Shown here one piece after another: positions 1-64,000 of a DNA stretch of 64,000 nucleotides (the stretch's first letter is position 1; each line of letters starts with the position of its first letter). The notes under the pieces were generated by a model. The model was given only the letters and a program-made list of their open reading frames with translations, made no database searches and was not told the DNA's origin. The translations under genes were made by a program, and so were the position numbers. The stretch spans positions 310,001 to 374,000 of the forward strand of contig NZ_CANMNK010000006.1 in NCBI RefSeq assembly GCF_947499265.1, in the 5' to 3' direction. This DNA comes from an uncultured Roseobacter sp. (GTDB lineage: Bacteria; Pseudomonadota; Alphaproteobacteria; Rhodobacterales; Rhodobacteraceae).

Positions 1-426
1 GCCTTGTCGCAAGCCTTGAGTGTCCCGCTGACCTCCCTGTTTGCCGGGTTTGAAGAGACCCGCGAGGCGTCACACGTCAAGTCAGGCACGGGGATCGAAG
101 CGGACCGCGTGGGGACCCGCGCGGGGCATCAATACAGCCTTCTGGGCAATATCGCTGGATCCTCGGGCGTGACGGTGGAGCCCTATCTGATCCTGCTGAC
201 CGAAGAATCCGACGTGTTCCCGACTTTCCAACATGAGGGCATCGAATTCCTCTACATGCTCGAAGGCCAGTTGGCATATCGCCATGGGCGCGAAATATAT
301 CTGCTGGAACCCGGCGATAGCCTGATGTTTGACGCGGATGCGCCACATGGGCCGGAACGCATGCTGAAGCTGCCGGCGCGCTACCTTTCGATCATTTGTT
401 ACCCCAAGGAAAATCGAGCCGAATAA
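1..426 (+). CDS. XRE-type regulator, C-terminal cupin domain (5' end outside window)
   Basis: The reading frame is open from base 1, so the gene is cut by the window edge; the TTG at position 4 is unlikely to be its start. What remains is the end of a helix-turn-helix segment (LSQALSVPLTSLF is typical of the last XRE helices) followed by a cupin_2 barrel of about 100 residues with an H-x-G-x-E-F-x-Y motif and a PGDSLMFDADAPHGP strand. XRE-cupin proteins are usually single-component sensors of small metabolites. It lies 97 bp upstream of mgsA in the same direction, which suggests it controls the methylamine cluster. Fold is clear; ligand and target are inference. Confidence 0.85.
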   Translation, partial: ALSQALSVPLTSLFAGFEETREASHVKSGTGIEADRVGTRAGHQYSLLGNIAGSSGVTVEPYLILLTEESDVFPTFQHEGIEFLYMLEGQLAYRHGREIYLLEPGDSLMFDADAPHGPERMLKLPARYLSIICYPKENRAE

Positions 427-523
427 TATTCACAAAGGGAATAAAAAATTCTCATTGAGAAACTTTTGATGTGCAGTATTGGAATTTTCTCTTAGCCTCG
501 TTGCGATTGGATGAGGTGGTGAA
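427..523 (+). promoter_or_regulatory. Intergenic region with TTCTC-ATT-GAGAA palindrome before mgsA
   Basis: This AT-rich gap between the regulator and mgsA holds a perfect 5+3+5 inverted repeat at 449-461, with a further TTTTCTCTT half-site about 25 bp downstream. It is a natural operator candidate for the XRE-cupin regulator next door. No convincing -35/-10 pair can be assigned by eye. Confidence 0.4.
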
Positions 524-1396
524 ATGTGCGGCATTGTCGGGCTCTTTCTGAAGGATGAAGCGCTGGAAGGCGATCTGGGTCGCATGCTGACCGACATGCT
601 GATCACCATGACGGACAGAGGCCCGGACAGCGCTGGCATCGCGGTGTATCGCGGGGATGACGCGCAACTGAAATTCACTGTGCAGTCGGCGGATCCGGAC
701 AGGTGTTTCGCAACGCTGTCTGAGGTTTTGGGCGCAGATGTGACCCGGATCGACAGTCACGCCATTGTCTCCTGTGCACCAGATCAGGCGGAGGCCTTGC
801 GGGCTAAAATTCGCGCAATCGACGGGCTGCGCATCATGTCGGTGGGCGAGGCCATTGAGATCTACAAGGAAGTTGGTTTGCCGCAATCGGTCGCCGACCG
901 ATTTGACATTCCGCAGCTGCAGGGCAGCCATGGCATCGGGCACACGCGCATGGCGACGGAAAGCGCCGTGACAACGCTTGGCGCGCATCCGTTTTCGACC
1001 GGTCTTGACCAATGCCTGGTGCATAATGGCTCGCTATCCAACCACAATTCACTGCGGCGCAAGCTCGGCAGGCAGGGGGTGCGGGTCGAGACCGAAAACG
1101 ACACCGAAGTCGCCGCCGCCTACCTCACCTGGAAAATGCAGCAGGGCGCCAACCTCGGTGAGGCGCTGGAGGCGGGATTGCAGGACCTTGACGGGTTTTA
1201 CACATTCGTTGTGGGCACAAAAAACGGCTTTGGCGTGTTGCGTGACCCCATCGCGTGCAAACCTGCCGTGCTGGCCGAAACGGATCAATATGTCGCGTTT
1301 GGGTCGGAATACCGGGCTTTGGTCAACCTGCCGGGCATCGACGCGGCACAGGTTTGGGAGCCTGAGCCCGCGACCGTCTATTTTTGGGAACATTGA
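524..1396 (+). CDS. mgsA: N-methylglutamate synthase subunit A (class II glutamine amidotransferase domain)
   Basis: The 290-residue protein begins Met-Cys-Gly-Ile-Val-Gly, placing the N-terminal nucleophile Cys2 of class II (Ntn) glutamine amidotransferases directly after the initiator Met. The RGPDSAGIAVY segment and the later HTRMATES and QCLVHNG..SN segments are PurF/GltB-like. In the N-methylglutamate pathway MgsA is the amidotransferase-like subunit of the enzyme that makes N-methylglutamate from gamma-glutamylmethylamide or methylamine. The order amidotransferase, GXGXG protein, FMN synthase domain, type III glutamine synthetase is the known mgsABC-gmaS arrangement. The same three-protein split is also called GlxBCD, so the name rests on the adjacent gmaS-like gene. 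Confidence 0.85.
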   Translation: MCGIVGLFLKDEALEGDLGRMLTDMLITMTDRGPDSAGIAVYRGDDAQLKFTVQSADPDRCFATLSEVLGADVTRIDSHAIVSCAPDQAEALRAKIRAIDGLRIMSVGEAIEIYKEVGLPQSVADRFDIPQLQGSHGIGHTRMATESAVTTLGAHPFSTGLDQCLVHNGSLSNHNSLRRKLGRQGVRVETENDTEVAAAYLTWKMQQGANLGEALEAGLQDLDGFYTFVVGTKNGFGVLRDPIACKPAVLAETDQYVAFGSEYRALVNLPGIDAAQVWEPEPATVYFWEH

Positions 1397-1399
1397 CGC

Positions 1400-2080
1400 A
1401 TGGAAACACTCGATCTGTCTGCTCTCGATCTGCGCGCGGTCAATGCGACGCTTCAGGCCGTGGGTGAGGGCGCAAACACCGCGTTTGAGATCACCAACCC
1501 GCGCGGCAGCCACGCGATTGCCGTTGGCCTCGATGCACCCATCCAGGTCACTGTGAAAGGCTCGACCGGTTACTATTGTGCAGGCATGAACCAGCAGGCG
1601 ACCGTGCGGGTTACCGGCTCTGTCGGCCCGGGCGTGGCGGAAAACATGATGTCGGGCAAGGTCGTGGTGGAAGGCAACGCCAGCCAATACGCCGGGGCCA
1701 CGGCACATGGGGGGCTGCTGGTGATCAAGGGCGATGCGTCCAGCCGTTGCGGCATTTCGATGAAGGGGGTGGATATTGTCGTGCATGGTAAAATTGGCCA
1801 CATGAGCGCGTTCATGGCGCAGGCGGGCAATCTGGTCGTGCTTGGCGATGCAGGTGATGCGCTAGGGGACAGTCTTTATGAGGCCCGGATATTCGTGCGC
1901 GGCGCGGTGAAATCATTGGGGGCCGATTGCATCGAAAAGGAGATGCGGCCGGAGCATCTGGAGCTCCTCAAACATCTGCTGCGCGACGCCGAAGCGGATG
2001 CCGACCCAGGCGAATTTCGCCGATACGGTTCCGCGCGCAAGCTCTATCACTTCGATGTCGACAATGCAGGAGCCTATTGA
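1400..2080 (+). CDS. mgsB: N-methylglutamate synthase subunit B (GXGXG domain)
   Basis: This 226-residue protein corresponds to the C-terminal GXGXG right-handed beta-helix domain of large-subunit glutamate synthase, here as a separate polypeptide. Repeating Gly-rich turns (VTGSVGPGVAENMMSG, HGGLLVIKGDASSRCG, VVLGDAGDALGDSLYEA) mark the helix rungs. It starts 3 bp after the mgsA stop, and its TGA overlaps the ATG of the next gene. It has no catalytic residues of its own and is expected to be a structural subunit of the MgsABC complex. Confidence 0.85.
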   Translation: METLDLSALDLRAVNATLQAVGEGANTAFEITNPRGSHAIAVGLDAPIQVTVKGSTGYYCAGMNQQATVRVTGSVGPGVAENMMSGKVVVEGNASQYAGATAHGGLLVIKGDASSRCGISMKGVDIVVHGKIGHMSAFMAQAGNLVVLGDAGDALGDSLYEARIFVRGAVKSLGADCIEKEMRPEHLELLKHLLRDAEADADPGEFRRYGSARKLYHFDVDNAGAY

Positions 2081-3408
2081 TGGACAAGACCCCGCAGACG
2101 CATCCGGTCAAATCCGCGAGTTTTGACGACTACACCACATCTTACATTCGCCGGGCGGCAGCGACGGGTATCTACGACATTCGCGGCGGGGGGGCAAAAC
2201 GCAAGGTGCCGCATTTTGATGACCTGCTGTTTCTGGGGGCGTCGATGTCGCGCTATCCGCTCGAAGGGTACCGCGAGCGTTGCGACACCAGCGTCACGCT
2301 TGGCGACCGCTACGCCAAAAACCCAATTCAGCTGGACATTCCCATCACGATTGCCGGGATGAGCTTCGGGTCGCTGTCCGGGCAGGCCAAGGAAGCGCTG
2401 GGGCGTGGCGCCAATGCCGCTGGAACCTCAACGACCACCGGAGATGGCGGTATGACCAAGGAGGAGCGCGGCCATTCCAAGACGCTGGTCTATCAATATC
2501 TGCCATCGCGCTATGGGATGAACCCCGACGATCTGCGTCAGGCGGATGCAATTGAGATCGTGGTCGGGCAGGGCGCGAAACCGGGCGGCGGCGGCATGCT
2601 GCTGGGGCAAAAGATTTCGGACCGGGTTGCGCAGATGCGCACATTGCCCGCGGGGATTGACCAGCGCTCCGCCTGCCGGCACCCGGATTGGACGGGGCCG
2701 GATGACCTTGAAATCAAGATACTGGAGCTGCGCGAAATCACCGGATGGCAGGTGCCGATCTACGTGAAGATCGGCGGCGCGCGCCCTTATTTTGACACCA
2801 CTCTGGCGGTCAAAGCGGGTGCGGATGTGGTCGTTCTGGATGGGATGCAGGGCGGAACGGCGGCAACGCAGGATGTCTTTATCGAACATGTCGGGCAGCC
2901 GACGCTGGCTTGCATCCGGCCTGCGGTGCGTGCCCTTCAGGACATGGATATGCACCGCAAGGTACAGCTTGTGCTGTCGGGCGGGATCAGAACGGGCGCC
3001 GATGTGGCGAAGGCGCTGGCGTTGGGGGCAGACGCCGTTTCCATTGGGACGGCGGCGCTGATCGCGATGGGAGACAATGATCCCGCGTTTGAAGAAGAGT
3101 ACCGCAAGCTCGGCACCACCGCCGGCGCCTATGATGATTGGCACGAGGGGCGGGACCCTGCGGGCATCACAACGCAGGATCCGGTGTTGGCCGCGCGTCT
3201 CGATCCGGTGATCGCGGGGCGTCGGCTCGCGAACTACCTCAAGGTCATGACGCTGGAGGCGCAGACCATCGCGCGCGCCTGCGGCAAAAGCCATGTTCTC
3301 AACCTCGAACCGGAAGACCTGTGTGCTCTGACGATCGAAGCGGCTGCCATGGCGGGCGTGCCCCTCGCGGGGACAAATTGGATACCGGGCGCAGGCGAAG
3401 CCCCTTAG
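2080..3408 (+). CDS. mgsC: N-methylglutamate synthase subunit C (FMN-binding glutamate synthase domain)
   Basis: Start chosen at the ATG whose A is the last base of the mgsB TGA; an open frame continues upstream inside mgsB but lacks family similarity there. The 442-residue product is the FMN-binding barrel of glutamate synthase: ITIAGMSFGSLSGQAKEALG, GDGGM, KPGGGGMLLGQKI, VKIGG, DGMQGGTAATQD and LSGGIRTGADVAKALALGAD are the flavin and substrate segments. It is predicted to be the catalytic synthase subunit, cytosolic, co-translated with MgsA and MgsB. Family identity is certain; the methylamine role is inferred from the next gene. Confidence 0.88.
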   Translation: MDKTPQTHPVKSASFDDYTTSYIRRAAATGIYDIRGGGAKRKVPHFDDLLFLGASMSRYPLEGYRERCDTSVTLGDRYAKNPIQLDIPITIAGMSFGSLSGQAKEALGRGANAAGTSTTTGDGGMTKEERGHSKTLVYQYLPSRYGMNPDDLRQADAIEIVVGQGAKPGGGGMLLGQKISDRVAQMRTLPAGIDQRSACRHPDWTGPDDLEIKILELREITGWQVPIYVKIGGARPYFDTTLAVKAGADVVVLDGMQGGTAATQDVFIEHVGQPTLACIRPAVRALQDMDMHRKVQLVLSGGIRTGADVAKALALGADAVSIGTAALIAMGDNDPAFEEEYRKLGTTAGAYDDWHEGRDPAGITTQDPVLAARLDPVIAGRRLANYLKVMTLEAQTIARACGKSHVLNLEPEDLCALTIEAAAMAGVPLAGTNWIPGAGEAP

Positions 3409-3424
3409 ATAGACGGAGACTGGC

Positions 3425-4732
3425 ATGGGAAGTGATCTGGCAAAATTCGCGGCGGACAAGGGTGTTCGTTTCTTTCTGTTCAATTTCACCGATCTCTTCG
3501 GGGTGCAGCGTGCCAAGCTTGTGCCCGCTGAGACCGTCGGGGAGATGCAGAAATCCGGCGCGGGTTTCGCGGGGTTTGCGAGCTGGCTGGACATGACACC
3601 TGCACACCCGGACATGTTCGTGATGCCGGATGCTGCTTCCGTCATTCAATTGCCCTGGAAATCCGAAGTGGCCTGGGTTGCGGGCGATCCGTGGATGGAC
3701 GGGGAACCGGTGGCACAAGCCCCGCGCAACGTTCTGAAGTCGCTGATTGCCCGAGCGGATGCGCTTGAGTTGAAGATGATGTCGGGGGTGGAGCCGGAGT
3801 TTCATCTGATTTCAGAAGACGGGGCGGAGATTTCAGACGCGCGGGATACCCAGGAAAAACCCTGCTATGACCAAAGCGCGCTGATGCGCCGGTATGATGT
3901 GATTTCTGAGATTTGCGCTACCATGATCACGCTGGGCTGGGCGCCCTATCAGAACGACCATGAAGACGCGAACGGTCAGTTCGAAATCAATTGGGATTTC
4001 GGCGATTGCCTGCAAACGGCAGATCAGCACGCGTTTTTCAAATTCATGGTTAAGGCCATCGCTGAAAAACACGGGCTGCGCGCGACGTTCATGCCAAAGC
4101 CGTTCAGCACCCTGACGGGCAACGGATGTCACGTGCACCACTCGCTTTGGACACCGGACGCGAAGTCCTGTGTGTTTGCTGATGACACCGATGAGATGGG
4201 CCTGTCTGAGACAGCATATCACTTCCTTGGCGGGCTGATGGCACACGGGGCGGCGATGTGCGCGATCACGAACCCCACGGTCAATAGCTACAAGCGGATC
4301 AACGCGCCCGCTACGCTTTCCGGCGCGACATGGTCCCCGTCATCTGTGACTTACGGTGGCAATAACCGCACCCATATGGTGCGCATCCCGGATGCGGGTC
4401 GTCTTGAATTCCGCCTCGCGGATGGCGCGGCCAACCCCTATCTGCTGCAAGCGGTTTTGCTGGCGGCGGGGCTGGATGGCATTGACCGGAAACTGGACCC
4501 TGGGAAACGGTTGGATATCGATATGTACACCGAAGGGCACAAGGTGCGCGGCGCGAAGAAGCTGCCGCTGAACATGCTGGATGCCCTTCGCGAATTCCAA
4601 AAGAACAAAGCACTGACAGAGGCCATGGGCGCGGCGTTTTCGCAGGCCTATGTGACACTGCGCACGCGGGAATGGAACCAGTTCACGCACCACCTGACCG
4701 ATTGGGAGAGGGATAACGCATTGGACTGCTGA
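3425..4732 (+). CDS. gmaS: Gamma-glutamylmethylamide synthetase (glutamine synthetase type III-like)
   Basis: The 435-residue protein is a short glutamine-synthetase-fold enzyme. It carries the N-terminal beta-grasp part (FFLFNFTDLFGVQRAKLVP), the VEPEFHL metal-binding strand, the NGCHVHHSLW segment, NSYKRINAP and the arginine-rich RIPDAGRLEFRLADGAANPY substrate region. Proteins of this length beside mgsABC are GmaS, which ligates methylamine to glutamate with ATP; gmaS is the usual marker gene for methylamine use in marine roseobacters. It starts 16 bp after mgsC and appears to close the operon. The mgd (N-methylglutamate dehydrogenase) genes are not in the window downstream; they may lie upstream of base 1. 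Confidence 0.87.
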   Translation: MGSDLAKFAADKGVRFFLFNFTDLFGVQRAKLVPAETVGEMQKSGAGFAGFASWLDMTPAHPDMFVMPDAASVIQLPWKSEVAWVAGDPWMDGEPVAQAPRNVLKSLIARADALELKMMSGVEPEFHLISEDGAEISDARDTQEKPCYDQSALMRRYDVISEICATMITLGWAPYQNDHEDANGQFEINWDFGDCLQTADQHAFFKFMVKAIAEKHGLRATFMPKPFSTLTGNGCHVHHSLWTPDAKSCVFADDTDEMGLSETAYHFLGGLMAHGAAMCAITNPTVNSYKRINAPATLSGATWSPSSVTYGGNNRTHMVRIPDAGRLEFRLADGAANPYLLQAVLLAAGLDGIDRKLDPGKRLDIDMYTEGHKVRGAKKLPLNMLDALREFQKNKALTEAMGAAFSQAYVTLRTREWNQFTHHLTDWERDNALDC

Positions 4733-4929
4733 CGCGGTCAGGTGTCCAAGTACCCCCAATATCTGCAGATCACGAAAGGGGGTGAAAGCGTCATCGGGGC
4801 TCAGTGTCGTATTGATGCCCGGAGCTTTCCGTATTCAGACATCACCCTCTGCAAAAGCCGCAAAGCCTGATCCAGATTAGGGCCAGCATCAGCGTCTTAC
4901 GAAATCTGCCACCCCAGTGACAGCGCCAG

Positions 4930-6564
4930 TCACCCCGTATCCCCCAGGTGATCTGGTGTTTCGAAACCTTCAACGCTTGGATCGATCTGTCGGCCCGACC
5001 ACTTTGACTCCAGCAGCCAAGATACCTGTTCCGCTGGTACCGCCCGCTCAAAAAGGAACCCTTGTCCAAGTGAGCAATCCAGCGATTGCAGATACCCGAG
5101 GTCATCGGCAGATTCGATCCCTTCCGCCGTTACATCCAGCTCAAGACCGTTTGCCAGCGCCATGATGCCGGACACGATTTTCTGATTTTGCGGTTCCGCT
5201 GCGATATTGGTCACGAAGCTCCGATCAATCTTGATACGGTCAAACGGCAGCTGCCGAAGACTAGCGAGACTCGAATAACCCGTGCCAAAATCGTCCAGCG
5301 CGACGGCAACGCCGAGCTCTTTCAGGGCGTCCAGCTTGGTCCGCGCCACCCCGAAGTCATGAATGACAGAGCTTTCCGTTACTTCGATGGTCAGGCGCTT
5401 TGCGTCAAAGTTGCACTCAAGTAGAATCTCTTCGATTTGTTCGACCAGCCGTGGGTCATGAAATTGGAATGGCGAGACATTGAACGAAATGGAGAGCCGT
5501 GGATCCCATTGCGCGGCGGCCAAGCAGGCTTGCCGCAAAATGCTCAGCCCAAGTACGCCAATCTGGCCGCTGTCTTCGGCAAGTTCGATAAAAACGCTGG
5601 GCGGGATTTGGCCACGTGTCTTGTGGTTCCAGCGGGCCAGAACCTCGAAACCGATCAGGGTTTTTGTCTCGATTTGGATGATGGGCTGAAACCAGGGCTG
5701 AATTTCAGATTTGATGATGGCCTCTCGCAGGTCCGCTTCGATTTCCGCCCGTTCATGGGATTGATGATCCAATTCCGCATCATACCAGGCAAATTGCCCT
5801 CTTCCGTGATCTTTAGCGGTGTAGAGGGCTTTGTCAGCCCGCCGGATGGCTTCCGAACACGAATCCTTTGAATCCCAATTCACCAGACCGATGCTGCAGC
5901 TGATGAAAATCTGATTTTGTTCAAAGCTGACAGCGGTTTCCATGGCGTGCAAAAGCCGCCGGGCCGCGCGCTCCGCCTGAAAGGAATCTGTTGTCTTGTC
6001 AAAAATGACGGCAAACTCATCGCCCCCCAATCGTGCAACGATGCTGCCCGCGCCAGCTTCAGCTTTCAGCCGTTGCGCGACACAGCGCAGCGTTTCGTCA
6101 CCTGCCGCGTGGCCGTGCAGATCGTTCACGGGCTTGAACCGATCCAGGTCAATGATTGCGATAATGCGACTGGTCAATGGGGAGACTTCAGCTTTGATCT
6201 CTTCCAGCGCCGCAGAGAATGCGCGCCTGTTCATCAATCCGGTGAGTGGGTCGTGCCGTGCATTCTGCTCCGCCCGCTGGCGTTGAAAATCACGTTCTCC
6301 CATGAGTTTTTTCAGCTTTTTCCACTGGAAGAAAATTGAGAAAATCAGGGCGATTGTCAGGTTGACGATCAGCAGGGCAAACTCATCAAGGTCCCAGTCT
6401 TCGTGCGCACGGCTGTAGTCATAAAAACGTTCGAACAACTCCATTTCCGCCATCGCTGGCCAACAGATTACAGCGGATAGGAAAAAGAGTGCTGTTACTG
6501 CGTGGTCCCGCATGAAGCGGGGCAGTGAAAAGGATGAAACGACCGCCATGGTAAACTCTCTCAA
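4930..6564 (-). CDS. Membrane GGDEF-EAL cyclic-di-GMP protein
   Basis: The N-terminus has two hydrophobic stretches (about residues 21-38 and 62-80) that should anchor the protein. A diguanylate cyclase domain follows (RLGGDEFAVIF, motif at about 180-184) and then an EAL phosphodiesterase domain. The signature reads EVL (E307) instead of EAL, but the other catalytic positions are present: N362, E394, the DDFGTG pair at 424-425 and K445. No RxxD inhibitory site precedes GGDEF. Both activities may be intact. It is monocistronic, convergent to gmaS. A second start is possible five codons in. Confidence 0.88.
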   Translation of the reverse strand: MREFTMAVVSSFSLPRFMRDHAVTALFFLSAVICWPAMAEMELFERFYDYSRAHEDWDLDEFALLIVNLTIALIFSIFFQWKKLKKLMGERDFQRQRAEQNARHDPLTGLMNRRAFSAALEEIKAEVSPLTSRIIAIIDLDRFKPVNDLHGHAAGDETLRCVAQRLKAEAGAGSIVARLGGDEFAVIFDKTTDSFQAERAARRLLHAMETAVSFEQNQIFISCSIGLVNWDSKDSCSEAIRRADKALYTAKDHGRGQFAWYDAELDHQSHERAEIEADLREAIIKSEIQPWFQPIIQIETKTLIGFEVLARWNHKTRGQIPPSVFIELAEDSGQIGVLGLSILRQACLAAAQWDPRLSISFNVSPFQFHDPRLVEQIEEILLECNFDAKRLTIEVTESSVIHDFGVARTKLDALKELGVAVALDDFGTGYSSLASLRQLPFDRIKIDRSFVTNIAAEPQNQKIVSGIMALANGLELDVTAEGIESADDLGYLQSLDCSLGQGFLFERAVPAEQVSWLLESKWSGRQIDPSVEGFETPDHLGDTG

Positions 6565-6842
6565 GTCAAAAAACTGTTGGGCAGATTATTGGGTCGTGGC
6601 TCTACAGCCGGTAAATCAGGCACGATAATCCCGTTTCATTTTTACTAAACGGCGCATGTACTTGCTGAGGTGAGCGTACCTTCCGCTTTCAACATACGGC
6701 GCAATCGGGCAGCGTTTTAATTGGTGCGTGGCGTCGAAATTCTCCTTGCCAATGGGTATTTCTTCAACAATCAACGCCCGCAGGCCAAGGTTTTCTCTGA
6801 TCCGCGCCCGCGTTAACCATATGTTCGCAAATCAGAAACAAC

Positions 6843-7058
6843 ATGATTTCTATGAAATATGTATGGAAAATCACGCTGCGCCGCGCATTGAAGAGTGGCG
6901 ACAGACAACAGGGCTATGCGCTTGCGGGCAGCATGGGCGAAGCTTTGGAACTGGCAGGCACTCCTGATGCGATCGCCGTGCCACAACCCGGAAAAGCATG
7001 GCAGGGACCGGAAGGCGCGAATTTTTTCTGGTACGAATGGCGACCCGCGACGGCTTGA
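6843..7058 (+). CDS. Small hypothetical protein (71 aa)
   Basis: A short plus-strand frame in an otherwise gene-free 740-bp gap. The product is rich in Trp and Tyr, has no signal peptide or membrane segment, and starts with a strand-like basic stretch (MKYVWKITLRRALKSG). Codon use is GC-biased at third positions like neighbouring genes, which favours coding, but the ribosome site is weak; a start at 6852 is equally possible. I do not recognise a family. Confidence 0.45.
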   Translation: MISMKYVWKITLRRALKSGDRQQGYALAGSMGEALELAGTPDAIAVPQPGKAWQGPEGANFFWYEWRPATA

Positions 7059-7304
7059 AACGCATCCATGATGTCGGGGAGGGTTTGCGCAAAGGGTTTC
7101 GGTCTACCTGTGCGGCGCCGTTTTAGACACGCCGGGAGGGTCTGGCGCTCATTTTCGCATTTCTGGTGCGAACACGCCGAAAGTGACGCGGGCGCGACGC
7201 CGTTTCCAACTATGCCCAATGATCACATGCGCGCGCCGCAACAGGCTGTTTCCCGGTTGCCTCGATGCGCACTAAATATGCACATCAAGGCGGAGCCCTC
7301 CGGC

Positions 7305-9614
7305 CTAGACAATGAGCTCATCGATCAACAACACGTTTTGATTAATGTTCAAGGCACCTGTCGCCACACCGTTGAGCAGGGCAATCTCCTCCCCATCGAC
7401 TTCAACCATGACATTGGGGCCCACGCCGATAAAGGAAATCTGCGCTTCGGGCGAGAAGCCAACCAGATGCAATTGATCTTCTGTAGCATTGAAATCCGTG
7501 ACCGTGTCGAAACCGGTTTCACCGAAATTGAAGATGAAATTGTCCGCATCGCCACCGCCCTGCAGTGTGTCGAAACCATCACCCCCTGACAGGTTATCCT
7601 GTCCGCTTCCCCCTTTGAGCCCGTCGTCGCCCGATCCGCCAAGCAGCGTGTCATCCCCACGACCGCCGGCTATTTCATCATCGTCATCCCCGCCAAGCAG
7701 CGTATCATTCCCGCGCTTTCCGAGCAGATGATCATTTCCGGCGCCGCCCTCGGCGCGGTCATCGCCCAGACCACCGTTCAGATGATCATCACCCTCGCCG
7801 CCAAGCATCGTGTCGTCATCCCCACCGCCAAAGAGATGATCGTCTCCGGTGCCGCCCTCCATCAGGTCGTCGCCCCGCCCGCCATGAAGCATGTCGTCAT
7901 CTGCGCCGCCCAACAACGTGTCCGCGCCGCCGTCGCCTCGCAGTTCGTCCTCATCTGATCCGCCGTCCAGCAGATCATTGCCCTGGCGTCCCCGCTGGAT
8001 GTCATCGCCAGATCCGCCCTCGACGATGTCGTCGCCCCGCCCGCCCTTCACGGTGTCATCGCCTGCACCGGCGATGGTCAGGCCGCCCCCATTGCCGGTA
8101 GAAATCATATCGTCCCCGCCGCGGGTAAAGAGCGCCTCCCAGCGGATTTCGGCATTTGCAGCCACCTTTTTACCGACCTCCAGACCGTTGAGGTTTCCAT
8201 CCTGGATGTGGATGCCGCCATAGATGCGCGAGATGCCGGCCTCTTCCGCCGCCTCGGTGAGCGTTGCCCATTGCAAGACCACCGGGGGGCCGTTGCCGAA
8301 ATCCTCAAAAGCCAGCTCACTGGTTTCATAGCGACCCAGCAAGTCGAGGCCTGCGACCCCGTCGAGATCGTAATTGCTAAGCGACGTGCCGTCGTAATAG
8401 TTGTCCGATCCGACAAAGCTGGCGATGGTCTTTGCCGCGGCCATCGAAAAGGTCGAGTGGCCCGAGACATATTCAGGGAAGGGCGGGGTCACAAAGGTTA
8501 CGTTCTGATAGGGCTGCCATTCCTGACCAAGGATCTGTTGTGTGCCCTGGTTGACGCCGCCCCATGCCTCTATGGTCTGGTCGTAATAGAGGTCGCGGAT
8601 GGCGGATTGTGGGCGCACATAATCGTGGACATATTTTGCTTCCCACGTGGCAATTCCGGCGTCAAAGACTGCTGCATTCAGCGCGAAAAACATCTTGGCG
8701 TCTTCGTCGATGCCGTGCCCCTCGCGCAGGGCGATGTCCTGGGCGATCTGGTTCCAGTGGCCGGGAGGGGATTCGGTGCGTGGACCATCTGCCCAAAGCT
8801 CTGCAATCACCTTCTGCTCATCGGTCAGGTTGGCCGAGGTTGCGATCACTTCGTTGATCTGATCGCGATATGCCTGGTCATTGGTCGTCACCTTCCCGGT
8901 ACCATCGACGTAGCGCGAGAAATCTCCCAGTTGCGGTGGCGCGTCGGGGCGGAATTGATCGTTTGCGGCGAGTGCAAAGCTGTCGACAGATCCCCAATGC
9001 GGGGTGAGCGCGACTTGATCCACATAGCTGCCTGGATCATTGTCATCGATGATCGGAACCCCGTTTGCGTCCGTGACGGTGCCCGTCGGGACGCGCAGCG
9101 GCTGCCAATGGTTGGGGTCGAAATTCGCGCCACCAGGCACCCGGCCCGTGTTCGGATCGGCGGAGTTCACCGGGGCGTAACCGCTGCTGTCGGCAAAATC
9201 GTTCTGCGCGTTTGATCCATCGTCGGCGCTTGCGTCAAAGACATTCTGCGCGGCCACGGTGCCCACACCCGCAGCGGTGTTGGTGGTGAGGGAGGCATCC
9301 GCCGGATCGTAGCCCAACTGCGACATGAACCCATCGAACAGGGCAATCTGTCCGGGAAAGAGTTCGATCAGGGCGGCGTAGGCGGCAAAGCTGACAGCGG
9401 CGGATTTATTGGCATCCGTATTGGCGAGGCCCGTTTCGATTTCCGAATAATGACCATAGGCCTCAGTATCGAAAGCCGCCCAGGCATCGTATATCGCGGC
9501 GCTGGCGATATGCAGTTGGTAGGTGGTGGCGGTGGGCTTGGCGCTGCCTTCGCGGATCGCTTCGAGGGTGACTTCGTTCCATTGCGCGACAATAGATTGC
9601 TGTTGAACAGTCAT
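7305..9614 (-). CDS. Vanadium-dependent haloperoxidase with C-terminal RTX repeats
   Basis: The first ~490 residues are a vanadium haloperoxidase/PAP2-superfamily helical domain with the complete active-site triad of motifs: K327-x6-R334-P335, S384-G385-H386 (the acid-base His is H386), and S462-R463-x5-H469-x2-D472. Residues ~498-705 are a long run of GGxGxDxLx calcium-binding RTX nonapeptides, followed by a ~65-residue C-terminal block with a DELIV end typical of type I secretion substrates. There is no N-terminal signal peptide, consistent with T1SS export. It probably halogenates substrates outside the cell with peroxide. No HlyB/HlyD-type exporter lies in the window. Monocistronic. Confidence 0.9.
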   Translation of the reverse strand: MTVQQQSIVAQWNEVTLEAIREGSAKPTATTYQLHIASAAIYDAWAAFDTEAYGHYSEIETGLANTDANKSAAVSFAAYAALIELFPGQIALFDGFMSQLGYDPADASLTTNTAAGVGTVAAQNVFDASADDGSNAQNDFADSSGYAPVNSADPNTGRVPGGANFDPNHWQPLRVPTGTVTDANGVPIIDDNDPGSYVDQVALTPHWGSVDSFALAANDQFRPDAPPQLGDFSRYVDGTGKVTTNDQAYRDQINEVIATSANLTDEQKVIAELWADGPRTESPPGHWNQIAQDIALREGHGIDEDAKMFFALNAAVFDAGIATWEAKYVHDYVRPQSAIRDLYYDQTIEAWGGVNQGTQQILGQEWQPYQNVTFVTPPFPEYVSGHSTFSMAAAKTIASFVGSDNYYDGTSLSNYDLDGVAGLDLLGRYETSELAFEDFGNGPPVVLQWATLTEAAEEAGISRIYGGIHIQDGNLNGLEVGKKVAANAEIRWEALFTRGGDDMISTGNGGGLTIAGAGDDTVKGGRGDDIVEGGSGDDIQRGRQGNDLLDGGSDEDELRGDGGADTLLGGADDDMLHGGRGDDLMEGGTGDDHLFGGGDDDTMLGGEGDDHLNGGLGDDRAEGGAGNDHLLGKRGNDTLLGGDDDDEIAGGRGDDTLLGGSGDDGLKGGSGQDNLSGGDGFDTLQGGGDADNFIFNFGETGFDTVTDFNATEDQLHLVGFSPEAQISFIGVGPNVMVEVDGEEIALLNGVATGALNINQNVLLIDELIV

Positions 9615-10104
9615 CGTTAAATCTCCAATAAAAATGTCTTCGTGCTAAAATGTGGAACAAGGGTACCACCAATGCCGCGATATCCAAACAACCCATTGAT
9701 CTATCAAGGCTCTTGGTCGGTGCGATGGCGGCGCATCCGGAGCCTAGCGTGCGGGCCTCGATGAGATCGCCTAATTTATCGGCATGGGCTACGAAACCGC
9801 GTCAAACCTGAATGCAGATCACCAAAGCGGGCTGAAATCTGTGTAATCCCCGCATGTTGAGAGCTATTCCTTGCCCAATGAAGCACCCGGATAGCGAGCA
9901 TCACTCCACCGGACCGGGTAACCCTTGGGAAAACTCCCCAGATGACGGCTCAGTGCTGCATAATTCTTTGGCACTTACCTACCTTAGAAAAAATCTGCAG
10001 GTCAGCCTCCGATGATCGACAATTGGGGTTATTTTTCCCAATGTTTTACCAAATATGATTGGTTTTGAAGGTGCACACGGTTGTGTCGTCGCCGTTCTAG
10101 TCGA
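9615..10104. other. 490-bp intergenic region
   Basis: Upstream region of the haloperoxidase and 3' side of the GNAT-like gene. I see no gene. A small ATTGGG...CCCAAT hairpin (10022-10042) followed on the plus strand by GTTTT is the only structure noted; no plus-strand gene ends there, so its role is unclear. The haloperoxidase promoter must lie here but cannot be placed by eye. Confidence 0.4.
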
Positions 10105-10560
10105 CTAAAGGCTTGCGTTGCTTTGGACCCGCAATTGGTAGTCGGACGGCAGTTTCCGCGTCAACCAGCCGGTGTAGAGCGGCCCAAATTCGGCAAGCAG
10201 CGCGATCCGATCAGGTCGGTCAACGATCCAGTATGTCGCCAGCCCCGATCCATGCCTGCCCATGTCCGGACTGAGGTAAGCACACCCAAGATAGGTTGCC
10301 TCCGCGTCTCGGATGACCCAGGCAAAGGACCTTTTGGCGGTGAACTCTCGATGGTGCCAGTGCAGGTCGGTCGCGTCATAGGATCTGGTCAACCCATCCG
10401 GCCATGTCGGGCCAAAGAGGCCACGTAGAACATCGGCAGATCGGGTGACTTCGCGAAAGTCTTCGTCAAGATCATCGACCGTCAGGATGTCCAACTGGAA
10501 AGCGCCCAAGGGAAAAGACGTCGGAAATTCCAGGGTTTCAAAATCCGGATGCGGTGTCAT
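10105..10560 (-). CDS. GNAT-like N-acetyltransferase family protein
   Basis: The 151-residue protein has the layout of a short GNAT fold: an N-terminal ligand segment, an internal strand pair around FAWVIRDAEATYLGCAYLSP, and a GSGLATYWIVDRP segment followed by a helix. The acetyl-CoA loop (Q/RxxGxG/A) is degenerate, so activity is uncertain. Its ATG overlaps the TGA of the upstream oxygenase gene (ATGA), so the two are translationally coupled and probably act on the same compound or its product. Confidence 0.6.
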   Translation of the reverse strand: MTPHPDFETLEFPTSFPLGAFQLDILTVDDLDEDFREVTRSADVLRGLFGPTWPDGLTRSYDATDLHWHHREFTAKRSFAWVIRDAEATYLGCAYLSPDMGRHGSGLATYWIVDRPDRIALLAEFGPLYTGWLTRKLPSDYQLRVQSNASL

Positions 10561-11633
10561 TCCGCGGCGGTCTTGGCGACCCGTTTGAACGGATTTTCCT
10601 CGGGGACATCATAGTCCAGTTTCAACACCCCCTTGGCGCGCGCGTCGGCCATGTAGCGAAAGGCGTTGACGGACATGCGCATCAAATGCTCGCCCGCTTT
10701 CAGGGGCGGGTATTTTGCGATGGTCTCCGCAGTGCGGAACTTTTCCAGGGGCTCAACGATGGCGTGGTAGTCGAGGCCGAAGAACAGCGGCAGAGAATAG
10801 CGCTCGCGCCCGATGTTGTTCACCCGGTGCTGGGTCGATTTGAATTGCCCGCCGGACCAGGTCTCGAAAATGTCGCCGATGTTGACGATGAAACAGCCCG
10901 GGATGGGCGGCGCCTCGATCCAGACGTCATCGGCGTTCATCACCTGCAATCCCGGACCGCCCTGCAGCAGAATGGTGAAACATTCGAAGTCCGAATGCGC
11001 CGCGATGCCCACCAGATCCTTGGTCGCATCCATGTCGTTTTCCACGTAGCGCAGCAGGCGCAGCTGCGAGGTCGGGTTGGTGATGTGTTGGGTCAGCTCC
11101 GCCGGATCGACACCCAGTTCAAGCGCCAGCCCGTCTAGCAGCGTCAGGCCGAGAGAGAAGATTTCATCGTAGTAGGAGGACACCGTCTCCTTCCAGCCGG
11201 GGATATCCGGCCAGATGTTCGGGCCCGTCATGCGCCAGTTTGCCAGATAGTCGGGATGATCGGCGGGCGCCTCGAACGACATGTCCCAGGCTTCGTTGAA
11301 GTTGATCTGTTTGGGAAAGGACGCGCCGTTTTCTTCCAGCGGCACATACCCGCGATGATGGGTGGTGAAACCGGACCAGTATTTCATCTTATAACTGCGC
11401 GGCATTTCGTGAAATGCCTTGGAGGCCGCAAAGACGTCGTCAATCAGGGTTTGCGGCACGCCATGCTGGGTGATGTAGAAAAAGCCGGAGGTGCGGGCAG
11501 CCTCCCCCAGGGCGTTTGCAACCTTGACCCGGTCGTTCGGATCACCGGTCCGCAGCCCGGACAAATCAATGACCGGCAGGTTCGCTTCTTCTATTTTCAC
11601 GGCCTTCAGTTCGGCATCCATTACATCACTCAT
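10557..11633 (-). CDS. 2-oxoglutarate/Fe(II) oxygenase of the isopenicillin N synthase family
   Basis: Start set at 11633 because AGGAG lies 7 bp upstream; the frame stays open further upstream but that part is not protein-like. The 358-residue product has the DIOX_N segment (PVIDLSGL) and the 2OG-FeII core with iron ligands H213-x-D215 and H269 and the 2-oxoglutarate pair R278-x-S280. The family includes hydroxylases, desaturases, the ethylene-forming enzyme and homoarginine 6-hydroxylase. It is divergent from a polyamine-type ABC operon and only a few kilobases from a guanidine operon, so a guanidino or amine substrate is a reasonable but unproven guess. Confidence 0.85.
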   Translation of the reverse strand: MSDVMDAELKAVKIEEANLPVIDLSGLRTGDPNDRVKVANALGEAARTSGFFYITQHGVPQTLIDDVFAASKAFHEMPRSYKMKYWSGFTTHHRGYVPLEENGASFPKQINFNEAWDMSFEAPADHPDYLANWRMTGPNIWPDIPGWKETVSSYYDEIFSLGLTLLDGLALELGVDPAELTQHITNPTSQLRLLRYVENDMDATKDLVGIAAHSDFECFTILLQGGPGLQVMNADDVWIEAPPIPGCFIVNIGDIFETWSGGQFKSTQHRVNNIGRERYSLPLFFGLDYHAIVEPLEKFRTAETIAKYPPLKAGEHLMRMSVNAFRYMADARAKGVLKLDYDVPEENPFKRVAKTAAE

Positions 11634-11912
11634 AGCTGGGCTCCTGCTGTGCGTCGCTTGAGCGTCAACGACATCGAGCGGGCCACGCAAGCGCCGTATT
11701 CGAATATATGCGCACCTGATGCCACTGCCTAAAAACTGCCCGGCACAAACAATTCGGCGCTGAAAAATTAACCATTTGCTGAAAGGCCCCGCGCGTTCTG
11801 TCAGATTGTTTGACTCGCAGAACGGGTCCTTTGTCCAATCGATGCAAGAGCGTTCAAATGCCGACATGCTGGCCAATTGAGCGACGCAGATAATTAAAAC
11901 AGGGGAGTTAAC

Positions 11913-12998
11913 ATGACAAAAATCAATCGCCGCGCGCTATTGAAATCCACCGCCGGTGCAGGCGGATTGGCACTGGCTGGCAGCATGCTGGGCACTCCAT
12001 TGATCGCGCAGACGCGCAGCCTTAAGGTGGGTTCTTACGGCGGGTATTTCGAGGACAGCTTCAAATCCTTCGTCTACCCCGCCTTCACCGAAGCCACCGG
12101 CATCGAGATCGAAAGCGTGACCCAGCCCAATTCCTCCGATTGGCTGGTCACCATGCAGCAGGCCACAGCCGCGGGCACCGTTCCGGCGGATGTGTCGCTT
12201 TATGCACGTGATGCCTTGATCAAGGCCTCCCGCATCGGCGGGCTGTTGGCGCCGCTGGAAACCAAGAACATGAAGGCGTCTGAAAATCTTGATGGGTATT
12301 TCGTGTTCGAGGACACCACCGGCGTGATCGGTGTGGGGGCGATGTCGTGGTTCACCTCGATGGTCGTAAATCCGGAATATGTGGAGACCCCGCCCGCCAG
12401 CTGGGCGGAGTTCTGGGACACCGGTCAGTATGAATCGAGCCTCGGCATCTCCAAACTGCACAACTCCAACTTCCTCGATATCGTCGCGGCCACGTTCTTT
12501 GAGGGCGAGGCCACATTCGCCAGCAACGATGGGATCGTGGCACTGGTCGAAAAGGCGCGCGAGCTGAAAGCCAATACGGCGCTCTGGTGGTCCGCCGAAA
12601 GCCAGATGGAGCAGGCGATGAAGAACGGCGATGTGATCGGCGGCATGTATTACCATGACGTCGCCCAGCTGATGGCGGCAGATGGGTTCTCGATCTTATC
12701 CCACTTCCCAAAAGAGGGTAATCCGCAAGGCTACGGCTCATGGTGTCTGTCCACCCTCTCGGAGAAAAAGGCCGAGGCCGAGGAATTCATCAACTTCTCC
12801 TCTGATCCTGCCACGCAGGCGCTGATGTCGCGGATGATCGGCACCGCACCTTTGGTCGATAAATCGAAGACCGACCTGACGGATGAGGAATTTGCCGCCG
12901 TCTCAGGCACCCCGGCCATCCAACCGGCCTATGAAGCCTATTTGGACAATGAGACCTTCATCAAGGAAACCTGGGATACGATGCTGGGCACCAGCTGA
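11913..12998 (+). CDS. ABC transporter substrate-binding protein, polyamine (PotD) type
   Basis: A strong GGGGAG site precedes the ATG. Residues 1-33 are a Tat-like signal (NRRALLK followed by a Gly/Ala/Leu-rich core and an AQT cleavage region). The mature part is a PBP type 2 spermidine/putrescine-like protein (LKVGSYGGYFEDSF, FTEATGIEIESV). It is the first gene of an operon with an ATPase and two permeases, spaced 5 bp from the ATPase gene. The ligand is unknown; the family binds polyamines, opines and other cationic amines. Confidence 0.85.
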   Translation: MTKINRRALLKSTAGAGGLALAGSMLGTPLIAQTRSLKVGSYGGYFEDSFKSFVYPAFTEATGIEIESVTQPNSSDWLVTMQQATAAGTVPADVSLYARDALIKASRIGGLLAPLETKNMKASENLDGYFVFEDTTGVIGVGAMSWFTSMVVNPEYVETPPASWAEFWDTGQYESSLGISKLHNSNFLDIVAATFFEGEATFASNDGIVALVEKARELKANTALWWSAESQMEQAMKNGDVIGGMYYHDVAQLMAADGFSILSHFPKEGNPQGYGSWCLSTLSEKKAEAEEFINFSSDPATQALMSRMIGTAPLVDKSKTDLTDEEFAAVSGTPAIQPAYEAYLDNETFIKETWDTMLGTS

Positions 12999-13003
12999 TC
13001 CCG

Positions 13004-14074
13004 ATGAGCGATCTCATTCTGAGGGGCATCCGCAAGGACTACGGTAAGGTGCGCGCGGTGGAAGGCGTTGACCTTACCTTTACACATGGCGAGTTGACAG
13101 CACTGCTTGGGCCGTCCGGTTGCGGCAAAACCACCCTGCTGCGGATGATTGCCGGGCTCGAGGACCCAACGGCCGGGAGCCTACGTCTGGGCGGTGCCGA
13201 TCTGACAGATGTCCCGGCGCATAAGCGCAAATTCGGAATGGTGTTTCAGAACTTTGCCCTCTTTCCGCATCTCAATGTGCGCGAAAACGTGTGTTACGCG
13301 CTGATCATCGACGGCGTGGCGAAAGCCAGGGCGCATGAAAAAGCGCATGAACTGCTTGACCTTGTGCAGCTAAGCGCGTTTGCGGACCGCCGGATCGGCG
13401 CATTATCTGGCGGTCAACGCCAGCGGGTGGCCATCGCACGCGCGCTCGCCCAGGAGCCGGAGATCTTCTTGCTGGACGAGCCGATGTCGGCGCTTGATGC
13501 CAATCTGCGCGAAGCGATGCAGGTGGAATTGCGCATGCTGCAACAGCGCCTTGGCATCACCACGATTGTCGTGACCCATGATCAGCGCGAGGCCATGACC
13601 ATGGCCGACAAGATCGTCGTCATGTCGAGCGGGCGTGTCGAGCAATTCGGCCCGCCGCAGGACATCTATCACAAACCGCAAAACGCATTTGTCGCCGATT
13701 TTATCGGTCGCGCGAATTTTTTCGATGGCGTCGTCCGGAACAACACCATCGAGGCGGCGGCGTTCAATTTAGAGGCGGCGACGTTGAATTTCACCGAAGG
13801 GGCGCCGGTGCGCGTCGCCGTGCGACCCGAACAGGTGCATCTGGATGGCACCTTGCCGCAAGGCAACAGGGTGCCCGCGCAGGTGACATTTGTGCGGGAT
13901 GTGGGGGCCACGCGCGACATTCACCTCGAAACACCACTTGGCAGGTTGATCGTCGAATATGCGCTTGGTGAAAAAGCCCGCGCCTATGCACTTGGCGAAG
14001 AGGTCGAAGTACACTTGCCGCCAAAGGCCTTGTACGTCTATCCGGCCGCTGACCCCATTCCGAGTGCGGCGTGA
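13004..14074 (+). CDS. ABC transporter ATPase, PotA type
   Basis: The 356-residue ATPase has Walker A (GPSGCGKTT), Q-loop (MVFQNFALFPHL), signature LSGGQRQR, Walker B (IFLLDEP) and the H-loop (VVTHDQ), followed by a C-terminal TOBE_2 domain from about residue 270 (VAVRPEQVHL). This is the usual architecture of spermidine/putrescine-type importers. Its stop overlaps the GTG start of the first permease, so subunits are made in fixed ratio. Confidence 0.9.
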   Translation: MSDLILRGIRKDYGKVRAVEGVDLTFTHGELTALLGPSGCGKTTLLRMIAGLEDPTAGSLRLGGADLTDVPAHKRKFGMVFQNFALFPHLNVRENVCYALIIDGVAKARAHEKAHELLDLVQLSAFADRRIGALSGGQRQRVAIARALAQEPEIFLLDEPMSALDANLREAMQVELRMLQQRLGITTIVVTHDQREAMTMADKIVVMSSGRVEQFGPPQDIYHKPQNAFVADFIGRANFFDGVVRNNTIEAAAFNLEAATLNFTEGAPVRVAVRPEQVHLDGTLPQGNRVPAQVTFVRDVGATRDIHLETPLGRLIVEYALGEKARAYALGEEVEVHLPPKALYVYPAADPIPSAA

Positions 14075-15054
14075 CCAGTATCGAAACGCCATCTGCGCTT
14101 GAGCCAGAGGTGGTGGCCCTGAAGCCGCCCAGAATAACCCCCTCCTTCAACACGCTTTTGCTGTGTGCGCTGATCTGCATTTTTTGCGTTGTACCCTTCT
14201 TGCTGGTTCTCGCGATCTCCTTTGGACAAAAGATCGAAGGGGCGGCGTGGGAATGGGCCTTCACTGGGGACAATTACATACGTTTCTTTGTCGGTGCCGA
14301 TTGGCCGCAAAGCACCACCTTTCTCTATCTCAATCGGCTCTGGTACTCGCTCTACTACGCGGTCATCGCCTCCTGCATCGCGGTGATCACGGCCTTTCCC
14401 TTCACGTATTTCATGACCCGGATGTCGCGGGCCGCGCAAAGCCGTTGGCTGGTGTTTCTGCTGGCCACCATGTCGCTCTCCGAGGTCTTCATCGTGATGG
14501 GGTGGGATATCCTGCTGTCCAACCGCTCCGGTCTGCCGATGCTCCTGCGGGAGACTGGCGTGACGGCCTGGCTGAAGGACGTGGGCTGGTTCAACCAGCT
14601 GCGCGAATGGGGGCTGGCTAACCCGCGTGACGTCAAATTCAAAACCTCCGAATTCGCCACCATCCTGACGATGTCCTATCTGGTTTGGCCCTATGCGGTG
14701 ATCCTGCTCTACCCCGCACTGTCCCGATTGGATCAGTCCATGGTTGAGGCCGCGCGGACCATGGGGGCGGGTCCCTGGACGGTGGTGCGCACCGTTGTCC
14801 TGCCCACCGTGCGGATGCCCCTGATCGGGACGCTGTTTTTGCTCTTTGTTTTCCTGCTGGGCACCTATGTTTCGGTCACCGTCTTTGCCGATCCGTCGAA
14901 ACAGACACTGGCGATCTCGGTCTATGAAGCGGTGCGCGGCTCGACGCTGAACGCGCCCTTTGGCGCGGCTCAGGCGATGATCCTCTTGGTGACGGGGGCC
15001 GTTTGCCTGCTCTTGGGGCAACAGTTGGTCAACCGGACGGGAGCGCGCGCATGA
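14071..15054 (+). CDS. ABC transporter permease, PotB type
   Basis: Starts with GTG inside a GTGA overlap with the ATPase gene. The 327-residue protein has a first membrane helix at about residues 27-50, a periplasmic loop, and five more helices. The EAA-type cytoplasmic loop (EAARTMGAGPWTVVRTVVLPTV) contacts the ATPase. It forms the membrane pore with the next permease. Confidence 0.88.
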   Translation: MTSIETPSALEPEVVALKPPRITPSFNTLLLCALICIFCVVPFLLVLAISFGQKIEGAAWEWAFTGDNYIRFFVGADWPQSTTFLYLNRLWYSLYYAVIASCIAVITAFPFTYFMTRMSRAAQSRWLVFLLATMSLSEVFIVMGWDILLSNRSGLPMLLRETGVTAWLKDVGWFNQLREWGLANPRDVKFKTSEFATILTMSYLVWPYAVILLYPALSRLDQSMVEAARTMGAGPWTVVRTVVLPTVRMPLIGTLFLLFVFLLGTYVSVTVFADPSKQTLAISVYEAVRGSTLNAPFGAAQAMILLVTGAVCLLLGQQLVNRTGARA

Positions 15055-15848
15055 AAACGCTCAGCACCCTCTTCATGGGTCTTGCTTCGATTGTCGTCCT
15101 GTTACCCATCGTGGTGGTCAGTGCCGCGGCACTGAACGGCGGGCGGTCAATGCTGTTCCCGCCGCAGGATCCGACCCTCAGCCGGTTCGCCGAGTTCTTT
15201 CTGACAGAGCCGGTCTGGCGCACGGCGATGTTTCACTCGGCCATCATCGCCATTGGCAGCGCCGCCCTTGCAGTGTTGATTGCCTGGCCACTGGCCTATG
15301 GGCTTTGGAAAAATAGGGGCAAGGCTTCGAAGGTTCTTGCTGGCCTCGGCGCGATGCCTTTTGCCCTGCCACCGATTGTCTTTGGTGTTGGCTTGGGGTT
15401 TTTCTGGGGATTTTCCGGTGGTCTGGGCGCGATCTGGTCGGGCATCATCAGCCATGCGGTGCTGTTTCTGGCCTTGCCGCTGGTCACCATTTCCATCGGC
15501 CTGCAGTCCATCGACCGGGCCCATCTGGATGCGGCGGCGACCATGGGCGCGACCGAAAAGGTGATCTTCCGCACCATCATCCTGCCCCAGATGGTGCCTT
15601 ACACCGCATCCGGTTTTTTCTTCGCGCTGGTGCTCAGCTTCAACGAATTCATCGTCATGTTCTTCGTGTCGAGCTCGGCCTATTCCACCGTGACGCTGCA
15701 AATCTTCAACTCGCTGCGCAATGGTTTCACACCAACCATGGCGGTGGCCGCAATCACCTTTATCCTCGTGTCCGTTGCCGTCTTTTCCCTTGTCGCCCGC
15801 TTTGGCGACCTGCCGCGCCTGATGGGGGCGGATCAATCCAAATCCTGA
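15051..15848 (+). CDS. ABC transporter permease, PotC type
   Basis: Start at the ATG overlapping the previous TGA (ATGA); an upstream in-frame Met lies inside the previous gene and is not needed. The 265-residue product has six predicted helices, beginning with a hydrophobic stretch at residues 5-27, and the EAA loop (DAAATMGATEKVIFRTIILP). It completes the four-subunit importer. Confidence 0.88.
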   Translation: MKTLSTLFMGLASIVVLLPIVVVSAAALNGGRSMLFPPQDPTLSRFAEFFLTEPVWRTAMFHSAIIAIGSAALAVLIAWPLAYGLWKNRGKASKVLAGLGAMPFALPPIVFGVGLGFFWGFSGGLGAIWSGIISHAVLFLALPLVTISIGLQSIDRAHLDAAATMGATEKVIFRTIILPQMVPYTASGFFFALVLSFNEFIVMFFVSSSAYSTVTLQIFNSLRNGFTPTMAVAAITFILVSVAVFSLVARFGDLPRLMGADQSKS

Positions 15849-15860
15849 AGGAGACTTGAT

Positions 15861-16475
15861 ATGCCACGCCAACCCACGCTTGTCGGAAATGTTGTTCTGA
15901 TGGTCATCGACATTCAAAAAGGCGCCTTCCTCGAGGGCGATGGCGGTATCCCGCATATGCCCGGCTACACCGAAAACATGACGCGGGCGCGGCAGGTGAT
16001 CGATGCTGCTCATGACATGGACGTCCCCGTTATCTTCTTTCAGGAAATCCACCGCCGGGACCGGATCGATTATGGCCGCGAGCTGGATGGGTCAGAAGGC
16101 ATCCATTGCATGGAGGGGGATCCTGGCACCCCTGTCGCCGCCGTGGAAATGGACATGCGCGAGACGGATTACTTCGTGCACAAGCGCCGCTATTCGGTGT
16201 TTTTCGGGACCGAGACAGAGATCCTGCTCAAGGGTCTCAAGGCCGAAACGCTGATCCTGATTGGCGGCATGACCGACGTTTGCGTGCATTACTCTTTCGT
16301 CGATGGGCATCAGCATGATTACTACTGCCGCGTCGTGGCTGACAGTGTGGGCGGTACGTCGCTTGAGGCGCATCAGGCTTCCCTGAATGCGATGGAATAT
16401 CTGCAGGCCGGGGCCGTCATCAGCACCGAAGATATCGTTGCCGCCCTGCGCGGAAAGAACCAGGCGGCTGCATGA
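15861..16475 (+). CDS. Isochorismatase-family cysteine hydrolase
   Basis: The 204-residue protein has the Cys-hydrolase triad of the family: D17 (VIDIQKGAF), K108 (VHKRRYSVF) and C141 (GGMTDVCVHYS). Relatives hydrolyse amides or carbamates (nicotinamidase, N-carbamoylsarcosine amidase, biuret and ureidoacrylate hydrolases). It follows the permease gene by 12 bp with a GGAG site and is ATGA-coupled to the next gene. The probable role is cleavage of the imported compound or of its oxidised product; the substrate is not known. Confidence 0.85.
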   Translation: MPRQPTLVGNVVLMVIDIQKGAFLEGDGGIPHMPGYTENMTRARQVIDAAHDMDVPVIFFQEIHRRDRIDYGRELDGSEGIHCMEGDPGTPVAAVEMDMRETDYFVHKRRYSVFFGTETEILLKGLKAETLILIGGMTDVCVHYSFVDGHQHDYYCRVVADSVGGTSLEAHQASLNAMEYLQAGAVISTEDIVAALRGKNQAAA

Positions 16476-17194
16476 TTGGTGTCGCTGATCTTCAGGGCCA
16501 CTGGCAGCGCGACTGGATAAAAGCGCCGGGATTTGAAGATCATACGACCCGCGTGCATTGGATGCAGGCAGGGGCGCTTTTCGCCGACATCCGCGTTCCC
16601 TTGGACCGGCCTGATCTCACCCGGCGCGATTGTCTCGCCGACCTGACGCAGCCTGAACTGGCGCAATTGCTGGCCGCCGAAGGGTTCGCCGGCACCATTA
16701 CGGTCGCGGAAAATCGCTGCACATGGCATCGCGAAATCAATTGGCACGAGGAGCCGGATATCAACGATATCGGGCTCATGTCGTTTGAGGATGGCGCGTT
16801 GATCGAGGATGGGGTTCTGGCTGAATACCGCGAGCTATGGCGACGCAGGCCGAATGAAAAGCTGCGCGGCCACCGCCTGACATTTGGGGATCAGCGAGCC
16901 GTGTTGATCGAAAACCACAGCGTTTTTCTGGTTGCGGTCGGTCCGGTGCCGCAAGGAAACACCACCGCATTGACCGCACATCTGAAGACCGGCGATGCCT
17001 CTCCTGAAGCGCTCCGGCAGCATTTCGAAAGCACCTACTGCATGGGGCATTGGGACGGCGAAAGCGGTATCGCTGAGCTGGCAACCAATCCCTTCTGCGA
17101 AGGTCGCGAGGTTTTACAACGCGGCTCAGCGTTCCATTGGTCGGGCCCCACTTTTGATGGCGAGACCTACGCGCAAGTTCTCAGAGCAGCCTAG
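16472..17194 (+). CDS. Conserved-looking protein of unknown function (240 aa)
   Basis: Coupled by ATGA to the isochorismatase gene, so very probably part of the same pathway. No signal peptide or membrane segment. The sequence is strand-rich with many Trp and His residues (LQGHWQRDWIK, WMQAGALFADIRVP, CTWHREINWHEEPD, YCMGHWDGESG), which resembles a lipocalin-like barrel in texture. I do not recognise a named family and assign no activity. Confidence 0.7.
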   Translation: MIGVADLQGHWQRDWIKAPGFEDHTTRVHWMQAGALFADIRVPLDRPDLTRRDCLADLTQPELAQLLAAEGFAGTITVAENRCTWHREINWHEEPDINDIGLMSFEDGALIEDGVLAEYRELWRRRPNEKLRGHRLTFGDQRAVLIENHSVFLVAVGPVPQGNTTALTAHLKTGDASPEALRQHFESTYCMGHWDGESGIAELATNPFCEGREVLQRGSAFHWSGPTFDGETYAQVLRAA

Positions 17195-17497
17195 ACGACG
17201 GAGAAACACATGCCGATCCACACCGCAGCCACATCACACGGCGAGGACAGATGCCACATCTCAAAACCCACCAACCGCGCGGGGCTTGTTTTGCTGCGTC
17301 TTGGTCATTGGATTACAGGTCTTATCAGCCCACAGGATGCGGGTCGCACCACCTGCGGGCGCAAACCGGGAAACACGGTGCCGCAGGTGTTCGTGCTGCA
17401 TCGAAACGCTGTCAGTACCGGGTTCATTCAGCAGGTGCCTGAGAGGTCGGATTAGGCCACTGATCAACGTGCTTTCCACGCCAATGCGGGTCAAATC
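17195..17497. other. Intergenic region with a possible remnant reading frame
   Basis: After the unknown protein a GGAG site is followed by an ATG (17210) and an 81-codon frame ending at 17455. The position suggests a sixth gene of the operon, but the predicted protein is Arg/Gly/Thr-rich and not obviously folded. It could be a decayed gene start. The region also separates this operon from the convergent guanidine operon; no clear terminator is visible. Confidence 0.3.
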
Positions 17498-18286
17498 TCA
17501 GGCTTGCCAGCGGGCCAGATAGCGTTCCACAATCTCGTCAAGTCTCTGCTTGCCAAAACACGGGTCATGCCCGCCATGCACAACCGTGACCGGCAAGTCG
17601 CGGAGCCGTCGCAGGGTCCTGGCATAATCGGGAAGGCTCATCCCCGGGCCGTCATAAATCAGCGGTCCGTCATAGATGGCGTCCGCGCCAAAAAGTGCCC
17701 CGCTGTCGTGGTGGAACAGGCCGACCTGACCGGGTGAGTGACCGGGTAAATGCAGCACTTCGGCCTGCCAATCGCCAAGGTCGATCATATCCCCTTCGGT
17801 GACCATGCCCGTCGGCGGGGCACCGCGTAAAACATAGCTGTCGACGTCATAGTCAGGCGCAGGTACGGCATTGATCAGGAGCGGCCAGAGCGGTTCATAC
17901 CCGGCCTCCAGAAACAGGTTTCGGAAGGCATCGGAAATGCCATCGGTGCGCAGTGAATAGGGCGCAGGGGCGGCCAGTTCATCCGCCTCGATCGGGTGCA
18001 CCAGCCTTGTGTCGAATTCATGCACTGCCCCGATGTGATCCACATGGGTGTGGGTTGAAAGGCAGATCAAGGGGCGCGCCGGGTCTGGGCGGAGCGGGTC
18101 CACGAAAGGGCGGAGGGGCGCGATACCCATACCGCTGTCGATCAGCAGATCAGCGTCGCGCCCCAGCACCAAATGCATATTGGCCGAAAAAATCGGGTGC
18201 ACCCGTGGCTCGGTGATGAGCCACAGGCGGGGATCTATCTGTTGCGCGCGATACCACGCGGCATCGACCGGTAGATCGGCGGTCAT
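17498..18286 (-). CDS. MBL-fold metallo-hydrolase, last gene of the guanidine operon
   Basis: Start chosen at the ATG that overlaps the TGA of the preceding small gene (ATGA); a GTG 30 bp upstream is the alternative. The 262-residue protein has the metallo-beta-lactamase metal motif H79-x-H81-x-D83-H84, then a GHSPGQVG histidine, a GADAIYDG aspartate and a final VVHGGHD histidine, so both metal sites look complete. Relatives are glyoxalase II-like thioesterases, lactonases and phosphodiesterases. The tight coupling to the riboswitch-controlled genes implies a role with guanidine import or breakdown, but none is established. Confidence 0.85.
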   Translation of the reverse strand: MTADLPVDAAWYRAQQIDPRLWLITEPRVHPIFSANMHLVLGRDADLLIDSGMGIAPLRPFVDPLRPDPARPLICLSTHTHVDHIGAVHEFDTRLVHPIEADELAAPAPYSLRTDGISDAFRNLFLEAGYEPLWPLLINAVPAPDYDVDSYVLRGAPPTGMVTEGDMIDLGDWQAEVLHLPGHSPGQVGLFHHDSGALFGADAIYDGPLIYDGPGMSLPDYARTLRRLRDLPVTVVHGGHDPCFGKQRLDEIVERYLARWQA

Positions 18287-18453
18287 GAAGCGGGTCTGGC
18301 ACCGCGCAGGCGCCACGCCAGGAGAGCGGCGGCGGCGATGATGCAGAGGCTGGTCACAAGACCCAGGGGCGATGCGCTGCCGATGTCGGCTTCGTGGTGG
18401 GCCAGCGCGGGTGTGCTGACGACGAGAGCGGTGAGAAGTGTTGCGTATTTCAT
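18283..18453 (-). CDS. Small membrane protein (56 aa) in the guanidine operon
   Basis: Start at the ATG that overlaps the stop of the His-rich gene; its own stop overlaps the MBL start, giving an ATGA junction on both sides. Residues 1-19 form a signal-peptide-like segment ending ALA, followed by HHEADIG, one transmembrane helix (about 30-48) and a short Arg-rich tail. The His-His-Glu just after the cleavage site could bind metal at the periplasmic face, reminiscent of HupE/UreJ nickel proteins, but it is far too short to be one. Unknown family. Confidence 0.65.
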   Translation of the reverse strand: MKYATLLTALVVSTPALAHHEADIGSASPLGLVTSLCIIAAAALLAWRLRGARPAS

Positions 18454-18881
18454 TTTAAGATCCTTTCCGAGGCGGGGTGTTTTTGCAAGAATGTGCGCAG
18501 GTCTGTGACCTCTTTGGCGTCGAGCGAGACATAGATCAGGCCCATATTGGTGCGTTCCGTCACCATCTCGCCGGGGTAGGGCAGGTAGCTCAGTTCGCGC
18601 GAGCCGAAGGAGGGCGAGGCCGTGCCGACCTGCCATTCGGTCGTCAGTTTGACATCCACCAGTTTCATCGACGGGCCACCGCCGGGCGCATCGATTTCAA
18701 GCGGCACCCCGGCGATGCGCAGGTATGACATCTTGTCCTTGGCGGCGACGAAACCATCGATAAATTGCTCTGTCAGGACCTGCAGCTCGTCGGCTTCATC
18801 CGCCTCATGCATGTGGCTGTGCAGGTGGTCGGGGTGGTCATGGTTGTGGCCGATGTGGCCGTTCACGATATCATGTGGCAT
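18450..18881 (-). CDS. His-rich N-terminus protein (143 aa), possible metal-handling accessory
   Basis: Start at 18881, overlapping the end of the ureohydrolase gene by 11 bp. The first 25 residues contain nine histidines (positions 3, 9, 12, 14, 16, 19, 21, 23, 25), followed by an acidic patch and a ~110-residue alpha/beta domain I do not recognise. His-rich tails of this sort are seen in nickel proteins such as HypB, UreE and SlyD. Guanidine hydrolase of cyanobacteria is nickel-dependent and works with HypA/HypB-like helpers, so a nickel delivery role is an attractive inference. There is no P-loop, so it is not HypB itself. Confidence 0.75.
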   Translation of the reverse strand: MPHDIVNGHIGHNHDHPDHLHSHMHEADEADELQVLTEQFIDGFVAAKDKMSYLRIAGVPLEIDAPGGGPSMKLVDVKLTTEWQVGTASPSFGSRELSYLPYPGEMVTERTNMGLIYVSLDAKEVTDLRTFLQKHPASERILK

Positions 18882-20115
18882 TGGACCACCGCTTTCCTGT
18901 GAACTCGCCATGGGGGATCTCGACGGGTTTGTCGATGTGCCGCTTGTGCGCGCCCATCTTGCCCGCCGCGACCAGAGAACCCAGCACATCCACGATCACG
19001 CGGGTGCCCATGAGCGCCGTGATTTCCGACTGGTCATAGGGGGGGGCGACCTCAACAAGCTCCATGCCACAGATACCTTCGGCGGCCACCTTCGAGGCCA
19101 GTGCGAGGGCCTCGCGCGGCAGGAACCCCCCCGGTTCCGGCCAGCCCGTGCCCGGCACAAACCCACAGTCGATGCTGTCGATGTCGAAGGACATATAGAC
19201 CATATCGACCCCGTCCCAGGCCATCTCCAGCGCCATCTCGGCGGTCTTGTCGACACCCATCTTCTCCATGTCGCCCATGGTGATGATGTTGGTCTCGCGT
19301 TCGCGCGCGACCTTCACCGCTTCGCGCGGCACCTGCCAGCCGCCAATGCCCACCTGCACGAGGTTCTTGGCGGGCACATTGGGCAGCAGTGTCGAATGGA
19401 ACCACGGCGTGGTGTGCATCCGCTCGTCCAGATCCTTTTCCTGAATGTCCGCATGGCGGTCAAAGTGCACGATGCCGATTTTCTTCGATGTGCACTCCGC
19501 AATCCCCCGCACGCAGGGAAAGCCGATGGAATGGTCTCCGCCAATCATGATCGGCAGTGAGCCGGAGGAGGCCACATGGCTCACCGCGCGGCTGATCTGG
19601 TCAAAGGTCTTTTCGATATTGGCGGGGATCGTGAAGACGTCACCCGCATCGCAGAGCGTCATCTGTTCGCGCAGGTCCACGCCCATCTCATAGTTGTAAG
19701 GCGTATAGAGCGCCGAGATCTTGCGTACCCCCTGCGGGCCAAACCGGGTGCCCGCGCGGTAGGTGGTCCCCCCGTCAAAGGGGATGCCCAGAACGGTGGC
19801 GTCGTAGTCCTTCACTTCCGTCACATCCTCGGCATAGGGCGCCTTGAGGAAGGTGTTGATGCCGGCGTAATGCGGCAGCTCGCCGCGTGCGAAGGTGGGG
19901 ATGGACTTGTCCTCGATGCTGTCGGCACCGGTCAGCCCCATGCGCAGCGCCCATTTCTTTTCCTGCTCCCACCCGGTTTCGGGCAGGTCGCCTTCGGCCT
20001 GCATGGCCTTCCAACCCCGTAGTTTGGTCAGGTCCGGATGGTGGTTGCGCCGGGCCGAGGCTCGATTGTCGCGTGGATGGTGCGAGCGTGAGCGCTCAAG
20101 CGGGCTGAAAAACAT
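18871..20115 (-). CDS. gdmH: Ureohydrolase-family enzyme, probable guanidine hydrolase (agmatinase-like)
   Basis: Start confirmed by AAGGAGG six bases before the ATG. The 414-residue protein has a ~100-residue N-terminal extension before the arginase/agmatinase fold, longer than ordinary agmatinases. Metal ligands are present: GGDHS (H195), D219-x-H221-x-D223 and D311-x-D313, followed by PGTGWPEPGG. Automatic annotation would say agmatinase. The gene is the fourth of an operon behind a guanidine-I riboswitch, directly after an ABC importer and before a His-rich protein, so hydrolysis of guanidine to urea and ammonia is more likely. No urease is in the window. Confidence 0.75.
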   Translation of the reverse strand: MFFSPLERSRSHHPRDNRASARRNHHPDLTKLRGWKAMQAEGDLPETGWEQEKKWALRMGLTGADSIEDKSIPTFARGELPHYAGINTFLKAPYAEDVTEVKDYDATVLGIPFDGGTTYRAGTRFGPQGVRKISALYTPYNYEMGVDLREQMTLCDAGDVFTIPANIEKTFDQISRAVSHVASSGSLPIMIGGDHSIGFPCVRGIAECTSKKIGIVHFDRHADIQEKDLDERMHTTPWFHSTLLPNVPAKNLVQVGIGGWQVPREAVKVARERETNIITMGDMEKMGVDKTAEMALEMAWDGVDMVYMSFDIDSIDCGFVPGTGWPEPGGFLPREALALASKVAAEGICGMELVEVAPPYDQSEITALMGTRVIVDVLGSLVAAGKMGAHKRHIDKPVEIPHGEFTGKRWSNAT

Positions 20116-20863
20116 GGGTATCCTCCTTCAAGGTCTGAAATGGGATGCCGCCGTCGCGGGCATCAAAATCGTAGGTGATGGTTGCGCCATAAAGGTTCGG
20201 GTCCTGCGGGTCCCAGCGCGGCTTGTCGAAAACAAGCACGCGGTCGCCGAGTTTGAACGCTTCTTCGAGATCATGGGTCACCATGAAAACGGTCATGCCG
20301 GTTTCGGCGCGCAGATCCTGCAGAAAGTCGTGCATCGACAGGCGCGTGCCCGGATCAAGCGCGCCAAAGGGTTCATCGAGCAGGAGCACCCGGGGCTTGG
20401 CGCTCAGCGCCTGACCGATGGCAAGCCGCTGTTGCATGCCACCCGATAGGGTGGCCGGATATTGGTCGGCCACGTGATCCAGCCCGATCCGACCCAACAC
20501 GTCATCGGCGCGCGCCAGGGTGGCCTTGCGCTCTGCGCCAAAAAAGCGCCCACATCCACGGCGGAAGCTTTCACCCGTCACGATGTTCTCCCGGACGGTG
20601 AGGTGCGGAAAGACCGAATAGCGCTGAAAGACGATGCCGCGGTCCAGACCGGGCTCGCGCGCAGGTGCCGCTCCAGCGATGCGGATCTCGCCGCGCGTGG
20701 GCCGTTCCTGTGCCAGCAACAACCGTAGAAAGGTGGATTTGCCGCAACCCGACGCACCGACAATCGAGATGAATTCGCCTTCGTCCACGGCGACATTCAC
20801 GCGCTCGAGGATCGGGCGGCGGCCGTAGTTTTGGAAGACATCCTGTACGACGACAAAACTCAT
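20096..20863 (-). CDS. ABC transporter ATPase, NitT/TauT type (guanidine uptake)
   Basis: Start at 20863, overlapping the permease stop (ATGA); an upstream in-frame extension lies inside the permease gene and is not used. The 255-residue ATPase shows Walker A (GASGCGKST), signature LSGGMQQR, Walker B (LLLDEPFGALD) and H-loop (VTHDLEEA). Length and motifs match the nitrate/taurine/urea-carboxylase-region group. It overlaps the ureohydrolase gene by 20 bp, tying uptake to catabolism. Confidence 0.88.
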   Translation of the reverse strand: MSFVVVQDVFQNYGRRPILERVNVAVDEGEFISIVGASGCGKSTFLRLLLAQERPTRGEIRIAGAAPAREPGLDRGIVFQRYSVFPHLTVRENIVTGESFRRGCGRFFGAERKATLARADDVLGRIGLDHVADQYPATLSGGMQQRLAIGQALSAKPRVLLLDEPFGALDPGTRLSMHDFLQDLRAETGMTVFMVTHDLEEAFKLGDRVLVFDKPRWDPQDPNLYGATITYDFDARDGGIPFQTLKEDTHVFQPA

Positions 20864-21672
20864 AGGCCCTGCTCCGCCCAGGGGAAAAAGCGCCGCGATG
20901 CCCACCGCAGCACCCAGTCGATGGCAAAGGCGAGCAGCGTGATCCAGATCACGTAGGTCAGGATCACATCCATCGCGAGATACCGGCGCACAAGGAAGAT
21001 GCGATATCCCAGCCCTGCGTCTGAGGCGATGGCTTCGGCGGCGATCAGAAACAACCACGCGGGCCCCAGCGACAGGCGCACGGCAAGGATCAGGCGCGGC
21101 ATCAGCTGTGGCAGGGCCACGCGCATCGCGATCACCCAACTGGAGGCGCCGAGGGTCTGTGCCTTGACGATCAATTCCTGCGGGATTTCGAGCACCCGCT
21201 GGCTGAGATCGCGGATCAGAAAGGGCAGGGTGCCCACGACAATCAGCACGACCTTGGAGAGCTCGCCCAGACCAAAGACGATGAAAAGGATCGGCAAGAG
21301 CGCCAGGGGCGGGATCATCGACAACACGGCGACAAACTGCGCCAGGCAACTACGCACCAGAGGCAACAAGCCAATGGCCAACCCAAAGATCATCCCCACA
21401 AGGGCGGATATTCCGACGCCCAGGCCCAGACGTTTCAGGCTGGCCCAGGTATCTTGCCAGAACAGGATATCGCCGCTGCGTCGGTCCGGTTGGGTGACCA
21501 GCCGGACGGCCGTATCCCAAACGGTTGAAGGCGCGGGCAGCAATTTGTCTGCCGGGTTTTCCGCCAGCCGCAGCTCTGAGCCGATCGCATAGGCGATGAA
21601 CACGGCGGCAAATGGCAAAAGCGCCAGGAACAGGGCCAGGGGACGGCCAGGGAGGATGTTTATGATACGCAT
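20860..21672 (-). CDS. ABC transporter permease, NitT/TauT type (guanidine uptake)
   Basis: The 270-residue protein has six predicted helices starting at about residues 10-33 and the EAA loop of the family (KAQTLGASSWVIAMRVALPQLMPRL). The ATG at 21672 is taken as start; a GTG at 21699 would add nine residues. It is separated from the binding-protein gene by about 55 bp and coupled to the ATPase gene. Confidence 0.86.
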   Translation of the reverse strand: MRIINILPGRPLALFLALLPFAAVFIAYAIGSELRLAENPADKLLPAPSTVWDTAVRLVTQPDRRSGDILFWQDTWASLKRLGLGVGISALVGMIFGLAIGLLPLVRSCLAQFVAVLSMIPPLALLPILFIVFGLGELSKVVLIVVGTLPFLIRDLSQRVLEIPQELIVKAQTLGASSWVIAMRVALPQLMPRLILAVRLSLGPAWLFLIAAEAIASDAGLGYRIFLVRRYLAMDVILTYVIWITLLAFAIDWVLRWASRRFFPWAEQGL

Positions 21673-21726
21673 GTCAGGGTGCCCTGCACCGCCAATCACC
21701 GGCGAAGCAGGGCTGTGCCCGAAGGA

Positions 21727-22773
21727 TCAGAGCGCGCCGTCGGCGGCCATTTGCATGTAGGTCGTGTCGAAGCGGAACATCACATTGTTCTCATCCCCGG
21801 TGACCGTGCCATCCGGATAGGCGACACCCACAAAATCGGCAGATGGTGCGCCCTCGCCAAGGATCCCCTTGTCAAAGAGGAATTCCGCGACGCTGACCAT
21901 CGTGTCGGGCAGCGCTGCATCAGAGGTGAAACTGACGGCCGCCGCCGGATCATAGAACATCTCGGTCGAGGCAAGCTGTGCCTGATAGCCTGCGAGATCG
22001 GTTCCCGAGGCTTCTGCCATGGCGGACAAAACCTCTTCATCACCCGCCGCCATCAGCCCCATCACCTCGTACCACGCACCGACCAGGGCCTTGCCGAAAT
22101 CCGGGTTGGCCGCCAGCGTTTCGGTGTTCACCACCATCAGGTCGATGATCTCGCCCGGGATGTCGGAGCTGTCGAAAAGCTTCGTGGCTTTCGGGTCTTC
22201 GAGGATCGAGGAGACAAGTGGGTTCCAGGTGACCACAGCTTGCACATCGTCGGTGGCGAAGGCCGCAATCATATCCGCATCAGAGGTGTTGATGACGCTG
22301 TCCAGATCCACCTCCGACAGGCCGACGCTGTCCAGTCCGCGTGCCAGCAGGTAATGCGACACGGAAAGCTCCACCAGATTGACCGGCATGCCCGAGAGGC
22401 TCTTCAGATCGCCGTCGCCTTTCAGGATGACCGCATCGTTGCCGTTGGAATAGTCCCCGACAATCAACGCCGTGGTGTCCACGCCGCCGCCCGCAGGGAT
22501 GGAGAGCGTATCCATGTTCGTGGCGGAGACGCCATCGAATTGCCCGGCGGTATATTGGTTGATCGATTCAATATAGTCGTTGATCTGCACGATCTCGACA
22601 TCAATGCCGTATTTGTCCGCCCATTTATCCATGATGCCGCTGTCTTCGAGATAGCCCCACGGCATCCAGCCCACGTAGATTGACCACGCGACCCGGAAGT
22701 CGGTGCGGTCCTGAGCGCTGGCGCCGGACGCAAGGCATAGTGCAGCTACTGTCGAGAAAAATAGTTTTTTCAT
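21727..22773 (-). CDS. ABC transporter substrate-binding protein, first gene of the guanidine operon
   Basis: The 348-residue protein begins with a classical signal peptide (MKKLFFSTVAALCLASGASA) and continues as a NitT/TauT-type PBP. FRVAWSIYVGWMPWGYLEDSGIMDKWADKYGIDVE is characteristic of the group historically named after the urea carboxylase region, whose members often sit behind ykkC riboswitches and are now thought to carry guanidine. A GGGGA site precedes the ATG. The riboswitch ends about 75 bp upstream. Guanidine as ligand is inference from this arrangement. Confidence 0.85.
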   Translation of the reverse strand: MKKLFFSTVAALCLASGASAQDRTDFRVAWSIYVGWMPWGYLEDSGIMDKWADKYGIDVEIVQINDYIESINQYTAGQFDGVSATNMDTLSIPAGGGVDTTALIVGDYSNGNDAVILKGDGDLKSLSGMPVNLVELSVSHYLLARGLDSVGLSEVDLDSVINTSDADMIAAFATDDVQAVVTWNPLVSSILEDPKATKLFDSSDIPGEIIDLMVVNTETLAANPDFGKALVGAWYEVMGLMAAGDEEVLSAMAEASGTDLAGYQAQLASTEMFYDPAAAVSFTSDAALPDTMVSVAEFLFDKGILGEGAPSADFVGVAYPDGTVTGDENNVMFRFDTTYMQMAADGAL

Positions 22774-22849
22774 CTTTGGTCCCCATCGGTTTTCATAAAT
22801 GGAATGACCGCGTGAAGTGCTATATCGGAGCGCGGGTCAAACCTGCGCA

Positions 22850-22950
22850 GTAGCCTCCCGGGATTTTGCCCCGCCGTGTACCGCCCGGTCTGTTGCCGGG
22901 TAGCGATATCTCTCGGACCAGACCCTCACGCGGAAGCGGAACCCTAGATA
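22850..22950 (-). ncRNA. Guanidine-I (ykkC) riboswitch aptamer
   Basis: On the minus strand the conserved blocks of the ykkC class appear in order: CTAGGGTTCCG (22947-22937), CTGGTCCGAGAGA, an ACCGGGCGG segment, ACACGGCGGG and a closing CCCGGGAGG (ending near 22854). These are the signature sequences of the guanidine-I aptamer. It lies in the 5' leader of the binding-protein gene and should switch the seven-gene operon on when guanidine is bound. No T-rich terminator is obvious between aptamer and gene, so control may be translational, or by a hairpin I cannot resolve. Confidence 0.92.
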
Positions 22951-23371
22951 TCCTGCGCCCCCATGTCAGAATGCGCGGCGCGGGAATTCAACAGAGGTTC
23001 GACATCATGGCTTTGGAAACCCGGGGACTGCTTAAAAATAGGGCGTATCAGGGTGTTTTGTCTGTTTGTGCCTAATTTATGGGCGGGTTGGGTGGCGGTT
23101 TCCGCGGTTTAGATCCGTTGCAGCGGGAGGGTATCTGACCAGCAGCACGTTATTAACGCTCTTTGGCACCAGATAAATGCATCCCGTTGGCAATCCGGAG
23201 AATTTTTTACCCTCGCTATCCGTAGTTCCTAGTGGACGACAAAAGGAGAGCGCCATGGCTGTGGGAAGAGCCAGTCCGGCATATCCGGAACCGAGTTGCG
23301 CTTTGGCGCCATTCATTCCATTACTTTCCCTGGGTGTTCTGATCATCGGGGATGTTACATGCGAGGACTGC
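22951..23371. other. Divergent intergenic region between guanidine operon and sigma factor
   Basis: Holds the minus-strand promoter for the riboswitch leader and the plus-strand promoter for the sigma gene. A strong AAAGGAGA site at about 23241-23248 precedes an ATG at 23255 that is in frame with the sigma factor. No other gene is supported. Confidence 0.4.
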
Positions 23372-23875
23372 ATGTTGACTGACTTCAAGCGCGATATGAT
23401 TGCCGTTTTGCCGCGTCTCAGACGTTTCGCCCGGAGCCTGACACGGTCAGTTCCGGAAGCGGATGATCTTGTGCAGGAGGCCTGTTTGCGGGCGCTCAGC
23501 AAATCGCATCAATGGGACCCTGCGCAGCCACTGGACCGCTGGCTCTTTCGCATCACCCGCAACCTTTGGATCAGCGAGATCCGCAAACGCAAGGTTCGGC
23601 TGGGTGAAGGTCACATCCCGGCGGAGGAAAGCGCTGAATTGATCACGACGGAAACGGGCGAGAGCCGCGTTGCCTTCTCTCAGCTGCAGGGCAAGATCGC
23701 GGCTTTGCCCAGCGACCTTGCAAGCGTTCTGCTGGTCGTTTCGGTGGAAGGGTATAGTTACGCCGAGGCTGCTGAACTGCTGGACATTCCGATTGGCACG
23801 GTGATGAGCCGCATCCACCGTGCCCGAAAGACCCTCGCACAGAAAATCGCAGACCCTGTGGGAGGCGTCCAATGA
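23372..23875 (+). CDS. ECF-type RNA polymerase sigma factor
   Basis: The 167-residue product has sigma region 2 (about residues 8-75, with EADDLVQEACLRAL and DRWLFRITRNLWI) and region 4 (about 108-160, ending in an HTH, GYSYAEAAELLDIPIGTVMSRIHRAR). Region 3 is absent, as in ECF factors. The start at 23372 fits the family length. An in-frame ATG at 23255 has a much better ribosome site and would add a 39-residue partly hydrophobic leader. Coupled by ATGA to the anti-sigma gene. Confidence 0.88.
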   Translation: MLTDFKRDMIAVLPRLRRFARSLTRSVPEADDLVQEACLRALSKSHQWDPAQPLDRWLFRITRNLWISEIRKRKVRLGEGHIPAEESAELITTETGESRVAFSQLQGKIAALPSDLASVLLVVSVEGYSYAEAAELLDIPIGTVMSRIHRARKTLAQKIADPVGGVQ

Positions 23876-24648
23876 ACCAGTATCAGGAAAAACTGAGCGC
23901 CTTTCTGGACGGTGAGCTTTCGGAGACCGAAACCCGCGCGATAGAGAAGGCATTGGAAAGCGATGCGGAACTGCAGGCAGAGCTTGAGACGCTGATGGCG
24001 GCGGACCGCGTTGCCAAAGACGAATTCGCCGCGATCCTGGGTGAGCCGGTTCCCTTTGAGCTTGCAAAAGCCATACAGGATGCACCGGAAGACATAGTTG
24101 CGAATGATCCCGGCGCGCCGCGCAAGGGGACGGGGTGGCTGACGGCTGTTGCGGCAGTCATCGCCTTGGCAATCGGTGGCAGCGGCGGATATTGGGCCGG
24201 TTTGACGCAAGGCAACGAGGTCGTTGCCGCGCCGGGATGGCTGCAGGATATTGCCGACTATCACACCGTTTACGCCGCGCAAAAACGCCATCTTGTCGAA
24301 GTTCCGGCGAGCGAACGGGACCACATCCAGACATGGTTGACCAATACGGTCGGCGCTGACGTGCGGGTTCCTGATCTGACGGCTCAAGGGCTTGAATTCC
24401 AGGGCGCGCGGCTTTTGGTGGCTGCGGGCAAACCGGTGGCCCAACTGATGTATCTGGATGCGAATGAACGCGTTGTGGCGCTGTGCCAGATCCAGACGGA
24501 AACGCCGCGTGATGGGTTTGCGGAACAGTCGATCCAAAACTTCGGCATGGTGTCATGGGGCGGAGAGAATTCGAACTTCGTCGTTGTCGGGGACGAAGGC
24601 AGAAGTGATCTTGCAGAGATTGCACAGGCAGCAGCGACGCAGGTCTGA
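23872..24648 (+). CDS. Membrane anti-sigma factor
   Basis: The 258-residue protein has a cytoplasmic N-terminal part of the anti-sigma type (LSAFLDGELSETETRAIEKALESD), one transmembrane helix at about residues 86-106 (WLTAVAAVIALAIGG) and a periplasmic domain of about 145 residues. It lacks the HxxxCxxC zinc motif. It should hold the preceding ECF factor at the membrane until a signal is sensed in the periplasm; the signal is unknown. Confidence 0.82.
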   Translation: MNQYQEKLSAFLDGELSETETRAIEKALESDAELQAELETLMAADRVAKDEFAAILGEPVPFELAKAIQDAPEDIVANDPGAPRKGTGWLTAVAAVIALAIGGSGGYWAGLTQGNEVVAAPGWLQDIADYHTVYAAQKRHLVEVPASERDHIQTWLTNTVGADVRVPDLTAQGLEFQGARLLVAAGKPVAQLMYLDANERVVALCQIQTETPRDGFAEQSIQNFGMVSWGGENSNFVVVGDEGRSDLAEIAQAAATQV

Positions 24649-24741
24649 CGGGCTGGGTGGCGGTCGCCACGGACCATATGCGCTTGGATCTGACCGGCAT
24701 TTTCGCGACATAAAACGCGTTGGGAAAAAAAGTTTAAAATT

Positions 24742-24758
24742 TTCTCGGATGCCGAGAA
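24742..24758. repeat. Perfect palindrome TTCTCGG-ATG-CCGAGAA
   Basis: A 7+3+7 perfect inverted repeat about 95 bp after the anti-sigma stop, within an AT-rich stretch (AAAAAAAGTTTAAAATTT precedes it). It lies upstream of the leader ORF and CTERM gene, so it could be a regulator binding site. On the minus strand it would be followed by a T-rich run and could act as a terminator, but no minus-strand gene ends there. Confidence 0.45.
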
Positions 24759-24835
24759 TAATCTCCAAGGGCCATGCGTAACCCTGATGTGAGCGACCTG
24801 AACAACCGCTCAGCATAGCAGGTAGGAGCAAGGCC

Positions 24836-24955
24836 ATGAAACGGACCGTCTCTATATCCTCCAGGGTATTTTTCGGAGGGCGCAGCAGGGCAGTAGCCCC
24901 AGCGTTTGTTTTGGTTCTAGACGGGTGTTCTGGACCGCACTTCTATCAGTTTTGA
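24836..24955 (+). CDS. Short ORF (39 aa), possible leader peptide
   Basis: GTAGGAGC places a good ribosome site 7-8 bp before the ATG. The predicted peptide is basic at its N-terminus (MKRTVSISSRVFFGG), has a hydrophobic middle (APAFVLVLDG) and ends at a TGA just before a hairpin terminator at 24972-24995. This could be a lipoprotein-like or leader peptide. Position between the sigma operon and a CTERM gene suggests a regulatory leader; coding is not proven. Confidence 0.4.
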   Translation: MKRTVSISSRVFFGGRSRAVAPAFVLVLDGCSGPHFYQF

Positions 24956-24971
24956 TCGTCATAACGTTCGT

Positions 24972-24995
24972 GGGGGGCCTTCGTGCCCCCCTTTT
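24972..24995 (+). terminator. Intrinsic terminator or attenuator upstream of the CTERM gene
   Basis: Perfect 7-bp stem GGGGGGC/GCCCCCC with loop CTTCGT followed by TTTT. It ends only about 30 bp before the start codon of the CTERM protein, so it either terminates the upstream transcript or works as an attenuator in that gene's leader. Confidence 0.8.
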
Positions 24996-25024
24996 CACGC
25001 AATGGTTTATGTATAGGAGTTCCC

Positions 25025-25933
25025 ATGTTTTCGACCCGATTTTCAGCTTTTGTCGGCGCGCTCATATTAGCGCCCTGCGTTGCGACCGCAGCCCCGATGA
25101 TTTTCTCAGCCGCCGGTTCAGACGCTGCCAGCATTCAGGCCGAGGTTGACGCCTTTCGCGATGCGCTCGGCGCGCTCAATCCAAATGAGCCGGAGAATTT
25201 CAAGGGCGGGCGTCGCCAGATCGACTGGGACGGGGCACCGGATGTCGTTTCCGATCCAAACCCGTTTCCCGGGGATTTCTTCAATCGCAATTTCGCACCT
25301 CTTGCCCGTGGTATCGAGTTCCGGCCCAGCGAAAACCCCAAGGCAGGCGCGCCCGAACAGATTGCCAAGGGCTTCCAGCTCAGCAGTACGGAAGCCTCTG
25401 GTGAGCCGGTCCGTTTTGGGTTTGAAAAGGAGCTTGATGTCTTCAGCCCTGAACGGCTTTTTGCACCCACGGGCGGCACAATTTTCGACGTGGTGTTTTT
25501 TGATCCCGCCGATCAGAAAACCCCGGCGGCGACACGTGGCCTTGGCATTGTCTTCACCAATGTGAGTGAGGTTGAGGACGAAAAAACCAAGGAAAAGACG
25601 ACCGATGCGATGGTGAACTTCTTCCTGAAGGGGCAGGATATCGGCACCGACCATCCCGCGTTTTCCGTGAACGCGGAGGCAAGTGGACCGGGCGGGTTGT
25701 CCTTCATCGGCGTTCTCTTTGATGAGCCGACAATTGTTGGTGCCACGGTTCAGGCCGGGTATATCCCCTTCGATACAGCGAAAAGTGGCGCCGGTGTCGT
25801 GGCCATGGATGATTTCATTTTTGGTGAACCGACGGTCGCGGCGGTGCCCGTGCCGGCCAGCGCCTTGCTGTTGGGCTCGGCATTGTTCGGCGGGGCCGCC
25901 TTTGCACGTCGCCGCCGTCGCCAAGCGGCCTGA
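25025..25933 (+). CDS. Secreted protein with VPxPA PEP-CTERM-like sorting signal
   Basis: AGGAG precedes the ATG at 25025. The 302-residue product has a signal peptide (cleaved near ATAAP, residue ~23), a long polar domain of unknown fold with several FxP/PNP segments, and a C-terminal tripartite tail: VPVPASA, a hydrophobic helix, then a five-Arg cluster. Such tails are processed by exosortases and lead to surface or matrix display. No exosortase is in the window. Its location after the sigma/anti-sigma pair suggests it may be a target of that sigma factor. Confidence 0.82.
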   Translation: MFSTRFSAFVGALILAPCVATAAPMIFSAAGSDAASIQAEVDAFRDALGALNPNEPENFKGGRRQIDWDGAPDVVSDPNPFPGDFFNRNFAPLARGIEFRPSENPKAGAPEQIAKGFQLSSTEASGEPVRFGFEKELDVFSPERLFAPTGGTIFDVVFFDPADQKTPAATRGLGIVFTNVSEVEDEKTKEKTTDAMVNFFLKGQDIGTDHPAFSVNAEASGPGGLSFIGVLFDEPTIVGATVQAGYIPFDTAKSGAGVVAMDDFIFGEPTVAAVPVPASALLLGSALFGGAAFARRRRRQAA

Positions 25934-25972
25934 GGATCTGCAAAGCAACTCTTCTCATCTTCAACACAAAGC

Positions 25973-26002
25973 ACAGCGGTCATGAATTTGGCCGCTGTTT
26001 TG
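25973..26002 (+). terminator. Intrinsic terminator after the CTERM gene
   Basis: Stem ACAGCGG/CCGCTGT with a short loop, followed by TTTTG, 40 bp after the stop codon. Confidence 0.75.
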
Positions 26003-26140
26003 TCATCCAGCGATGGCCCAAACCCGACTTGGCCGCTGCTCAAGACCTGCATCGCGCCCCCTCTTTCATTCCAAAAATCAAGCATTTCAGACATTTTGTT
26101 GCGTGAAGCGCCCGGTGAATGGTAACAAAATGTAAAAAGG

Positions 26141-28033
26141 ATGCGTGGGTTGGAAACGATTAGTCTTACGTTGGAAATGTCGGTGGTCCTTGGCTTGCTG
26201 GCATTCACGGTTTTCCTGTTCATCTCAGAGATCGTCCGAATAGACCTCGCGGCCATCATGGTGATGGTGCTGCTTGGGCTGTTGAGCCAGATACCGGGCC
26301 TAAACTCACTGGCCGATGTCAGTCGCCTCTTTGACGGTTTGGCCTCGAATGCCGTTGTCTCCATCATCGCGGTGATGATCATCGGTGCGGGTTTGGACAA
26401 AACCGGTCTGATGAGCAAGGTGGCCTCCCTGATCCTCAAACACGGCGGTAAAACCGAAACCCGCATCATTCCGATCATCTCCGGCACCGTTGGTGTCATT
26501 TCGTCCTTCATGCAGAACGTCGGTGCCGCGGCGCTGTTCCTGCCCGTGGTCAGTCGGATTTCGGTGCGCACGGAACTGCCGCTGAGCCGCTTGCTGATGC
26601 CGATGGGGTTCTGCGCCATTCTGGGCGGGACCATGACGATGGTGGGGTCATCGCCGCTGATCCTGCTCAATGATCTGCTGCTGAGTGCCAATCAGACGCT
26701 GCCCGTAGATCAGCAAATGGCGCCTTTCGGGTTGTTTTCGGTAACGCCCGTGGGGATTTGTCTGGTGATGACGGGCATTTTGTACTTCATGCTGTTCGGT
26801 CGCTGGGTGTTGCCCAAGGGGACAAAGGCCGGCGATGGCGCAAGCGCCAAATCGCTGAAAGACTACCTGAAAAACATCTACGGGCTGAAAACGGATATCT
26901 TCGAGATCACCGTTCCCGAAGGGCATCCTTGTGTCGGTGAGACGTTCGACGACATCATGCAGCGCTATCACGTCTATATCATTGGCAGCGCCTATCAGGG
27001 AAAGCGCTGGTTCGCGCCGGTGATCCAGACGGAGATCACAGCGCCCTGCCGTCTCGCTATTCTGGGCCGTGAAAAGGTCATCCAGCAGATGGTGGAAGAG
27101 GGCGGATACATTCTGCATGACGATCTGGATGTCTTTGCGGAGGATTATGCCCCCACCAAATCTGGCGTTGCTGAAATGGTGGTCCCGCCGGGCTCTTCAG
27201 TGATCGGTAAATGCGCCCATGATCTGGTGTTTCGCAAGACCTATGGCGCCAGCCTGCTCGCCATTCACCGCGACGAAGAGACCATGAGCTACGTGGAAAC
27301 CGACGAACATGCGCCGACGGCGGTGGGCGAAGTACCCTTCCACGCGGGTGATACGCTGGTCATTCACAGCACCTGGGAATCGCTCACGCGGCTGACCCGT
27401 GATCGCGATTTCGTTGTGGTGACCACGGATTTCCCGCAAGAAGAACTGCGCCCGACCAAGGTCGGCTGGGCGCTGGTGTTTTTTATCATCTCCATCTCGC
27501 TCATTCTTTTCACCGACCTGCGCCTTTCCCTGTGTCTGCTAACCGGCGCGGTCGGCATGATCCTGACCGGTGTGCTGGATATCGACGATGCCTATGGCGC
27601 GGTGAGCTGGAGCACGGTGTTTTTGCTGGCCAGTCTGATCCCGCTGGGGCAGGCGGTGCAGACCACGGGCACGGCGGAGTGGATAGCACAGCAGATCCTG
27701 TCCTTGCTGAACGGCTGGCCGCTATGGTCGCTGCAGGCCGGGGTTGCGGTTCTGGCAACCGCCTTCACCCTGATCATGTCGAATGTCGGGGCCACGGTGC
27801 TGCTTGTCCCGCTGGCGGTTTCCATTGCAATTGCAGCGGGCGGTGACCCGGCGATCTTTGCCCTGACCGTTGCCATATCGACCTCCAACTCGTTCCTGAT
27901 CCCAACCCATCAGGTGAATGCGCTGATCATGGGACCCGCTGGCTACAAGGTGACCGATTTCATGAAGAGCGGTGGGGTGATGACGATCCTCTTCCTGATC
28001 GTGTCCCTGTTCATGATGAACGTGGTTTTCTGA
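26141..28033 (+). CDS. SLC13/DASS-type permease with two TrkA-C domains
   Basis: The 630-residue membrane protein has about six helices in its N-terminal half (starting near residues 14-35), a central cytoplasmic region with two RCK_C/TrkA-C domains (about residues 250-335 and 345-435, e.g. AEMVVPPGSSVIGKCAHDLVF), and further helices to the C-terminus. Conserved permease loops include MQNVGAAALFLPV and SNVGATVLLVPL, plus TSNSFLIPTHQVNALIMG. The family carries dicarboxylates, sulfate or other anions with sodium; the substrate is not defined here. Monocistronic. Confidence 0.85.
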   Translation: MRGLETISLTLEMSVVLGLLAFTVFLFISEIVRIDLAAIMVMVLLGLLSQIPGLNSLADVSRLFDGLASNAVVSIIAVMIIGAGLDKTGLMSKVASLILKHGGKTETRIIPIISGTVGVISSFMQNVGAAALFLPVVSRISVRTELPLSRLLMPMGFCAILGGTMTMVGSSPLILLNDLLLSANQTLPVDQQMAPFGLFSVTPVGICLVMTGILYFMLFGRWVLPKGTKAGDGASAKSLKDYLKNIYGLKTDIFEITVPEGHPCVGETFDDIMQRYHVYIIGSAYQGKRWFAPVIQTEITAPCRLAILGREKVIQQMVEEGGYILHDDLDVFAEDYAPTKSGVAEMVVPPGSSVIGKCAHDLVFRKTYGASLLAIHRDEETMSYVETDEHAPTAVGEVPFHAGDTLVIHSTWESLTRLTRDRDFVVVTTDFPQEELRPTKVGWALVFFIISISLILFTDLRLSLCLLTGAVGMILTGVLDIDDAYGAVSWSTVFLLASLIPLGQAVQTTGTAEWIAQQILSLLNGWPLWSLQAGVAVLATAFTLIMSNVGATVLLVPLAVSIAIAAGGDPAIFALTVAISTSNSFLIPTHQVNALIMGPAGYKVTDFMKSGGVMTILFLIVSLFMMNVVF

Positions 28034-28060
28034 ACGACCACCGGATCGGCGCGACGGCTG

Positions 28061-28077
28061 TCACAAAATCTTTGTGA
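28061..28077. promoter_or_regulatory. Perfect palindrome TCACAAA-ATC-TTTGTGA
   Basis: A 7+3+7 inverted repeat 93 bp before the binding-protein start and 28 bp after the permease stop. There is no T-run, so an operator for the downstream ABC operon is more likely than a terminator. Confidence 0.45.
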
Positions 28078-28169
28078 GATTGTCATCAACCCGATGCGTT
28101 TCCCCCTCTAGATGCGCCCGGACCCGGCCAGCCCGGGTGAAACGCATTATCAAAAAAGAGGGTTCCCCT

Positions 28170-29288
28170 ATGAGCTTCACGCGTCGCTCCGCATTGAAAC
28201 TGACAGCGGCAGGTGCTGCTGCCCCGATGATCCTGAAAGCGTCCGATGCGCTGGCATCATCCGGGACGGTCAAGGTTTTTGCCTGGCAGGATTACGTTCA
28301 GCCCAACATCATCGAGGCATTTGAGGCGGAAACCGGTATCCAGCTGGAACTGACCACCTATGGCTCGAACGACGAGGCGGAATCGACTGTGCGCGCCAAT
28401 GGCGGCAAGGGGTTCGATGTGGTGTTCCCCTCCATCACCAATTCGGGCGGTTATGTGGATGACAGCGGCGACAGCTTCTTCGCGCCCATTCCTGCCGCGG
28501 TGAATACCGAGAACGTGATCCCCTCCTTCGTGCGTGACAGCGCGGGGCTGGGCGGTGTGTTCAAGGGCGAACAGATCCTGCTGCCGTTCGATTGGGGCAC
28601 AGAGGGCGTTACCTATAACGCGGCGGCCATGCCGATCGAGGGTCAGGTGTCCTACGGCGATCTATGGGCCGATGCGGCCAAGGGCAAAGCGGCCTTCCGT
28701 CAGAAATCGGTCATCATGGGCACCGGGCTCTATCTCGACGCCATTGGTGCCGTGCCGTCCAACCGCATGCTCGACGTCTACAAATCGGAAGACGATGCGC
28801 GCCGGGTCTGGGGCGAAGTGACCAAGTGGATCCTGGAGCGCAAGGACAATTTCGGGGCGTTCTGGAACAACGCGACCGAAGCCACAGCCGCCTTCAAGGA
28901 AGCGGGTTCGATCATCGGTCAGACCTGGGACACCACCGGCCTGCTGCTGAACCGCGAAAACAGCGACTACCTCTACCGCGCGCCAAAAGAGGGCATTGTG
29001 ACCTGGCTCGACAGTTTCGGCATCCTGAAAGGTGCGGAAAACCCCGAGCAGGCCGTTGCCTTCATGAACTTCATGCTGAAGCCGGAAACCGGCGGCATGT
29101 TTGCCAATAACACCGGTTACAACTCGGCGGTGGCCGGGGCGGCTGAGTTTGCCTCGCCAGAGTTCAAGGCCCAGTTCAACGAGGTCTATACGCCGGATGT
29201 GCTGGGCAACATGTGGTGGTGGCAGGCCGATACGCCGTTCTTTGCACCGGTGCGGAACGAGTTCGTCGAAATCATCACCAACGCCTGA
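28170..29288 (+). CDS. ABC transporter substrate-binding protein, PotD type, Tat signal
   Basis: GAGGG lies upstream of the ATG at 28170. The first ~30 residues form a Tat signal (FTRRSALKLTAAGAAAP ... ALAS). The mature part resembles spermidine/putrescine-binding proteins (VKVFAWQDYVQPNIIEAFE, ETGIQLELTTYGSNDEAE). It starts an operon with ATPase, two permeases and an unknown protein. A strong hairpin separates it from the ATPase gene, a layout that usually raises the amount of binding protein relative to membrane parts. Confidence 0.86.
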   Translation: MSFTRRSALKLTAAGAAAPMILKASDALASSGTVKVFAWQDYVQPNIIEAFEAETGIQLELTTYGSNDEAESTVRANGGKGFDVVFPSITNSGGYVDDSGDSFFAPIPAAVNTENVIPSFVRDSAGLGGVFKGEQILLPFDWGTEGVTYNAAAMPIEGQVSYGDLWADAAKGKAAFRQKSVIMGTGLYLDAIGAVPSNRMLDVYKSEDDARRVWGEVTKWILERKDNFGAFWNNATEATAAFKEAGSIIGQTWDTTGLLLNRENSDYLYRAPKEGIVTWLDSFGILKGAENPEQAVAFMNFMLKPETGGMFANNTGYNSAVAGAAEFASPEFKAQFNEVYTPDVLGNMWWWQADTPFFAPVRNEFVEIITNA

Positions 29289-29312
29289 GGGTTCCAAAGG
29301 CGATTTTCAAAA

Positions 29313-29349
29313 GACCAAGGCGGTCCCTTGTTGCGGGGCCGCCTTGGTC
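29313..29349 (+). repeat. Long intercistronic stem-loop
   Basis: GACCAAGGCGGTCCC (29313-29327) pairs with GGGGCCGCCTTGGTC (29335-29349) over 15 bp with one G-U pair and a 7-nt loop. It lies between the binding-protein and ATPase genes and has no T-run, so it is more likely an RNA-stability or processing hairpin than a full terminator. Confidence 0.75.
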
Positions 29350-29367
29350 CAACGGTTGGAGCGGATT

Positions 29368-30474
29368 ATGGAACGTGGCAAGGATGTTGTGCTCGACGGT
29401 GTGGAGATCACCTATCCCAACGGTTTCACCGCGGTCCATGAGACACATCTGAAGGTCGAAGCCGGCGAGTTCTTTTCCATTCTGGGGCCTTCGGGCTGTG
29501 GCAAAACGACGATCCTGCGGTCGGTTTCGGGGTTTGTCGAACCCTCACGGGGGCGCGTCCTGATCGGGGGCGAGGATCAGCGTGACAAGGGGCCGAATGG
29601 GCGCCCGACGGCGTTGATCTTTCAGAACCTCGCGCTCTTTCCGTTGATGCCTGTTTGGGAAAATGTGGCCTTCGGGCTGGAAGCGCGCGGCGTCGGCAAA
29701 CGCGCCCGCCGGGAAAAGGCCGATGAGCTCTTGCAGCTTGTCGCCCTCGGGGATCAGGCGGAGAAAAAACCCTCCGAGCTGTCGGGCGGGCAGCGCCAGC
29801 GCGTTGCCATTGCCCGGGCCTTGGCGGTGGGGCCGTCGGTCTTGCTGCTGGATGAGCCGCTCTCAGCGCTCGATCTGAAGCTGCGCCAACATATGCGGGC
29901 TGAATTGCGCGCCATCCAAAAGAAAACCGGCGTGACCTTCATCTACATCACCCATGATCAGGGGGAGGCGTTGACGATGTCCGACCGGATCGCCGTGATG
30001 AACGCGGGGCGCATCGAGCAGGTCGGCGGCGCGGATGAGATTTACTCAAGCCCGCACACGGCCTTTGCTGCATCCTTCGTGGGGGAAGCCAACCAGTTTC
30101 GCGGTCGGGTGACGGCGGTGACCGGCGACTATGTCCATATCAAAACCGCGCATGGTCAGTTTCTTGGCCGCAATCCCGTGGGTTTGCGGGACGGGGATGA
30201 GGCCATACTGTTCATTCGGCCCGAGGCGATGGTGCTGGACGCCGGGGACAATCAGATGATGGCGCGGATGGAGCGCCGCGATCTGGAAGGCGCTTTTGTC
30301 AACATGATGCTGCGCACGCCGACGGGCGCGCAGATCACCGTCTGCGTGCCCAATACCAGCGCGACCCAAATGACCGCGGATGCCGCACAGTTCGGCTTTC
30401 GTTCCGAGGACGCCGTCGTGCTGCCCGAGGGGCCGCTGGCCCGCACCGGCGGTGAGGAGCTTGCCGCGCAATGA
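29368..30474 (+). CDS. ABC transporter ATPase, PotA type
   Basis: Start at 29368 after TTGGAG. The 368-residue protein has Walker A (GPSGCGKTT), Q-loop (IFQNLALFPLM), signature LSGGQRQR, Walker B (LLLDEP), H-loop (ITHDQ) and a C-terminal TOBE-type region beginning near residue 250. Frame-open sequence upstream overlaps the binding-protein gene and is not counted. ATGA overlap with the permease gene. Confidence 0.9.
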   Translation: MERGKDVVLDGVEITYPNGFTAVHETHLKVEAGEFFSILGPSGCGKTTILRSVSGFVEPSRGRVLIGGEDQRDKGPNGRPTALIFQNLALFPLMPVWENVAFGLEARGVGKRARREKADELLQLVALGDQAEKKPSELSGGQRQRVAIARALAVGPSVLLLDEPLSALDLKLRQHMRAELRAIQKKTGVTFIYITHDQGEALTMSDRIAVMNAGRIEQVGGADEIYSSPHTAFAASFVGEANQFRGRVTAVTGDYVHIKTAHGQFLGRNPVGLRDGDEAILFIRPEAMVLDAGDNQMMARMERRDLEGAFVNMMLRTPTGAQITVCVPNTSATQMTADAAQFGFRSEDAVVLPEGPLARTGGEELAAQ

Positions 30475-31850
30475 CGGATCTGATCCGGGGATATGGGCGC
30501 GGTCTTGTCGCGGTATTTGTCGGCGCGGTTCTGGTCTGGGGGCTGGTGCTGATCATTTTGCCGCAACTGGCGATGCTGGAACGGGCGCTGACCAAGCCCA
30601 AACGACAACTCGACAGTTCCATCGCCGCACAGTTGGAGCGCGACGCCTTCAATTGTATCAGCATTCTGGGTCAGTACGCGGAAGCGCCCGACACACCGGC
30701 GCAAAGTGGCGGTCTGGCTGTTCCATCCGCCTCCGGCATGGCCGTGCCCTCCGCGTCGGGTATGAGCGCTCCTTCGGCGCAGGCCGGAAGCAGGCCCTAC
30801 ATTCTGCAATGTGACCGGGCGACCACGCGCAAGAAAATGGTGCGCGCTGCCGGGACAGAGGCGTGGTTCAACGATCTTTATGATCTGCCGCTGCTTTCGG
30901 TGACTGATGACCTGCCTATTGCGCAGCAGATCGACGTCGCCCGGCAGATTGCCGCGCTCGCCGGTGACACCTACCAATCCCTTCTGATCAGCGAGGCCAA
31001 CGCGCCGCGTCTGAGCGTCGGCAATTTCGCCGCCCTGACACAGCCGGTGCTGATCCCGCTGTCGGATGCCGCGCGGGTGGCAGAAAACGCCAAACTGTCC
31101 AATCAGCTGCTCGGCGTCATCGGGCTGCGTTACAGTGTCGAGGGCGACGTCTACGAACGCATCGGCCTGATCATTCTCGTCCGCACGCTGGTCTTTGCGG
31201 TTCTCGCAACGGGGCTGGCTTTGGTGGTTTGCTATCCGATTGCCTACAAGGTGGCGCTCGCAACCCCGCCGGAACGGGCAGTCTGGCTGTTTCTGGGCCT
31301 GATCATCCCCTATGCCATTGTCGAGCTGATGCGCATCTATGCCTGGACGGCGATCATCGACAACAAGGGCCTGCTCAACCAATTCCTGCTCTGGGCAGGC
31401 GCAATCGCGGACCCGATCCAGTTCAAGCGTTCTGCGCTGACGGTTTTTGCCGTCATCGTCTACACCTATGTACTTTTCATGGTCTTCCCGATCTTCAATG
31501 TGATGTCGACGCTGGACCGTAACCAGATCGAGGCGGCGCGGGATCTTGGATCCTCGACCTGGCGGGTGCATTGGCGGGTCATCATTCCGCATGCCAAACC
31601 CGGTATTGCCGTGGGCTGTATTGCCACCTTCATGCTGGCGGCAGGCGCCTTCTCCGTGCCGCGCATCATCAGTCGCGGGTTGCAGGCGGAATGGTTTAGT
31701 CAGACGATCTACAACAAGTTCTTTGAATCGGAAAACTCCAATGTCGGCGCGGCCTATTCCTTCGCCTATACGCTGGTGTGTTTCCTGATCGTGGCGCTGT
31801 TCATGTGGATCATGCGGACGCGGCTCAAAGATTTCGCGAGTGTAAGATGA
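30471..31850 (+). CDS. ABC transporter permease with large periplasmic insertion
   Basis: At 459 residues this is about 150 longer than usual PotB proteins. A first helix (about residues 9-34) is followed by a ~190-residue soluble segment before the remaining helices (from about 225) and the EAA loop (EAARDLGSSTWRVHWRVIIP). The insertion carries an eight-residue repeat, AVPSASGM twice and then SAPSAQAG, at about residues 83-106. The extra domain probably lies in the periplasm and may contact the binding protein. Confidence 0.85.
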   Translation: MTDLIRGYGRGLVAVFVGAVLVWGLVLIILPQLAMLERALTKPKRQLDSSIAAQLERDAFNCISILGQYAEAPDTPAQSGGLAVPSASGMAVPSASGMSAPSAQAGSRPYILQCDRATTRKKMVRAAGTEAWFNDLYDLPLLSVTDDLPIAQQIDVARQIAALAGDTYQSLLISEANAPRLSVGNFAALTQPVLIPLSDAARVAENAKLSNQLLGVIGLRYSVEGDVYERIGLIILVRTLVFAVLATGLALVVCYPIAYKVALATPPERAVWLFLGLIIPYAIVELMRIYAWTAIIDNKGLLNQFLLWAGAIADPIQFKRSALTVFAVIVYTYVLFMVFPIFNVMSTLDRNQIEAARDLGSSTWRVHWRVIIPHAKPGIAVGCIATFMLAAGAFSVPRIISRGLQAEWFSQTIYNKFFESENSNVGAAYSFAYTLVCFLIVALFMWIMRTRLKDFASVR

Positions 31851-32713
31851 CCGATACATCCGTAACCCCCTCACGCGCGCTGCGGATCAGCGCCGATACC
31901 GTGCTGAGCCTTTATACTTGGGTCTTCCTCATCTTCATGCTGGCGCCGCTTTTGTTGATGATCGTATCGAGCTTTAACAACACCTCGCCGCCCTCTGTTA
32001 CCGAATGGGGCGGGTTCACCACCAAATGGTATGACTTTTTCTGGATGTCGGAGGCCGCGATCCGCGAGGATCCGGTCCTGCGGTCGCTGGATCGGGATCG
32101 GTTTCTGAGCTGTTTCGGCAATTCGCTGCAGGTCTCGGTGGTTGTCGTGCCATTGTCGCTCTTGCTGGGTCTCGCGGGGGCGGTGCTGTTGACGCGTTGG
32201 CGCAGCCGGGCAAATGGTATCCTGTGGTGGGTGCTGTTGTCGCCCATGCTGGCCCCGGGGGTGATCCTTGGCCTGTCCGCACTGGTGTTCTGGGGCAGGC
32301 TTGGCGTGAACGCGGGCCTCTTCACCATCATGATGGCGCAGGTGACTTTCATCGCGGGCTATCCGCTGCTGATCCTGATGGCGCGGTTGCAACGTCAGCC
32401 GGTGGAGCTCGAAGAAGCAGCCCTTGATCTGGGCGCATCCCCGTTTCGCGTTTTTCGGCGCATCACGCTACCATTCCTGCTGCCAGCTCTTGCCTCGGCG
32501 GCTGTGATCGCCTTCATGGCGTCGATGGAGAATTACAACACCACGATGTTCGCCAAGGGTGGGGCCTGTACCTTTGCGACGGAGATTGGCGCAATGAGCC
32601 GCAATCCCAACGGTCATCCCCCGGTGATCAATGCGGTCGGAACCATCATCATCGTGCTAACCGTGGCGGCCGCATTGACACATACGGTTCTGACCCGCCG
32701 CGAAATGCGCTAA
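31847..32713 (+). CDS. ABC transporter permease, PotC type
   Basis: Start at the ATG overlapping the previous stop. The 288-residue product has six predicted helices and the EAA loop (EEAALDLGASPFRVFRRITLPFLLPAL). It also has a longer than usual first periplasmic loop (about residues 45-85), paralleling the insertion in its partner. Confidence 0.87.
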   Translation: MTDTSVTPSRALRISADTVLSLYTWVFLIFMLAPLLLMIVSSFNNTSPPSVTEWGGFTTKWYDFFWMSEAAIREDPVLRSLDRDRFLSCFGNSLQVSVVVVPLSLLLGLAGAVLLTRWRSRANGILWWVLLSPMLAPGVILGLSALVFWGRLGVNAGLFTIMMAQVTFIAGYPLLILMARLQRQPVELEEAALDLGASPFRVFRRITLPFLLPALASAAVIAFMASMENYNTTMFAKGGACTFATEIGAMSRNPNGHPPVINAVGTIIIVLTVAAALTHTVLTRREMR

Positions 32714-32722
32714 GGCCACCGC

Positions 32723-33409
32723 ATGAAGATCGCCGCGCGGTGCCATCCGGCCCTGGAACCTTTGTTGCCCAAACCCATACCCGCCGCGCGGATGTTGCCC
32801 GACTGGCTGCGCGACATGCCCGAAGAGGTGCAGGCAGCAAGCCTTGGCGGCGCGCCGGTGCGCACGCTCAAGCATTGCCCGCCGCTGATTGACGCGATGC
32901 GGTTGGGGGTGTTGATCCTGTGTCCCGTCGATTTGACGGTTCGTGGGGGTGAGCTGAGCTGGGAGTGGGACCCGCCCGTTCTGCCGGAGACGCTGATCAC
33001 CCGCGCGCCGGTCGGCCTGCATGTGCCGGAGCAGGCCAATGGCTCCCCGCTGGCGCAGGATCACATTTTCATAAAGTTCATCAACTACTGGACGCTGGAA
33101 GCGGAGCCGGGCTGGTCGCTGCTCTTCCATCACCCGTCCGGTCATCCGGACCTGCCGTTTCAGACCCTCTCCGGTGTGGTGGATTGTGACCTCTTTGCAG
33201 ACGGCTATGTGCATTTTCCTGCCGTGCTGAAGCCGGGTTTCGAGGGGGTGATCCCGCGTGGAACGCCCATCGTCCAGGTGGTGCCCGTTCAGAAAGACAC
33301 ATCGCTCACGGTGACCACGATGACCGAGGCTGAAATTACCAGCAACCGTGATGTGCAGGAGGCGCTGTCGGTCGCGCCCGGGGTCTACCGGAAGCGTTTC
33401 CGCAGGTAG
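32723..33409 (+). CDS. Hypothetical protein of the ABC operon (228 aa)
   Basis: Begins 9 bp after the permease stop, so co-transcribed. A soluble, Pro-rich protein with no signal peptide: PKPIPAARMLPDWLRDMP near the N-terminus and several Trp-containing strands (WEWDPPVLPE, YWTLEAEPGWSLLFHHPSG) in the middle. I do not recognise the family with certainty. Its location suggests a part in the metabolism of the transported compound. Confidence 0.72.
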   Translation: MKIAARCHPALEPLLPKPIPAARMLPDWLRDMPEEVQAASLGGAPVRTLKHCPPLIDAMRLGVLILCPVDLTVRGGELSWEWDPPVLPETLITRAPVGLHVPEQANGSPLAQDHIFIKFINYWTLEAEPGWSLLFHHPSGHPDLPFQTLSGVVDCDLFADGYVHFPAVLKPGFEGVIPRGTPIVQVVPVQKDTSLTVTTMTEAEITSNRDVQEALSVAPGVYRKRFRR

Positions 33410-33461
33410 GTCTTTACCGGTTTGAGGGAAAATGTAACACTTTCATGACAAAAGGCAGGTC

Positions 33462-33752
33462 ATGAGAGCAGTACTTTTATCTGTTGGATTTCTGATTGCG
33501 GCAGGGGCGGCCCAGGCGGGTGCCTATGAGGATCGGCGTGCGCAATGTCTGGGCTGGATGGTTCAGGGATACCCCTCCGGGCTTGAGGAAACTGCCTGCA
33601 CGGCGCAGTTTTCCCTGCCATCGCCTTTTCTCTTCAAATGCGCGCATGCGCAGCGCAAAGGATATGACAGCGAGCTGCAGCGCAACGCCTGCAGGCTGTT
33701 CTTTGAGGAGGCGTCCATTGCGACAGGTCACGGCTACGTCCGCTCGAACTGA
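33462..33752 (+). CDS. Small secreted Cys-containing protein (96 aa)
   Basis: Signal peptide at residues 1-19 (MRAVLLSVGFLIAAGAAQA), then a ~77-residue mature protein with four cysteines (in QCLGW, TACTAQ, KCAHAQ and NACRLFF), likely two disulfides. Function unknown. Its 3' end overlaps the convergent TPR gene by 19 bp. Confidence 0.7.
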   Translation: MRAVLLSVGFLIAAGAAQAGAYEDRRAQCLGWMVQGYPSGLEETACTAQFSLPSPFLFKCAHAQRKGYDSELQRNACRLFFEEASIATGHGYVRSN

Positions 33753-34309
33753 GGCAGTTTAAGCGGCAGCGTGCCTTTCGCGGTACGGGTCAGCACGCGC
33801 AGAACAGCAGGGCGCATTTCCGGATCCCGCAAGAGTGCTGCGCGCGCTGCGGCGGTGTCTTCCCCTTGCTCCGCGGCAATGCGATACCGCGCCAGACGCG
33901 CCTCACTGTCGGTACTCTCTGCAAATCCGACCTTTGCTTTCTCCCAATCGCCCAACCGCAGCGCCAACTGTGCCGATAGCCGCCGGGCCTCGTGATCGAC
34001 GGGAGCCAAACGCGCAGCCGTGTCGAAGGCCTGCGCGGCGGCGACAAGATCACCATCGTCCAGCGCCGCGCGTCCCAGTTCGAACCAGGCCATGGCGTAA
34101 TCGGGGCGTTCTGAGACGGCACGTTTAAGCCAGATCTGGCGCTGCGCCGGTTTGCCGCCCGCCTCCAACACCTTGGCGAGGTTGTAGTAGACCTCGGCGG
34201 GCGCACCCTTCTTTTGTGCGGCACGGCGCAAGAGCCGTTCGGCCCGTGGCCAGTCCTGCGCCTGCAGAATGTCATGTAATGCGCTGAGATCAGTCAAAAA
34301 AGGCTCCAC
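33734..34309 (-). CDS. TPR-repeat protein
   Basis: The 191-residue protein consists of about three to four tetratricopeptide repeats (AERLLRRAAQKKGAPAEVYYNLAKVLEAGG; AMAWFELGRAALDDGDLVAAAQAFDTAARLAP). No signal peptide. It is divergent from the PHP gene across a 67-bp gap. TPR proteins act as binding scaffolds; the partner is unknown. Confidence 0.78.
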   Translation of the reverse strand: MEPFLTDLSALHDILQAQDWPRAERLLRRAAQKKGAPAEVYYNLAKVLEAGGKPAQRQIWLKRAVSERPDYAMAWFELGRAALDDGDLVAAAQAFDTAARLAPVDHEARRLSAQLALRLGDWEKAKVGFAESTDSEARLARYRIAAEQGEDTAAARAALLRDPEMRPAVLRVLTRTAKGTLPLKLPQFERT

Positions 34310-34318
34310 GTCGCGAAA

Positions 34319-34336
34319 CTGTCACATGCTTTTCAC
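34319..34336 (+). promoter_or_regulatory. Pho-box-like direct repeat CTGTCAC-ATGC-TTTTCAC
   Basis: Lies in the short divergent gap between the TPR and PHP genes. Two 7-bp units four bases apart match the PhoB consensus (CTGTCAT N4 CTGTCAT) at 6 of 7 and 4 of 7 positions. This is weak evidence, given weight only because a phosphoesterase and a phosphonate/iron-type importer follow. Confidence 0.3.
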
Positions 34337-34376
34337 ACCCTTGCGCAACAAGCGTATGACACAAAAGAGGGCACCC

Positions 34377-35303
34377 ATGAGCAGTTTGGCATTTGACCGT
34401 CCGGGCCGGTTTTGGCGCGGGAACCTTCATACGCATTCCAACCTGTCAGATGGCTGCCTGGAGCCCGCAGAAGTTTGTCGCCGTTACCGCGCCGAGGGCT
34501 ATGACTTCATTGCGCTGACAGACCACTTTATCGGACAATATGGCTATCCGATTGCCGACACGCGCGCCTTTCGAAGCGAGGGTTTCACCACATTGCTTGG
34601 GGCCGAACTGCATTCTGGTGCAATGGAAAACGGAGAGCTGTGGCATATTCTGGCGGTGGGCCTGCCAGAGGATTTCGAGCCGCCAAACGCGCCTCATTTC
34701 AAGCCCATCGAGGGGCAGGAGAGCGGTGCGGCCTTGGCCCGACGGGCGCGCGATGCGGGTGCTTTTGTCGCCATTGCGCACCCCGAATGGTCCGGGCTGA
34801 CAACAGAAGACGCGCGAACCATTGAGGCCGCCCATGCGGTTGAAGTCTATAACCATGGCTGTGCCACCGGGTGTGATCGACCGCATGGGTTCTATACGCT
34901 CGATCAGATGCTGTCTGAGGGCCGCCAGATGACCCTCTGCGCCACCGATGATGCGCATTTCACCGAGCCTGATCACTTCGGCGGCTGGGTCATGGTGAAG
35001 GCGGAGGAAAACGACCCCGACGCGCTTTTGAGGGCGTTGAAGGACGGGGCTTATTACGCCTCGACCGGTCCCGAAATCCGCGCCATTCACTGGGAGGAAA
35101 ACGCTGTGGTGGTGGAGACCAATGCGGTTGCTTCGGTAATCGTGCAGGGGCGTGGGTCGGCAGCGGTTGGCGCGCATGGGGCGTCGATGACGCGCACTTC
35201 CGTGCCGCTTGAGCGCTTTGCGGCCTCGCCGTGGATGCGGGTGAGCGTCATCGACGCGGCCGGGCGGCGCGCCTGGGCCAACCCCGTTTACAGATCCGCG
35301 TGA
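34377..35303 (+). CDS. PHP-domain metal-dependent phosphoesterase
   Basis: Start at 34377 after GAGGG. The 308-residue protein has the PHP metal motifs in order: H-T-H (LHTHSNLSDG), ALTDHF, GAELHSG, IAHPEW and TDDAHF. A C-terminal ~80-residue beta domain follows. The closest group is the CehA/McbA-type hydrolases, which cleave phosphoesters or related esters. Downstream, 61 bp later, is an ABC ATPase gene in the same direction. Confidence 0.82.
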   Translation: MSSLAFDRPGRFWRGNLHTHSNLSDGCLEPAEVCRRYRAEGYDFIALTDHFIGQYGYPIADTRAFRSEGFTTLLGAELHSGAMENGELWHILAVGLPEDFEPPNAPHFKPIEGQESGAALARRARDAGAFVAIAHPEWSGLTTEDARTIEAAHAVEVYNHGCATGCDRPHGFYTLDQMLSEGRQMTLCATDDAHFTEPDHFGGWVMVKAEENDPDALLRALKDGAYYASTGPEIRAIHWEENAVVVETNAVASVIVQGRGSAAVGAHGASMTRTSVPLERFAASPWMRVSVIDAAGRRAWANPVYRSA

Positions 35304-35364
35304 AGTCCCGTACCCCGGCGCCGTTGATTGCTGGCACATCACGGCTATCTGGTTTCCCGAAACC

Positions 35365-36390
35365 ATGAGCATCACGGCACGAAACCTGACAAAGCGGTTC
35401 GGCGCGCTTGCGGCTGTTGACGATGTCTCTTTCGACATCCCGCAAAACGCCTTCTTTGCGATTGTTGGCGCGTCGGGCTGTGGCAAAAGCACGCTGTTGC
35501 GGCTGATCGCCGGGCTGGAAACACCAGACAGCGGCAGCCTCGCCTTGCACGGCGCGCAGGTCGCAGGGCCGGAGGTGTTTCTGCCGCCGGAAGACCGGGC
35601 CGTGGGCGTTGTCTTTCAATCCTACGCCCTCTGGCCGCATCTGACCGTTGAGGGGAATGTGGCATTCCCCTACGAGGCGCGGGGCCTGAGCCGCGAGGCG
35701 GCGCGCGGCAAAGCCGCCGCACATCTGGAAACCGTCGCCCTTACGGCGATGAAAGACCGGCGGCCCGAGGCGCTTTCAGGAGGGCAACGGCAACGTGTCG
35801 CCCTGGCGCGCTGTCTTGCGGGAGAGGCCGATACGATCTTGATGGATGAGCCCCTCGCCAACCTCGACCCGCATTTGCGCAGCGAGATGGAAACGGAGTT
35901 GAAAGCCTTTCATCGCCGCTCGGGCGTGACCACGCTTTACATCACCCATGATCAGCGCGAGGCGATGGCGCTTGCCGATATCATGGCGGTGATGGACGCG
36001 GGCCGGTTTCTGCAGATCGGATCGCCGCAGGAGATCTATGACCAACCAGCCTCGGCAAAGGTGGCGCGGTTCATTGGACGCGGGACCGTGGTGCCCGCGA
36101 TCCTGCGCGCAGGGCACGTTCAGATCGGGCACCAGAATGTCGCGCCAAGGCGTCCGCCCGACCGCGAGAATGGAACGGTGCAGGCTTTCCTGCGACCGCG
36201 TGATATCGGCATCGGGGGGCACGGGGTGCCCGCGGTTCTGACATCGGTGCACTACCGTGGCGGTGTGTGGGAGGCCACGGCCGCGGCGGAGGGCATCGAC
36301 ACGCCCTTGATGGTAGACCTTGATCAACCGGCCACCGTCGGCGAGGGTCTCTGGCTCACTTTCAAGGGGTGCTGGCTGTTGCCGGACTAA
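35365..36390 (+). CDS. ABC transporter ATPase, FbpC/PhnT type
   Basis: The 341-residue ATPase has Walker A (GASGCGKST), signature LSGGQRQR, Walker B (ILMDEP), H-loop (ITHDQREAM) and a C-terminal TOBE region from about residue 240. Its stop overlaps, tail to tail, that of the permease on the other strand. With the permease and binding protein it makes a complete ferric-iron/2-aminoethylphosphonate-type importer, but encoded on both strands. Confidence 0.88.
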   Translation: MSITARNLTKRFGALAAVDDVSFDIPQNAFFAIVGASGCGKSTLLRLIAGLETPDSGSLALHGAQVAGPEVFLPPEDRAVGVVFQSYALWPHLTVEGNVAFPYEARGLSREAARGKAAAHLETVALTAMKDRRPEALSGGQRQRVALARCLAGEADTILMDEPLANLDPHLRSEMETELKAFHRRSGVTTLYITHDQREAMALADIMAVMDAGRFLQIGSPQEIYDQPASAKVARFIGRGTVVPAILRAGHVQIGHQNVAPRRPPDRENGTVQAFLRPRDIGIGGHGVPAVLTSVHYRGGVWEATAAAEGIDTPLMVDLDQPATVGEGLWLTFKGCWLLPD

Positions 36391-38090
36391 AGACGCCAGG
36401 GGACGACACCTCGTGGTGCAACACGGCCCAGACGGTCCAGCGCGATCATCAGCAGCACCGTGGCAACGACCGTCACCGCAGACATCGCTGCGGCCAAGGT
36501 GGTGTAGCCACCATCCTCATAGTTGAAGATCGTGGTGCCGATGGTCTCATTCCCGGAGGACCACAAGAGTGCGGAGACCGTGACCTCGTTATAGGCGGTC
36601 AGAAACACCAGAATGGCGCCAGAGGCCGCCGCCGGCGCGATCAGCGGCGCGGTGATCCGCCGCATACGTGTGCCAAACCCGGCCCCGGCGACACGCGCCG
36701 CTTCGTCCAGCGTAGGGTCGAGCTGTAAATAGGCCGCGCTGACCGGTTTCAGAGCGATGGAGAAAAAGGCGCAGAGATAGGCAAGCAGAATGATCGTCAG
36801 CGTGTTGTAGATCGACAGGTTGAGGAGCGGCAGCGGCTTGATAAAGGCGAGGATGAAGGCAATCGAGATCACCAGCCCGGGGATGGCATAGGTGATTTCG
36901 GCCAGCGTCGCCATGCCCGCGCCGAGCCGTCGGGTGCCAGGCTCCCGGGCGACCATATAGCGCGCCAGCAGGGTGCAGAGCAGGGCAATGGTGATCGCCG
37001 CGATCCCCGCGATCAGGGTGGAATTCAAGAACGCGCGCGCGGTCACGGATTGCCGAAACAGGACCTCCGCAAAGTTCTTCACCGTCAGTGTTTCAGCGGT
37101 CAATGGCACCCCGTAGGTGGTGACCAGCGCGGTGGCAAAGAGCGCGGTGAGCGGCAGGACAAGCGTGCCCAGCACGACCATGGCCATGCTCAGTTCCACC
37201 ACCGGACGCGCGGGGCCCAGGGCAATCGAAAGCGGCGCCTGCGGCGGGCCGATCAGGGCGTTGCGACTGCGGCGGGCGAGCCACATCTGTGCCAGCACGG
37301 CAGCGATCGCGATGACGGCAACCAGCGCTGCAATCGCGGCAACATCCGACAGGACCGAGGGGCCGAAACTGGCGAGCCGCTGCCAGATCAGGACGGGCAG
37401 CGTGGTGTAGCGCGCGGGAATGCCCAAAAGCGCGGGGATCCCGAAATTGCCCAAAGCCGAGACGAAGGCCAGCGCAAAACCTGCAACCAGCGTGGGTGCC
37501 AGAAGCGGCAGAATGATGCGCGCCAACAGCCGCCCGGGCCCGGCACCTGCCACGCGGGCGGCATCGGACATTTCCCGCGGCAAGCTGCGCAGGGCGGCCA
37601 GAACCACCAGAAACACAAGCGGGGCATGCTGGATGCCCAGCAGAAAGATGACCCCTTCACGGGAATAGAGCGGGTGCGTGGTGCCGATCTCGGGAGCCAG
37701 GCCCAGCGTTTTCAATAGCGGAGAGGAGGGACCCAGGGCCTGCGCCCAGGCAATCGCCGTCACATGGGGCGGAATCATCATCGGGACCAGCAGGAGAAAG
37801 GTGAACGCACCTTTCCACCTGATATCCGTCAGCCCCAGCACCAGTGCGGCGGTCGTGCCGCCGAGGAGCGCGAGTACGGCAGAGAGCAGGCTGCTTTCCA
37901 GCGAATTCCAAAGCGCGCGTGGCACCGCGCGGCTGTCGAGCGCTTCGATCACAGGGGCGAGGCTCAGACCCTCATCGCCAGACAGGCCCACCCGGACCAA
38001 CAAGCCAAGCGGGAAGACAAAGAGCATCAGCGCGACACAAAGCAGAGCTGCGAGGGTCAGCCCCTCGCCACTGCGCCAATAGCGGAGCAA
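36387..38090 (-). CDS. ABC transporter permease with two fused membrane domains (FbpB/PhnV-like)
   Basis: The 567-residue protein has about twelve helices in two similar halves, each with an EAA loop (DAARVAGAGPGRLLARIILPLLAP near residue 180 and DEAARVAGAGFGTRMRRITAPLIAP near residue 475). This fused arrangement is typical of Fe(III)- and phosphonate-type importers. It starts with TTG just after the stop of the binding-protein gene; no better start is seen. Confidence 0.87.
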   Translation of the reverse strand: MLRYWRSGEGLTLAALLCVALMLFVFPLGLLVRVGLSGDEGLSLAPVIEALDSRAVPRALWNSLESSLLSAVLALLGGTTAALVLGLTDIRWKGAFTFLLLVPMMIPPHVTAIAWAQALGPSSPLLKTLGLAPEIGTTHPLYSREGVIFLLGIQHAPLVFLVVLAALRSLPREMSDAARVAGAGPGRLLARIILPLLAPTLVAGFALAFVSALGNFGIPALLGIPARYTTLPVLIWQRLASFGPSVLSDVAAIAALVAVIAIAAVLAQMWLARRSRNALIGPPQAPLSIALGPARPVVELSMAMVVLGTLVLPLTALFATALVTTYGVPLTAETLTVKNFAEVLFRQSVTARAFLNSTLIAGIAAITIALLCTLLARYMVAREPGTRRLGAGMATLAEITYAIPGLVISIAFILAFIKPLPLLNLSIYNTLTIILLAYLCAFFSIALKPVSAAYLQLDPTLDEAARVAGAGFGTRMRRITAPLIAPAAASGAILVFLTAYNEVTVSALLWSSGNETIGTTIFNYEDGGYTTLAAAMSAVTVVATVLLMIALDRLGRVAPRGVVPWRL

Positions 38091-38093
38091 GGC

Positions 38094-39074
38094 TTACCCG
38101 CCAAAAATGTCAGCGAAACGCGCTTTGTTGGCGGCGTCCTCAGACAGTGCCTTGGCCGGGTCAAAATCCAGCAGCTTGATTGCGTCGCGTGCCGGGAAGC
38201 CTTCGGGGGGCGTGATGGCGGGATGCGCGGGCAGATAGCCCATATCAGCCGCCAATTGCTGGCCCTCCGGCGAGATCAGGAAATCGATAAAGGCTTTCGC
38301 GGCTTGCGGGTTTTGCGCCGTCGACAGGATTGCCGCGGGTTCGGTCACCGCACTGACGCCTTCCTCGGGGAAGACGAATTTCACCGGCGCGCCCTCAAGC
38401 ATGTTCCGGATGGGGAGGAAATCGACAACGAAACCATAGAGTTTCTCGCCCCCGGCGATTGCTTTGTAGGTGCCGCCATTGCCGCCCTGCGGGTTTGCGC
38501 CCTGATCCGCCAAGGCTTCGTAGTAGTCCCACCCCAGATCGGAAGCCCCGGTGATCGACGCCATGTGAATGGTGGCCGCCCCGCTGGTCAGCGGCGAGGG
38601 CATTGCCAGCTTATCCTTTGCATCAGGTTTCAGCAGATCTTTGTAGGAGGTCGGCACCATAGCGGCGCCGGTGTTATAAACGATGCCCGTGGTGATCAGC
38701 TTGGTCGAGAAATAGTGGCCCTCATCATCCATGAGCGCTGGATCATAGGCGGATACATCGGCGTCCGGATAAGGCATCAGGCGGCCCTCGGCCTCCAGGC
38801 CTTCCATGGTCACCATATCGGCGATCAAAAGCACATCCGGCTGCGGTGCACCGGCCTCGAATTCGGCCCGCAGTTTAGCCATGATTTTAGTGGTGCCGTC
38901 ACGGATCCATTCCACGTCAACCTCTGGATGCTGGGCTGTAAAAGCATCGACAGTACGTTGCGCATCGGCATTCGGCTGCGAGGTATAAAGCACCAGCTTG
39001 CCGGAGACATCGGCGGCAAGGCTGGTTGCGCCAAAGCCAAGCGCGACAAGGGCGGCAGCAAGTATCGTTCGCAT
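38094..39074 (-). CDS. ABC transporter substrate-binding protein, Fe(III)/phosphonate type
   Basis: Signal peptide in the first 21 residues (MRTILAAALVALGFGATSLAA), then a type 2 periplasmic binding protein: KLVLYTSQPNADAQRTVDAF, PDVLLIADMVTMEGL, a central VYNTGA segment and AKAFIDFLISPEGQQLAADM. The double Tyr that holds iron in FbpA is not evident, which favours a phosphonate or organophosphate ligand over iron. First gene of a two-gene minus-strand operon. Confidence 0.84.
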   Translation of the reverse strand: MRTILAAALVALGFGATSLAADVSGKLVLYTSQPNADAQRTVDAFTAQHPEVDVEWIRDGTTKIMAKLRAEFEAGAPQPDVLLIADMVTMEGLEAEGRLMPYPDADVSAYDPALMDDEGHYFSTKLITTGIVYNTGAAMVPTSYKDLLKPDAKDKLAMPSPLTSGAATIHMASITGASDLGWDYYEALADQGANPQGGNGGTYKAIAGGEKLYGFVVDFLPIRNMLEGAPVKFVFPEEGVSAVTEPAAILSTAQNPQAAKAFIDFLISPEGQQLAADMGYLPAHPAITPPEGFPARDAIKLLDFDPAKALSEDAANKARFADIFGG

Positions 39075-39301
39075 CAGGGTATCCCATCTGTTCGTGTTTC
39101 AACATTGCATGTGTGGCAAAGGACTGTGACAGGGCGATGAAATCCCCGAATGCATGCCGCAAAGACCTTTGAAACGCGATGACAGCAGGTGTTTGGGACA
39201 AGAGTAAACGCTCCATACATCGGCTGGAGCGGGTTTGGACATCCGCTGAGGCCGGGGCTACTCTGCAGGCCAACCTGGATGTATCGCATTGGATCGAACG
39301 G

Positions 39302-40117
39302 ATGTCAGAATGGCGCTTGACTGAGGAATACCAGACCTCCGCCGGCAAGGTGGCGGCTGGCAGAGCCGGTCAAGGGCCCGCGCTGGTGGTTGCGCATGGC
39401 TGGCCGTGGTCGTCGTTCAGTTGGCACCGTGTCATTCCGCGATTGTCCCGGAAGTACTCCGTTTATTGGTACGACATGCCAGGCTACGGGCAATCTGAAA
39501 AGCGCAGCGGGCAACGCACGTCGCTTGATGTCCAGGGCGCCGTGTTTTCCGAAATGCTCGCGCATTGGCAATTGGAAAAGCCATCCGTCATGGCGCATGA
39601 TTTTGGGGGCGCGACCACCCTGCGTGCGCATTTGCTGCATGGGTGTGACTACGAACGCTATGTGCTGATGAACGTCGTGGCGATGCGCCCCTGGGGATCT
39701 GATTTTTTCGATCACGTCGGCAAACATGTGGATGCCTTTCAAGGGCTGCCGATGCATATCCACCGCGCCATTGTCGAAGCCTACATCCAGGGTGCCCTGA
39801 TCAGCGAGATATCGGATGCGGATTTCCAGGAACTGGCAGCGCCCTGGCTGACGGACGCGGGCAGCCAGAGCTTTTACCAACAGTTTGCGCAGGCGGATGA
39901 AAAATACACCGCTGAAATTGAACCGCTCTTTGGTGCGATCCGATGCCCGGTTCAGGTTGTGTGGGGGGAGGATGATCCCTGGATCCCCCTTGCGCGAGGC
40001 AAGGCATTGCACCGCTTGATCGGCCAGGATCGGTTGGAAATTATGCAAGGCGTCGGCCACCTGCCGCAACTGGAAGCCCCTGAACGAGTGCTTGAGGCAG
40101 TGTCTGGGTTTTTGTGA
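39302..40117 (+). CDS. Alpha/beta hydrolase with Asp nucleophile
   Basis: Start at 39302 gives 271 residues; an in-frame ATG at 39179 would add 41 residues that do not look like the family. Motifs: HGWPWSS oxyanion segment, nucleophile elbow H-D-F-G-G with D100, acid region VVWGEDDPW and catalytic His in GVGHLPQLE. An Asp nucleophile points to haloalkane/haloacetate dehalogenases or epoxide hydrolases rather than esterases. Monocistronic, divergent from the ABC binding-protein gene. Confidence 0.8.
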   Translation: MSEWRLTEEYQTSAGKVAAGRAGQGPALVVAHGWPWSSFSWHRVIPRLSRKYSVYWYDMPGYGQSEKRSGQRTSLDVQGAVFSEMLAHWQLEKPSVMAHDFGGATTLRAHLLHGCDYERYVLMNVVAMRPWGSDFFDHVGKHVDAFQGLPMHIHRAIVEAYIQGALISEISDADFQELAAPWLTDAGSQSFYQQFAQADEKYTAEIEPLFGAIRCPVQVVWGEDDPWIPLARGKALHRLIGQDRLEIMQGVGHLPQLEAPERVLEAVSGFL

Positions 40118-40686
40118 ACTGGCGCCGCCGGTTGCATTTTCAGGCCTTTCATCCCGCAGGAATTGTAGGTTTTCTACCTATCAGAGAAAGCTCACCAAAT
40201 TCGTGATCAATTTTACGCCGATGCCCGACGCTATTCGGCATTATGTTGCGCAAACGACCGCGGGCGATGGACAGCCCATGTCGTTACTGTTCTCATACTA
40301 AACATAATAACGCTGCGGGCAGGCTGTTGTACCGCGGAGCGAAACGGGACGGGGAAGTGACGCGAATGGGAACGGCTTTGTGGCACGGCGCCATGAAGCG
40401 AAGGCGTGATGCCAGCCCGGGTCTCATTTCGTCAAATTGAAAGTGTTTTGTGAGACTTTTGAGTCGAAATGAGGGGATTTAGATGGATCAATCCTTGGAT
40501 CAAACGGGGTGGTACCGGCCCGTTTTCACGATTTGCGAAGATATGGGTGTTAGCTGTCCTGAGACATTCACAATGCTGACACCACATTGCCCGATTTGGT
40601 TGTGATGCTCGGCTGCAGCTGCATTCACAAGGGGAAATTCGCTGGTGCTTAACGCGAGTGTAAAAACTGACGACCAAGGCGATCTG
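40118..40686. other. 570-bp region without a supported gene
   Basis: Contains short frames only, none with a ribosome site and protein-like composition together. The notable structure is the inverted repeat at 40423-40473. The promoter for the protease gene lies in the last part. Confidence 0.4.
40423..40473. repeat. Inverted repeat CTCATTTCG ... CGAAATGAG
   Basis: Perfect 9-bp arms separated by 33 bp, partly extended inside by CAAA/TTTG. There is no T-run, and no gene borders it. Could be a regulatory site or a remnant of a small element; role unknown. Confidence 0.5.
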
Positions 40687-41322
40687 ATGAAGGTCGGCAA
40701 AATAACAACGCGTCGTATTCTGTCTTTGGGGTGCGCCGCCTTGGCGTTTGTGGTCGCGACCAGTCATTTGGCTCCTGCTTACGCGGGCACCGGTTCCGGC
40801 AGTTTTCTTGTGGCACAGCGGTCGATTAAGGCCCCGCCAGGTTTCTCCGGGCTTTGTGCGAAGTATAATTGGGCCTGTGCAAGCACCGGCTATTCAGCGC
40901 TCAGCAATGACGCCGTTGTCAAGCTGGCAACCAAGGTCAATCGCCAAGTGAATCGTCAGGTCCGCGAGATCGAAGATCAACAGCAGTATGGCAAAGCAGA
41001 GCATTGGGCACTGCCCACGTCGCGCGGTGGTGACTGCGAAGACCTCGTCTTGTTGAAGAAGAAAATGCTGGTTGAAAGAGGCGTGGCCTCGCAGGATCTT
41101 TTGATCGCGACGGTGCTGGATCGTAGGCTGAACAGCCATGCCGTTCTTATTCTCCGGACGCAGAGCGGAGATCTGGTGCTCGACAATCTGACCAACAAGA
41201 TCGTGGCTTGGGAAGCGACAGGGTATACCTTCCTGAAGCTGCAAAATCCAAAGGCGCTCAACCGCTGGGATGCTGTGCTTGCGGGTGGGCTGATCACCGA
41301 TAAACCGACCGCATCTCGTTAA
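40687..41322 (+). CDS. Bacterial transglutaminase-like cysteine protease (BTLCP, LapG-like)
   Basis: Start at the second Met (40687), behind AAGG. The 211-residue product has a signal peptide (to about AYA, residue 33) and a papain-like BTLCP domain with catalytic C117 (GGDCEDL), H151 (NSHAVL) and D166 (VLDNL). LapG, the best-known member, is a periplasmic protease that cuts surface adhesins when cyclic-di-GMP is low. No LapD or adhesin is adjacent, though GGDEF/EAL proteins and an RTX protein occur elsewhere in the window. Confidence 0.85.
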   Translation: MKVGKITTRRILSLGCAALAFVVATSHLAPAYAGTGSGSFLVAQRSIKAPPGFSGLCAKYNWACASTGYSALSNDAVVKLATKVNRQVNRQVREIEDQQQYGKAEHWALPTSRGGDCEDLVLLKKKMLVERGVASQDLLIATVLDRRLNSHAVLILRTQSGDLVLDNLTNKIVAWEATGYTFLKLQNPKALNRWDAVLAGGLITDKPTASR

Positions 41323-41382
41323 GACGGCGATGTCCGATCGCGATACGCCGAATTCGACGGACCAACCGTCGTTATGAATTCA

Positions 41383-41410
41383 AAAAGGGCACCCCATTGG
41401 ATGCCCTTTT
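41383..41410. terminator. Bidirectional intrinsic terminator
   Basis: Perfect 9-bp stem AAAAGGGCA/TGCCCTTTT with a 10-nt loop between two convergent genes. The A and T tracts make it usable from both sides. Confidence 0.85.
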
Positions 41411-41472
41411 CCTCGTATCAAACGAATGTTGAGGGTGTATCGAGCGGACCCGATCACTCATCGCAAGGTCGA

Positions 41473-41949
41473 TCAGCCTGGCAATACGCCGCCACCGCCT
41501 GGGTTGTCACCGTTGCCGCCGGGATCATCCGGGTTGTCGCCGCCACCGCCGGGCGTGTCGCCATCGCCACCGGGCGTACCGCCATCACCACCTGGGGTGC
41601 CACCGCCGCCGCCGGGCGTGCTACCACCGGGGTCGCCTGCCGTGCGCGACGGACCATTGCCGCGTGACCGGTCAAGGGCGTCACCTTCTTCAGGATCCGC
41701 GCCCAATCCGATCGACGCTGTTGGCCGGTCCGTCAGCCCCAACGCACTTTCGGGGCAATACTTGAACATCCGTTGCAGGATTTCATTGTAGTCGGGGCGC
41801 CTTTCGATGCGGTTCAAAACCGCAGTTGGGATCGTTTCCCAGTTGCACATGTTGTATTCTTCTGCAGCAGATGTGTTTGGCGCCAAAACCGAAATTGCGG
41901 TCACGGCTGCTGCGGCGAGGGACGCGGTGAGAGAGACAGAGTTTTTCAT
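41473..41949 (-). CDS. Secreted Gly/Pro/Asp-rich repeat protein (158 aa)
   Basis: Signal peptide in the first 28 residues (cleavage near TSAAEE), a short globular part with two cysteines (NMCNWETIP, FKYCPES) up to residue ~80, then a low-complexity tail made of GGDGGTPGG-type units. The tail is probably disordered and could bind calcium or act as a surface spacer. Function unknown; convergent to the protease gene. Confidence 0.65.
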   Translation of the reverse strand: MKNSVSLTASLAAAAVTAISVLAPNTSAAEEYNMCNWETIPTAVLNRIERRPDYNEILQRMFKYCPESALGLTDRPTASIGLGADPEEGDALDRSRGNGPSRTAGDPGGSTPGGGGGTPGGDGGTPGGDGDTPGGGGDNPDDPGGNGDNPGGGGVLPG

Positions 41950-42031
41950 TTTTTACCTCTTGGGGTTTTCCGAACTAGTTACCAAAAATTACAGTCGAAT
42001 AGTCTTAAGTACCGGGTCGTAGAATTAAGAG

Positions 42032-42053
42032 TGCCCCGGAACGGCCCGGGGCA
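42032..42053 (-). terminator. GC-rich hairpin downstream of the VPLPA-CTERM gene
   Basis: Perfect 8-bp stem TGCCCCGG/CCGGGGCA with a 6-nt loop. Read on the minus strand it is followed by CTCTTAATT, a weak U-tract, and lies about 90 bp after the stop codon. Confidence 0.6.
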
Positions 42054-42072
42054 TTCGAGTTTTATAACTGGT

Positions 42073-42137
42073 GAGACCGATGTGGCCGAGCGGTGCGGGC
42101 CGTCGAAACGACCTTGGCGCTCGATGATATCGGTCTC
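42073..42137. repeat. Nested stem-loop with tRNA-like D-arm sequence
   Basis: Outer arms GAGACCGAT/ATCGGTCTC (9 bp), inner arms CGAGCG/CGCTCG and an apical GTCG-AAA-CGAC. The plus strand contains GTGGCCGAGCGGT, as in serine tRNA D-arms, but there is no T-arm (GGTTCGAATCC is missing), so I do not call a tRNA. It starts 8 bp past the CTERM stop codon and may belong to its 3' end. Confidence 0.5.
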
Positions 42138-42144
42138 TGAATAC

Positions 42145-42900
42145 TCATGCTGCCTTCTTGTCTTGACGACGCATGGCTGCAAGGCCACCCAGACCTCCCA
42201 GCAAAAGCCACATGCCCGCAGGCAGTGGGACGGTAGAAATATCTGCGTAAATACCAATTGTGGATGTGCCACCTTCGACATTGGTCCAGAACCCGTTGCC
42301 CGAGTTATAGGCGCTGCGTTTTCCGGCGTCGAAGAGGTCAAAGAAGACGGCGTCCAATGTGTGCCCGCCGCCCAGGTCGAGCGGTACGCCGAATGCGCCA
42401 ACGGCGAGTTGCATGCCGCTGATCTCGTCAGCGTTGTTACCCGTCGCTTCGTTGGTGTCGGTGTTGAAGCTCACGTCTGGCGTGTTGGTGATCTCGAACG
42501 CGATAGATTCGCTCAATGCCAGTGCCAGCGGTGCAAAGAAATTCAACCCCAGGTTCACATTGCTGGTCCATTCGGACCCGGTGTGAAAATTGGACTGGTT
42601 GTTCCATGTGATCGTGCCAAGCAGAACGCTTCCGCTTTTCACGTCGCTTTTTTCAAAGCTGAAATTAGTGGTGTTGATTTCCAGGGAGCTGGAATTTCCA
42701 GACTCGACCGTATAGTCCTTGTGGTTGGGGGTGCCCCACTCCAGCTTGCTGGTACCAGCTCCAATATATTGTATCGAAGGGTCTGTTGCCCCGGAGGGTG
42801 CATCAACTGTTCCGCTGAAACTTCCGGAAATGGTGCTTGCCTGGGCGGCGCCGACGACGCCTAAAGACAAAGCACCGGCGATGGCGATCTTCTTGAACAT
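42145..42900 (-). CDS. VPLPA-CTERM surface protein (251 aa)
   Basis: Signal peptide (MFKKIAIAGALSLGVVGAAQA), a ~200-residue beta-rich domain with many Ser, Thr and Asn and no cysteines, and a C-terminal VPLPAGMWLLLGGLGGLAAM helix ending in basic RRQDKK. This is the Rhodobacteraceae form of the PEP-CTERM sorting signal, cut by an exosortase. Function unknown; likely matrix or surface protein. Monocistronic with hairpins on its 3' side. Confidence 0.88.
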   Translation of the reverse strand: MFKKIAIAGALSLGVVGAAQASTISGSFSGTVDAPSGATDPSIQYIGAGTSKLEWGTPNHKDYTVESGNSSSLEINTTNFSFEKSDVKSGSVLLGTITWNNQSNFHTGSEWTSNVNLGLNFFAPLALALSESIAFEITNTPDVSFNTDTNEATGNNADEISGMQLAVGAFGVPLDLGGGHTLDAVFFDLFDAGKRSAYNSGNGFWTNVEGGTSTIGIYADISTVPLPAGMWLLLGGLGGLAAMRRQDKKAA

Positions 42901-43305
42901 TGTTTAACCTCGGACCTACTAATAAAACTGTTACAATTGTCACCTACGCGTTTTGCTATTCATAATCAAGACACCTCGTTGCTGCATTTTCGCCTTATTT
43001 CGCAATTTCCGTTTCTGTTGCGAAAATGATGATGTCTGATGGCCTTCATTACCGCCGAATCGGAAACGAACATAACCTATGCGGGAATATTTTCGTTGTT
43101 AACCAAGGTCATGCGGTGCGGGGTGGGATCTGGCAAGATATGCGTCGGAGCACCCGGATCTCGCGCGTTTTCCGGGATCAGACGCGCGGGTTTTTCACGT
43201 CTTTTGCGCTCACGACAGGTCGACCTTTAAGGCGCGGGTACCATTTGCAAAGAACCGCTGAGCGCCCCCACCGATGCCCGGATGGGTGGGGGCCACTTCG
43301 CATGA
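42901..43305. other. Intergenic region upstream of the VPLPA-CTERM gene
   Basis: About 400 AT-rich bases with no gene. It holds an imperfect palindrome GTTACAATTGTCAC near 42929 and a perfect 8-bp inverted repeat TTTCGCAA/TTGCGAAA at 42998-43025, both candidates for regulator binding ahead of the CTERM gene. Confidence 0.45.
43263..43292 (-). terminator. Hairpin after icd
   Basis: Nine-base arms GCCCCCACC/GGTGGGGGC, about 15 bp past the icd stop codon on the minus strand. The following U-tract is weak (GGTTCTTT further on), so efficiency is uncertain. Confidence 0.6.
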
Positions 43306-45528
<2,223 letters not shown>

Positions 45529-45638
45529 GCCTACATGGACCCTGTGCTGTTCAACTATCCCCTAAACGACCCAAGAAGTGAGGTCCACAGCAGGCGGGCG
45601 CATAATCTCGGGCAAAACTCATACTGGGCCGATTTGCG

Positions 45639-46547
45639 TCATGCTTTTTGCGAAAAAGGGTCCGGGGCAGTGTGCAGTCGCAAGTGCCGCATAAAAGCGC
45701 GCGCGATGCTGGGCGTGGGGCCATGATCCGGCGTGACAAAGTAGCTGCGATATTCGATCTGCGACGCGAAGGGCCGGAAGACCACATCGTTGGCCCGGTA
45801 CTGGACGACGGGGAATGGATTGACGATGGTCAGCCCCAGCCCTTCCTTGGCCAGGTCCACCGCCGCAAAGGATGTCGATGCCTCCGCCACGATGTGGGGC
45901 GTGCTGCGGCAGCCATGCAGCACCTTTTCCAACTGGGCGCGCCGGGCGTGGCGGTGGGTCAGCGCGATCAGGGCTTGCCCGTCCAGGTCTTCGGGCTGGA
46001 TCGTTTCACGGGGGGCAAAAGCGTGGTCGCTTGCCATGGCGCAGACCGCGCTGGAGGTGCGATAGGGGGTCAGTTTCACGCCATCGCGCGACAGCTCGAC
46101 ACCTGTGAGGCCAAGATCGAACCTCTCCTCCAGGATGCCACGGATGACATCTTCGGAAGGGGAAACCTCGAGGCTCACATAGAAATGCGGGTTCGTTTTG
46201 AGGAAGGTGGCAATATGATGCACCAGAAACCGGTGGGCGTAGGTTGGGGGGGCGACGATGCGCAGTGTTTCCTGTGCGGCTTCGGGCGGGCCATCGATGC
46301 GGTCGAGCGCTTCAAACAGCGGATCGAGCCGTCTATTCAATTGTGCGGCCTCGTTGGTCGGGCGCAGCCGACCGCCATCCCGCTCGAACAGAATCCGCCC
46401 GGTGCGCGCCTCAAGGTTGGCAATGGAGCGGCTGACAGCGGATTGCGACAGGCCAAGCCGGATGGCCGCTTTTGACGTCGTCCCGCTCTCCATCAATGCG
46501 CGCAATGCCTGATATTCGGGCAGGCTGTGCCAAGTTTTAGTCGCCAT
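45639..46547 (-). CDS. LysR-family transcriptional regulator
   Basis: N-terminal HTH at about residues 8-65 (LRALMESGTTSKAAIRLGLSQSAVSRSIANLE) and a periplasmic-binding-like effector domain to residue ~295 (TLRIVAPPTYAHRFLVHHIA). Divergent from a dipeptidase and peptide ABC operon, with a perfect palindrome of LysR type between them, so it very probably regulates that operon and itself. Confidence 0.9.
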   Translation of the reverse strand: MATKTWHSLPEYQALRALMESGTTSKAAIRLGLSQSAVSRSIANLEARTGRILFERDGGRLRPTNEAAQLNRRLDPLFEALDRIDGPPEAAQETLRIVAPPTYAHRFLVHHIATFLKTNPHFYVSLEVSPSEDVIRGILEERFDLGLTGVELSRDGVKLTPYRTSSAVCAMASDHAFAPRETIQPEDLDGQALIALTHRHARRAQLEKVLHGCRSTPHIVAEASTSFAAVDLAKEGLGLTIVNPFPVVQYRANDVVFRPFASQIEYRSYFVTPDHGPTPSIARAFMRHLRLHTAPDPFSQKA

Positions 46548-46578
46548 TCGGGTCTCCCTGCAAAACGCTCATAAGGCA

Positions 46579-46593
46579 ATGATAAAATATCAT
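46579..46593. promoter_or_regulatory. LysR-type operator ATGATA-AAA-TATCAT
   Basis: Perfect 6+3+6 palindrome in the divergent gap, containing a T-N11-A core as expected for LysR-family sites. It lies 32 bp before the regulator start and about 45 bp before the dipeptidase start. Confidence 0.7.
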
Positions 46594-46638
46594 ACTAAAA
46601 GGGATGGTCTATGAGTAATGCTGGCGTAAGGTGGCTAG

Positions 46639-47724
46639 GTGGTCTTGGGGGACACTCACAGCGTGGCAAATCAAACCGCTCCCGTCATTTTTGACGGTCA
46701 CAACGATGTCTTGTTGAAACTCTACCGCGCCGGTGGATTGTCAGCATCCGAAACCTTCGTTTCCGGGCGCGACGGCGCCATTGACGCGGGCAAAGCCGCG
46801 ACGGGTGGGTTTGGTGGTGGGTTTTTCGCCATCTACGTGCCGTCTCCCCTGGATCTCGATTTCAAATTCGAGGAAATGGCAAAGCCAACCTACGATTTGC
46901 CCTTGCCCGATCCGATCGAATGGGAGGATGCCTTTCCCGTTGTGATGTCGCAGGCGGCAATCCTCTTCGATCTGGAAGCGCGTGGCGCATTGACGGTCTG
47001 CCGGACCGCGGCGCAGATCCGTGATACCCTGAACAAAGGCAAACTGGCAGCGATTTTCCACATCGAGGGTGCCGAGGCCATCGACGCGGATCTGCATACG
47101 CTGGAAGTGCTCTATCAAGCCGGGCTGCGGTCCATCGGACCGGTCTGGAGCCGGTCAACGATATTTGGCCACGGCGTGCCCTTCCGCTATCCCAGCACGC
47201 CCGACATTGGCAGCGGCCTGACCGATCACGGCCTGCGGCTGGTCAAGCGCTGTAACGCATTGGGGATCACGATCGATCTATCGCACCTCAATGAGGCAGG
47301 TTTCTGGGACGTCGCGCGGCATTCATCCAAGCCGCTGGTCGCGACACACTCAAATGTGCACGCCATTTGTCCGCACAGCCGCAACCTGACCGACAAACAG
47401 CTTGCCGCGATCCGGGAAAGCGACGGTATGGTCGGGGTGAATTTTGCAGTGGCCTTTTTGCGGGATGACGGGCGCATGGTATCTGATGTGCCGCTGGAAC
47501 AGATGTTGCGCCACCTCGATCATCTGATCGAGCATCTGGGTGAGGACCGGGTTGGGTTCGGATCTGACTATGATGGGGCTATTGTGCCGGACGCATTGAC
47601 GACCTGCGCCGGGTTGCCCGACCTGAGAAATGCGATGGCGCAGCATGGCTACAACGACGCGTTGATGGCCAAGCTTTGTCACGAGAATTGGCTGCGTGTG
47701 TTGGAGAAAACATGGGGGGCTTAA
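46639..47724 (+). CDS. Membrane dipeptidase (peptidase family M19)
   Basis: The ~360-residue protein has the M19 zinc motifs: FDGHNDVLLK near the N-terminus, HIEGAEAI (bridging Glu), TIDLSHLNEAG and ATHSNVHAICPHSRNLTD histidines, and GFGSDYDGA. Family members hydrolyse dipeptides, often with D-residues. The start is uncertain: GTG at 46639 is listed, but GTG at 46663 has a better GGGGGA site. Followed by a peptide-type ABC transporter whose ligand it may process. Confidence 0.88.
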   Translation: MVLGDTHSVANQTAPVIFDGHNDVLLKLYRAGGLSASETFVSGRDGAIDAGKAATGGFGGGFFAIYVPSPLDLDFKFEEMAKPTYDLPLPDPIEWEDAFPVVMSQAAILFDLEARGALTVCRTAAQIRDTLNKGKLAAIFHIEGAEAIDADLHTLEVLYQAGLRSIGPVWSRSTIFGHGVPFRYPSTPDIGSGLTDHGLRLVKRCNALGITIDLSHLNEAGFWDVARHSSKPLVATHSNVHAICPHSRNLTDKQLAAIRESDGMVGVNFAVAFLRDDGRMVSDVPLEQMLRHLDHLIEHLGEDRVGFGSDYDGAIVPDALTTCAGLPDLRNAMAQHGYNDALMAKLCHENWLRVLEKTWGA

Positions 47725-47777
47725 CTCCCAGAGCACGCGCGGAAAATGTACTGAAACGGAACAGGAGAGGTTCTAAA

Positions 47778-49373
47778 ATGAATGCTTTTAACAGACTACT
47801 GACAAGTGCCGCGATTGGCCTTGCGGTCAGTGTCACATCACTGACGGCCTATGCCGAGACGCCCGCCAATATGCTGGTGATCGCGCACCGGATCGATGAT
47901 GTTACAACCGTCGACCCGGCAGAGAGCTTCGAATTTGCGGGTTCGGACATCAGCCGCAACGTCTATGGCCGGTTGGTCAATCTTGATCCCAACGATCTGG
48001 CCGCGGGCTACAAACCCGACTTGGCCGAAAGCTGGGATGTCTCGGAGGATGGCAAGACCATCACCTTCACCATGCGCGAAGGGGTGACGTTTCATTCCGG
48101 CAATCCGGTGCGGGCCGAAGATGCGGCCTTCTCACTGCAGCGCGCGGTGATCCTGAACAAGACGCCTGCGTTTATCCTGACGCAGTTTGGCTTCACGCCC
48201 GAGAACGTCGCGGAGACGATCAAAGCCGACGGCAACAAGCTGATCATCACGACGGATCAGAAATACGCAACCTCCTTCGTGCTGAACTGTCTGACGGCCA
48301 CCATCGGCGGGATCGTCGACAAGGAAGTCGTGATGGCCAATGAAGTCGATGGCGACATGGGCAACACCTGGCTGAAAACCAATTCTGCGGGCTCCGGTCC
48401 CTACAAGCTGGACAGCTGGAAGCCCAATGAAAGCGTTACCCTGTCGTCCAACCCCGACTACTACGCAGGGGCACCCGCGATGGAACGGGTGATCGTGCGC
48501 CACGTTCTTGAAAGCGCGTCCCAGCGCTTGCTGCTGGAGCGTGGCGATATCGACATCGCGCGCAACCTCAACCCCGAGGATGTTGCCGGTGCGTCGCAGG
48601 CCGATGGCGTAAAAATCGCGGATGAGCTGAAAGGGCGTCTGATGTACCTGGCGCTGAACCAGAAGCATCCCGAGCTTTCCAAGCCGGAAGTGCGTCAAGC
48701 GTTCAAGTATCTTGTCGATTACGAAGGCATGAAAAACAGTTTTCTGAGCGGTCAGTACACGATCCATCAGAACTTCCTGCCCGCGACCTATCTGGGCGCC
48801 TCTGAGGAAAACCCGTTCTCCTTCAACATCGAGAAGGCCAAGGAGTTGCTGGCAGCCGCCGGTGTGGAAGGTCTTGAAGTCGAAATCGGCGTGCGTGAAG
48901 CGCAGGAGCGTATCGAGATCGGACAATCCTTCCAGAATGCCGCAGCTCAGGCGGGCATCAAGGTCAACATCACTGTCGGCACGGCCAAGCAGATCCTCGC
49001 GCGGTACCGTGCACGGGAGTTGGATGTCTATCTCGGTGCCTGGGGGCCGGACTATCCTGACCCGCAGACCAATGCAGGCACCTTCGCCTATAACCCGGAC
49101 AATTCCGACGAGGCCAATGCCACGGGTCTTCTGGCCTGGCGCAACAGCTGGGATACCGGCGGCCTGACCGAAAAGGTCGCGGCAGCCGTGACCGAAGGGG
49201 ATCGCGACAAGCGGGTGCAGATGTATCTGGATATCCAGGCGGAGTTCCGCGAGACCTCGCCCTTCGTGGTGATGTTCCAGCAGATCGAACAATCCGCTCT
49301 GCGCGATAACGTGACGGATTGGTCAACCGGTCAGGCGGTCACCTCCGCAGCCTACTGGCAGGTCACCAAGTAA
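47778..49373 (+). CDS. ABC transporter substrate-binding protein, peptide family 5
   Basis: AGGAGAGG precedes the ATG at 47778. The 531-residue product has a signal peptide (to about AYA, residue 26) and the SBP_bac_5 signature region (LAESWDVSEDGKTITFTMREGVTFHSGNPV). Such proteins bind di- or oligopeptides, glutathione or opines. It is the second gene after the dipeptidase and precedes two permeases and two ATPases. Confidence 0.9.
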   Translation: MNAFNRLLTSAAIGLAVSVTSLTAYAETPANMLVIAHRIDDVTTVDPAESFEFAGSDISRNVYGRLVNLDPNDLAAGYKPDLAESWDVSEDGKTITFTMREGVTFHSGNPVRAEDAAFSLQRAVILNKTPAFILTQFGFTPENVAETIKADGNKLIITTDQKYATSFVLNCLTATIGGIVDKEVVMANEVDGDMGNTWLKTNSAGSGPYKLDSWKPNESVTLSSNPDYYAGAPAMERVIVRHVLESASQRLLLERGDIDIARNLNPEDVAGASQADGVKIADELKGRLMYLALNQKHPELSKPEVRQAFKYLVDYEGMKNSFLSGQYTIHQNFLPATYLGASEENPFSFNIEKAKELLAAAGVEGLEVEIGVREAQERIEIGQSFQNAAAQAGIKVNITVGTAKQILARYRARELDVYLGAWGPDYPDPQTNAGTFAYNPDNSDEANATGLLAWRNSWDTGGLTEKVAAAVTEGDRDKRVQMYLDIQAEFRETSPFVVMFQQIEQSALRDNVTDWSTGQAVTSAAYWQVTK

Positions 49374-50447
49374 ATGGCCCTCACCGAGGACAACAACCGG
49401 AGGCGCCCCCAGCGGGCGCCTCTGTCAGAGCAGCTTTGGCCGATTGCCAAGACCGCGCTGCTGACGCTTGGTTCGGTCGCCGTGACCCTGCTGGGCCTGC
49501 TTTTCATTACTTTCATCATCGGGCGGGTCATGCCGATCGACCCTGTTCTGGCCATCGTGGGCGAGCGCGCGTCGCAATCGACCTATGATGCGGTCTACCA
49601 ACAGCTTGGTCTCGACAAACCGCTCCTGGTGCAATTTCTCTATTACATCTGGGACGTGCTGCATCTGGATTTCGGCACCTCGCTGCTGAACGCGCGGCCG
49701 GTGTCCGAGGACATCGCCCGTGTCTTCCCCGCAACGCTGGAACTGGCGACGCTTGGCATTCTTTTCGGCATCGTTCTGGGCGTCCCGTTGGGCGTGCTGG
49801 CCGCCGTGCGCAAAGGGTCCTGGATCGACCAGATCGCCCGGGTTGTGGCGCTTGTGGGATATTCCATGCCGATCTTCTGGCTGGGCCTGATGGGTCTGCT
49901 GATCTTCTACGGTATTCTAGGATGGGTCGGCGGGCCGGGCCGCGTTGGGATTTTCTACGTTGATGTGGTGCCCAGCGTCACGGGCCTGATCCTTGTGGAT
50001 GCCGCCCTCGACGGCAACTGGGACGTCTTCAAGGACGCGTTTTCGCACATCATCCTGCCCGCGTCCCTGCTGGGATATTTCTCGCTGGCCTACATCAGCC
50101 GGATGACGCGCTCCTTCATGCTCGAACAGCTCAGCGCCGAATACATTACCACGGCGCGGGTCAAGGGCATGTCAGAATGGGATGTGGTCTGGAAACATGC
50201 CTTCAAAAACATTCGCGTCCAGCTGATCACAGTGATTGCGTTGAGTTATGCCAACCTGCTCGAAGGGTCTGTCCTGACTGAGATCATTTTCTCCTGGCCG
50301 GGCATCGGCAGCTATATCACCACGGCGCTTTTGAGCGCGGACATGAACGCGGTGCTGGGCGGGACGGTCGTTGTCGGCCTGATCTTCATCCTGCTGAATA
50401 TTTTCTCCGACCTGCTCTACAAGGTCTTTGATCCACGTGCAAAATAG
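49374..50447 (+). CDS. ABC transporter permease, DppB type
   Basis: The ATG directly follows the binding-protein stop codon. The 357-residue protein has a cytoplasmic N-terminal ~25 residues, a first helix at about 27-50, a periplasmic loop, then five helices with the EAA-type loop (TTARVKGMSEWDVVWKHAFKN). The GTSLLNARPVSEDI segment is typical of the DppB/OppB group. Confidence 0.9.
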   Translation: MALTEDNNRRRPQRAPLSEQLWPIAKTALLTLGSVAVTLLGLLFITFIIGRVMPIDPVLAIVGERASQSTYDAVYQQLGLDKPLLVQFLYYIWDVLHLDFGTSLLNARPVSEDIARVFPATLELATLGILFGIVLGVPLGVLAAVRKGSWIDQIARVVALVGYSMPIFWLGLMGLLIFYGILGWVGGPGRVGIFYVDVVPSVTGLILVDAALDGNWDVFKDAFSHIILPASLLGYFSLAYISRMTRSFMLEQLSAEYITTARVKGMSEWDVVWKHAFKNIRVQLITVIALSYANLLEGSVLTEIIFSWPGIGSYITTALLSADMNAVLGGTVVVGLIFILLNIFSDLLYKVFDPRAK

Positions 50448-50460
50448 GGAGGCGAAATAG

Positions 50461-51369
50461 ATGGCCGACCAAACGCTCAAAGCGTGGCTGCTGACGGATA
50501 CGCCGACCTCCCGGCGCCATGCCAAGCTCTCCGCCCTCTATCAGGGGTGGCTGTCGTTTCGCAGCAATACGATGGCGATGATCGGCTTGGGCATCCTTGT
50601 GGCACTGGTGCTCATCGCGGCAGCGGCGCCCTTGCTCGCCCCGCATGATCCCTACATGCAGGACCTTGGCAATCGGCTGGCCCCGCTCGGCAGTGAAGGC
50701 CATATCTTCGGCACTGACAGTCTGGGCCGGGATATCCTGTCGCGGCTGATCTACGGCGCGCGCATCACGCTCTATATCGTGGCGCTGGTGGCGCTGATCG
50801 CCCCGGTTGCGGGGCTTTTGGTGGGCACGGTGTCGGGCTATGTCGGCGGCTGGACCGATATGATCCTCATGCGCATCACCGATATCTTTCTGGCTTTTCC
50901 CCGGTTGGTGCTGGCCCTGGCCTTTGTGGCGGCATTGGGTGCGGGTATTGAGAACGCGGTGCTGGCGATTTCCCTGACCGCCTGGCCGCCCTATGCGCGG
51001 ATCGCGCGTGCCGAGACGCTGACCATACGCTCCTCCGATTACATCAGCGCGATCAAACTGCAGGGCGCGGGGGCGCTGCGGATCATCACTAAACACATCT
51101 GGCCGCTCTGTATCTCATCGCTGATCGTGCGGGTGACGCTGGACATGGCGGGCATTATTCTCGCGGCGGCGGGCCTTGGATTTCTCGGCCTTGGCGCACA
51201 GCCCCCCAGCCCGGAATGGGGCGCGATGATCTCCGAAGGCCGACGGTTTATCCTGGATCACTGGTGGGTGGCCACGGTGCCGGGGCTGGCCATTTTCACC
51301 GTCTCGCTGGCGTTCAATCTGCTGGGTGACGGGCTGCGCGATGTCCTTGATCCAAAGGCGGGCGACTGA
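50461..51369 (+). CDS. ABC transporter permease, DppC type
   Basis: The 302-residue partner permease has the OppC_N region (FRSNTMAMIGLGILVALVLIAAAAP), the GTDSLGRDILSRLIYGARI signature and the EAA-like loop (ISAIKLQGAGALRIITKHIWP). GGGAGG precedes its start; its stop overlaps the next ATG. Confidence 0.9.
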   Translation: MADQTLKAWLLTDTPTSRRHAKLSALYQGWLSFRSNTMAMIGLGILVALVLIAAAAPLLAPHDPYMQDLGNRLAPLGSEGHIFGTDSLGRDILSRLIYGARITLYIVALVALIAPVAGLLVGTVSGYVGGWTDMILMRITDIFLAFPRLVLALAFVAALGAGIENAVLAISLTAWPPYARIARAETLTIRSSDYISAIKLQGAGALRIITKHIWPLCISSLIVRVTLDMAGIILAAAGLGFLGLGAQPPSPEWGAMISEGRRFILDHWWVATVPGLAIFTVSLAFNLLGDGLRDVLDPKAGD

Positions 51370-52226
51370 TGAGCACACTTCTGGACGTCAAAAACCTCTG
51401 GGTCAAATTCCCCTCGCGCCATGGCGTTTTTGATGCGGTGCGCGGCGTATCCTTCACCCTGGGGCGCGAACGGCTGGGCATTGTCGGCGAGAGCGGTTCC
51501 GGCAAATCGATGACCGGGCGCGCGATCCTGCGCCTGATCCGTCCGCCTGGGATTGTCGAGGCCGATCACATCAACCTCGAAGGGGTCGACCTCCTGAAAA
51601 AATCTGAAAAGGACATGCGCGACGTGCGGGGCCAGCGGATCAGCATGGTCATGCAGGACCCCAAGTTTTCGCTGAACCCAGTGATGACCATCGGCGATCA
51701 GATCATCGAGGCCTACCGGTTGCACAACGCGGCCTCGAAGGCGGAAGCGTATAAGAAGTCGCTGGAAATGCTAGAAGCGGTGTCGATCCGGGATCCGGAA
51801 CGCGTGATGCGCGCCTACCCGCATGAGATGTCGGGCGGCATGGGGCAGCGCATCATGATCGCGATGATGCTGATCCCGAACCCGGAGATTCTGATCGCGG
51901 ATGAGCCCACGTCGGCGCTGGACGTGTCGGTCCAGCGGCAGGTGCTCGACATCATGGACAAGCTGGTGAAAGAGCGTGGGATGGGGCTGATCTTCATCAG
52001 CCATGACCTCAATCTGGTGGCTGATTTCTGTGATCGGGTGTTGATCATGTACGCAGGCCGCATTGTCGAGGTCTGCGATGCCGACAAGCTGCATGCGGCC
52101 CAACATCCCTATACCCGTGGTCTGTTGAATTCGCTGCCTCGGCTCGACGCGCCGCGCGACCGGCTCGAAGTGTTGCAGCGTGATCCTGAATGGGCGACGG
52201 CGCCCAGCGTGAGTGGACGCGTATGA
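51369..52226 (+). CDS. ABC transporter ATPase, DppD type (short)
   Basis: The 285-residue ATPase has Walker A (GESGSGKS), signature MSGGMGQR, Walker B (ILIADEPTSALD) and H-loop (ISHDLNLV). It is about 40 residues shorter than standard DppD; the usual Cys-rich C-terminal iron-sulfur-type tail of oligopeptide ATPases is missing. ATGA overlap with the next gene. Confidence 0.88.
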   Translation: MSTLLDVKNLWVKFPSRHGVFDAVRGVSFTLGRERLGIVGESGSGKSMTGRAILRLIRPPGIVEADHINLEGVDLLKKSEKDMRDVRGQRISMVMQDPKFSLNPVMTIGDQIIEAYRLHNAASKAEAYKKSLEMLEAVSIRDPERVMRAYPHEMSGGMGQRIMIAMMLIPNPEILIADEPTSALDVSVQRQVLDIMDKLVKERGMGLIFISHDLNLVADFCDRVLIMYAGRIVEVCDADKLHAAQHPYTRGLLNSLPRLDAPRDRLEVLQRDPEWATAPSVSGRV

Positions 52227-52963
52227 ACATGTTGGAAGTCACTGGCCTGAACGTCTGGTTCGGAAGCCATCGGGATCGTGTGGACGCGGTGAAAGACGCG
52301 ACATTCAGCGTCGGGCAAGGCGAGAGCTTTGGCCTGGTTGGTGAGAGCGGGTCGGGTAAATCGACAATCCTGCGCGCGATCACCGGACTTGCCCCCGATT
52401 GGTCCGGCGACATCACGGTGGAAGGCACCAAGATTGGCAAGAAACGTGCCAAAGGGTTTTTCAAGACCGTGCAGATGGTATTTCAGGACCCCTACGCCTC
52501 GCTGCATCCACGCCATTCCGTTGATCAGGTCCTTGGCGAGACACTGCATTTACACGGGTTCAAGGACATTGATGCACGTGTGGTGAAACTGCTGGAAGAT
52601 GTGGGCCTTGGCCAGCGGTTTCGGTTCCGCTATCCGCATCAGCTGTCTGGCGGTCAACGCCAGCGGGTTGCGATTGCCCGTGCTTTGGCGCCAGAACCCG
52701 ACCTGCTGCTGCTGGATGAGCCGACCTCCGCCCTCGATGTGTCCGTTCAGGCGGAAATCCTGAACCTCTTGGCCGATTTGCGTGCGGCCCGGCAGCTGAC
52801 CTATCTCATGGTCTCGCATGATCTTTCGGTTGTGGGGCACATGTGTGATCGTCTGGCGGTGATGAAAGACGGTGAAATCGTCGAAATTCTGGACGTGGAT
52901 GCCTTGCGCAACATGAATGCCGGGCATCCCTACTCTCAGCACTTGCTGAAAGCCTCGTTGTAA
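52223..52963 (+). CDS. ABC transporter ATPase, DppF type (short)
   Basis: Start at the ATG inside the ATGA overlap; an ATG two codons later is also possible. The 246-residue ATPase has Walker A (GESGSGKST), a Q-loop in MVFQDPYASLHPRH, signature LSGGQRQR, Walker B (LLLLDEPTSALD) and H-loop (VSHDLSVV). It also lacks the C-terminal extension of classical DppF. Last gene of the operon. Confidence 0.88.
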   Translation: MNMLEVTGLNVWFGSHRDRVDAVKDATFSVGQGESFGLVGESGSGKSTILRAITGLAPDWSGDITVEGTKIGKKRAKGFFKTVQMVFQDPYASLHPRHSVDQVLGETLHLHGFKDIDARVVKLLEDVGLGQRFRFRYPHQLSGGQRQRVAIARALAPEPDLLLLDEPTSALDVSVQAEILNLLADLRAARQLTYLMVSHDLSVVGHMCDRLAVMKDGEIVEILDVDALRNMNAGHPYSQHLLKASL

Positions 52964-53035
52964 TTCACAGCAGGTTCGCAGGCTGCCCAAGCGCGGCAGG
53001 TAGGTAACCCTTGCCTGGGGCTGGCGCAGCGGCCT

Positions 53036-55984
53036 TCACGCGAAGCCCAGACCCGATCTGTTCTCTCGCATGTAGGCGCAAAGGCTTTTGAGATCCCGTG
53101 GCTTTGAAAAATAGTACCCTTGCAGCCGCTCCGCGCCCAATCGCGCCAGAATGCGCGCCTGTTCTTCTGTTTCCACGCCCTCGGCAATGATGCTGATTTC
53201 CAGCGCGTTGCCGATCTCGATAATCGATTGCACAAGCCGCGCTGCGCTGTTGCCTTCTTCCAGTGGCATCACAAGTCTGCGGTCGATTTTCAACCGGTCC
53301 GGCGCGATACGCTGAAGGGCGACAACGGAGGCGCGACCGCTGCCAAAATCGTCAACTTCCAGGGTAATGCCCATGTCGCGCAACTGATCCAGCTGCATCA
53401 GGAAGGCGTCGCTTTCCTCTTCAAGAAAAATGGTTTCCAGCAGTTCGAAGGCAACTTCGCCGGAATAGGCTTTCACAAGTCTGCCGATCTGCTCGATTTC
53501 TTCGAACTGGACGCGCTTTGCGCTGACGTTGAACGACAGGCTCGGCATCGGGTCGAAACCCTTGAACGCCGCCTCGCACTCCACAATTGCCTTTTCAAAA
53601 ATCATCCGGTCGATGTCAGCGACAACGTTCAAATCCGACGCGACGGAGAAGAACTGATCCGGTGCCAGAACACCGGCCGACGGGTGCTGCCAGCGTGCCA
53701 GTGCTTCGATACCCACCACCGCACCGGTGCGCGCTTCGATCTGAGGTTGGTAGTAGGGCAGGAACTCGGACTCTTCGAGCGCTCGCATGATGTCATCCGC
53801 CAGGGTCTTGGTACGGCGCATCTCGTCGATGTCTTCGCGGCTGAAGACGGCGACTTGTCCGCGCCCGGCACGTTTTGCCTTGTACAGCGCCACATCCGAA
53901 TTGGTCAGCAAATCCTTCTCATCGGCCAGCGGCGTGCGCGATATGCCAATGGAAGCGCCAAAGCGGCATTTGCGACCTTCAAAATACGAGGGCTGGAAGA
54001 GGTCCTCCAACAGCGCCTCGGCGAGCTCTTCCGGTCGGTTATTGTCTTCCGCCAGCCATAGCAGAATGACGAATTCATCGCCCCCGATCCGCGCAACGAC
54101 GTCGTCGGGCTGCGTGTTTTTGCGAATGCGATTGGCGACGTCCACAAGCACATGATCACCGGCCGCGTGGCCGATGGTATCATTGATCTGCTTGAAGCGA
54201 TCCAGGTCAATGTGCAGCGCGGCAAGCTCGCCGCCTTCGTCTCGTCGTCGACGCGAAAGGGCGTCGAATTTCTCCGACAGGAAGCGCCGATTGCCCAGAC
54301 CTGTCAGCTGGTCGTGCAGGGCCTTGTGCGTAATCTGCTGATTGGCGTCTTCCAGACGTTTGGCGTATTTTTCCAGGGCGCGGCGCTGGCGAACCGCCTC
54401 CGTAATGTTCAGCCGCAGGACGACGATTTCACCGTTATCAGCCTGCGACCTGATGATGCGGTAATGCTCATCATTGTCGAATTCGAACTCTTCTTCCTCT
54501 GTCTTGGCCATATCCGGGGTGACATATTCTTCCAGCCACTCGGCTTCACGTCCCCTGGCTGCGGGCACATGCCCGTTGTGCACGGCCAGACGCACCACTT
54601 CGTCCACGCTCATGCCCGCGGTCACATCATTGGGATCATCGGTCAGCGTGGCGGCAAACGCCGGGTTCCATGTGAGCAGTTTGAGGTCACGGTCGTAGAT
54701 GGCAAAAGGATCGGGGAAGGCGTTGATCGCGGAGATCAGACGATCCTGCGTCACCTCGAGCGCACGGCGCTGCCGCACCAGTTCGGTGGTGTCCAGGCGG
54801 ACAATCACCAGATCGCCACCCGGTGAGCGGGAGCGCAAAATCCGGTGGTGCGTGTCGCCAGCGAGTTCGATGTCTTCGATGGCCCGGGTTTCTGCGGCAG
54901 AGGCCAACAGGTCGGCCAGCCAGTCTTCTTCCCGTCCGGCGGCCTCGGTAAAGCGCCCGTTTCTCAGACCAACGCGCATTGTGGCTTCCAGCGACATGCC
55001 TGCCTTCAGTTCGCTTGGATCATCGGTCAGCGCGGCCGCGTATTCCTCATTCCAAACGGCCAGGTTGGAGTTGTTGTCGTAGATGCAAAATGGCGCGGGA
55101 TAGGCCCCGATCGCGGACAGGAGCCGCTCTTGCGCTTCCTCAGCGCTGCGCTTCTGACGCACCAATTCTGTGATGTCCAAACGCAGGATGACCCAGTCGC
55201 CGTTTTCTGCCTTGCTGCGCAACATCCGGTGATGGATGTCATTGGCAAGCTCGACGTCCTCGGTCTTGAGCGCGACCCGTTCGGGTTTCATCATCTCATC
55301 CAACATCGCAGCCCGCCCAATCGGGGGCACCGCCATGCGACCGCTGTCAAAAGCTTCATTCAAAACGTCGCGAATGTGCATGCCGGGTCGAATGGCCTCT
55401 GGCCGCGTGGAGAGAGATTCCTGATATGCGGTGTTGCAAACAACCAGCCGCATGTCCTTGTCGTAAATGACAAACGGGTCCGGATAGGCATTCATCGCCG
55501 ACAGCAGCCGCGTTTGCGTGTCCATCAGTTCGTCGAATGTGCGTTCTTTTTCGACCAGGAGCTGGTTGCGCTCTGCAAGCGCCCGCGAGGCCTCCTCTTC
55601 CCGCTCGACCAGCTCTGAGATATCGCGGAAAACGGCACAGCTGTAGCGGCCTCCGCGCTCCTCATCATCGACAATGAAGAACGAGAGGCTCGCCCAGAAC
55701 TTCTTGCCATCGGAGGTGATGCAACGGGTTCTTTCGGTGAAACTCTTGGCACCGGATTCGAACTTTGGCGTCACACTGGCAACATATTCATCCCAGTGTT
55801 CGGGATCGTGACCAATGTCGACGGGGGCACCAAGCACTTCGTCGGGCGCATAGCCGAAGAGCTCTGAATAGGCGGGGTTGATGTACACCACTCTGGCGGT
55901 GTCATCGCCAGGTCCGCGGTATCCCACGCCGACGGCATCCTGCGTCAGGGTCAGGAAATTCTGCAAAATTTCAGAAAGTTGCAT
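53036..55984 (-). CDS. Multi-PAS GGDEF-EAL cyclic-di-GMP protein
   Basis: Start at 55984; the frame is open upstream but that part is not protein-like. The 982-residue cytosolic protein has an N-terminal PAS (residues 1-125), then three PAS-like modules repeated with a period of exactly 128 residues (conserved SA-I/M-x-A-Y/F-P-x-PF-x-IYD cores at about 162, 290 and 418), a GGDEF domain (RIGGDEFVILL, 634-638, no RxxD site) and an EAL domain (E760-A-L, then VDDFGSG and KIDRRLV). No membrane segment. It senses a soluble signal, possibly redox or light, to set cyclic-di-GMP. Confidence 0.9.
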   Translation of the reverse strand: MQLSEILQNFLTLTQDAVGVGYRGPGDDTARVVYINPAYSELFGYAPDEVLGAPVDIGHDPEHWDEYVASVTPKFESGAKSFTERTRCITSDGKKFWASLSFFIVDDEERGGRYSCAVFRDISELVEREEEASRALAERNQLLVEKERTFDELMDTQTRLLSAMNAYPDPFVIYDKDMRLVVCNTAYQESLSTRPEAIRPGMHIRDVLNEAFDSGRMAVPPIGRAAMLDEMMKPERVALKTEDVELANDIHHRMLRSKAENGDWVILRLDITELVRQKRSAEEAQERLLSAIGAYPAPFCIYDNNSNLAVWNEEYAAALTDDPSELKAGMSLEATMRVGLRNGRFTEAAGREEDWLADLLASAAETRAIEDIELAGDTHHRILRSRSPGGDLVIVRLDTTELVRQRRALEVTQDRLISAINAFPDPFAIYDRDLKLLTWNPAFAATLTDDPNDVTAGMSVDEVVRLAVHNGHVPAARGREAEWLEEYVTPDMAKTEEEEFEFDNDEHYRIIRSQADNGEIVVLRLNITEAVRQRRALEKYAKRLEDANQQITHKALHDQLTGLGNRRFLSEKFDALSRRRRDEGGELAALHIDLDRFKQINDTIGHAAGDHVLVDVANRIRKNTQPDDVVARIGGDEFVILLWLAEDNNRPEELAEALLEDLFQPSYFEGRKCRFGASIGISRTPLADEKDLLTNSDVALYKAKRAGRGQVAVFSREDIDEMRRTKTLADDIMRALEESEFLPYYQPQIEARTGAVVGIEALARWQHPSAGVLAPDQFFSVASDLNVVADIDRMIFEKAIVECEAAFKGFDPMPSLSFNVSAKRVQFEEIEQIGRLVKAYSGEVAFELLETIFLEEESDAFLMQLDQLRDMGITLEVDDFGSGRASVVALQRIAPDRLKIDRRLVMPLEEGNSAARLVQSIIEIGNALEISIIAEGVETEEQARILARLGAERLQGYYFSKPRDLKSLCAYMRENRSGLGFA

Positions 55985-56147
55985 CCGCGCGCCTTCGATT
56001 CGGTGCGCAAACCATAAAAGCGATAGGTTACTTGAAGGGTAAGCCGGGCCTTTTAGTAAAATCTGATTCAAAGGCGCCAGAAAGCAGAGTAGCGTAAATT
56101 TAAATAATTGAAAAATATGGAAATTTCTTCTGGCCAGAGAAAGTGCT

Positions 56148-56181
56148 GCGCATGCTTCGATGCATGCGCCGGCCTTTTTGA
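56148..56181 (+). terminator. Orphan hairpin with T-run
   Basis: Perfect 8-bp stem GCGCATGC/GCATGCGC with loop TTCGAT, followed after CGGCC by TTTTT. It lies in the 450-bp gap (55985-56433) upstream of the PAS gene and no plus-strand gene precedes it. No other feature is seen in this gap apart from the promoter side of the PAS gene. Confidence 0.45.
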
Positions 56182-56433
56182 GAATGGTAAAATTACCCCC
56201 CGAAAAATGAACCTTGCAACGCGTCAATGTACGGGCCATCGATCCGACCGGTTTCGCTGCGCTGAAGGCGTAACCGACCCCGGAAAAATGGCAGTCTGAC
56301 CGAAATTTGGCGCGGCGCTGGAACGGCCTGACCAACCCTAACCGGGACGTCTCAGATGATGTGAAGACGCCTGCGGTGGTCACTAGGAGAGCAGGGGTCG
56401 CGGATGGAATCCGCCAGCTTTCGCCGATGCGGC

Positions 56434-56973
56434 CTAGCTGACTCTCTCGTCTGCCCCGGTAAATTTGGCGACCTCAATCGCCAGCGCTTCCCAATCGGTG
56501 AACTCATGTTCGTCCACCGCCGGATTATAGTCCTGATCCCTGAGCACCACATGCCGCAGAACCTGCGTTGCGTAGTAGTCATAGTGACGCGACCGTACCG
56601 CGCCCGCGACCAGAACTTCTGCGCTGGGGTCAAGTTCTGTCCGCATTTTCAATTCGGTAACGTATTCCTTTGCCTCCTCCATGCCTTCGGGGAAGGCGGC
56701 GCTGAGGCTGACGGAGAGCAAAAGTGTTTCGCATTTCTGCAGTTCCTGCCTGTGTGCCGTCAGAAAAACTTCGAAGGTCTCGGGATGTCTGCGTTCATGC
56801 ACCGGAGCGGCCAATATCACCTTATCGACACCCTTGAATGTCACCGGTGCCGTTTTCTCCGCCGTGTTCATAACCTCGAATTCACAGCCCATGGTGCGCA
56901 GTTGTTCCTGGACGGCATCCGCCACTTTCCCGGTCTGACCTTCAACAGTTGCGTAAACAAGTAGAATGGACAT
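56434..56973 (-). CDS. Flavodoxin-like protein (HemG/menaquinone-dependent oxidase type)
   Basis: The 179-residue protein starts with the FMN phosphate loop of flavodoxins (LLVYATVEGQTGKVADAV) and has the VILAAPVHERRHPETFEVF and LLLSVSLSAAFP segments seen in HemG-type protoporphyrinogen oxidases. It may be that enzyme or another flavodoxin-fold reductase. Monocistronic. Confidence 0.78.
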   Translation of the reverse strand: MSILLVYATVEGQTGKVADAVQEQLRTMGCEFEVMNTAEKTAPVTFKGVDKVILAAPVHERRHPETFEVFLTAHRQELQKCETLLLSVSLSAAFPEGMEEAKEYVTELKMRTELDPSAEVLVAGAVRSRHYDYYATQVLRHVVLRDQDYNPAVDEHEFTDWEALAIEVAKFTGADERVS

Positions 56974-57187
56974 GGTTGTCTCCTGTGTGCGCCGGGGAAA
57001 GCCCTATGGCGTTTGATGCAGGTCGATTACCCGGCTCATCTGGTCGACTGCTGTCTTTCCTATGGTCTGTTGGTCTTGTGGCAAGGTACCCCGGTGAAAA
57101 CTACCGGACCTTGTTTTAGATCAATTGATCGCTTCCGGCGGCACGTCGCAGCCTGCGGTCAGGGCGGCAATGACCTGTGCTGCTGGA

Positions 57188-58471
57188 TCAGGTGATTGCT
57201 GGCCCATGGCGCCGCCGCACCGATGCGGCCCGCCCGGGGATATCCAATGCGGCGTCAGCCCGGGGGGTCTGGCTGATCAGCTTGCCCTGGGCGATGACGA
57301 AAAGCCGGTTGGCGCGCAGGCGCAGCGCCTCGACCGGGTCACCGGCGTCAAGCACGACCAGCGAGGCTTGCGCGCCGACGTGCAGCCCATACTCCTGCAA
57401 GCCCATGGTTTTGGCATTGTTCACCGTGACCATGTCGAAACAGCGCCGCATCTCTTCGGGGCTGGTCATCTGGGCCACATGCAGCCCCATGAAGGCCACG
57501 TCGAGCATGTCTGCGGTGCCCAGCGAATACCACGGGTCCAGCACGCAATCCTGACCCCAGCCCACGTTGATGCCCAGAGCCTGCATCTCCTTGACCCGCG
57601 TCAGGCCGCGCCGTTTGGGGTAGGTATCGTGACGTCCCTGCAGAACAATATTGATCAAGGGGTTCGGAATCGCGGAAATCTCAGCCTCCGCCATCAGCGG
57701 CAGGAGTTTGGAGACATAGTAGTTGTCCATCGAATGCATCGAGGTCAGATGTGACCCGGCAACCCGCCCTTGCAGGCCAAGGCGCTGGGTCTCAAAGGCC
57801 AGCGTTTCGATGTGGCGCGACATCGGATCGTCGGTCTCGTCGCAATGCATATCGACCTGCAGTCCGCGGTTGGCCGCGATCTCGCAGAGCTCTGTGACCG
57901 AGGCGGCCCCATCCTGCATCCTGCGTTCAAAATGTGGGATGCCGCCGACCACATCTACGCCCATATCCAGCGCGCGCAGTGTGTTGGTCCGGGCCGTTGG
58001 ATCGCGGTAAAACCCATCCTGCGGGAAGGCGACAAGTTGCAGATCGATGTAATCACTGACCTGTTCGCGCACGTCCAGCAACGCTTCCACGCCCAACAAT
58101 CTGTCGTCGCAGGTATCCACATGGCTGCGGATCGCCAGCAGCCCCATGCTGGCCGCCCAATCGCAATAGGCAAGCGCGCGCGTCACGACATCGTCTTGGG
58201 TCATGATCTGCTTCAACTCGCCCCAAAGGCCGATCCCTTCCAGCAAGGTGCCGGAGGCATTGATGCGCGGCTGACCATAGGAAAGCGTGGCATCCATGTG
58301 GAAATGCGGGTCGACAAAGGGCGGGCTGACCAGGTCGCCCGTTGCATCAATCACCTGCCCGGCGTTGGCGGTCGACAGGTCTTCGATGGCAGTAATCCGG
58401 TTGCCTTTTATGCCGATGTCCGTGATCTCGCCGGTCGTCAGCGTGCCCCCCTTGATGATCAGATCAAACAT
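57188..58471 (-). CDS. codA: Amidohydrolase, cytosine deaminase-like
   Basis: Start at 58471 in an ATGA overlap with the permease gene. The 427-residue protein is a TIM-barrel amidohydrolase: PPFVDPHFHMD (metal His pair), RSHVDTCD, MHCDETDDPMSRH (catalytic Glu and metal His), GSHLTSMHSMD and NVGWGQDCVLDPW (metal Asp). The group includes CodA, isoguanine deaminase and related nitrogen-base deaminases. Gene order with a nucleoside importer supports a role in pyrimidine or purine-base use; the precise base is unproven. Confidence 0.82.
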   Translation of the reverse strand: MFDLIIKGGTLTTGEITDIGIKGNRITAIEDLSTANAGQVIDATGDLVSPPFVDPHFHMDATLSYGQPRINASGTLLEGIGLWGELKQIMTQDDVVTRALAYCDWAASMGLLAIRSHVDTCDDRLLGVEALLDVREQVSDYIDLQLVAFPQDGFYRDPTARTNTLRALDMGVDVVGGIPHFERRMQDGAASVTELCEIAANRGLQVDMHCDETDDPMSRHIETLAFETQRLGLQGRVAGSHLTSMHSMDNYYVSKLLPLMAEAEISAIPNPLINIVLQGRHDTYPKRRGLTRVKEMQALGINVGWGQDCVLDPWYSLGTADMLDVAFMGLHVAQMTSPEEMRRCFDMVTVNNAKTMGLQEYGLHVGAQASLVVLDAGDPVEALRLRANRLFVIAQGKLISQTPRADAALDIPGRAASVRRRHGPAIT

Positions 58472-59415
58472 CAGCGTTCTCCTTTGTTGAAAGGGACCAT
58501 CAGGGCGGCAGGCACTTCTGCGCGGCGCGACACCAATACCAGGGCGACGATGGACAAAACATAGGGCATCATCAGGAAGATCTGGTAGGGTACCGCCGCG
58601 CCCAGGCTGGTTTGCTGGACACGGATTTGCAACGCGTCGAAGGCCGCAAAGAGGATCGCGCCCAAAAGCGCCTTGCCCGGTCGCCACGCCCCAAAGACGA
58701 CCAGCGCGATGCAGATCCAGCCGCGCCCGTTGACCATCTCGAAAAAGAAACTGTCGAAGGCGGACATGGTCAGGAAAGCGCCGCCCACGGCCATGAAACC
58801 GCTGCCGATGATGACGGCGCCCATGCGGATGCCGGTGACGGACAGGCCCTGGGCGGCCACGGCGGATGGGTTTTCGCCCGCGGCGCGCACCGCCAGCCCA
58901 AGCGGGGTGCGATAGAGTGTGAAACTGACGATCAGAACCAGCGCAAAAGCGGCATAGGTTAGCGGAGTTTGGTTGAAAAGGGCCGGGCCAATGAGTGGGA
59001 TGTCGGCAAGGCCGGGGATCCTATAGGGTTGAAACGCCTCGATTTTCGGCGGGCTTGTGACCTCTGGCAGCGCAAGGCGGTAGGCGTAATAGGTCGCCGA
59101 GGTGGCCAATAGCGTGACACCCAGCCCCACCACATGCTGTGACAGACCAAAGGGGACGGTGAGCGTGGAGTGCAAAAGGCCAAAGAGCATGCCGACGGCC
59201 ATGGCAACGGCAACTCCGGTCCAGAGCCCGGTGCCGGAATAGACCGCCATCCACCCGGCGAAGGCGCCCGCCACCATGATGCCTTCGATCCCGAGGTTGA
59301 GCACGCCTGCGCGTTCGCAGATCAACTCTCCCAGGGTGGCGAAGATCAGCGGGCTGGCGATCCGGATGGCAGCAGCCCAGAAGCTGGCAGAGAGCAGGAT
59401 GTCGATGATGTCCAT
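58471..59415 (-). CDS. ABC transporter permease, nucleoside (BMP) type
   Basis: The 314-residue protein has eight to ten helices of the BPD_transp_2 fold and the signature GELICERAGVLNLGIEGIM near the N-terminus, found in purine/pyrimidine nucleoside importers. It starts 1 bp before the end region of its partner permease gene and overlaps the amidohydrolase start. Confidence 0.88.
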   Translation of the reverse strand: MDIIDILLSASFWAAAIRIASPLIFATLGELICERAGVLNLGIEGIMVAGAFAGWMAVYSGTGLWTGVAVAMAVGMLFGLLHSTLTVPFGLSQHVVGLGVTLLATSATYYAYRLALPEVTSPPKIEAFQPYRIPGLADIPLIGPALFNQTPLTYAAFALVLIVSFTLYRTPLGLAVRAAGENPSAVAAQGLSVTGIRMGAVIIGSGFMAVGGAFLTMSAFDSFFFEMVNGRGWICIALVVFGAWRPGKALLGAILFAAFDALQIRVQQTSLGAAVPYQIFLMMPYVLSIVALVLVSRRAEVPAALMVPFNKGER

Positions 59416-59416
59416 C

Positions 59417-60466
59417 TCAATCCCTCACAACGCGGAAACGTGTCAGCATGATCGCCAGCACCATGAACAGGAGCGCCGTGGCGAGCATGATGTCGGCCAG
59501 ATAGGTCGGCACATTGGCCGCGCGGCTCATGCTGTCGGCGCCGACAAAAATGCCAGCCACAAAGAGCGCTGCAAAGATCACGCCGATGGGGTTCAGCAGC
59601 GCAAGCATGGCCACGATGATGCCGGTGTAGCCAAAGCCGGGCGACAGATCGAGCGTCAGGCTGCCCTTAAGGCCCGCCACTTCGGAAAACCCCGCCAATG
59701 CCGCCAGACCGCCCGAGAGCAGTGCGGTTTTCACCAGCACGGTATTGACCGGGATGCCGGCAAAGCGCGCGGCCTCGGCATTGTTGCCGACCGCGCGCAT
59801 TTCATAGCCCAGCGTGCTGCGGGTCTGGAGGACCCAGACGGCGATGGCCGACAGGATGGCCAGGCCAAAGCCCCAATGCAGGCGCAGCCCCTCGACGATG
59901 CGTGGCAGCCGCGCCTCGGGTAGCACCCGGGCCGATTTTGGCCAGCCCATGCCCATCGGATCCTTGAGAGGTCCTTCCAGTAGCATGGAAATAAACAGCA
60001 GGAAGATGAAATTGAAGAGCAGCGTGGTGACCACCTCATCCACGCCGAAACGGGTTTTCAGCAGAGCAGGGATGAGCAGCAGGACCGCACCGGCCAAAAC
60101 AGCGGCCAGCGCAAGGACGGGCAGCAGCAAGGGGCTGGGCCAGGCCAGCAAGCCAGTGCCCAGAACCACGGTGATCAAGGCACCTGAATAAAGCTGCGCT
60201 TCGGCACCGATGTTCCAGAATTTCGCACGAAAGGCGACGGCTGCAGCCAAACCGGTGAAGATCAGCGGGGTGGCGCGGTTGAGCGTTTCAAGAATGGCAA
60301 ACTTGGACCCGAACGCGCCCTGCAGGATCAGTCCGAGCACGGAAAAAGGATTGGCGCCCGCCATCATCGCCAGCAGCGATGCGATGACAACCGTTGATCC
60401 GATGGCGAGCGCGGGCAGGCCCAGGCGGCGCGGCAATGTCGGATTGGCGATGGGTTCAAGACGCAA
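59417..60466 (-). CDS. ABC transporter permease, nucleoside (BMP) type
   Basis: A TTG at 60466 with AGGAGG six bases upstream is the best start; a TTG at 60481 would place the ribosome site inside the gene. The ~349-residue BPD_transp_2 protein has about ten helices and the segments FWNIGAEAQLYSG and GFGYTGIIVAMLALLNP typical of the family. It overlaps the ATPase gene by 11 bp. Confidence 0.87.
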   Translation of the reverse strand: MRLEPIANPTLPRRLGLPALAIGSTVVIASLLAMMAGANPFSVLGLILQGAFGSKFAILETLNRATPLIFTGLAAAVAFRAKFWNIGAEAQLYSGALITVVLGTGLLAWPSPLLLPVLALAAVLAGAVLLLIPALLKTRFGVDEVVTTLLFNFIFLLFISMLLEGPLKDPMGMGWPKSARVLPEARLPRIVEGLRLHWGFGLAILSAIAVWVLQTRSTLGYEMRAVGNNAEAARFAGIPVNTVLVKTALLSGGLAALAGFSEVAGLKGSLTLDLSPGFGYTGIIVAMLALLNPIGVIFAALFVAGIFVGADSMSRAANVPTYLADIMLATALLFMVLAIMLTRFRVVRD

Positions 60467-61988
60467 CTGCTGCCTCCTCAAACCCGTGACCGGCCATCCA
60501 GATGCCCAGTTCCGGTGGGGTCATCTCGCCACGGGTGAAACCGGGCGAGAGTCGACCCTCCGAAATCACGTGGATTACATCTGACAGGGTTATGATCTCA
60601 TCCAGATCTTCGGAGATCAGCAGGACCGCCGCCCCGGCGTCGCGCGCTGCAAGGAGTTGGCTGTGCACATAGTTGACGGCTCCGATGTCGAGCCCGCGCA
60701 CCGGTTGGTTGGCCAGAATAATCTGCGGTCCCGCCTCCAGCACACGGCCCAGAATGAGTTTTTGCATATTGCCGCCCGACAACAGTCGGATGCGCGTGTC
60801 GGCACCGGGACAGCGTACGTCGTATTTCTCAATGATCCCATTGGCATAGTCGCGTGCTGAGCGCCAATTCAGCCAGCCAGAGGCGCTGAAATCAGAGGAA
60901 TTGTACCGCTCGAGTATCGCGTTTTCGGTGAGGTCGAAATCGGCGATCGTGCCTGTCTTGTGCCGGTCCTCGGGAATGCGCGCGATGCCTTTTGCAACGG
61001 CCTCGCGCGGCGTCCAGGACGTGGGTGTGTCCCCATTCACGGTCAAGGTCCCGGCGTCTGGCGCCTGCATGCCGCCCACCAGATCGGCAAGCGCGGCCTG
61101 ACCATTGCCGGAGACACCTGCGAGCCCGGTAATCTGACCGGCCTTGAGCGCCAGAGAGATGGATTTCAACCCCGGCGCATTCCCGATGTCGGCGGTGCTT
61201 ACCCGGTCCAGTTGCAGCAACACTCCACCGGGTTGCGCGGGCACAATATCGGGCGGGGTGGCGCTGGTGCCCATCATCATCGCGGACATGGCTTTGGGAT
61301 CGGTGTCCTTGGTGTTCACCTCGCCCACCAGCTTGCCATGGCGCAACACGACAACCCGGTCTGAAATCGCCATGACCTCATGCAGCTTATGCGAGATGAA
61401 AATGATCGACAAACCGTTGGCAATGGCCTGGCGGAGCGTTGCAAAGAGGTCTTCGGTTTCCTGCGGGGTCAAGACGGCGGTGGGCTCATCGAGGATCAGG
61501 ATTTTTACGTCGCGGTAAAGGGCCTTGAGGATTTCTACGCGCTGACGCTCCCCCACCGTCAGGCTCCCGACGCGCGCATCCGGATTGACCTTGAGCTGGA
61601 ATCGTTCCGACAGCTCGACGATCCGTTTGCGGGCAGTTTGCGTGCCGGAGCGCAGTGAAAACAGCGGCTGCACGCCAAGCGTGATGTTTTCCTGCACGGT
61701 CATATTGCCCGCCAGCGTGAAATGCTGATGCACCATGCCCACACCGGCATCCAGAGCCGCGCGCGGATTGCCCGGCGGCAGGGTCTGGCCAAAAACCTCC
61801 ACCGCCCCCTGATCGGCCGTGTACTGGCCGAAGAGGATGTTCATCAACGTGGTTTTGCCGGCGCCGTTTTCCCCCAGAAGGGCCACAACCTCACCCCGGT
61901 GCAGCGTCAGGCTGACCGCATCATTTGCGATCAGCTTGCCAAACCTCTTGGTGATGTCATTCAGGCGAAGAACGCCGTCCCGTGCCAT
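60456..61988 (-). CDS. ABC transporter double ATPase, nucleoside type
   Basis: The 510-residue protein contains two ABC domains. The N-terminal one has Walker A (GENGAGKTT), a signature at SLTVGERQRVEI and Walker B (ILILDEPTAVL). The C-terminal one is degenerate in Walker A (GVSGNGQAA) with signature LLSGGNMQKLILGR and QIILANQPVRGLD, as usual in this sugar/nucleoside family. It energises the two permeases. Confidence 0.9.
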   Translation of the reverse strand: MARDGVLRLNDITKRFGKLIANDAVSLTLHRGEVVALLGENGAGKTTLMNILFGQYTADQGAVEVFGQTLPPGNPRAALDAGVGMVHQHFTLAGNMTVQENITLGVQPLFSLRSGTQTARKRIVELSERFQLKVNPDARVGSLTVGERQRVEILKALYRDVKILILDEPTAVLTPQETEDLFATLRQAIANGLSIIFISHKLHEVMAISDRVVVLRHGKLVGEVNTKDTDPKAMSAMMMGTSATPPDIVPAQPGGVLLQLDRVSTADIGNAPGLKSISLALKAGQITGLAGVSGNGQAALADLVGGMQAPDAGTLTVNGDTPTSWTPREAVAKGIARIPEDRHKTGTIADFDLTENAILERYNSSDFSASGWLNWRSARDYANGIIEKYDVRCPGADTRIRLLSGGNMQKLILGRVLEAGPQIILANQPVRGLDIGAVNYVHSQLLAARDAGAAVLLISEDLDEIITLSDVIHVISEGRLSPGFTRGEMTPPELGIWMAGHGFEEAAVAS

Positions 61989-61994
61989 GTGAAA

Positions 61995-63011
61995 TCAGGA
62001 CGATTTGGGTTCTTCGTCGTTGATCGTGACGGTGAACGCCCCGGATTTGATTTCCTCGGTGCGCTGGGTCACCAGATCCATGGCTTCCGCCGGTATCTTG
62101 CCTTCGAAAGTACCCAGCGGCGCCAGCGAGGTGCCGCCCTGGTTCATGAAGGAATAGATGCCGTAATCCGCCGCGACAAAGGCGCCTGCCTGCACCTCGG
62201 CAATGGCCTTGTCCAGCGTCGGCTCGAAATGCCAGATCGCCGAGGCCACAACCGTGTCGGGATAATCCGCCTGCGTGTCGATCACGTTACCAATGGCTAG
62301 AATGCCCTTTTCCTTGGCCGCATCAGAAACACCAAAGCGTTCCGCATAGAGCAGGTCCGCGCCGTTTTCGATCATTGCAAAGGCGGTTTCCTTGGCCTTG
62401 GGTGGATCGAACCAGCTGCCGATGAAGCTGACCTGGAACGTGATGTCCGGGTTCATCTCCTTGGCGCCAGCCATGAAGGCATGCATCAGCCGGTTCACTT
62501 CGGGGATCGGGAAGCCGCCGACCATGCCGATGTTACCGGATTCAGTCATTGATCCCGCAATGATTCCAGATAGGTAGGAGGCGTCCTGAATGTAATTGTC
62601 GAACACCGCGAAGTTGGGCAGGGCGGCGTCTTCCTTGAAGCTGGATCCCATCAGGAAGGCAACATCAGGATATTCTGCGGCCACTTCACGGGCTTCCTGT
62701 TCGGCGCCGAAAACCTCACCGATGATCAGTTTGTTTCCCGCTTCGGCGTATTCGCGCAGCACCCGGGCGTAATCTGTGTTCGAGACGTTTTCGGAGAAGG
62801 TATAGCTGATGTCGCCGCGCTCCTGCGCGGTCAGGGCGGCCTTGTGAATACGGCTGACCCATTGCTGTTCCACGGGGACGGTATAGATGCCTGCCGTCTT
62901 GATCGGGTCGGCCGCCAGTGCAGGCGAGATCCCCATGGCACCGGCCATCAGCGATGATGCGGCGGTGGTGGCCAGAAAGCGGCGGCGGTTGATGTAATGT
63001 CTTGTGGTCAT
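61995..63011 (-). CDS. BMP-family substrate-binding protein, Tat signal
   Basis: Start at 63011 behind GGGGGA; nine upstream codons are not needed. A Tat signal (NRRRFLATTAASS ... ALAADP) is followed by a basic-membrane-protein/PnrA-like domain: KTAGIYTVPVEQQWVSRIHKA, GNIGMVGGFPIPEVNRL and YAERFGVSDAAKEKGILAIGN. Family members bind purine nucleosides or bases. First gene of the five-gene operon that ends with the amidohydrolase. Confidence 0.88.
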   Translation of the reverse strand: MTTRHYINRRRFLATTAASSLMAGAMGISPALAADPIKTAGIYTVPVEQQWVSRIHKAALTAQERGDISYTFSENVSNTDYARVLREYAEAGNKLIIGEVFGAEQEAREVAAEYPDVAFLMGSSFKEDAALPNFAVFDNYIQDASYLSGIIAGSMTESGNIGMVGGFPIPEVNRLMHAFMAGAKEMNPDITFQVSFIGSWFDPPKAKETAFAMIENGADLLYAERFGVSDAAKEKGILAIGNVIDTQADYPDTVVASAIWHFEPTLDKAIAEVQAGAFVAADYGIYSFMNQGGTSLAPLGTFEGKIPAEAMDLVTQRTEEIKSGAFTVTINDEEPKSS

Positions 63012-63059
63012 ATGGACGTCCCCCAGTTGTTTGAGCAATCAAGCGCAAGAATTTACCAA

Positions 63060-63074
63060 TTGGTCAAGGACCAA
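63060..63074. promoter_or_regulatory. GntR (FCD)-type operator TTGGTC-AAG-GACCAA
   Basis: Perfect 6+3+6 palindrome matching the TTGGTC-n-GACCAA style of FadR/FCD GntR regulators, overlapping a second palindrome ACCAATTGGT. It sits about 50 bp before the BMP-protein start, a position suited to repression. No GntR gene is in the window. Confidence 0.55.
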
Positions 63075-63158
63075 AGGGGTGGGGCGGTCCCCTGGCGGGG
63101 GATTGATCCGCGACTGCCGTAATGAAAGGCAACGGACATCAGCGGATTGCAACCGGGG

Positions 63159-64000
63159 CTAGAAGCCCATCGCCGCGCCGTCCTTACGTGGGTCAGAGCC
63201 AGCGATATAGCCGCGACCGGGCAAGCGTGCGATCAACTGCGCACCGCCAAAGCCAAATGCGTTGTCAGGTGCTTCCAGCGACAGCGCGTGCCCCATGCCG
63301 CGCAAGGCCTCAAGCGTTTCTGGCGGCAAAGTGGTCTCGCAGGCAACGCCCAACCCATCGGTCACCCGCCAGCGCGGTGCATCGACAGCCATTTGCGGAT
63401 CCTGTCCGAAAAGCTGCGTCCTGAGCACCATCTGAAGATGGCCCTGGGCCTGCATCGGTCCCCCCATCACGCCAAAACTCATCTGCGGACCATCAGGGCC
63501 CATGAGGAACCCCGGGATGATCGTGTGAAACGGACGTTTTCCTGGCCCTACGCGGTTCCGGTGATCCGGGTCGAGCGAAAAGCCCGCGCCGCGGTTTTGC
63601 AGGGAAACGCCGGTACCAGGCACGACCACGCCAGAGCCGAACCCGGCGTAGTTGGATTGAATGAACGACACCATCATGCCGGATGCATCCGCTGCGGTCA
63701 GGTAAACCGTGCCGCCCTGTTTCGGCGCACCCGCCCCGAAATTGGTTGCGTGGCTTGGATCGATTGCGCGCGCGCGGGACGCCAGATAGCCATCATCCAG
63801 CATATCGGCGACCGTGATGTTCTTCATATGATCGAGGTCCGCGACGTAGCTTTCCGCGTCCCGCAGCGCCAGCTTCATGGCCTCGATCTGCAGATGCAGT
63901 GCGCGCGGATCATCCGCGTCCATGTTGCGAATGTCGGTCTGCCCTAGAATGCCCAGCCCCATGAGAGCCGCGATGCCCTGACCATTTGGCGGAATTTCGT
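63159..64000 (-). CDS. ggt: Gamma-glutamyltransferase family protein, C-terminal part (5' end outside window)
   Basis: The frame runs to the window edge; upstream of the Met at 63962 it continues with PPNGQGIAAL, a conserved GGT motif, so the gene is cut. Visible are the processing site and catalytic Thr (KQGGTVYLTAAD), YAGFGSGVVVPGTG, the LNNRG-like LQNRGAGFSLDP and the C-terminal GGPMQAQGHLQM segments. This group often acts as cephalosporin acylase-like or glutathione hydrolase enzymes in the periplasm. The substrate is undefined. Confidence 0.88.
   Translation of the reverse strand, partial: EIPPNGQGIAALMGLGILGQTDIRNMDADDPRALHLQIEAMKLALRDAESYVADLDHMKNITVADMLDDGYLASRARAIDPSHATNFGAGAPKQGGTVYLTAADASGMMVSFIQSNYAGFGSGVVVPGTGVSLQNRGAGFSLDPDHRNRVGPGKRPFHTIIPGFLMGPDGPQMSFGVMGGPMQAQGHLQMVLRTQLFGQDPQMAVDAPRWRVTDGLGVACETTLPPETLEALRGMGHALSLEAPDNAFGFGGAQLIARLPGRGYIAGSDPRKDGAAMGF

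Follow-up and report, generated by a model that had tools for sequence, protein, structure and literature searches.

The window, as we call the whole 64,000-nt stretch analysed here, carries on its minus strand a riboswitch aptamer followed by seven tightly packed genes (17498–22773). The features of the locus are given below; HisR is a label coined here for a 143-aa His-rich protein.

22853..22958, minus strand: Guanidine-I (ykkC) riboswitch aptamer, 106 nt (RF00442, 77.9 bits)
22778..22809, minus strand: candidate expression platform, a predicted stem hiding the Shine-Dalgarno sequence of the first gene (leader folding)
21727..22773, minus strand: ABC substrate-binding protein (SBP), 348 aa, probably guanidinium-binding (TIGR03427)
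20860..21699, minus strand: ABC permease, 279 aa from GTG at 21699 or 270 aa from ATG at 21672 (PF00528, E 9e-20)
20096..20863, minus strand: ABC ATPase, 255 aa (PF00005, E 1.6e-32)
18871..20115, minus strand: GdmH-type guanidine hydrolase, 414 aa from ATG at 20115, with an N-terminal HHPDL extension (phmmer, PF00491)
18450..18881, minus strand: HisR, 143 aa, candidate GdmH maturation/nickel factor (co-occurrence with GdmH, alignments, model)
18283..18453, minus strand: 56-aa peptide (ATGA overlap with HisR)
17498..18286, minus strand: MBL-fold hydrolase, 262 aa, last gene (PF00753, E 3.8e-15; ATGA overlap)

The permease gene lies 27 nt behind the SBP gene, counted from its GTG, and the next five junctions are overlaps of 4, 20, 11, 4 and 4 nt. 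From the permease onward these overlaps suggest coupled translation of one message, and we infer that the seven genes form a single transcript. This agrees with an earlier, sequence-only reading of the same DNA, which had described a seven-gene operon. On the plus strand, another cluster (11913–17194) converges on the operon. It encodes a binding protein weakly matching PotD and an ATPase, two ORFs resembling permeases of that ABC system, an isochorismatase-type hydrolase whose biuret-hydrolase match is below threshold, and a weak HRI1 match; the cmscan search of the window gave no guanidine-I match for this cluster. Just upstream of the riboswitch, a divergent pair of ORFs (23177–24648, plus strand) resembles an ECF sigma factor and its anti-sigma partner.

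In a cmscan search of the whole window, just one RNA match passed the gathering threshold. It is to RF00442 (Guanidine-I, ykkC) and lies at 22958–22853 on the minus strand (77.9 bits against a threshold of 63; E 3.7e-12). The match covers model positions 1–107 of 107, is not truncated and is the only one to this family found in the 5.2-Mb genome. The sequence-only reading had placed a guanidine-I riboswitch before an ABC binding-protein gene because of four conserved ykkC blocks on the minus strand, and had named a covariance-model search as the check. The blocks are all present in order, and the search bore the assignment out with a full-length match above gathering. The span then given, 22850–22950, hit the right site but cut off the 5′ end, since the aptamer extends eight bases past 22950. 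It is located upstream of genes for guanidine transport and degradation (the TIGR03427 binding protein and the GdmH-type enzyme). We conclude that the riboswitch is almost certainly real and of the Guanidine-I class; judged from the covariance-model match, guanidinium would be what binds the aptamer.

Variants of the ykkC fold exist that have ppGpp, PRPP or nucleotides as ligands. That the aptamer is such a variant, with guanidine not being the signal, is nevertheless very improbable: RF00442 matched over its full length, no other Rfam family was listed at 22700–23100 even with a threshold of E 10, and the enzyme and importer encoded downstream suit guanidine use. How the leader acts on the operon is a closer question. 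The Shine-Dalgarno sequence of the first gene was predicted to be paired in 11 of 11 leaders of the Roseobacter group (probability of being free, 0.01–0.28), these had been selected from 40 by a match to a pattern describing the stem arms; the first such pattern left out 28 of the 40, and many differ in appearance. In one leader (L140), the pairing moves to another base run but persists. The stem of the window itself is little better than its shuffles (z −0.63; 46 of 200 shuffles were as stable), and folding of the whole leader is no better than shuffles (z −0.10), while the stem in three hand-picked relatives gave z-scores of −2.04, −2.89 and −3.87. Control by transcription termination would fit the description of the class as acting on transcription (PMC11410670). 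However, a simple pattern scan, which is blind to other kinds of termination, found nothing resembling a terminator in the stretch from the aptamer to the first gene (eight sites found in total against 3.9 expected, none in the leader), and the stem is predicted in all 11 selected leaders. A scan for sigma-70 promoters gave two sites against 2.0 expected. We weakly favour control of translation by hiding of the Shine-Dalgarno sequence in this clade, a choice that we hold with a little less than even confidence; termination instead of Shine-Dalgarno hiding is the less probable mode, with perhaps a one-in-three chance.

The SBP scored 522.5 bits with TIGR03427 (cut-off 333.9), a model named 'putative urea', and is a probable guanidinium-binding protein. 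When compared with solved structures by phmmer, the ureohydrolase matched GdmH of Synechocystis (7esr/7oi1; E 4.7e-162) and the guanidinase of Nitrospira inopinata (9fek; E 2.8e-159), with the next family of solved relatives far behind (E 5.5e-49). Identity to the Synechocystis enzyme is ~66% (0.66) over 348 aligned residues and to the N. inopinata enzyme ~63% (0.63) over the printed alignment. The positions linked to guanidine are Thr97 and Trp305 in Synechocystis and His222 and Glu344 in N. inopinata (PMC11410670). All four are kept, as T81, W288, H197 and E318 counted from the M at 20004, in a mapping that assumes a two-residue offset, with the PDB chain numbering taken to be two higher than that of the protein. 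By homology, the ureohydrolase is a GdmH-type guanidine hydrolase. The claim that default agmatine and taurine names are wrong here, also made in the sequence-only reading, thus receives backing from the GdmH relatives and the specificity positions, independently of the RNA. We rejected a GdmH start at 20004, since the frame continues to the ATG at 20115 and the N-terminal extension that it adds is conserved. The motif HHP[DN][LF] was present in 114 of 116 alphaproteobacterial GdmH sequences, a number with overlap between sets, and in none of four actinobacterial ones; the two misses are HHPSY (L124) and a sequence at a contig end (L196). We also rejected an apparent GdmH–HisR fusion in two loci (L123 and L124) because long open segments lie in another frame. 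Import and hydrolysis of guanidine are very probably what the operon provides. The genome also has a urease with UreE and UreG and would be able to deal with the urea.

The riboswitch, importer and enzyme are of an already known kind in a new place. In Synechocystis, one operon is described as holding gdmH, two Ni2+-delivery genes (named ghaA and ghaB, GhaAB, in PMC11271267), an ABC importer and a guanidine-I riboswitch (PMC12186494), and a marine Synechococcus cluster resembles it (PMC10119275). Our operon shares with that of Synechocystis the riboswitch class, the ABC importer and the closely related enzyme, but has HisR in place of the HypA/HypB-type genes and in addition the membrane peptide and the MBL-fold hydrolase. 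The comammox Nitrospira locus, as described (PMC11410670), is alike in its guanidine-I riboswitch, its GdmH-type enzyme and the lack of nearby Ni chaperone genes; it has an APC permease where our operon has an ABC importer. What existing knowledge leaves unexplained in this operon is the His-rich gene after gdmH, which the sequence-only reading had not singled out. Among the titles listed in our literature search, none dealt with alphaproteobacterial gdmH operons or a His-rich guanidinase partner; the primary GdmH paper (Nature 2022) was outside that search. What looks new is that gdmH is paired with HisR in loci that lack HypA.

HisR begins with MPHD, followed by a His-rich arm ending in GHNH...HLHSH and by a core of ~100 residues with many invariant positions and a long conserved loop. 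Alignments show much stronger conservation in the core than in the arm, which holds 5–27 histidines in all 80 named members. A second, C-terminal His run occurs in one HisR protein (L085). The arm is short or nearly free of His in three diverged members (L117, L121 and L122), which keep the core with few histidines, L122 having a single one before it. The arm can therefore not be the whole of the function of HisR. Only five of the 80 members have any Cys. HypA has a Cys-based metal site, and a site of that type is thus unlikely in HisR.

No convincing Pfam match was found among 81 aligned HisR members (the best, to a model for a viral movement protein, had E 0.013). With NCBIfam there was again none; the best match (E 0.0011, in two of the 81) was to a nickel/cobalt efflux transporter and is taken to reflect the His run. 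In neither scan did HisR match the ureohydrolase family, and a profile of HisR found nothing better than E 0.15 among PDB sequences. In an AlphaFold model, 62 of 143 residues have a pLDDT of at least 90; it consists of two helices, a beta sheet with two long strands, and C-terminal helices. Confidence is mostly below 50 for residues 1–20 and averages 60–66 per ten-residue block over the conserved residues 81–110. We rejected a known fold because none of the 182 PDB matches that Foldseek gave at E ≤ 10 reached E ≤ 0.001; the top matches among the best 50 of these were weak and COMMD-type (probability ≤ 0.44). Descent from HypA or HypB was rejected as well, because neither family appeared in the Pfam and NCBIfam scans, and so was a diverged UreE, for which these scans gave no model and hhalign with the genome's own UreE aligned just seven residues. 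That UreE (L004, 361–843, in the urease cluster) has a His-rich tail with a seven-residue stretch, DDHIHAH, that resembles DHLHSH in HisR; the likeness probably reflects shared metal-binding chemistry and not homology. HypB carries a variable His-rich tail. As nickel chaperones, UreE and HypB are like HisR in being small helpers with a His-rich arm of variable length, but no homology to HisR was seen (hhalign with UreE; Pfam, NCBIfam).

The survey of HisR covered genome samples of the family, the class and the phylum, named loci and four actinobacterial loci. Among 149 genomes of the family, GdmH (E ≤ 1e-100) was present in 20 and HisR (E ≤ 0.001) in the same 20 and in none of the 129 others. 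The chance of such an overlap would be 3e-25 if genomes were independent, which they are not, so that we read this value as a strong pattern and not as a probability. In 19 of the 20, gdmH is followed by HisR on one contig and in the same orientation, at a distance of at most ~590 nt (L087); in the twentieth genome the two are split between two contig ends. The class sample (385 genomes) added ten gdmH genomes, all with HisR behind gdmH, and the phylum sample five, all with HisR; across these 15 further alphaproteobacterial genomes HisR follows gdmH without exception. Two of the 13 HisR genomes in the class sample had no GdmH match. The HisR of one (G273; L240, 7103–7354) is a 5′-truncated piece with no gdmH. 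In the other (G511; L241, 7260–7999), a broken SBP start runs directly into HisR, which has no start of its own and keeps its core with a His-rich tail at the C-terminus, as if the intervening genes had been lost or the assembly were wrong.

The named loci, the best 80 of 215 scan-confirmed matches to the HisR profile, gave the same picture; they overlap the unnamed set, nine loci matching genome contigs of that set in length, and the counts are not additive. Upstream of HisR, gdmH was found in 79 of the 80, and the remaining locus (L145) begins 17 nt from a contig end. One gdmH (L165) is cut by a contig end, which leaves its final 101 aligned residues. In the 78 named loci with most of gdmH, the gap to HisR is below 300 nt in 77 and 387 nt in one. 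A diverged HisR follows gdmH on both Sinorhizobium fredii plasmids examined, out of five records listed. None of the four actinobacterial GdmH loci had HisR nearby, nor did the stretch shown of two annotated ones hold a HypA gene, which suggests that some GdmH may be loaded without a local helper.

Of the 20 family genomes with gdmH, 18 yielded an RF00442 match, located in every case a short way before the importer genes; the other two (G008 and G083) gave none under stricter filters. RF00442 but no GdmH was seen in six genomes of the family, with the riboswitch match above the cut-off in three (G022, G046 and G118). The riboswitch was also found in each of the 22 named HisR loci scanned (22 of 80) and in six of nine wider alphaproteobacterial loci. 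In two loci, a riboswitch leader is followed almost directly, as if by deletion, by an apparent permease end (L134, 3844 onward) or an apparent binding-protein end (L149, 2937 onward).

Accessory Ni2+-delivery proteins from its operon are described as needed by Synechocystis GdmH (PMC12186494), and marine Synechococcus clusters carry hypA/hypB homologues (PMC10119275). None of the seven genes of our operon is of the HypA/HypB type, and HypA (PF01155) had no match in the genome; seven of 14 control genomes did match, four of them above the cut-off. Six proteins of the genome matched PF02492. Five are open frames of 340–412 aa, and the sixth, of 210 aa and the one small GTPase of HypB/UreG type, is UreG (TIGR00101, 311.9 bits; the hypB model TIGR00073 gave 65.9, below its cut-off of 121.2). 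Among 35 alphaproteobacterial genomes with gdmH, 12 had HypA above the cut-off (seven of 20 in the family and five of 15 further ones). It was never near gdmH, being on another contig in 11 and ~254 kb away in one (G005). For the comammox guanidinase locus, the published account mentions no Ni chaperone genes nearby and calls the loading mechanism unclear (PMC11410670). The metformin hydrolase operon, with hypA, hypB, two ureohydrolase genes and hupE, likewise combines a Ni2+-dependent ureohydrolase with metal-handling genes (PMC11399263, PMC11271267). It differs in having HypA/HypB and a heteromeric enzyme, where our operon has HisR without a match to the HypA/HypB families. Its chaperones are reported to have had no effect on activity in extracts, whereas a knockout failed to grow on metformin (PMC11271267), so a test confined to the test tube could mislead.

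The strict tie to gdmH, the His-rich arm, the lack of HypA and the conserved HHP[DN][LF] extension of GdmH lead us to favour nickel hand-over by HisR. HisR is probably a dedicated partner of GdmH of some sort; that it is a maturation factor whose job is nickel loading is a more evenly balanced proposition. A different partnership, in which HisR is a structural subunit or a folding or assembly factor of the GdmH hexamer and the arm a by-product or a means of metal tuning, would fit a core far better conserved than the arm and the diverged members that keep it with few histidines. It would also parallel metformin hydrolase, a GdmH relative that is described as needing a second subunit for activity, with the di-metal centres in its alpha subunits (PMC11399263). 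We think this unlikely, because HisR lacks a sequence match to the ureohydrolase family and because arms of at least five histidines throughout the named members are hard to explain without metal. Variable His-rich arms and the adjoining, His-bearing membrane peptide could alternatively mean that HisR stores or buffers nickel, shielding the cell during nickel uptake for GdmH and urease, with no direct hand-over. Neither the strict one-to-one tie to gdmH nor the conserved core with its long loop would be needed for buffering, and we regard this role as improbable.

The 56-aa peptide has a signal-like start, an AHHE motif, one likely membrane span and a basic end, and it gave no convincing family match. 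A strict pattern, too narrow to pick up the peptide of the window itself, found similar peptides behind HisR in 30 of 81 loci. The peptide may resemble the N-terminus of HupE/UreJ nickel permeases. HisR and the peptide could together constitute a small, dedicated path for nickel, and HisR might dock, or hand over nickel, at the HHPDL extension of alphaproteobacterial GdmH. With these roles included, HisR would found a new kind of GdmH-specific nickel metallochaperone, unrelated to HypA, HypB or UreE and used by alphaproteobacteria, a proposal that we make tentatively and at somewhat under even odds. Relatives of the MBL-fold hydrolase were found near gdmH in seven of 78 named loci, in three of them directly after HisR (L187, L195 and L199).

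Our proposal is that the guanidine-I riboswitch turns on one operon through which guanidine is used as a nitrogen source. Guanidinium on the aptamer would free expression of the operon, perhaps by opening the stem that hides the Shine-Dalgarno sequence. The ABC importer would take guanidinium into the cell, GdmH would, by homology, split it into urea and ammonium, and the urease encoded in the genome could then complete urea breakdown. In the cytoplasm HisR would act on GdmH, its conserved core docking on the enzyme and its His-rich arm carrying Ni2+ to the active site, in replacement of the HypA/HypB-type proteins of Synechocystis. For this operon-level account, with HisR as the partner of GdmH, we estimate a probability of roughly 0.75.

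These results bear on gene names in the lineage, where 'agmatinase family protein' should become guanidine hydrolase, and the 'putative urea' or taurine-type ABC transporter a probable guanidine importer. They also bear on how guanidine hydrolases are supplied with nickel where HypA/HypB-type helpers are absent, which is an open issue (PMC11410670). HisR is a concrete candidate for the nickel supply of GdmH, at least in alphaproteobacteria.
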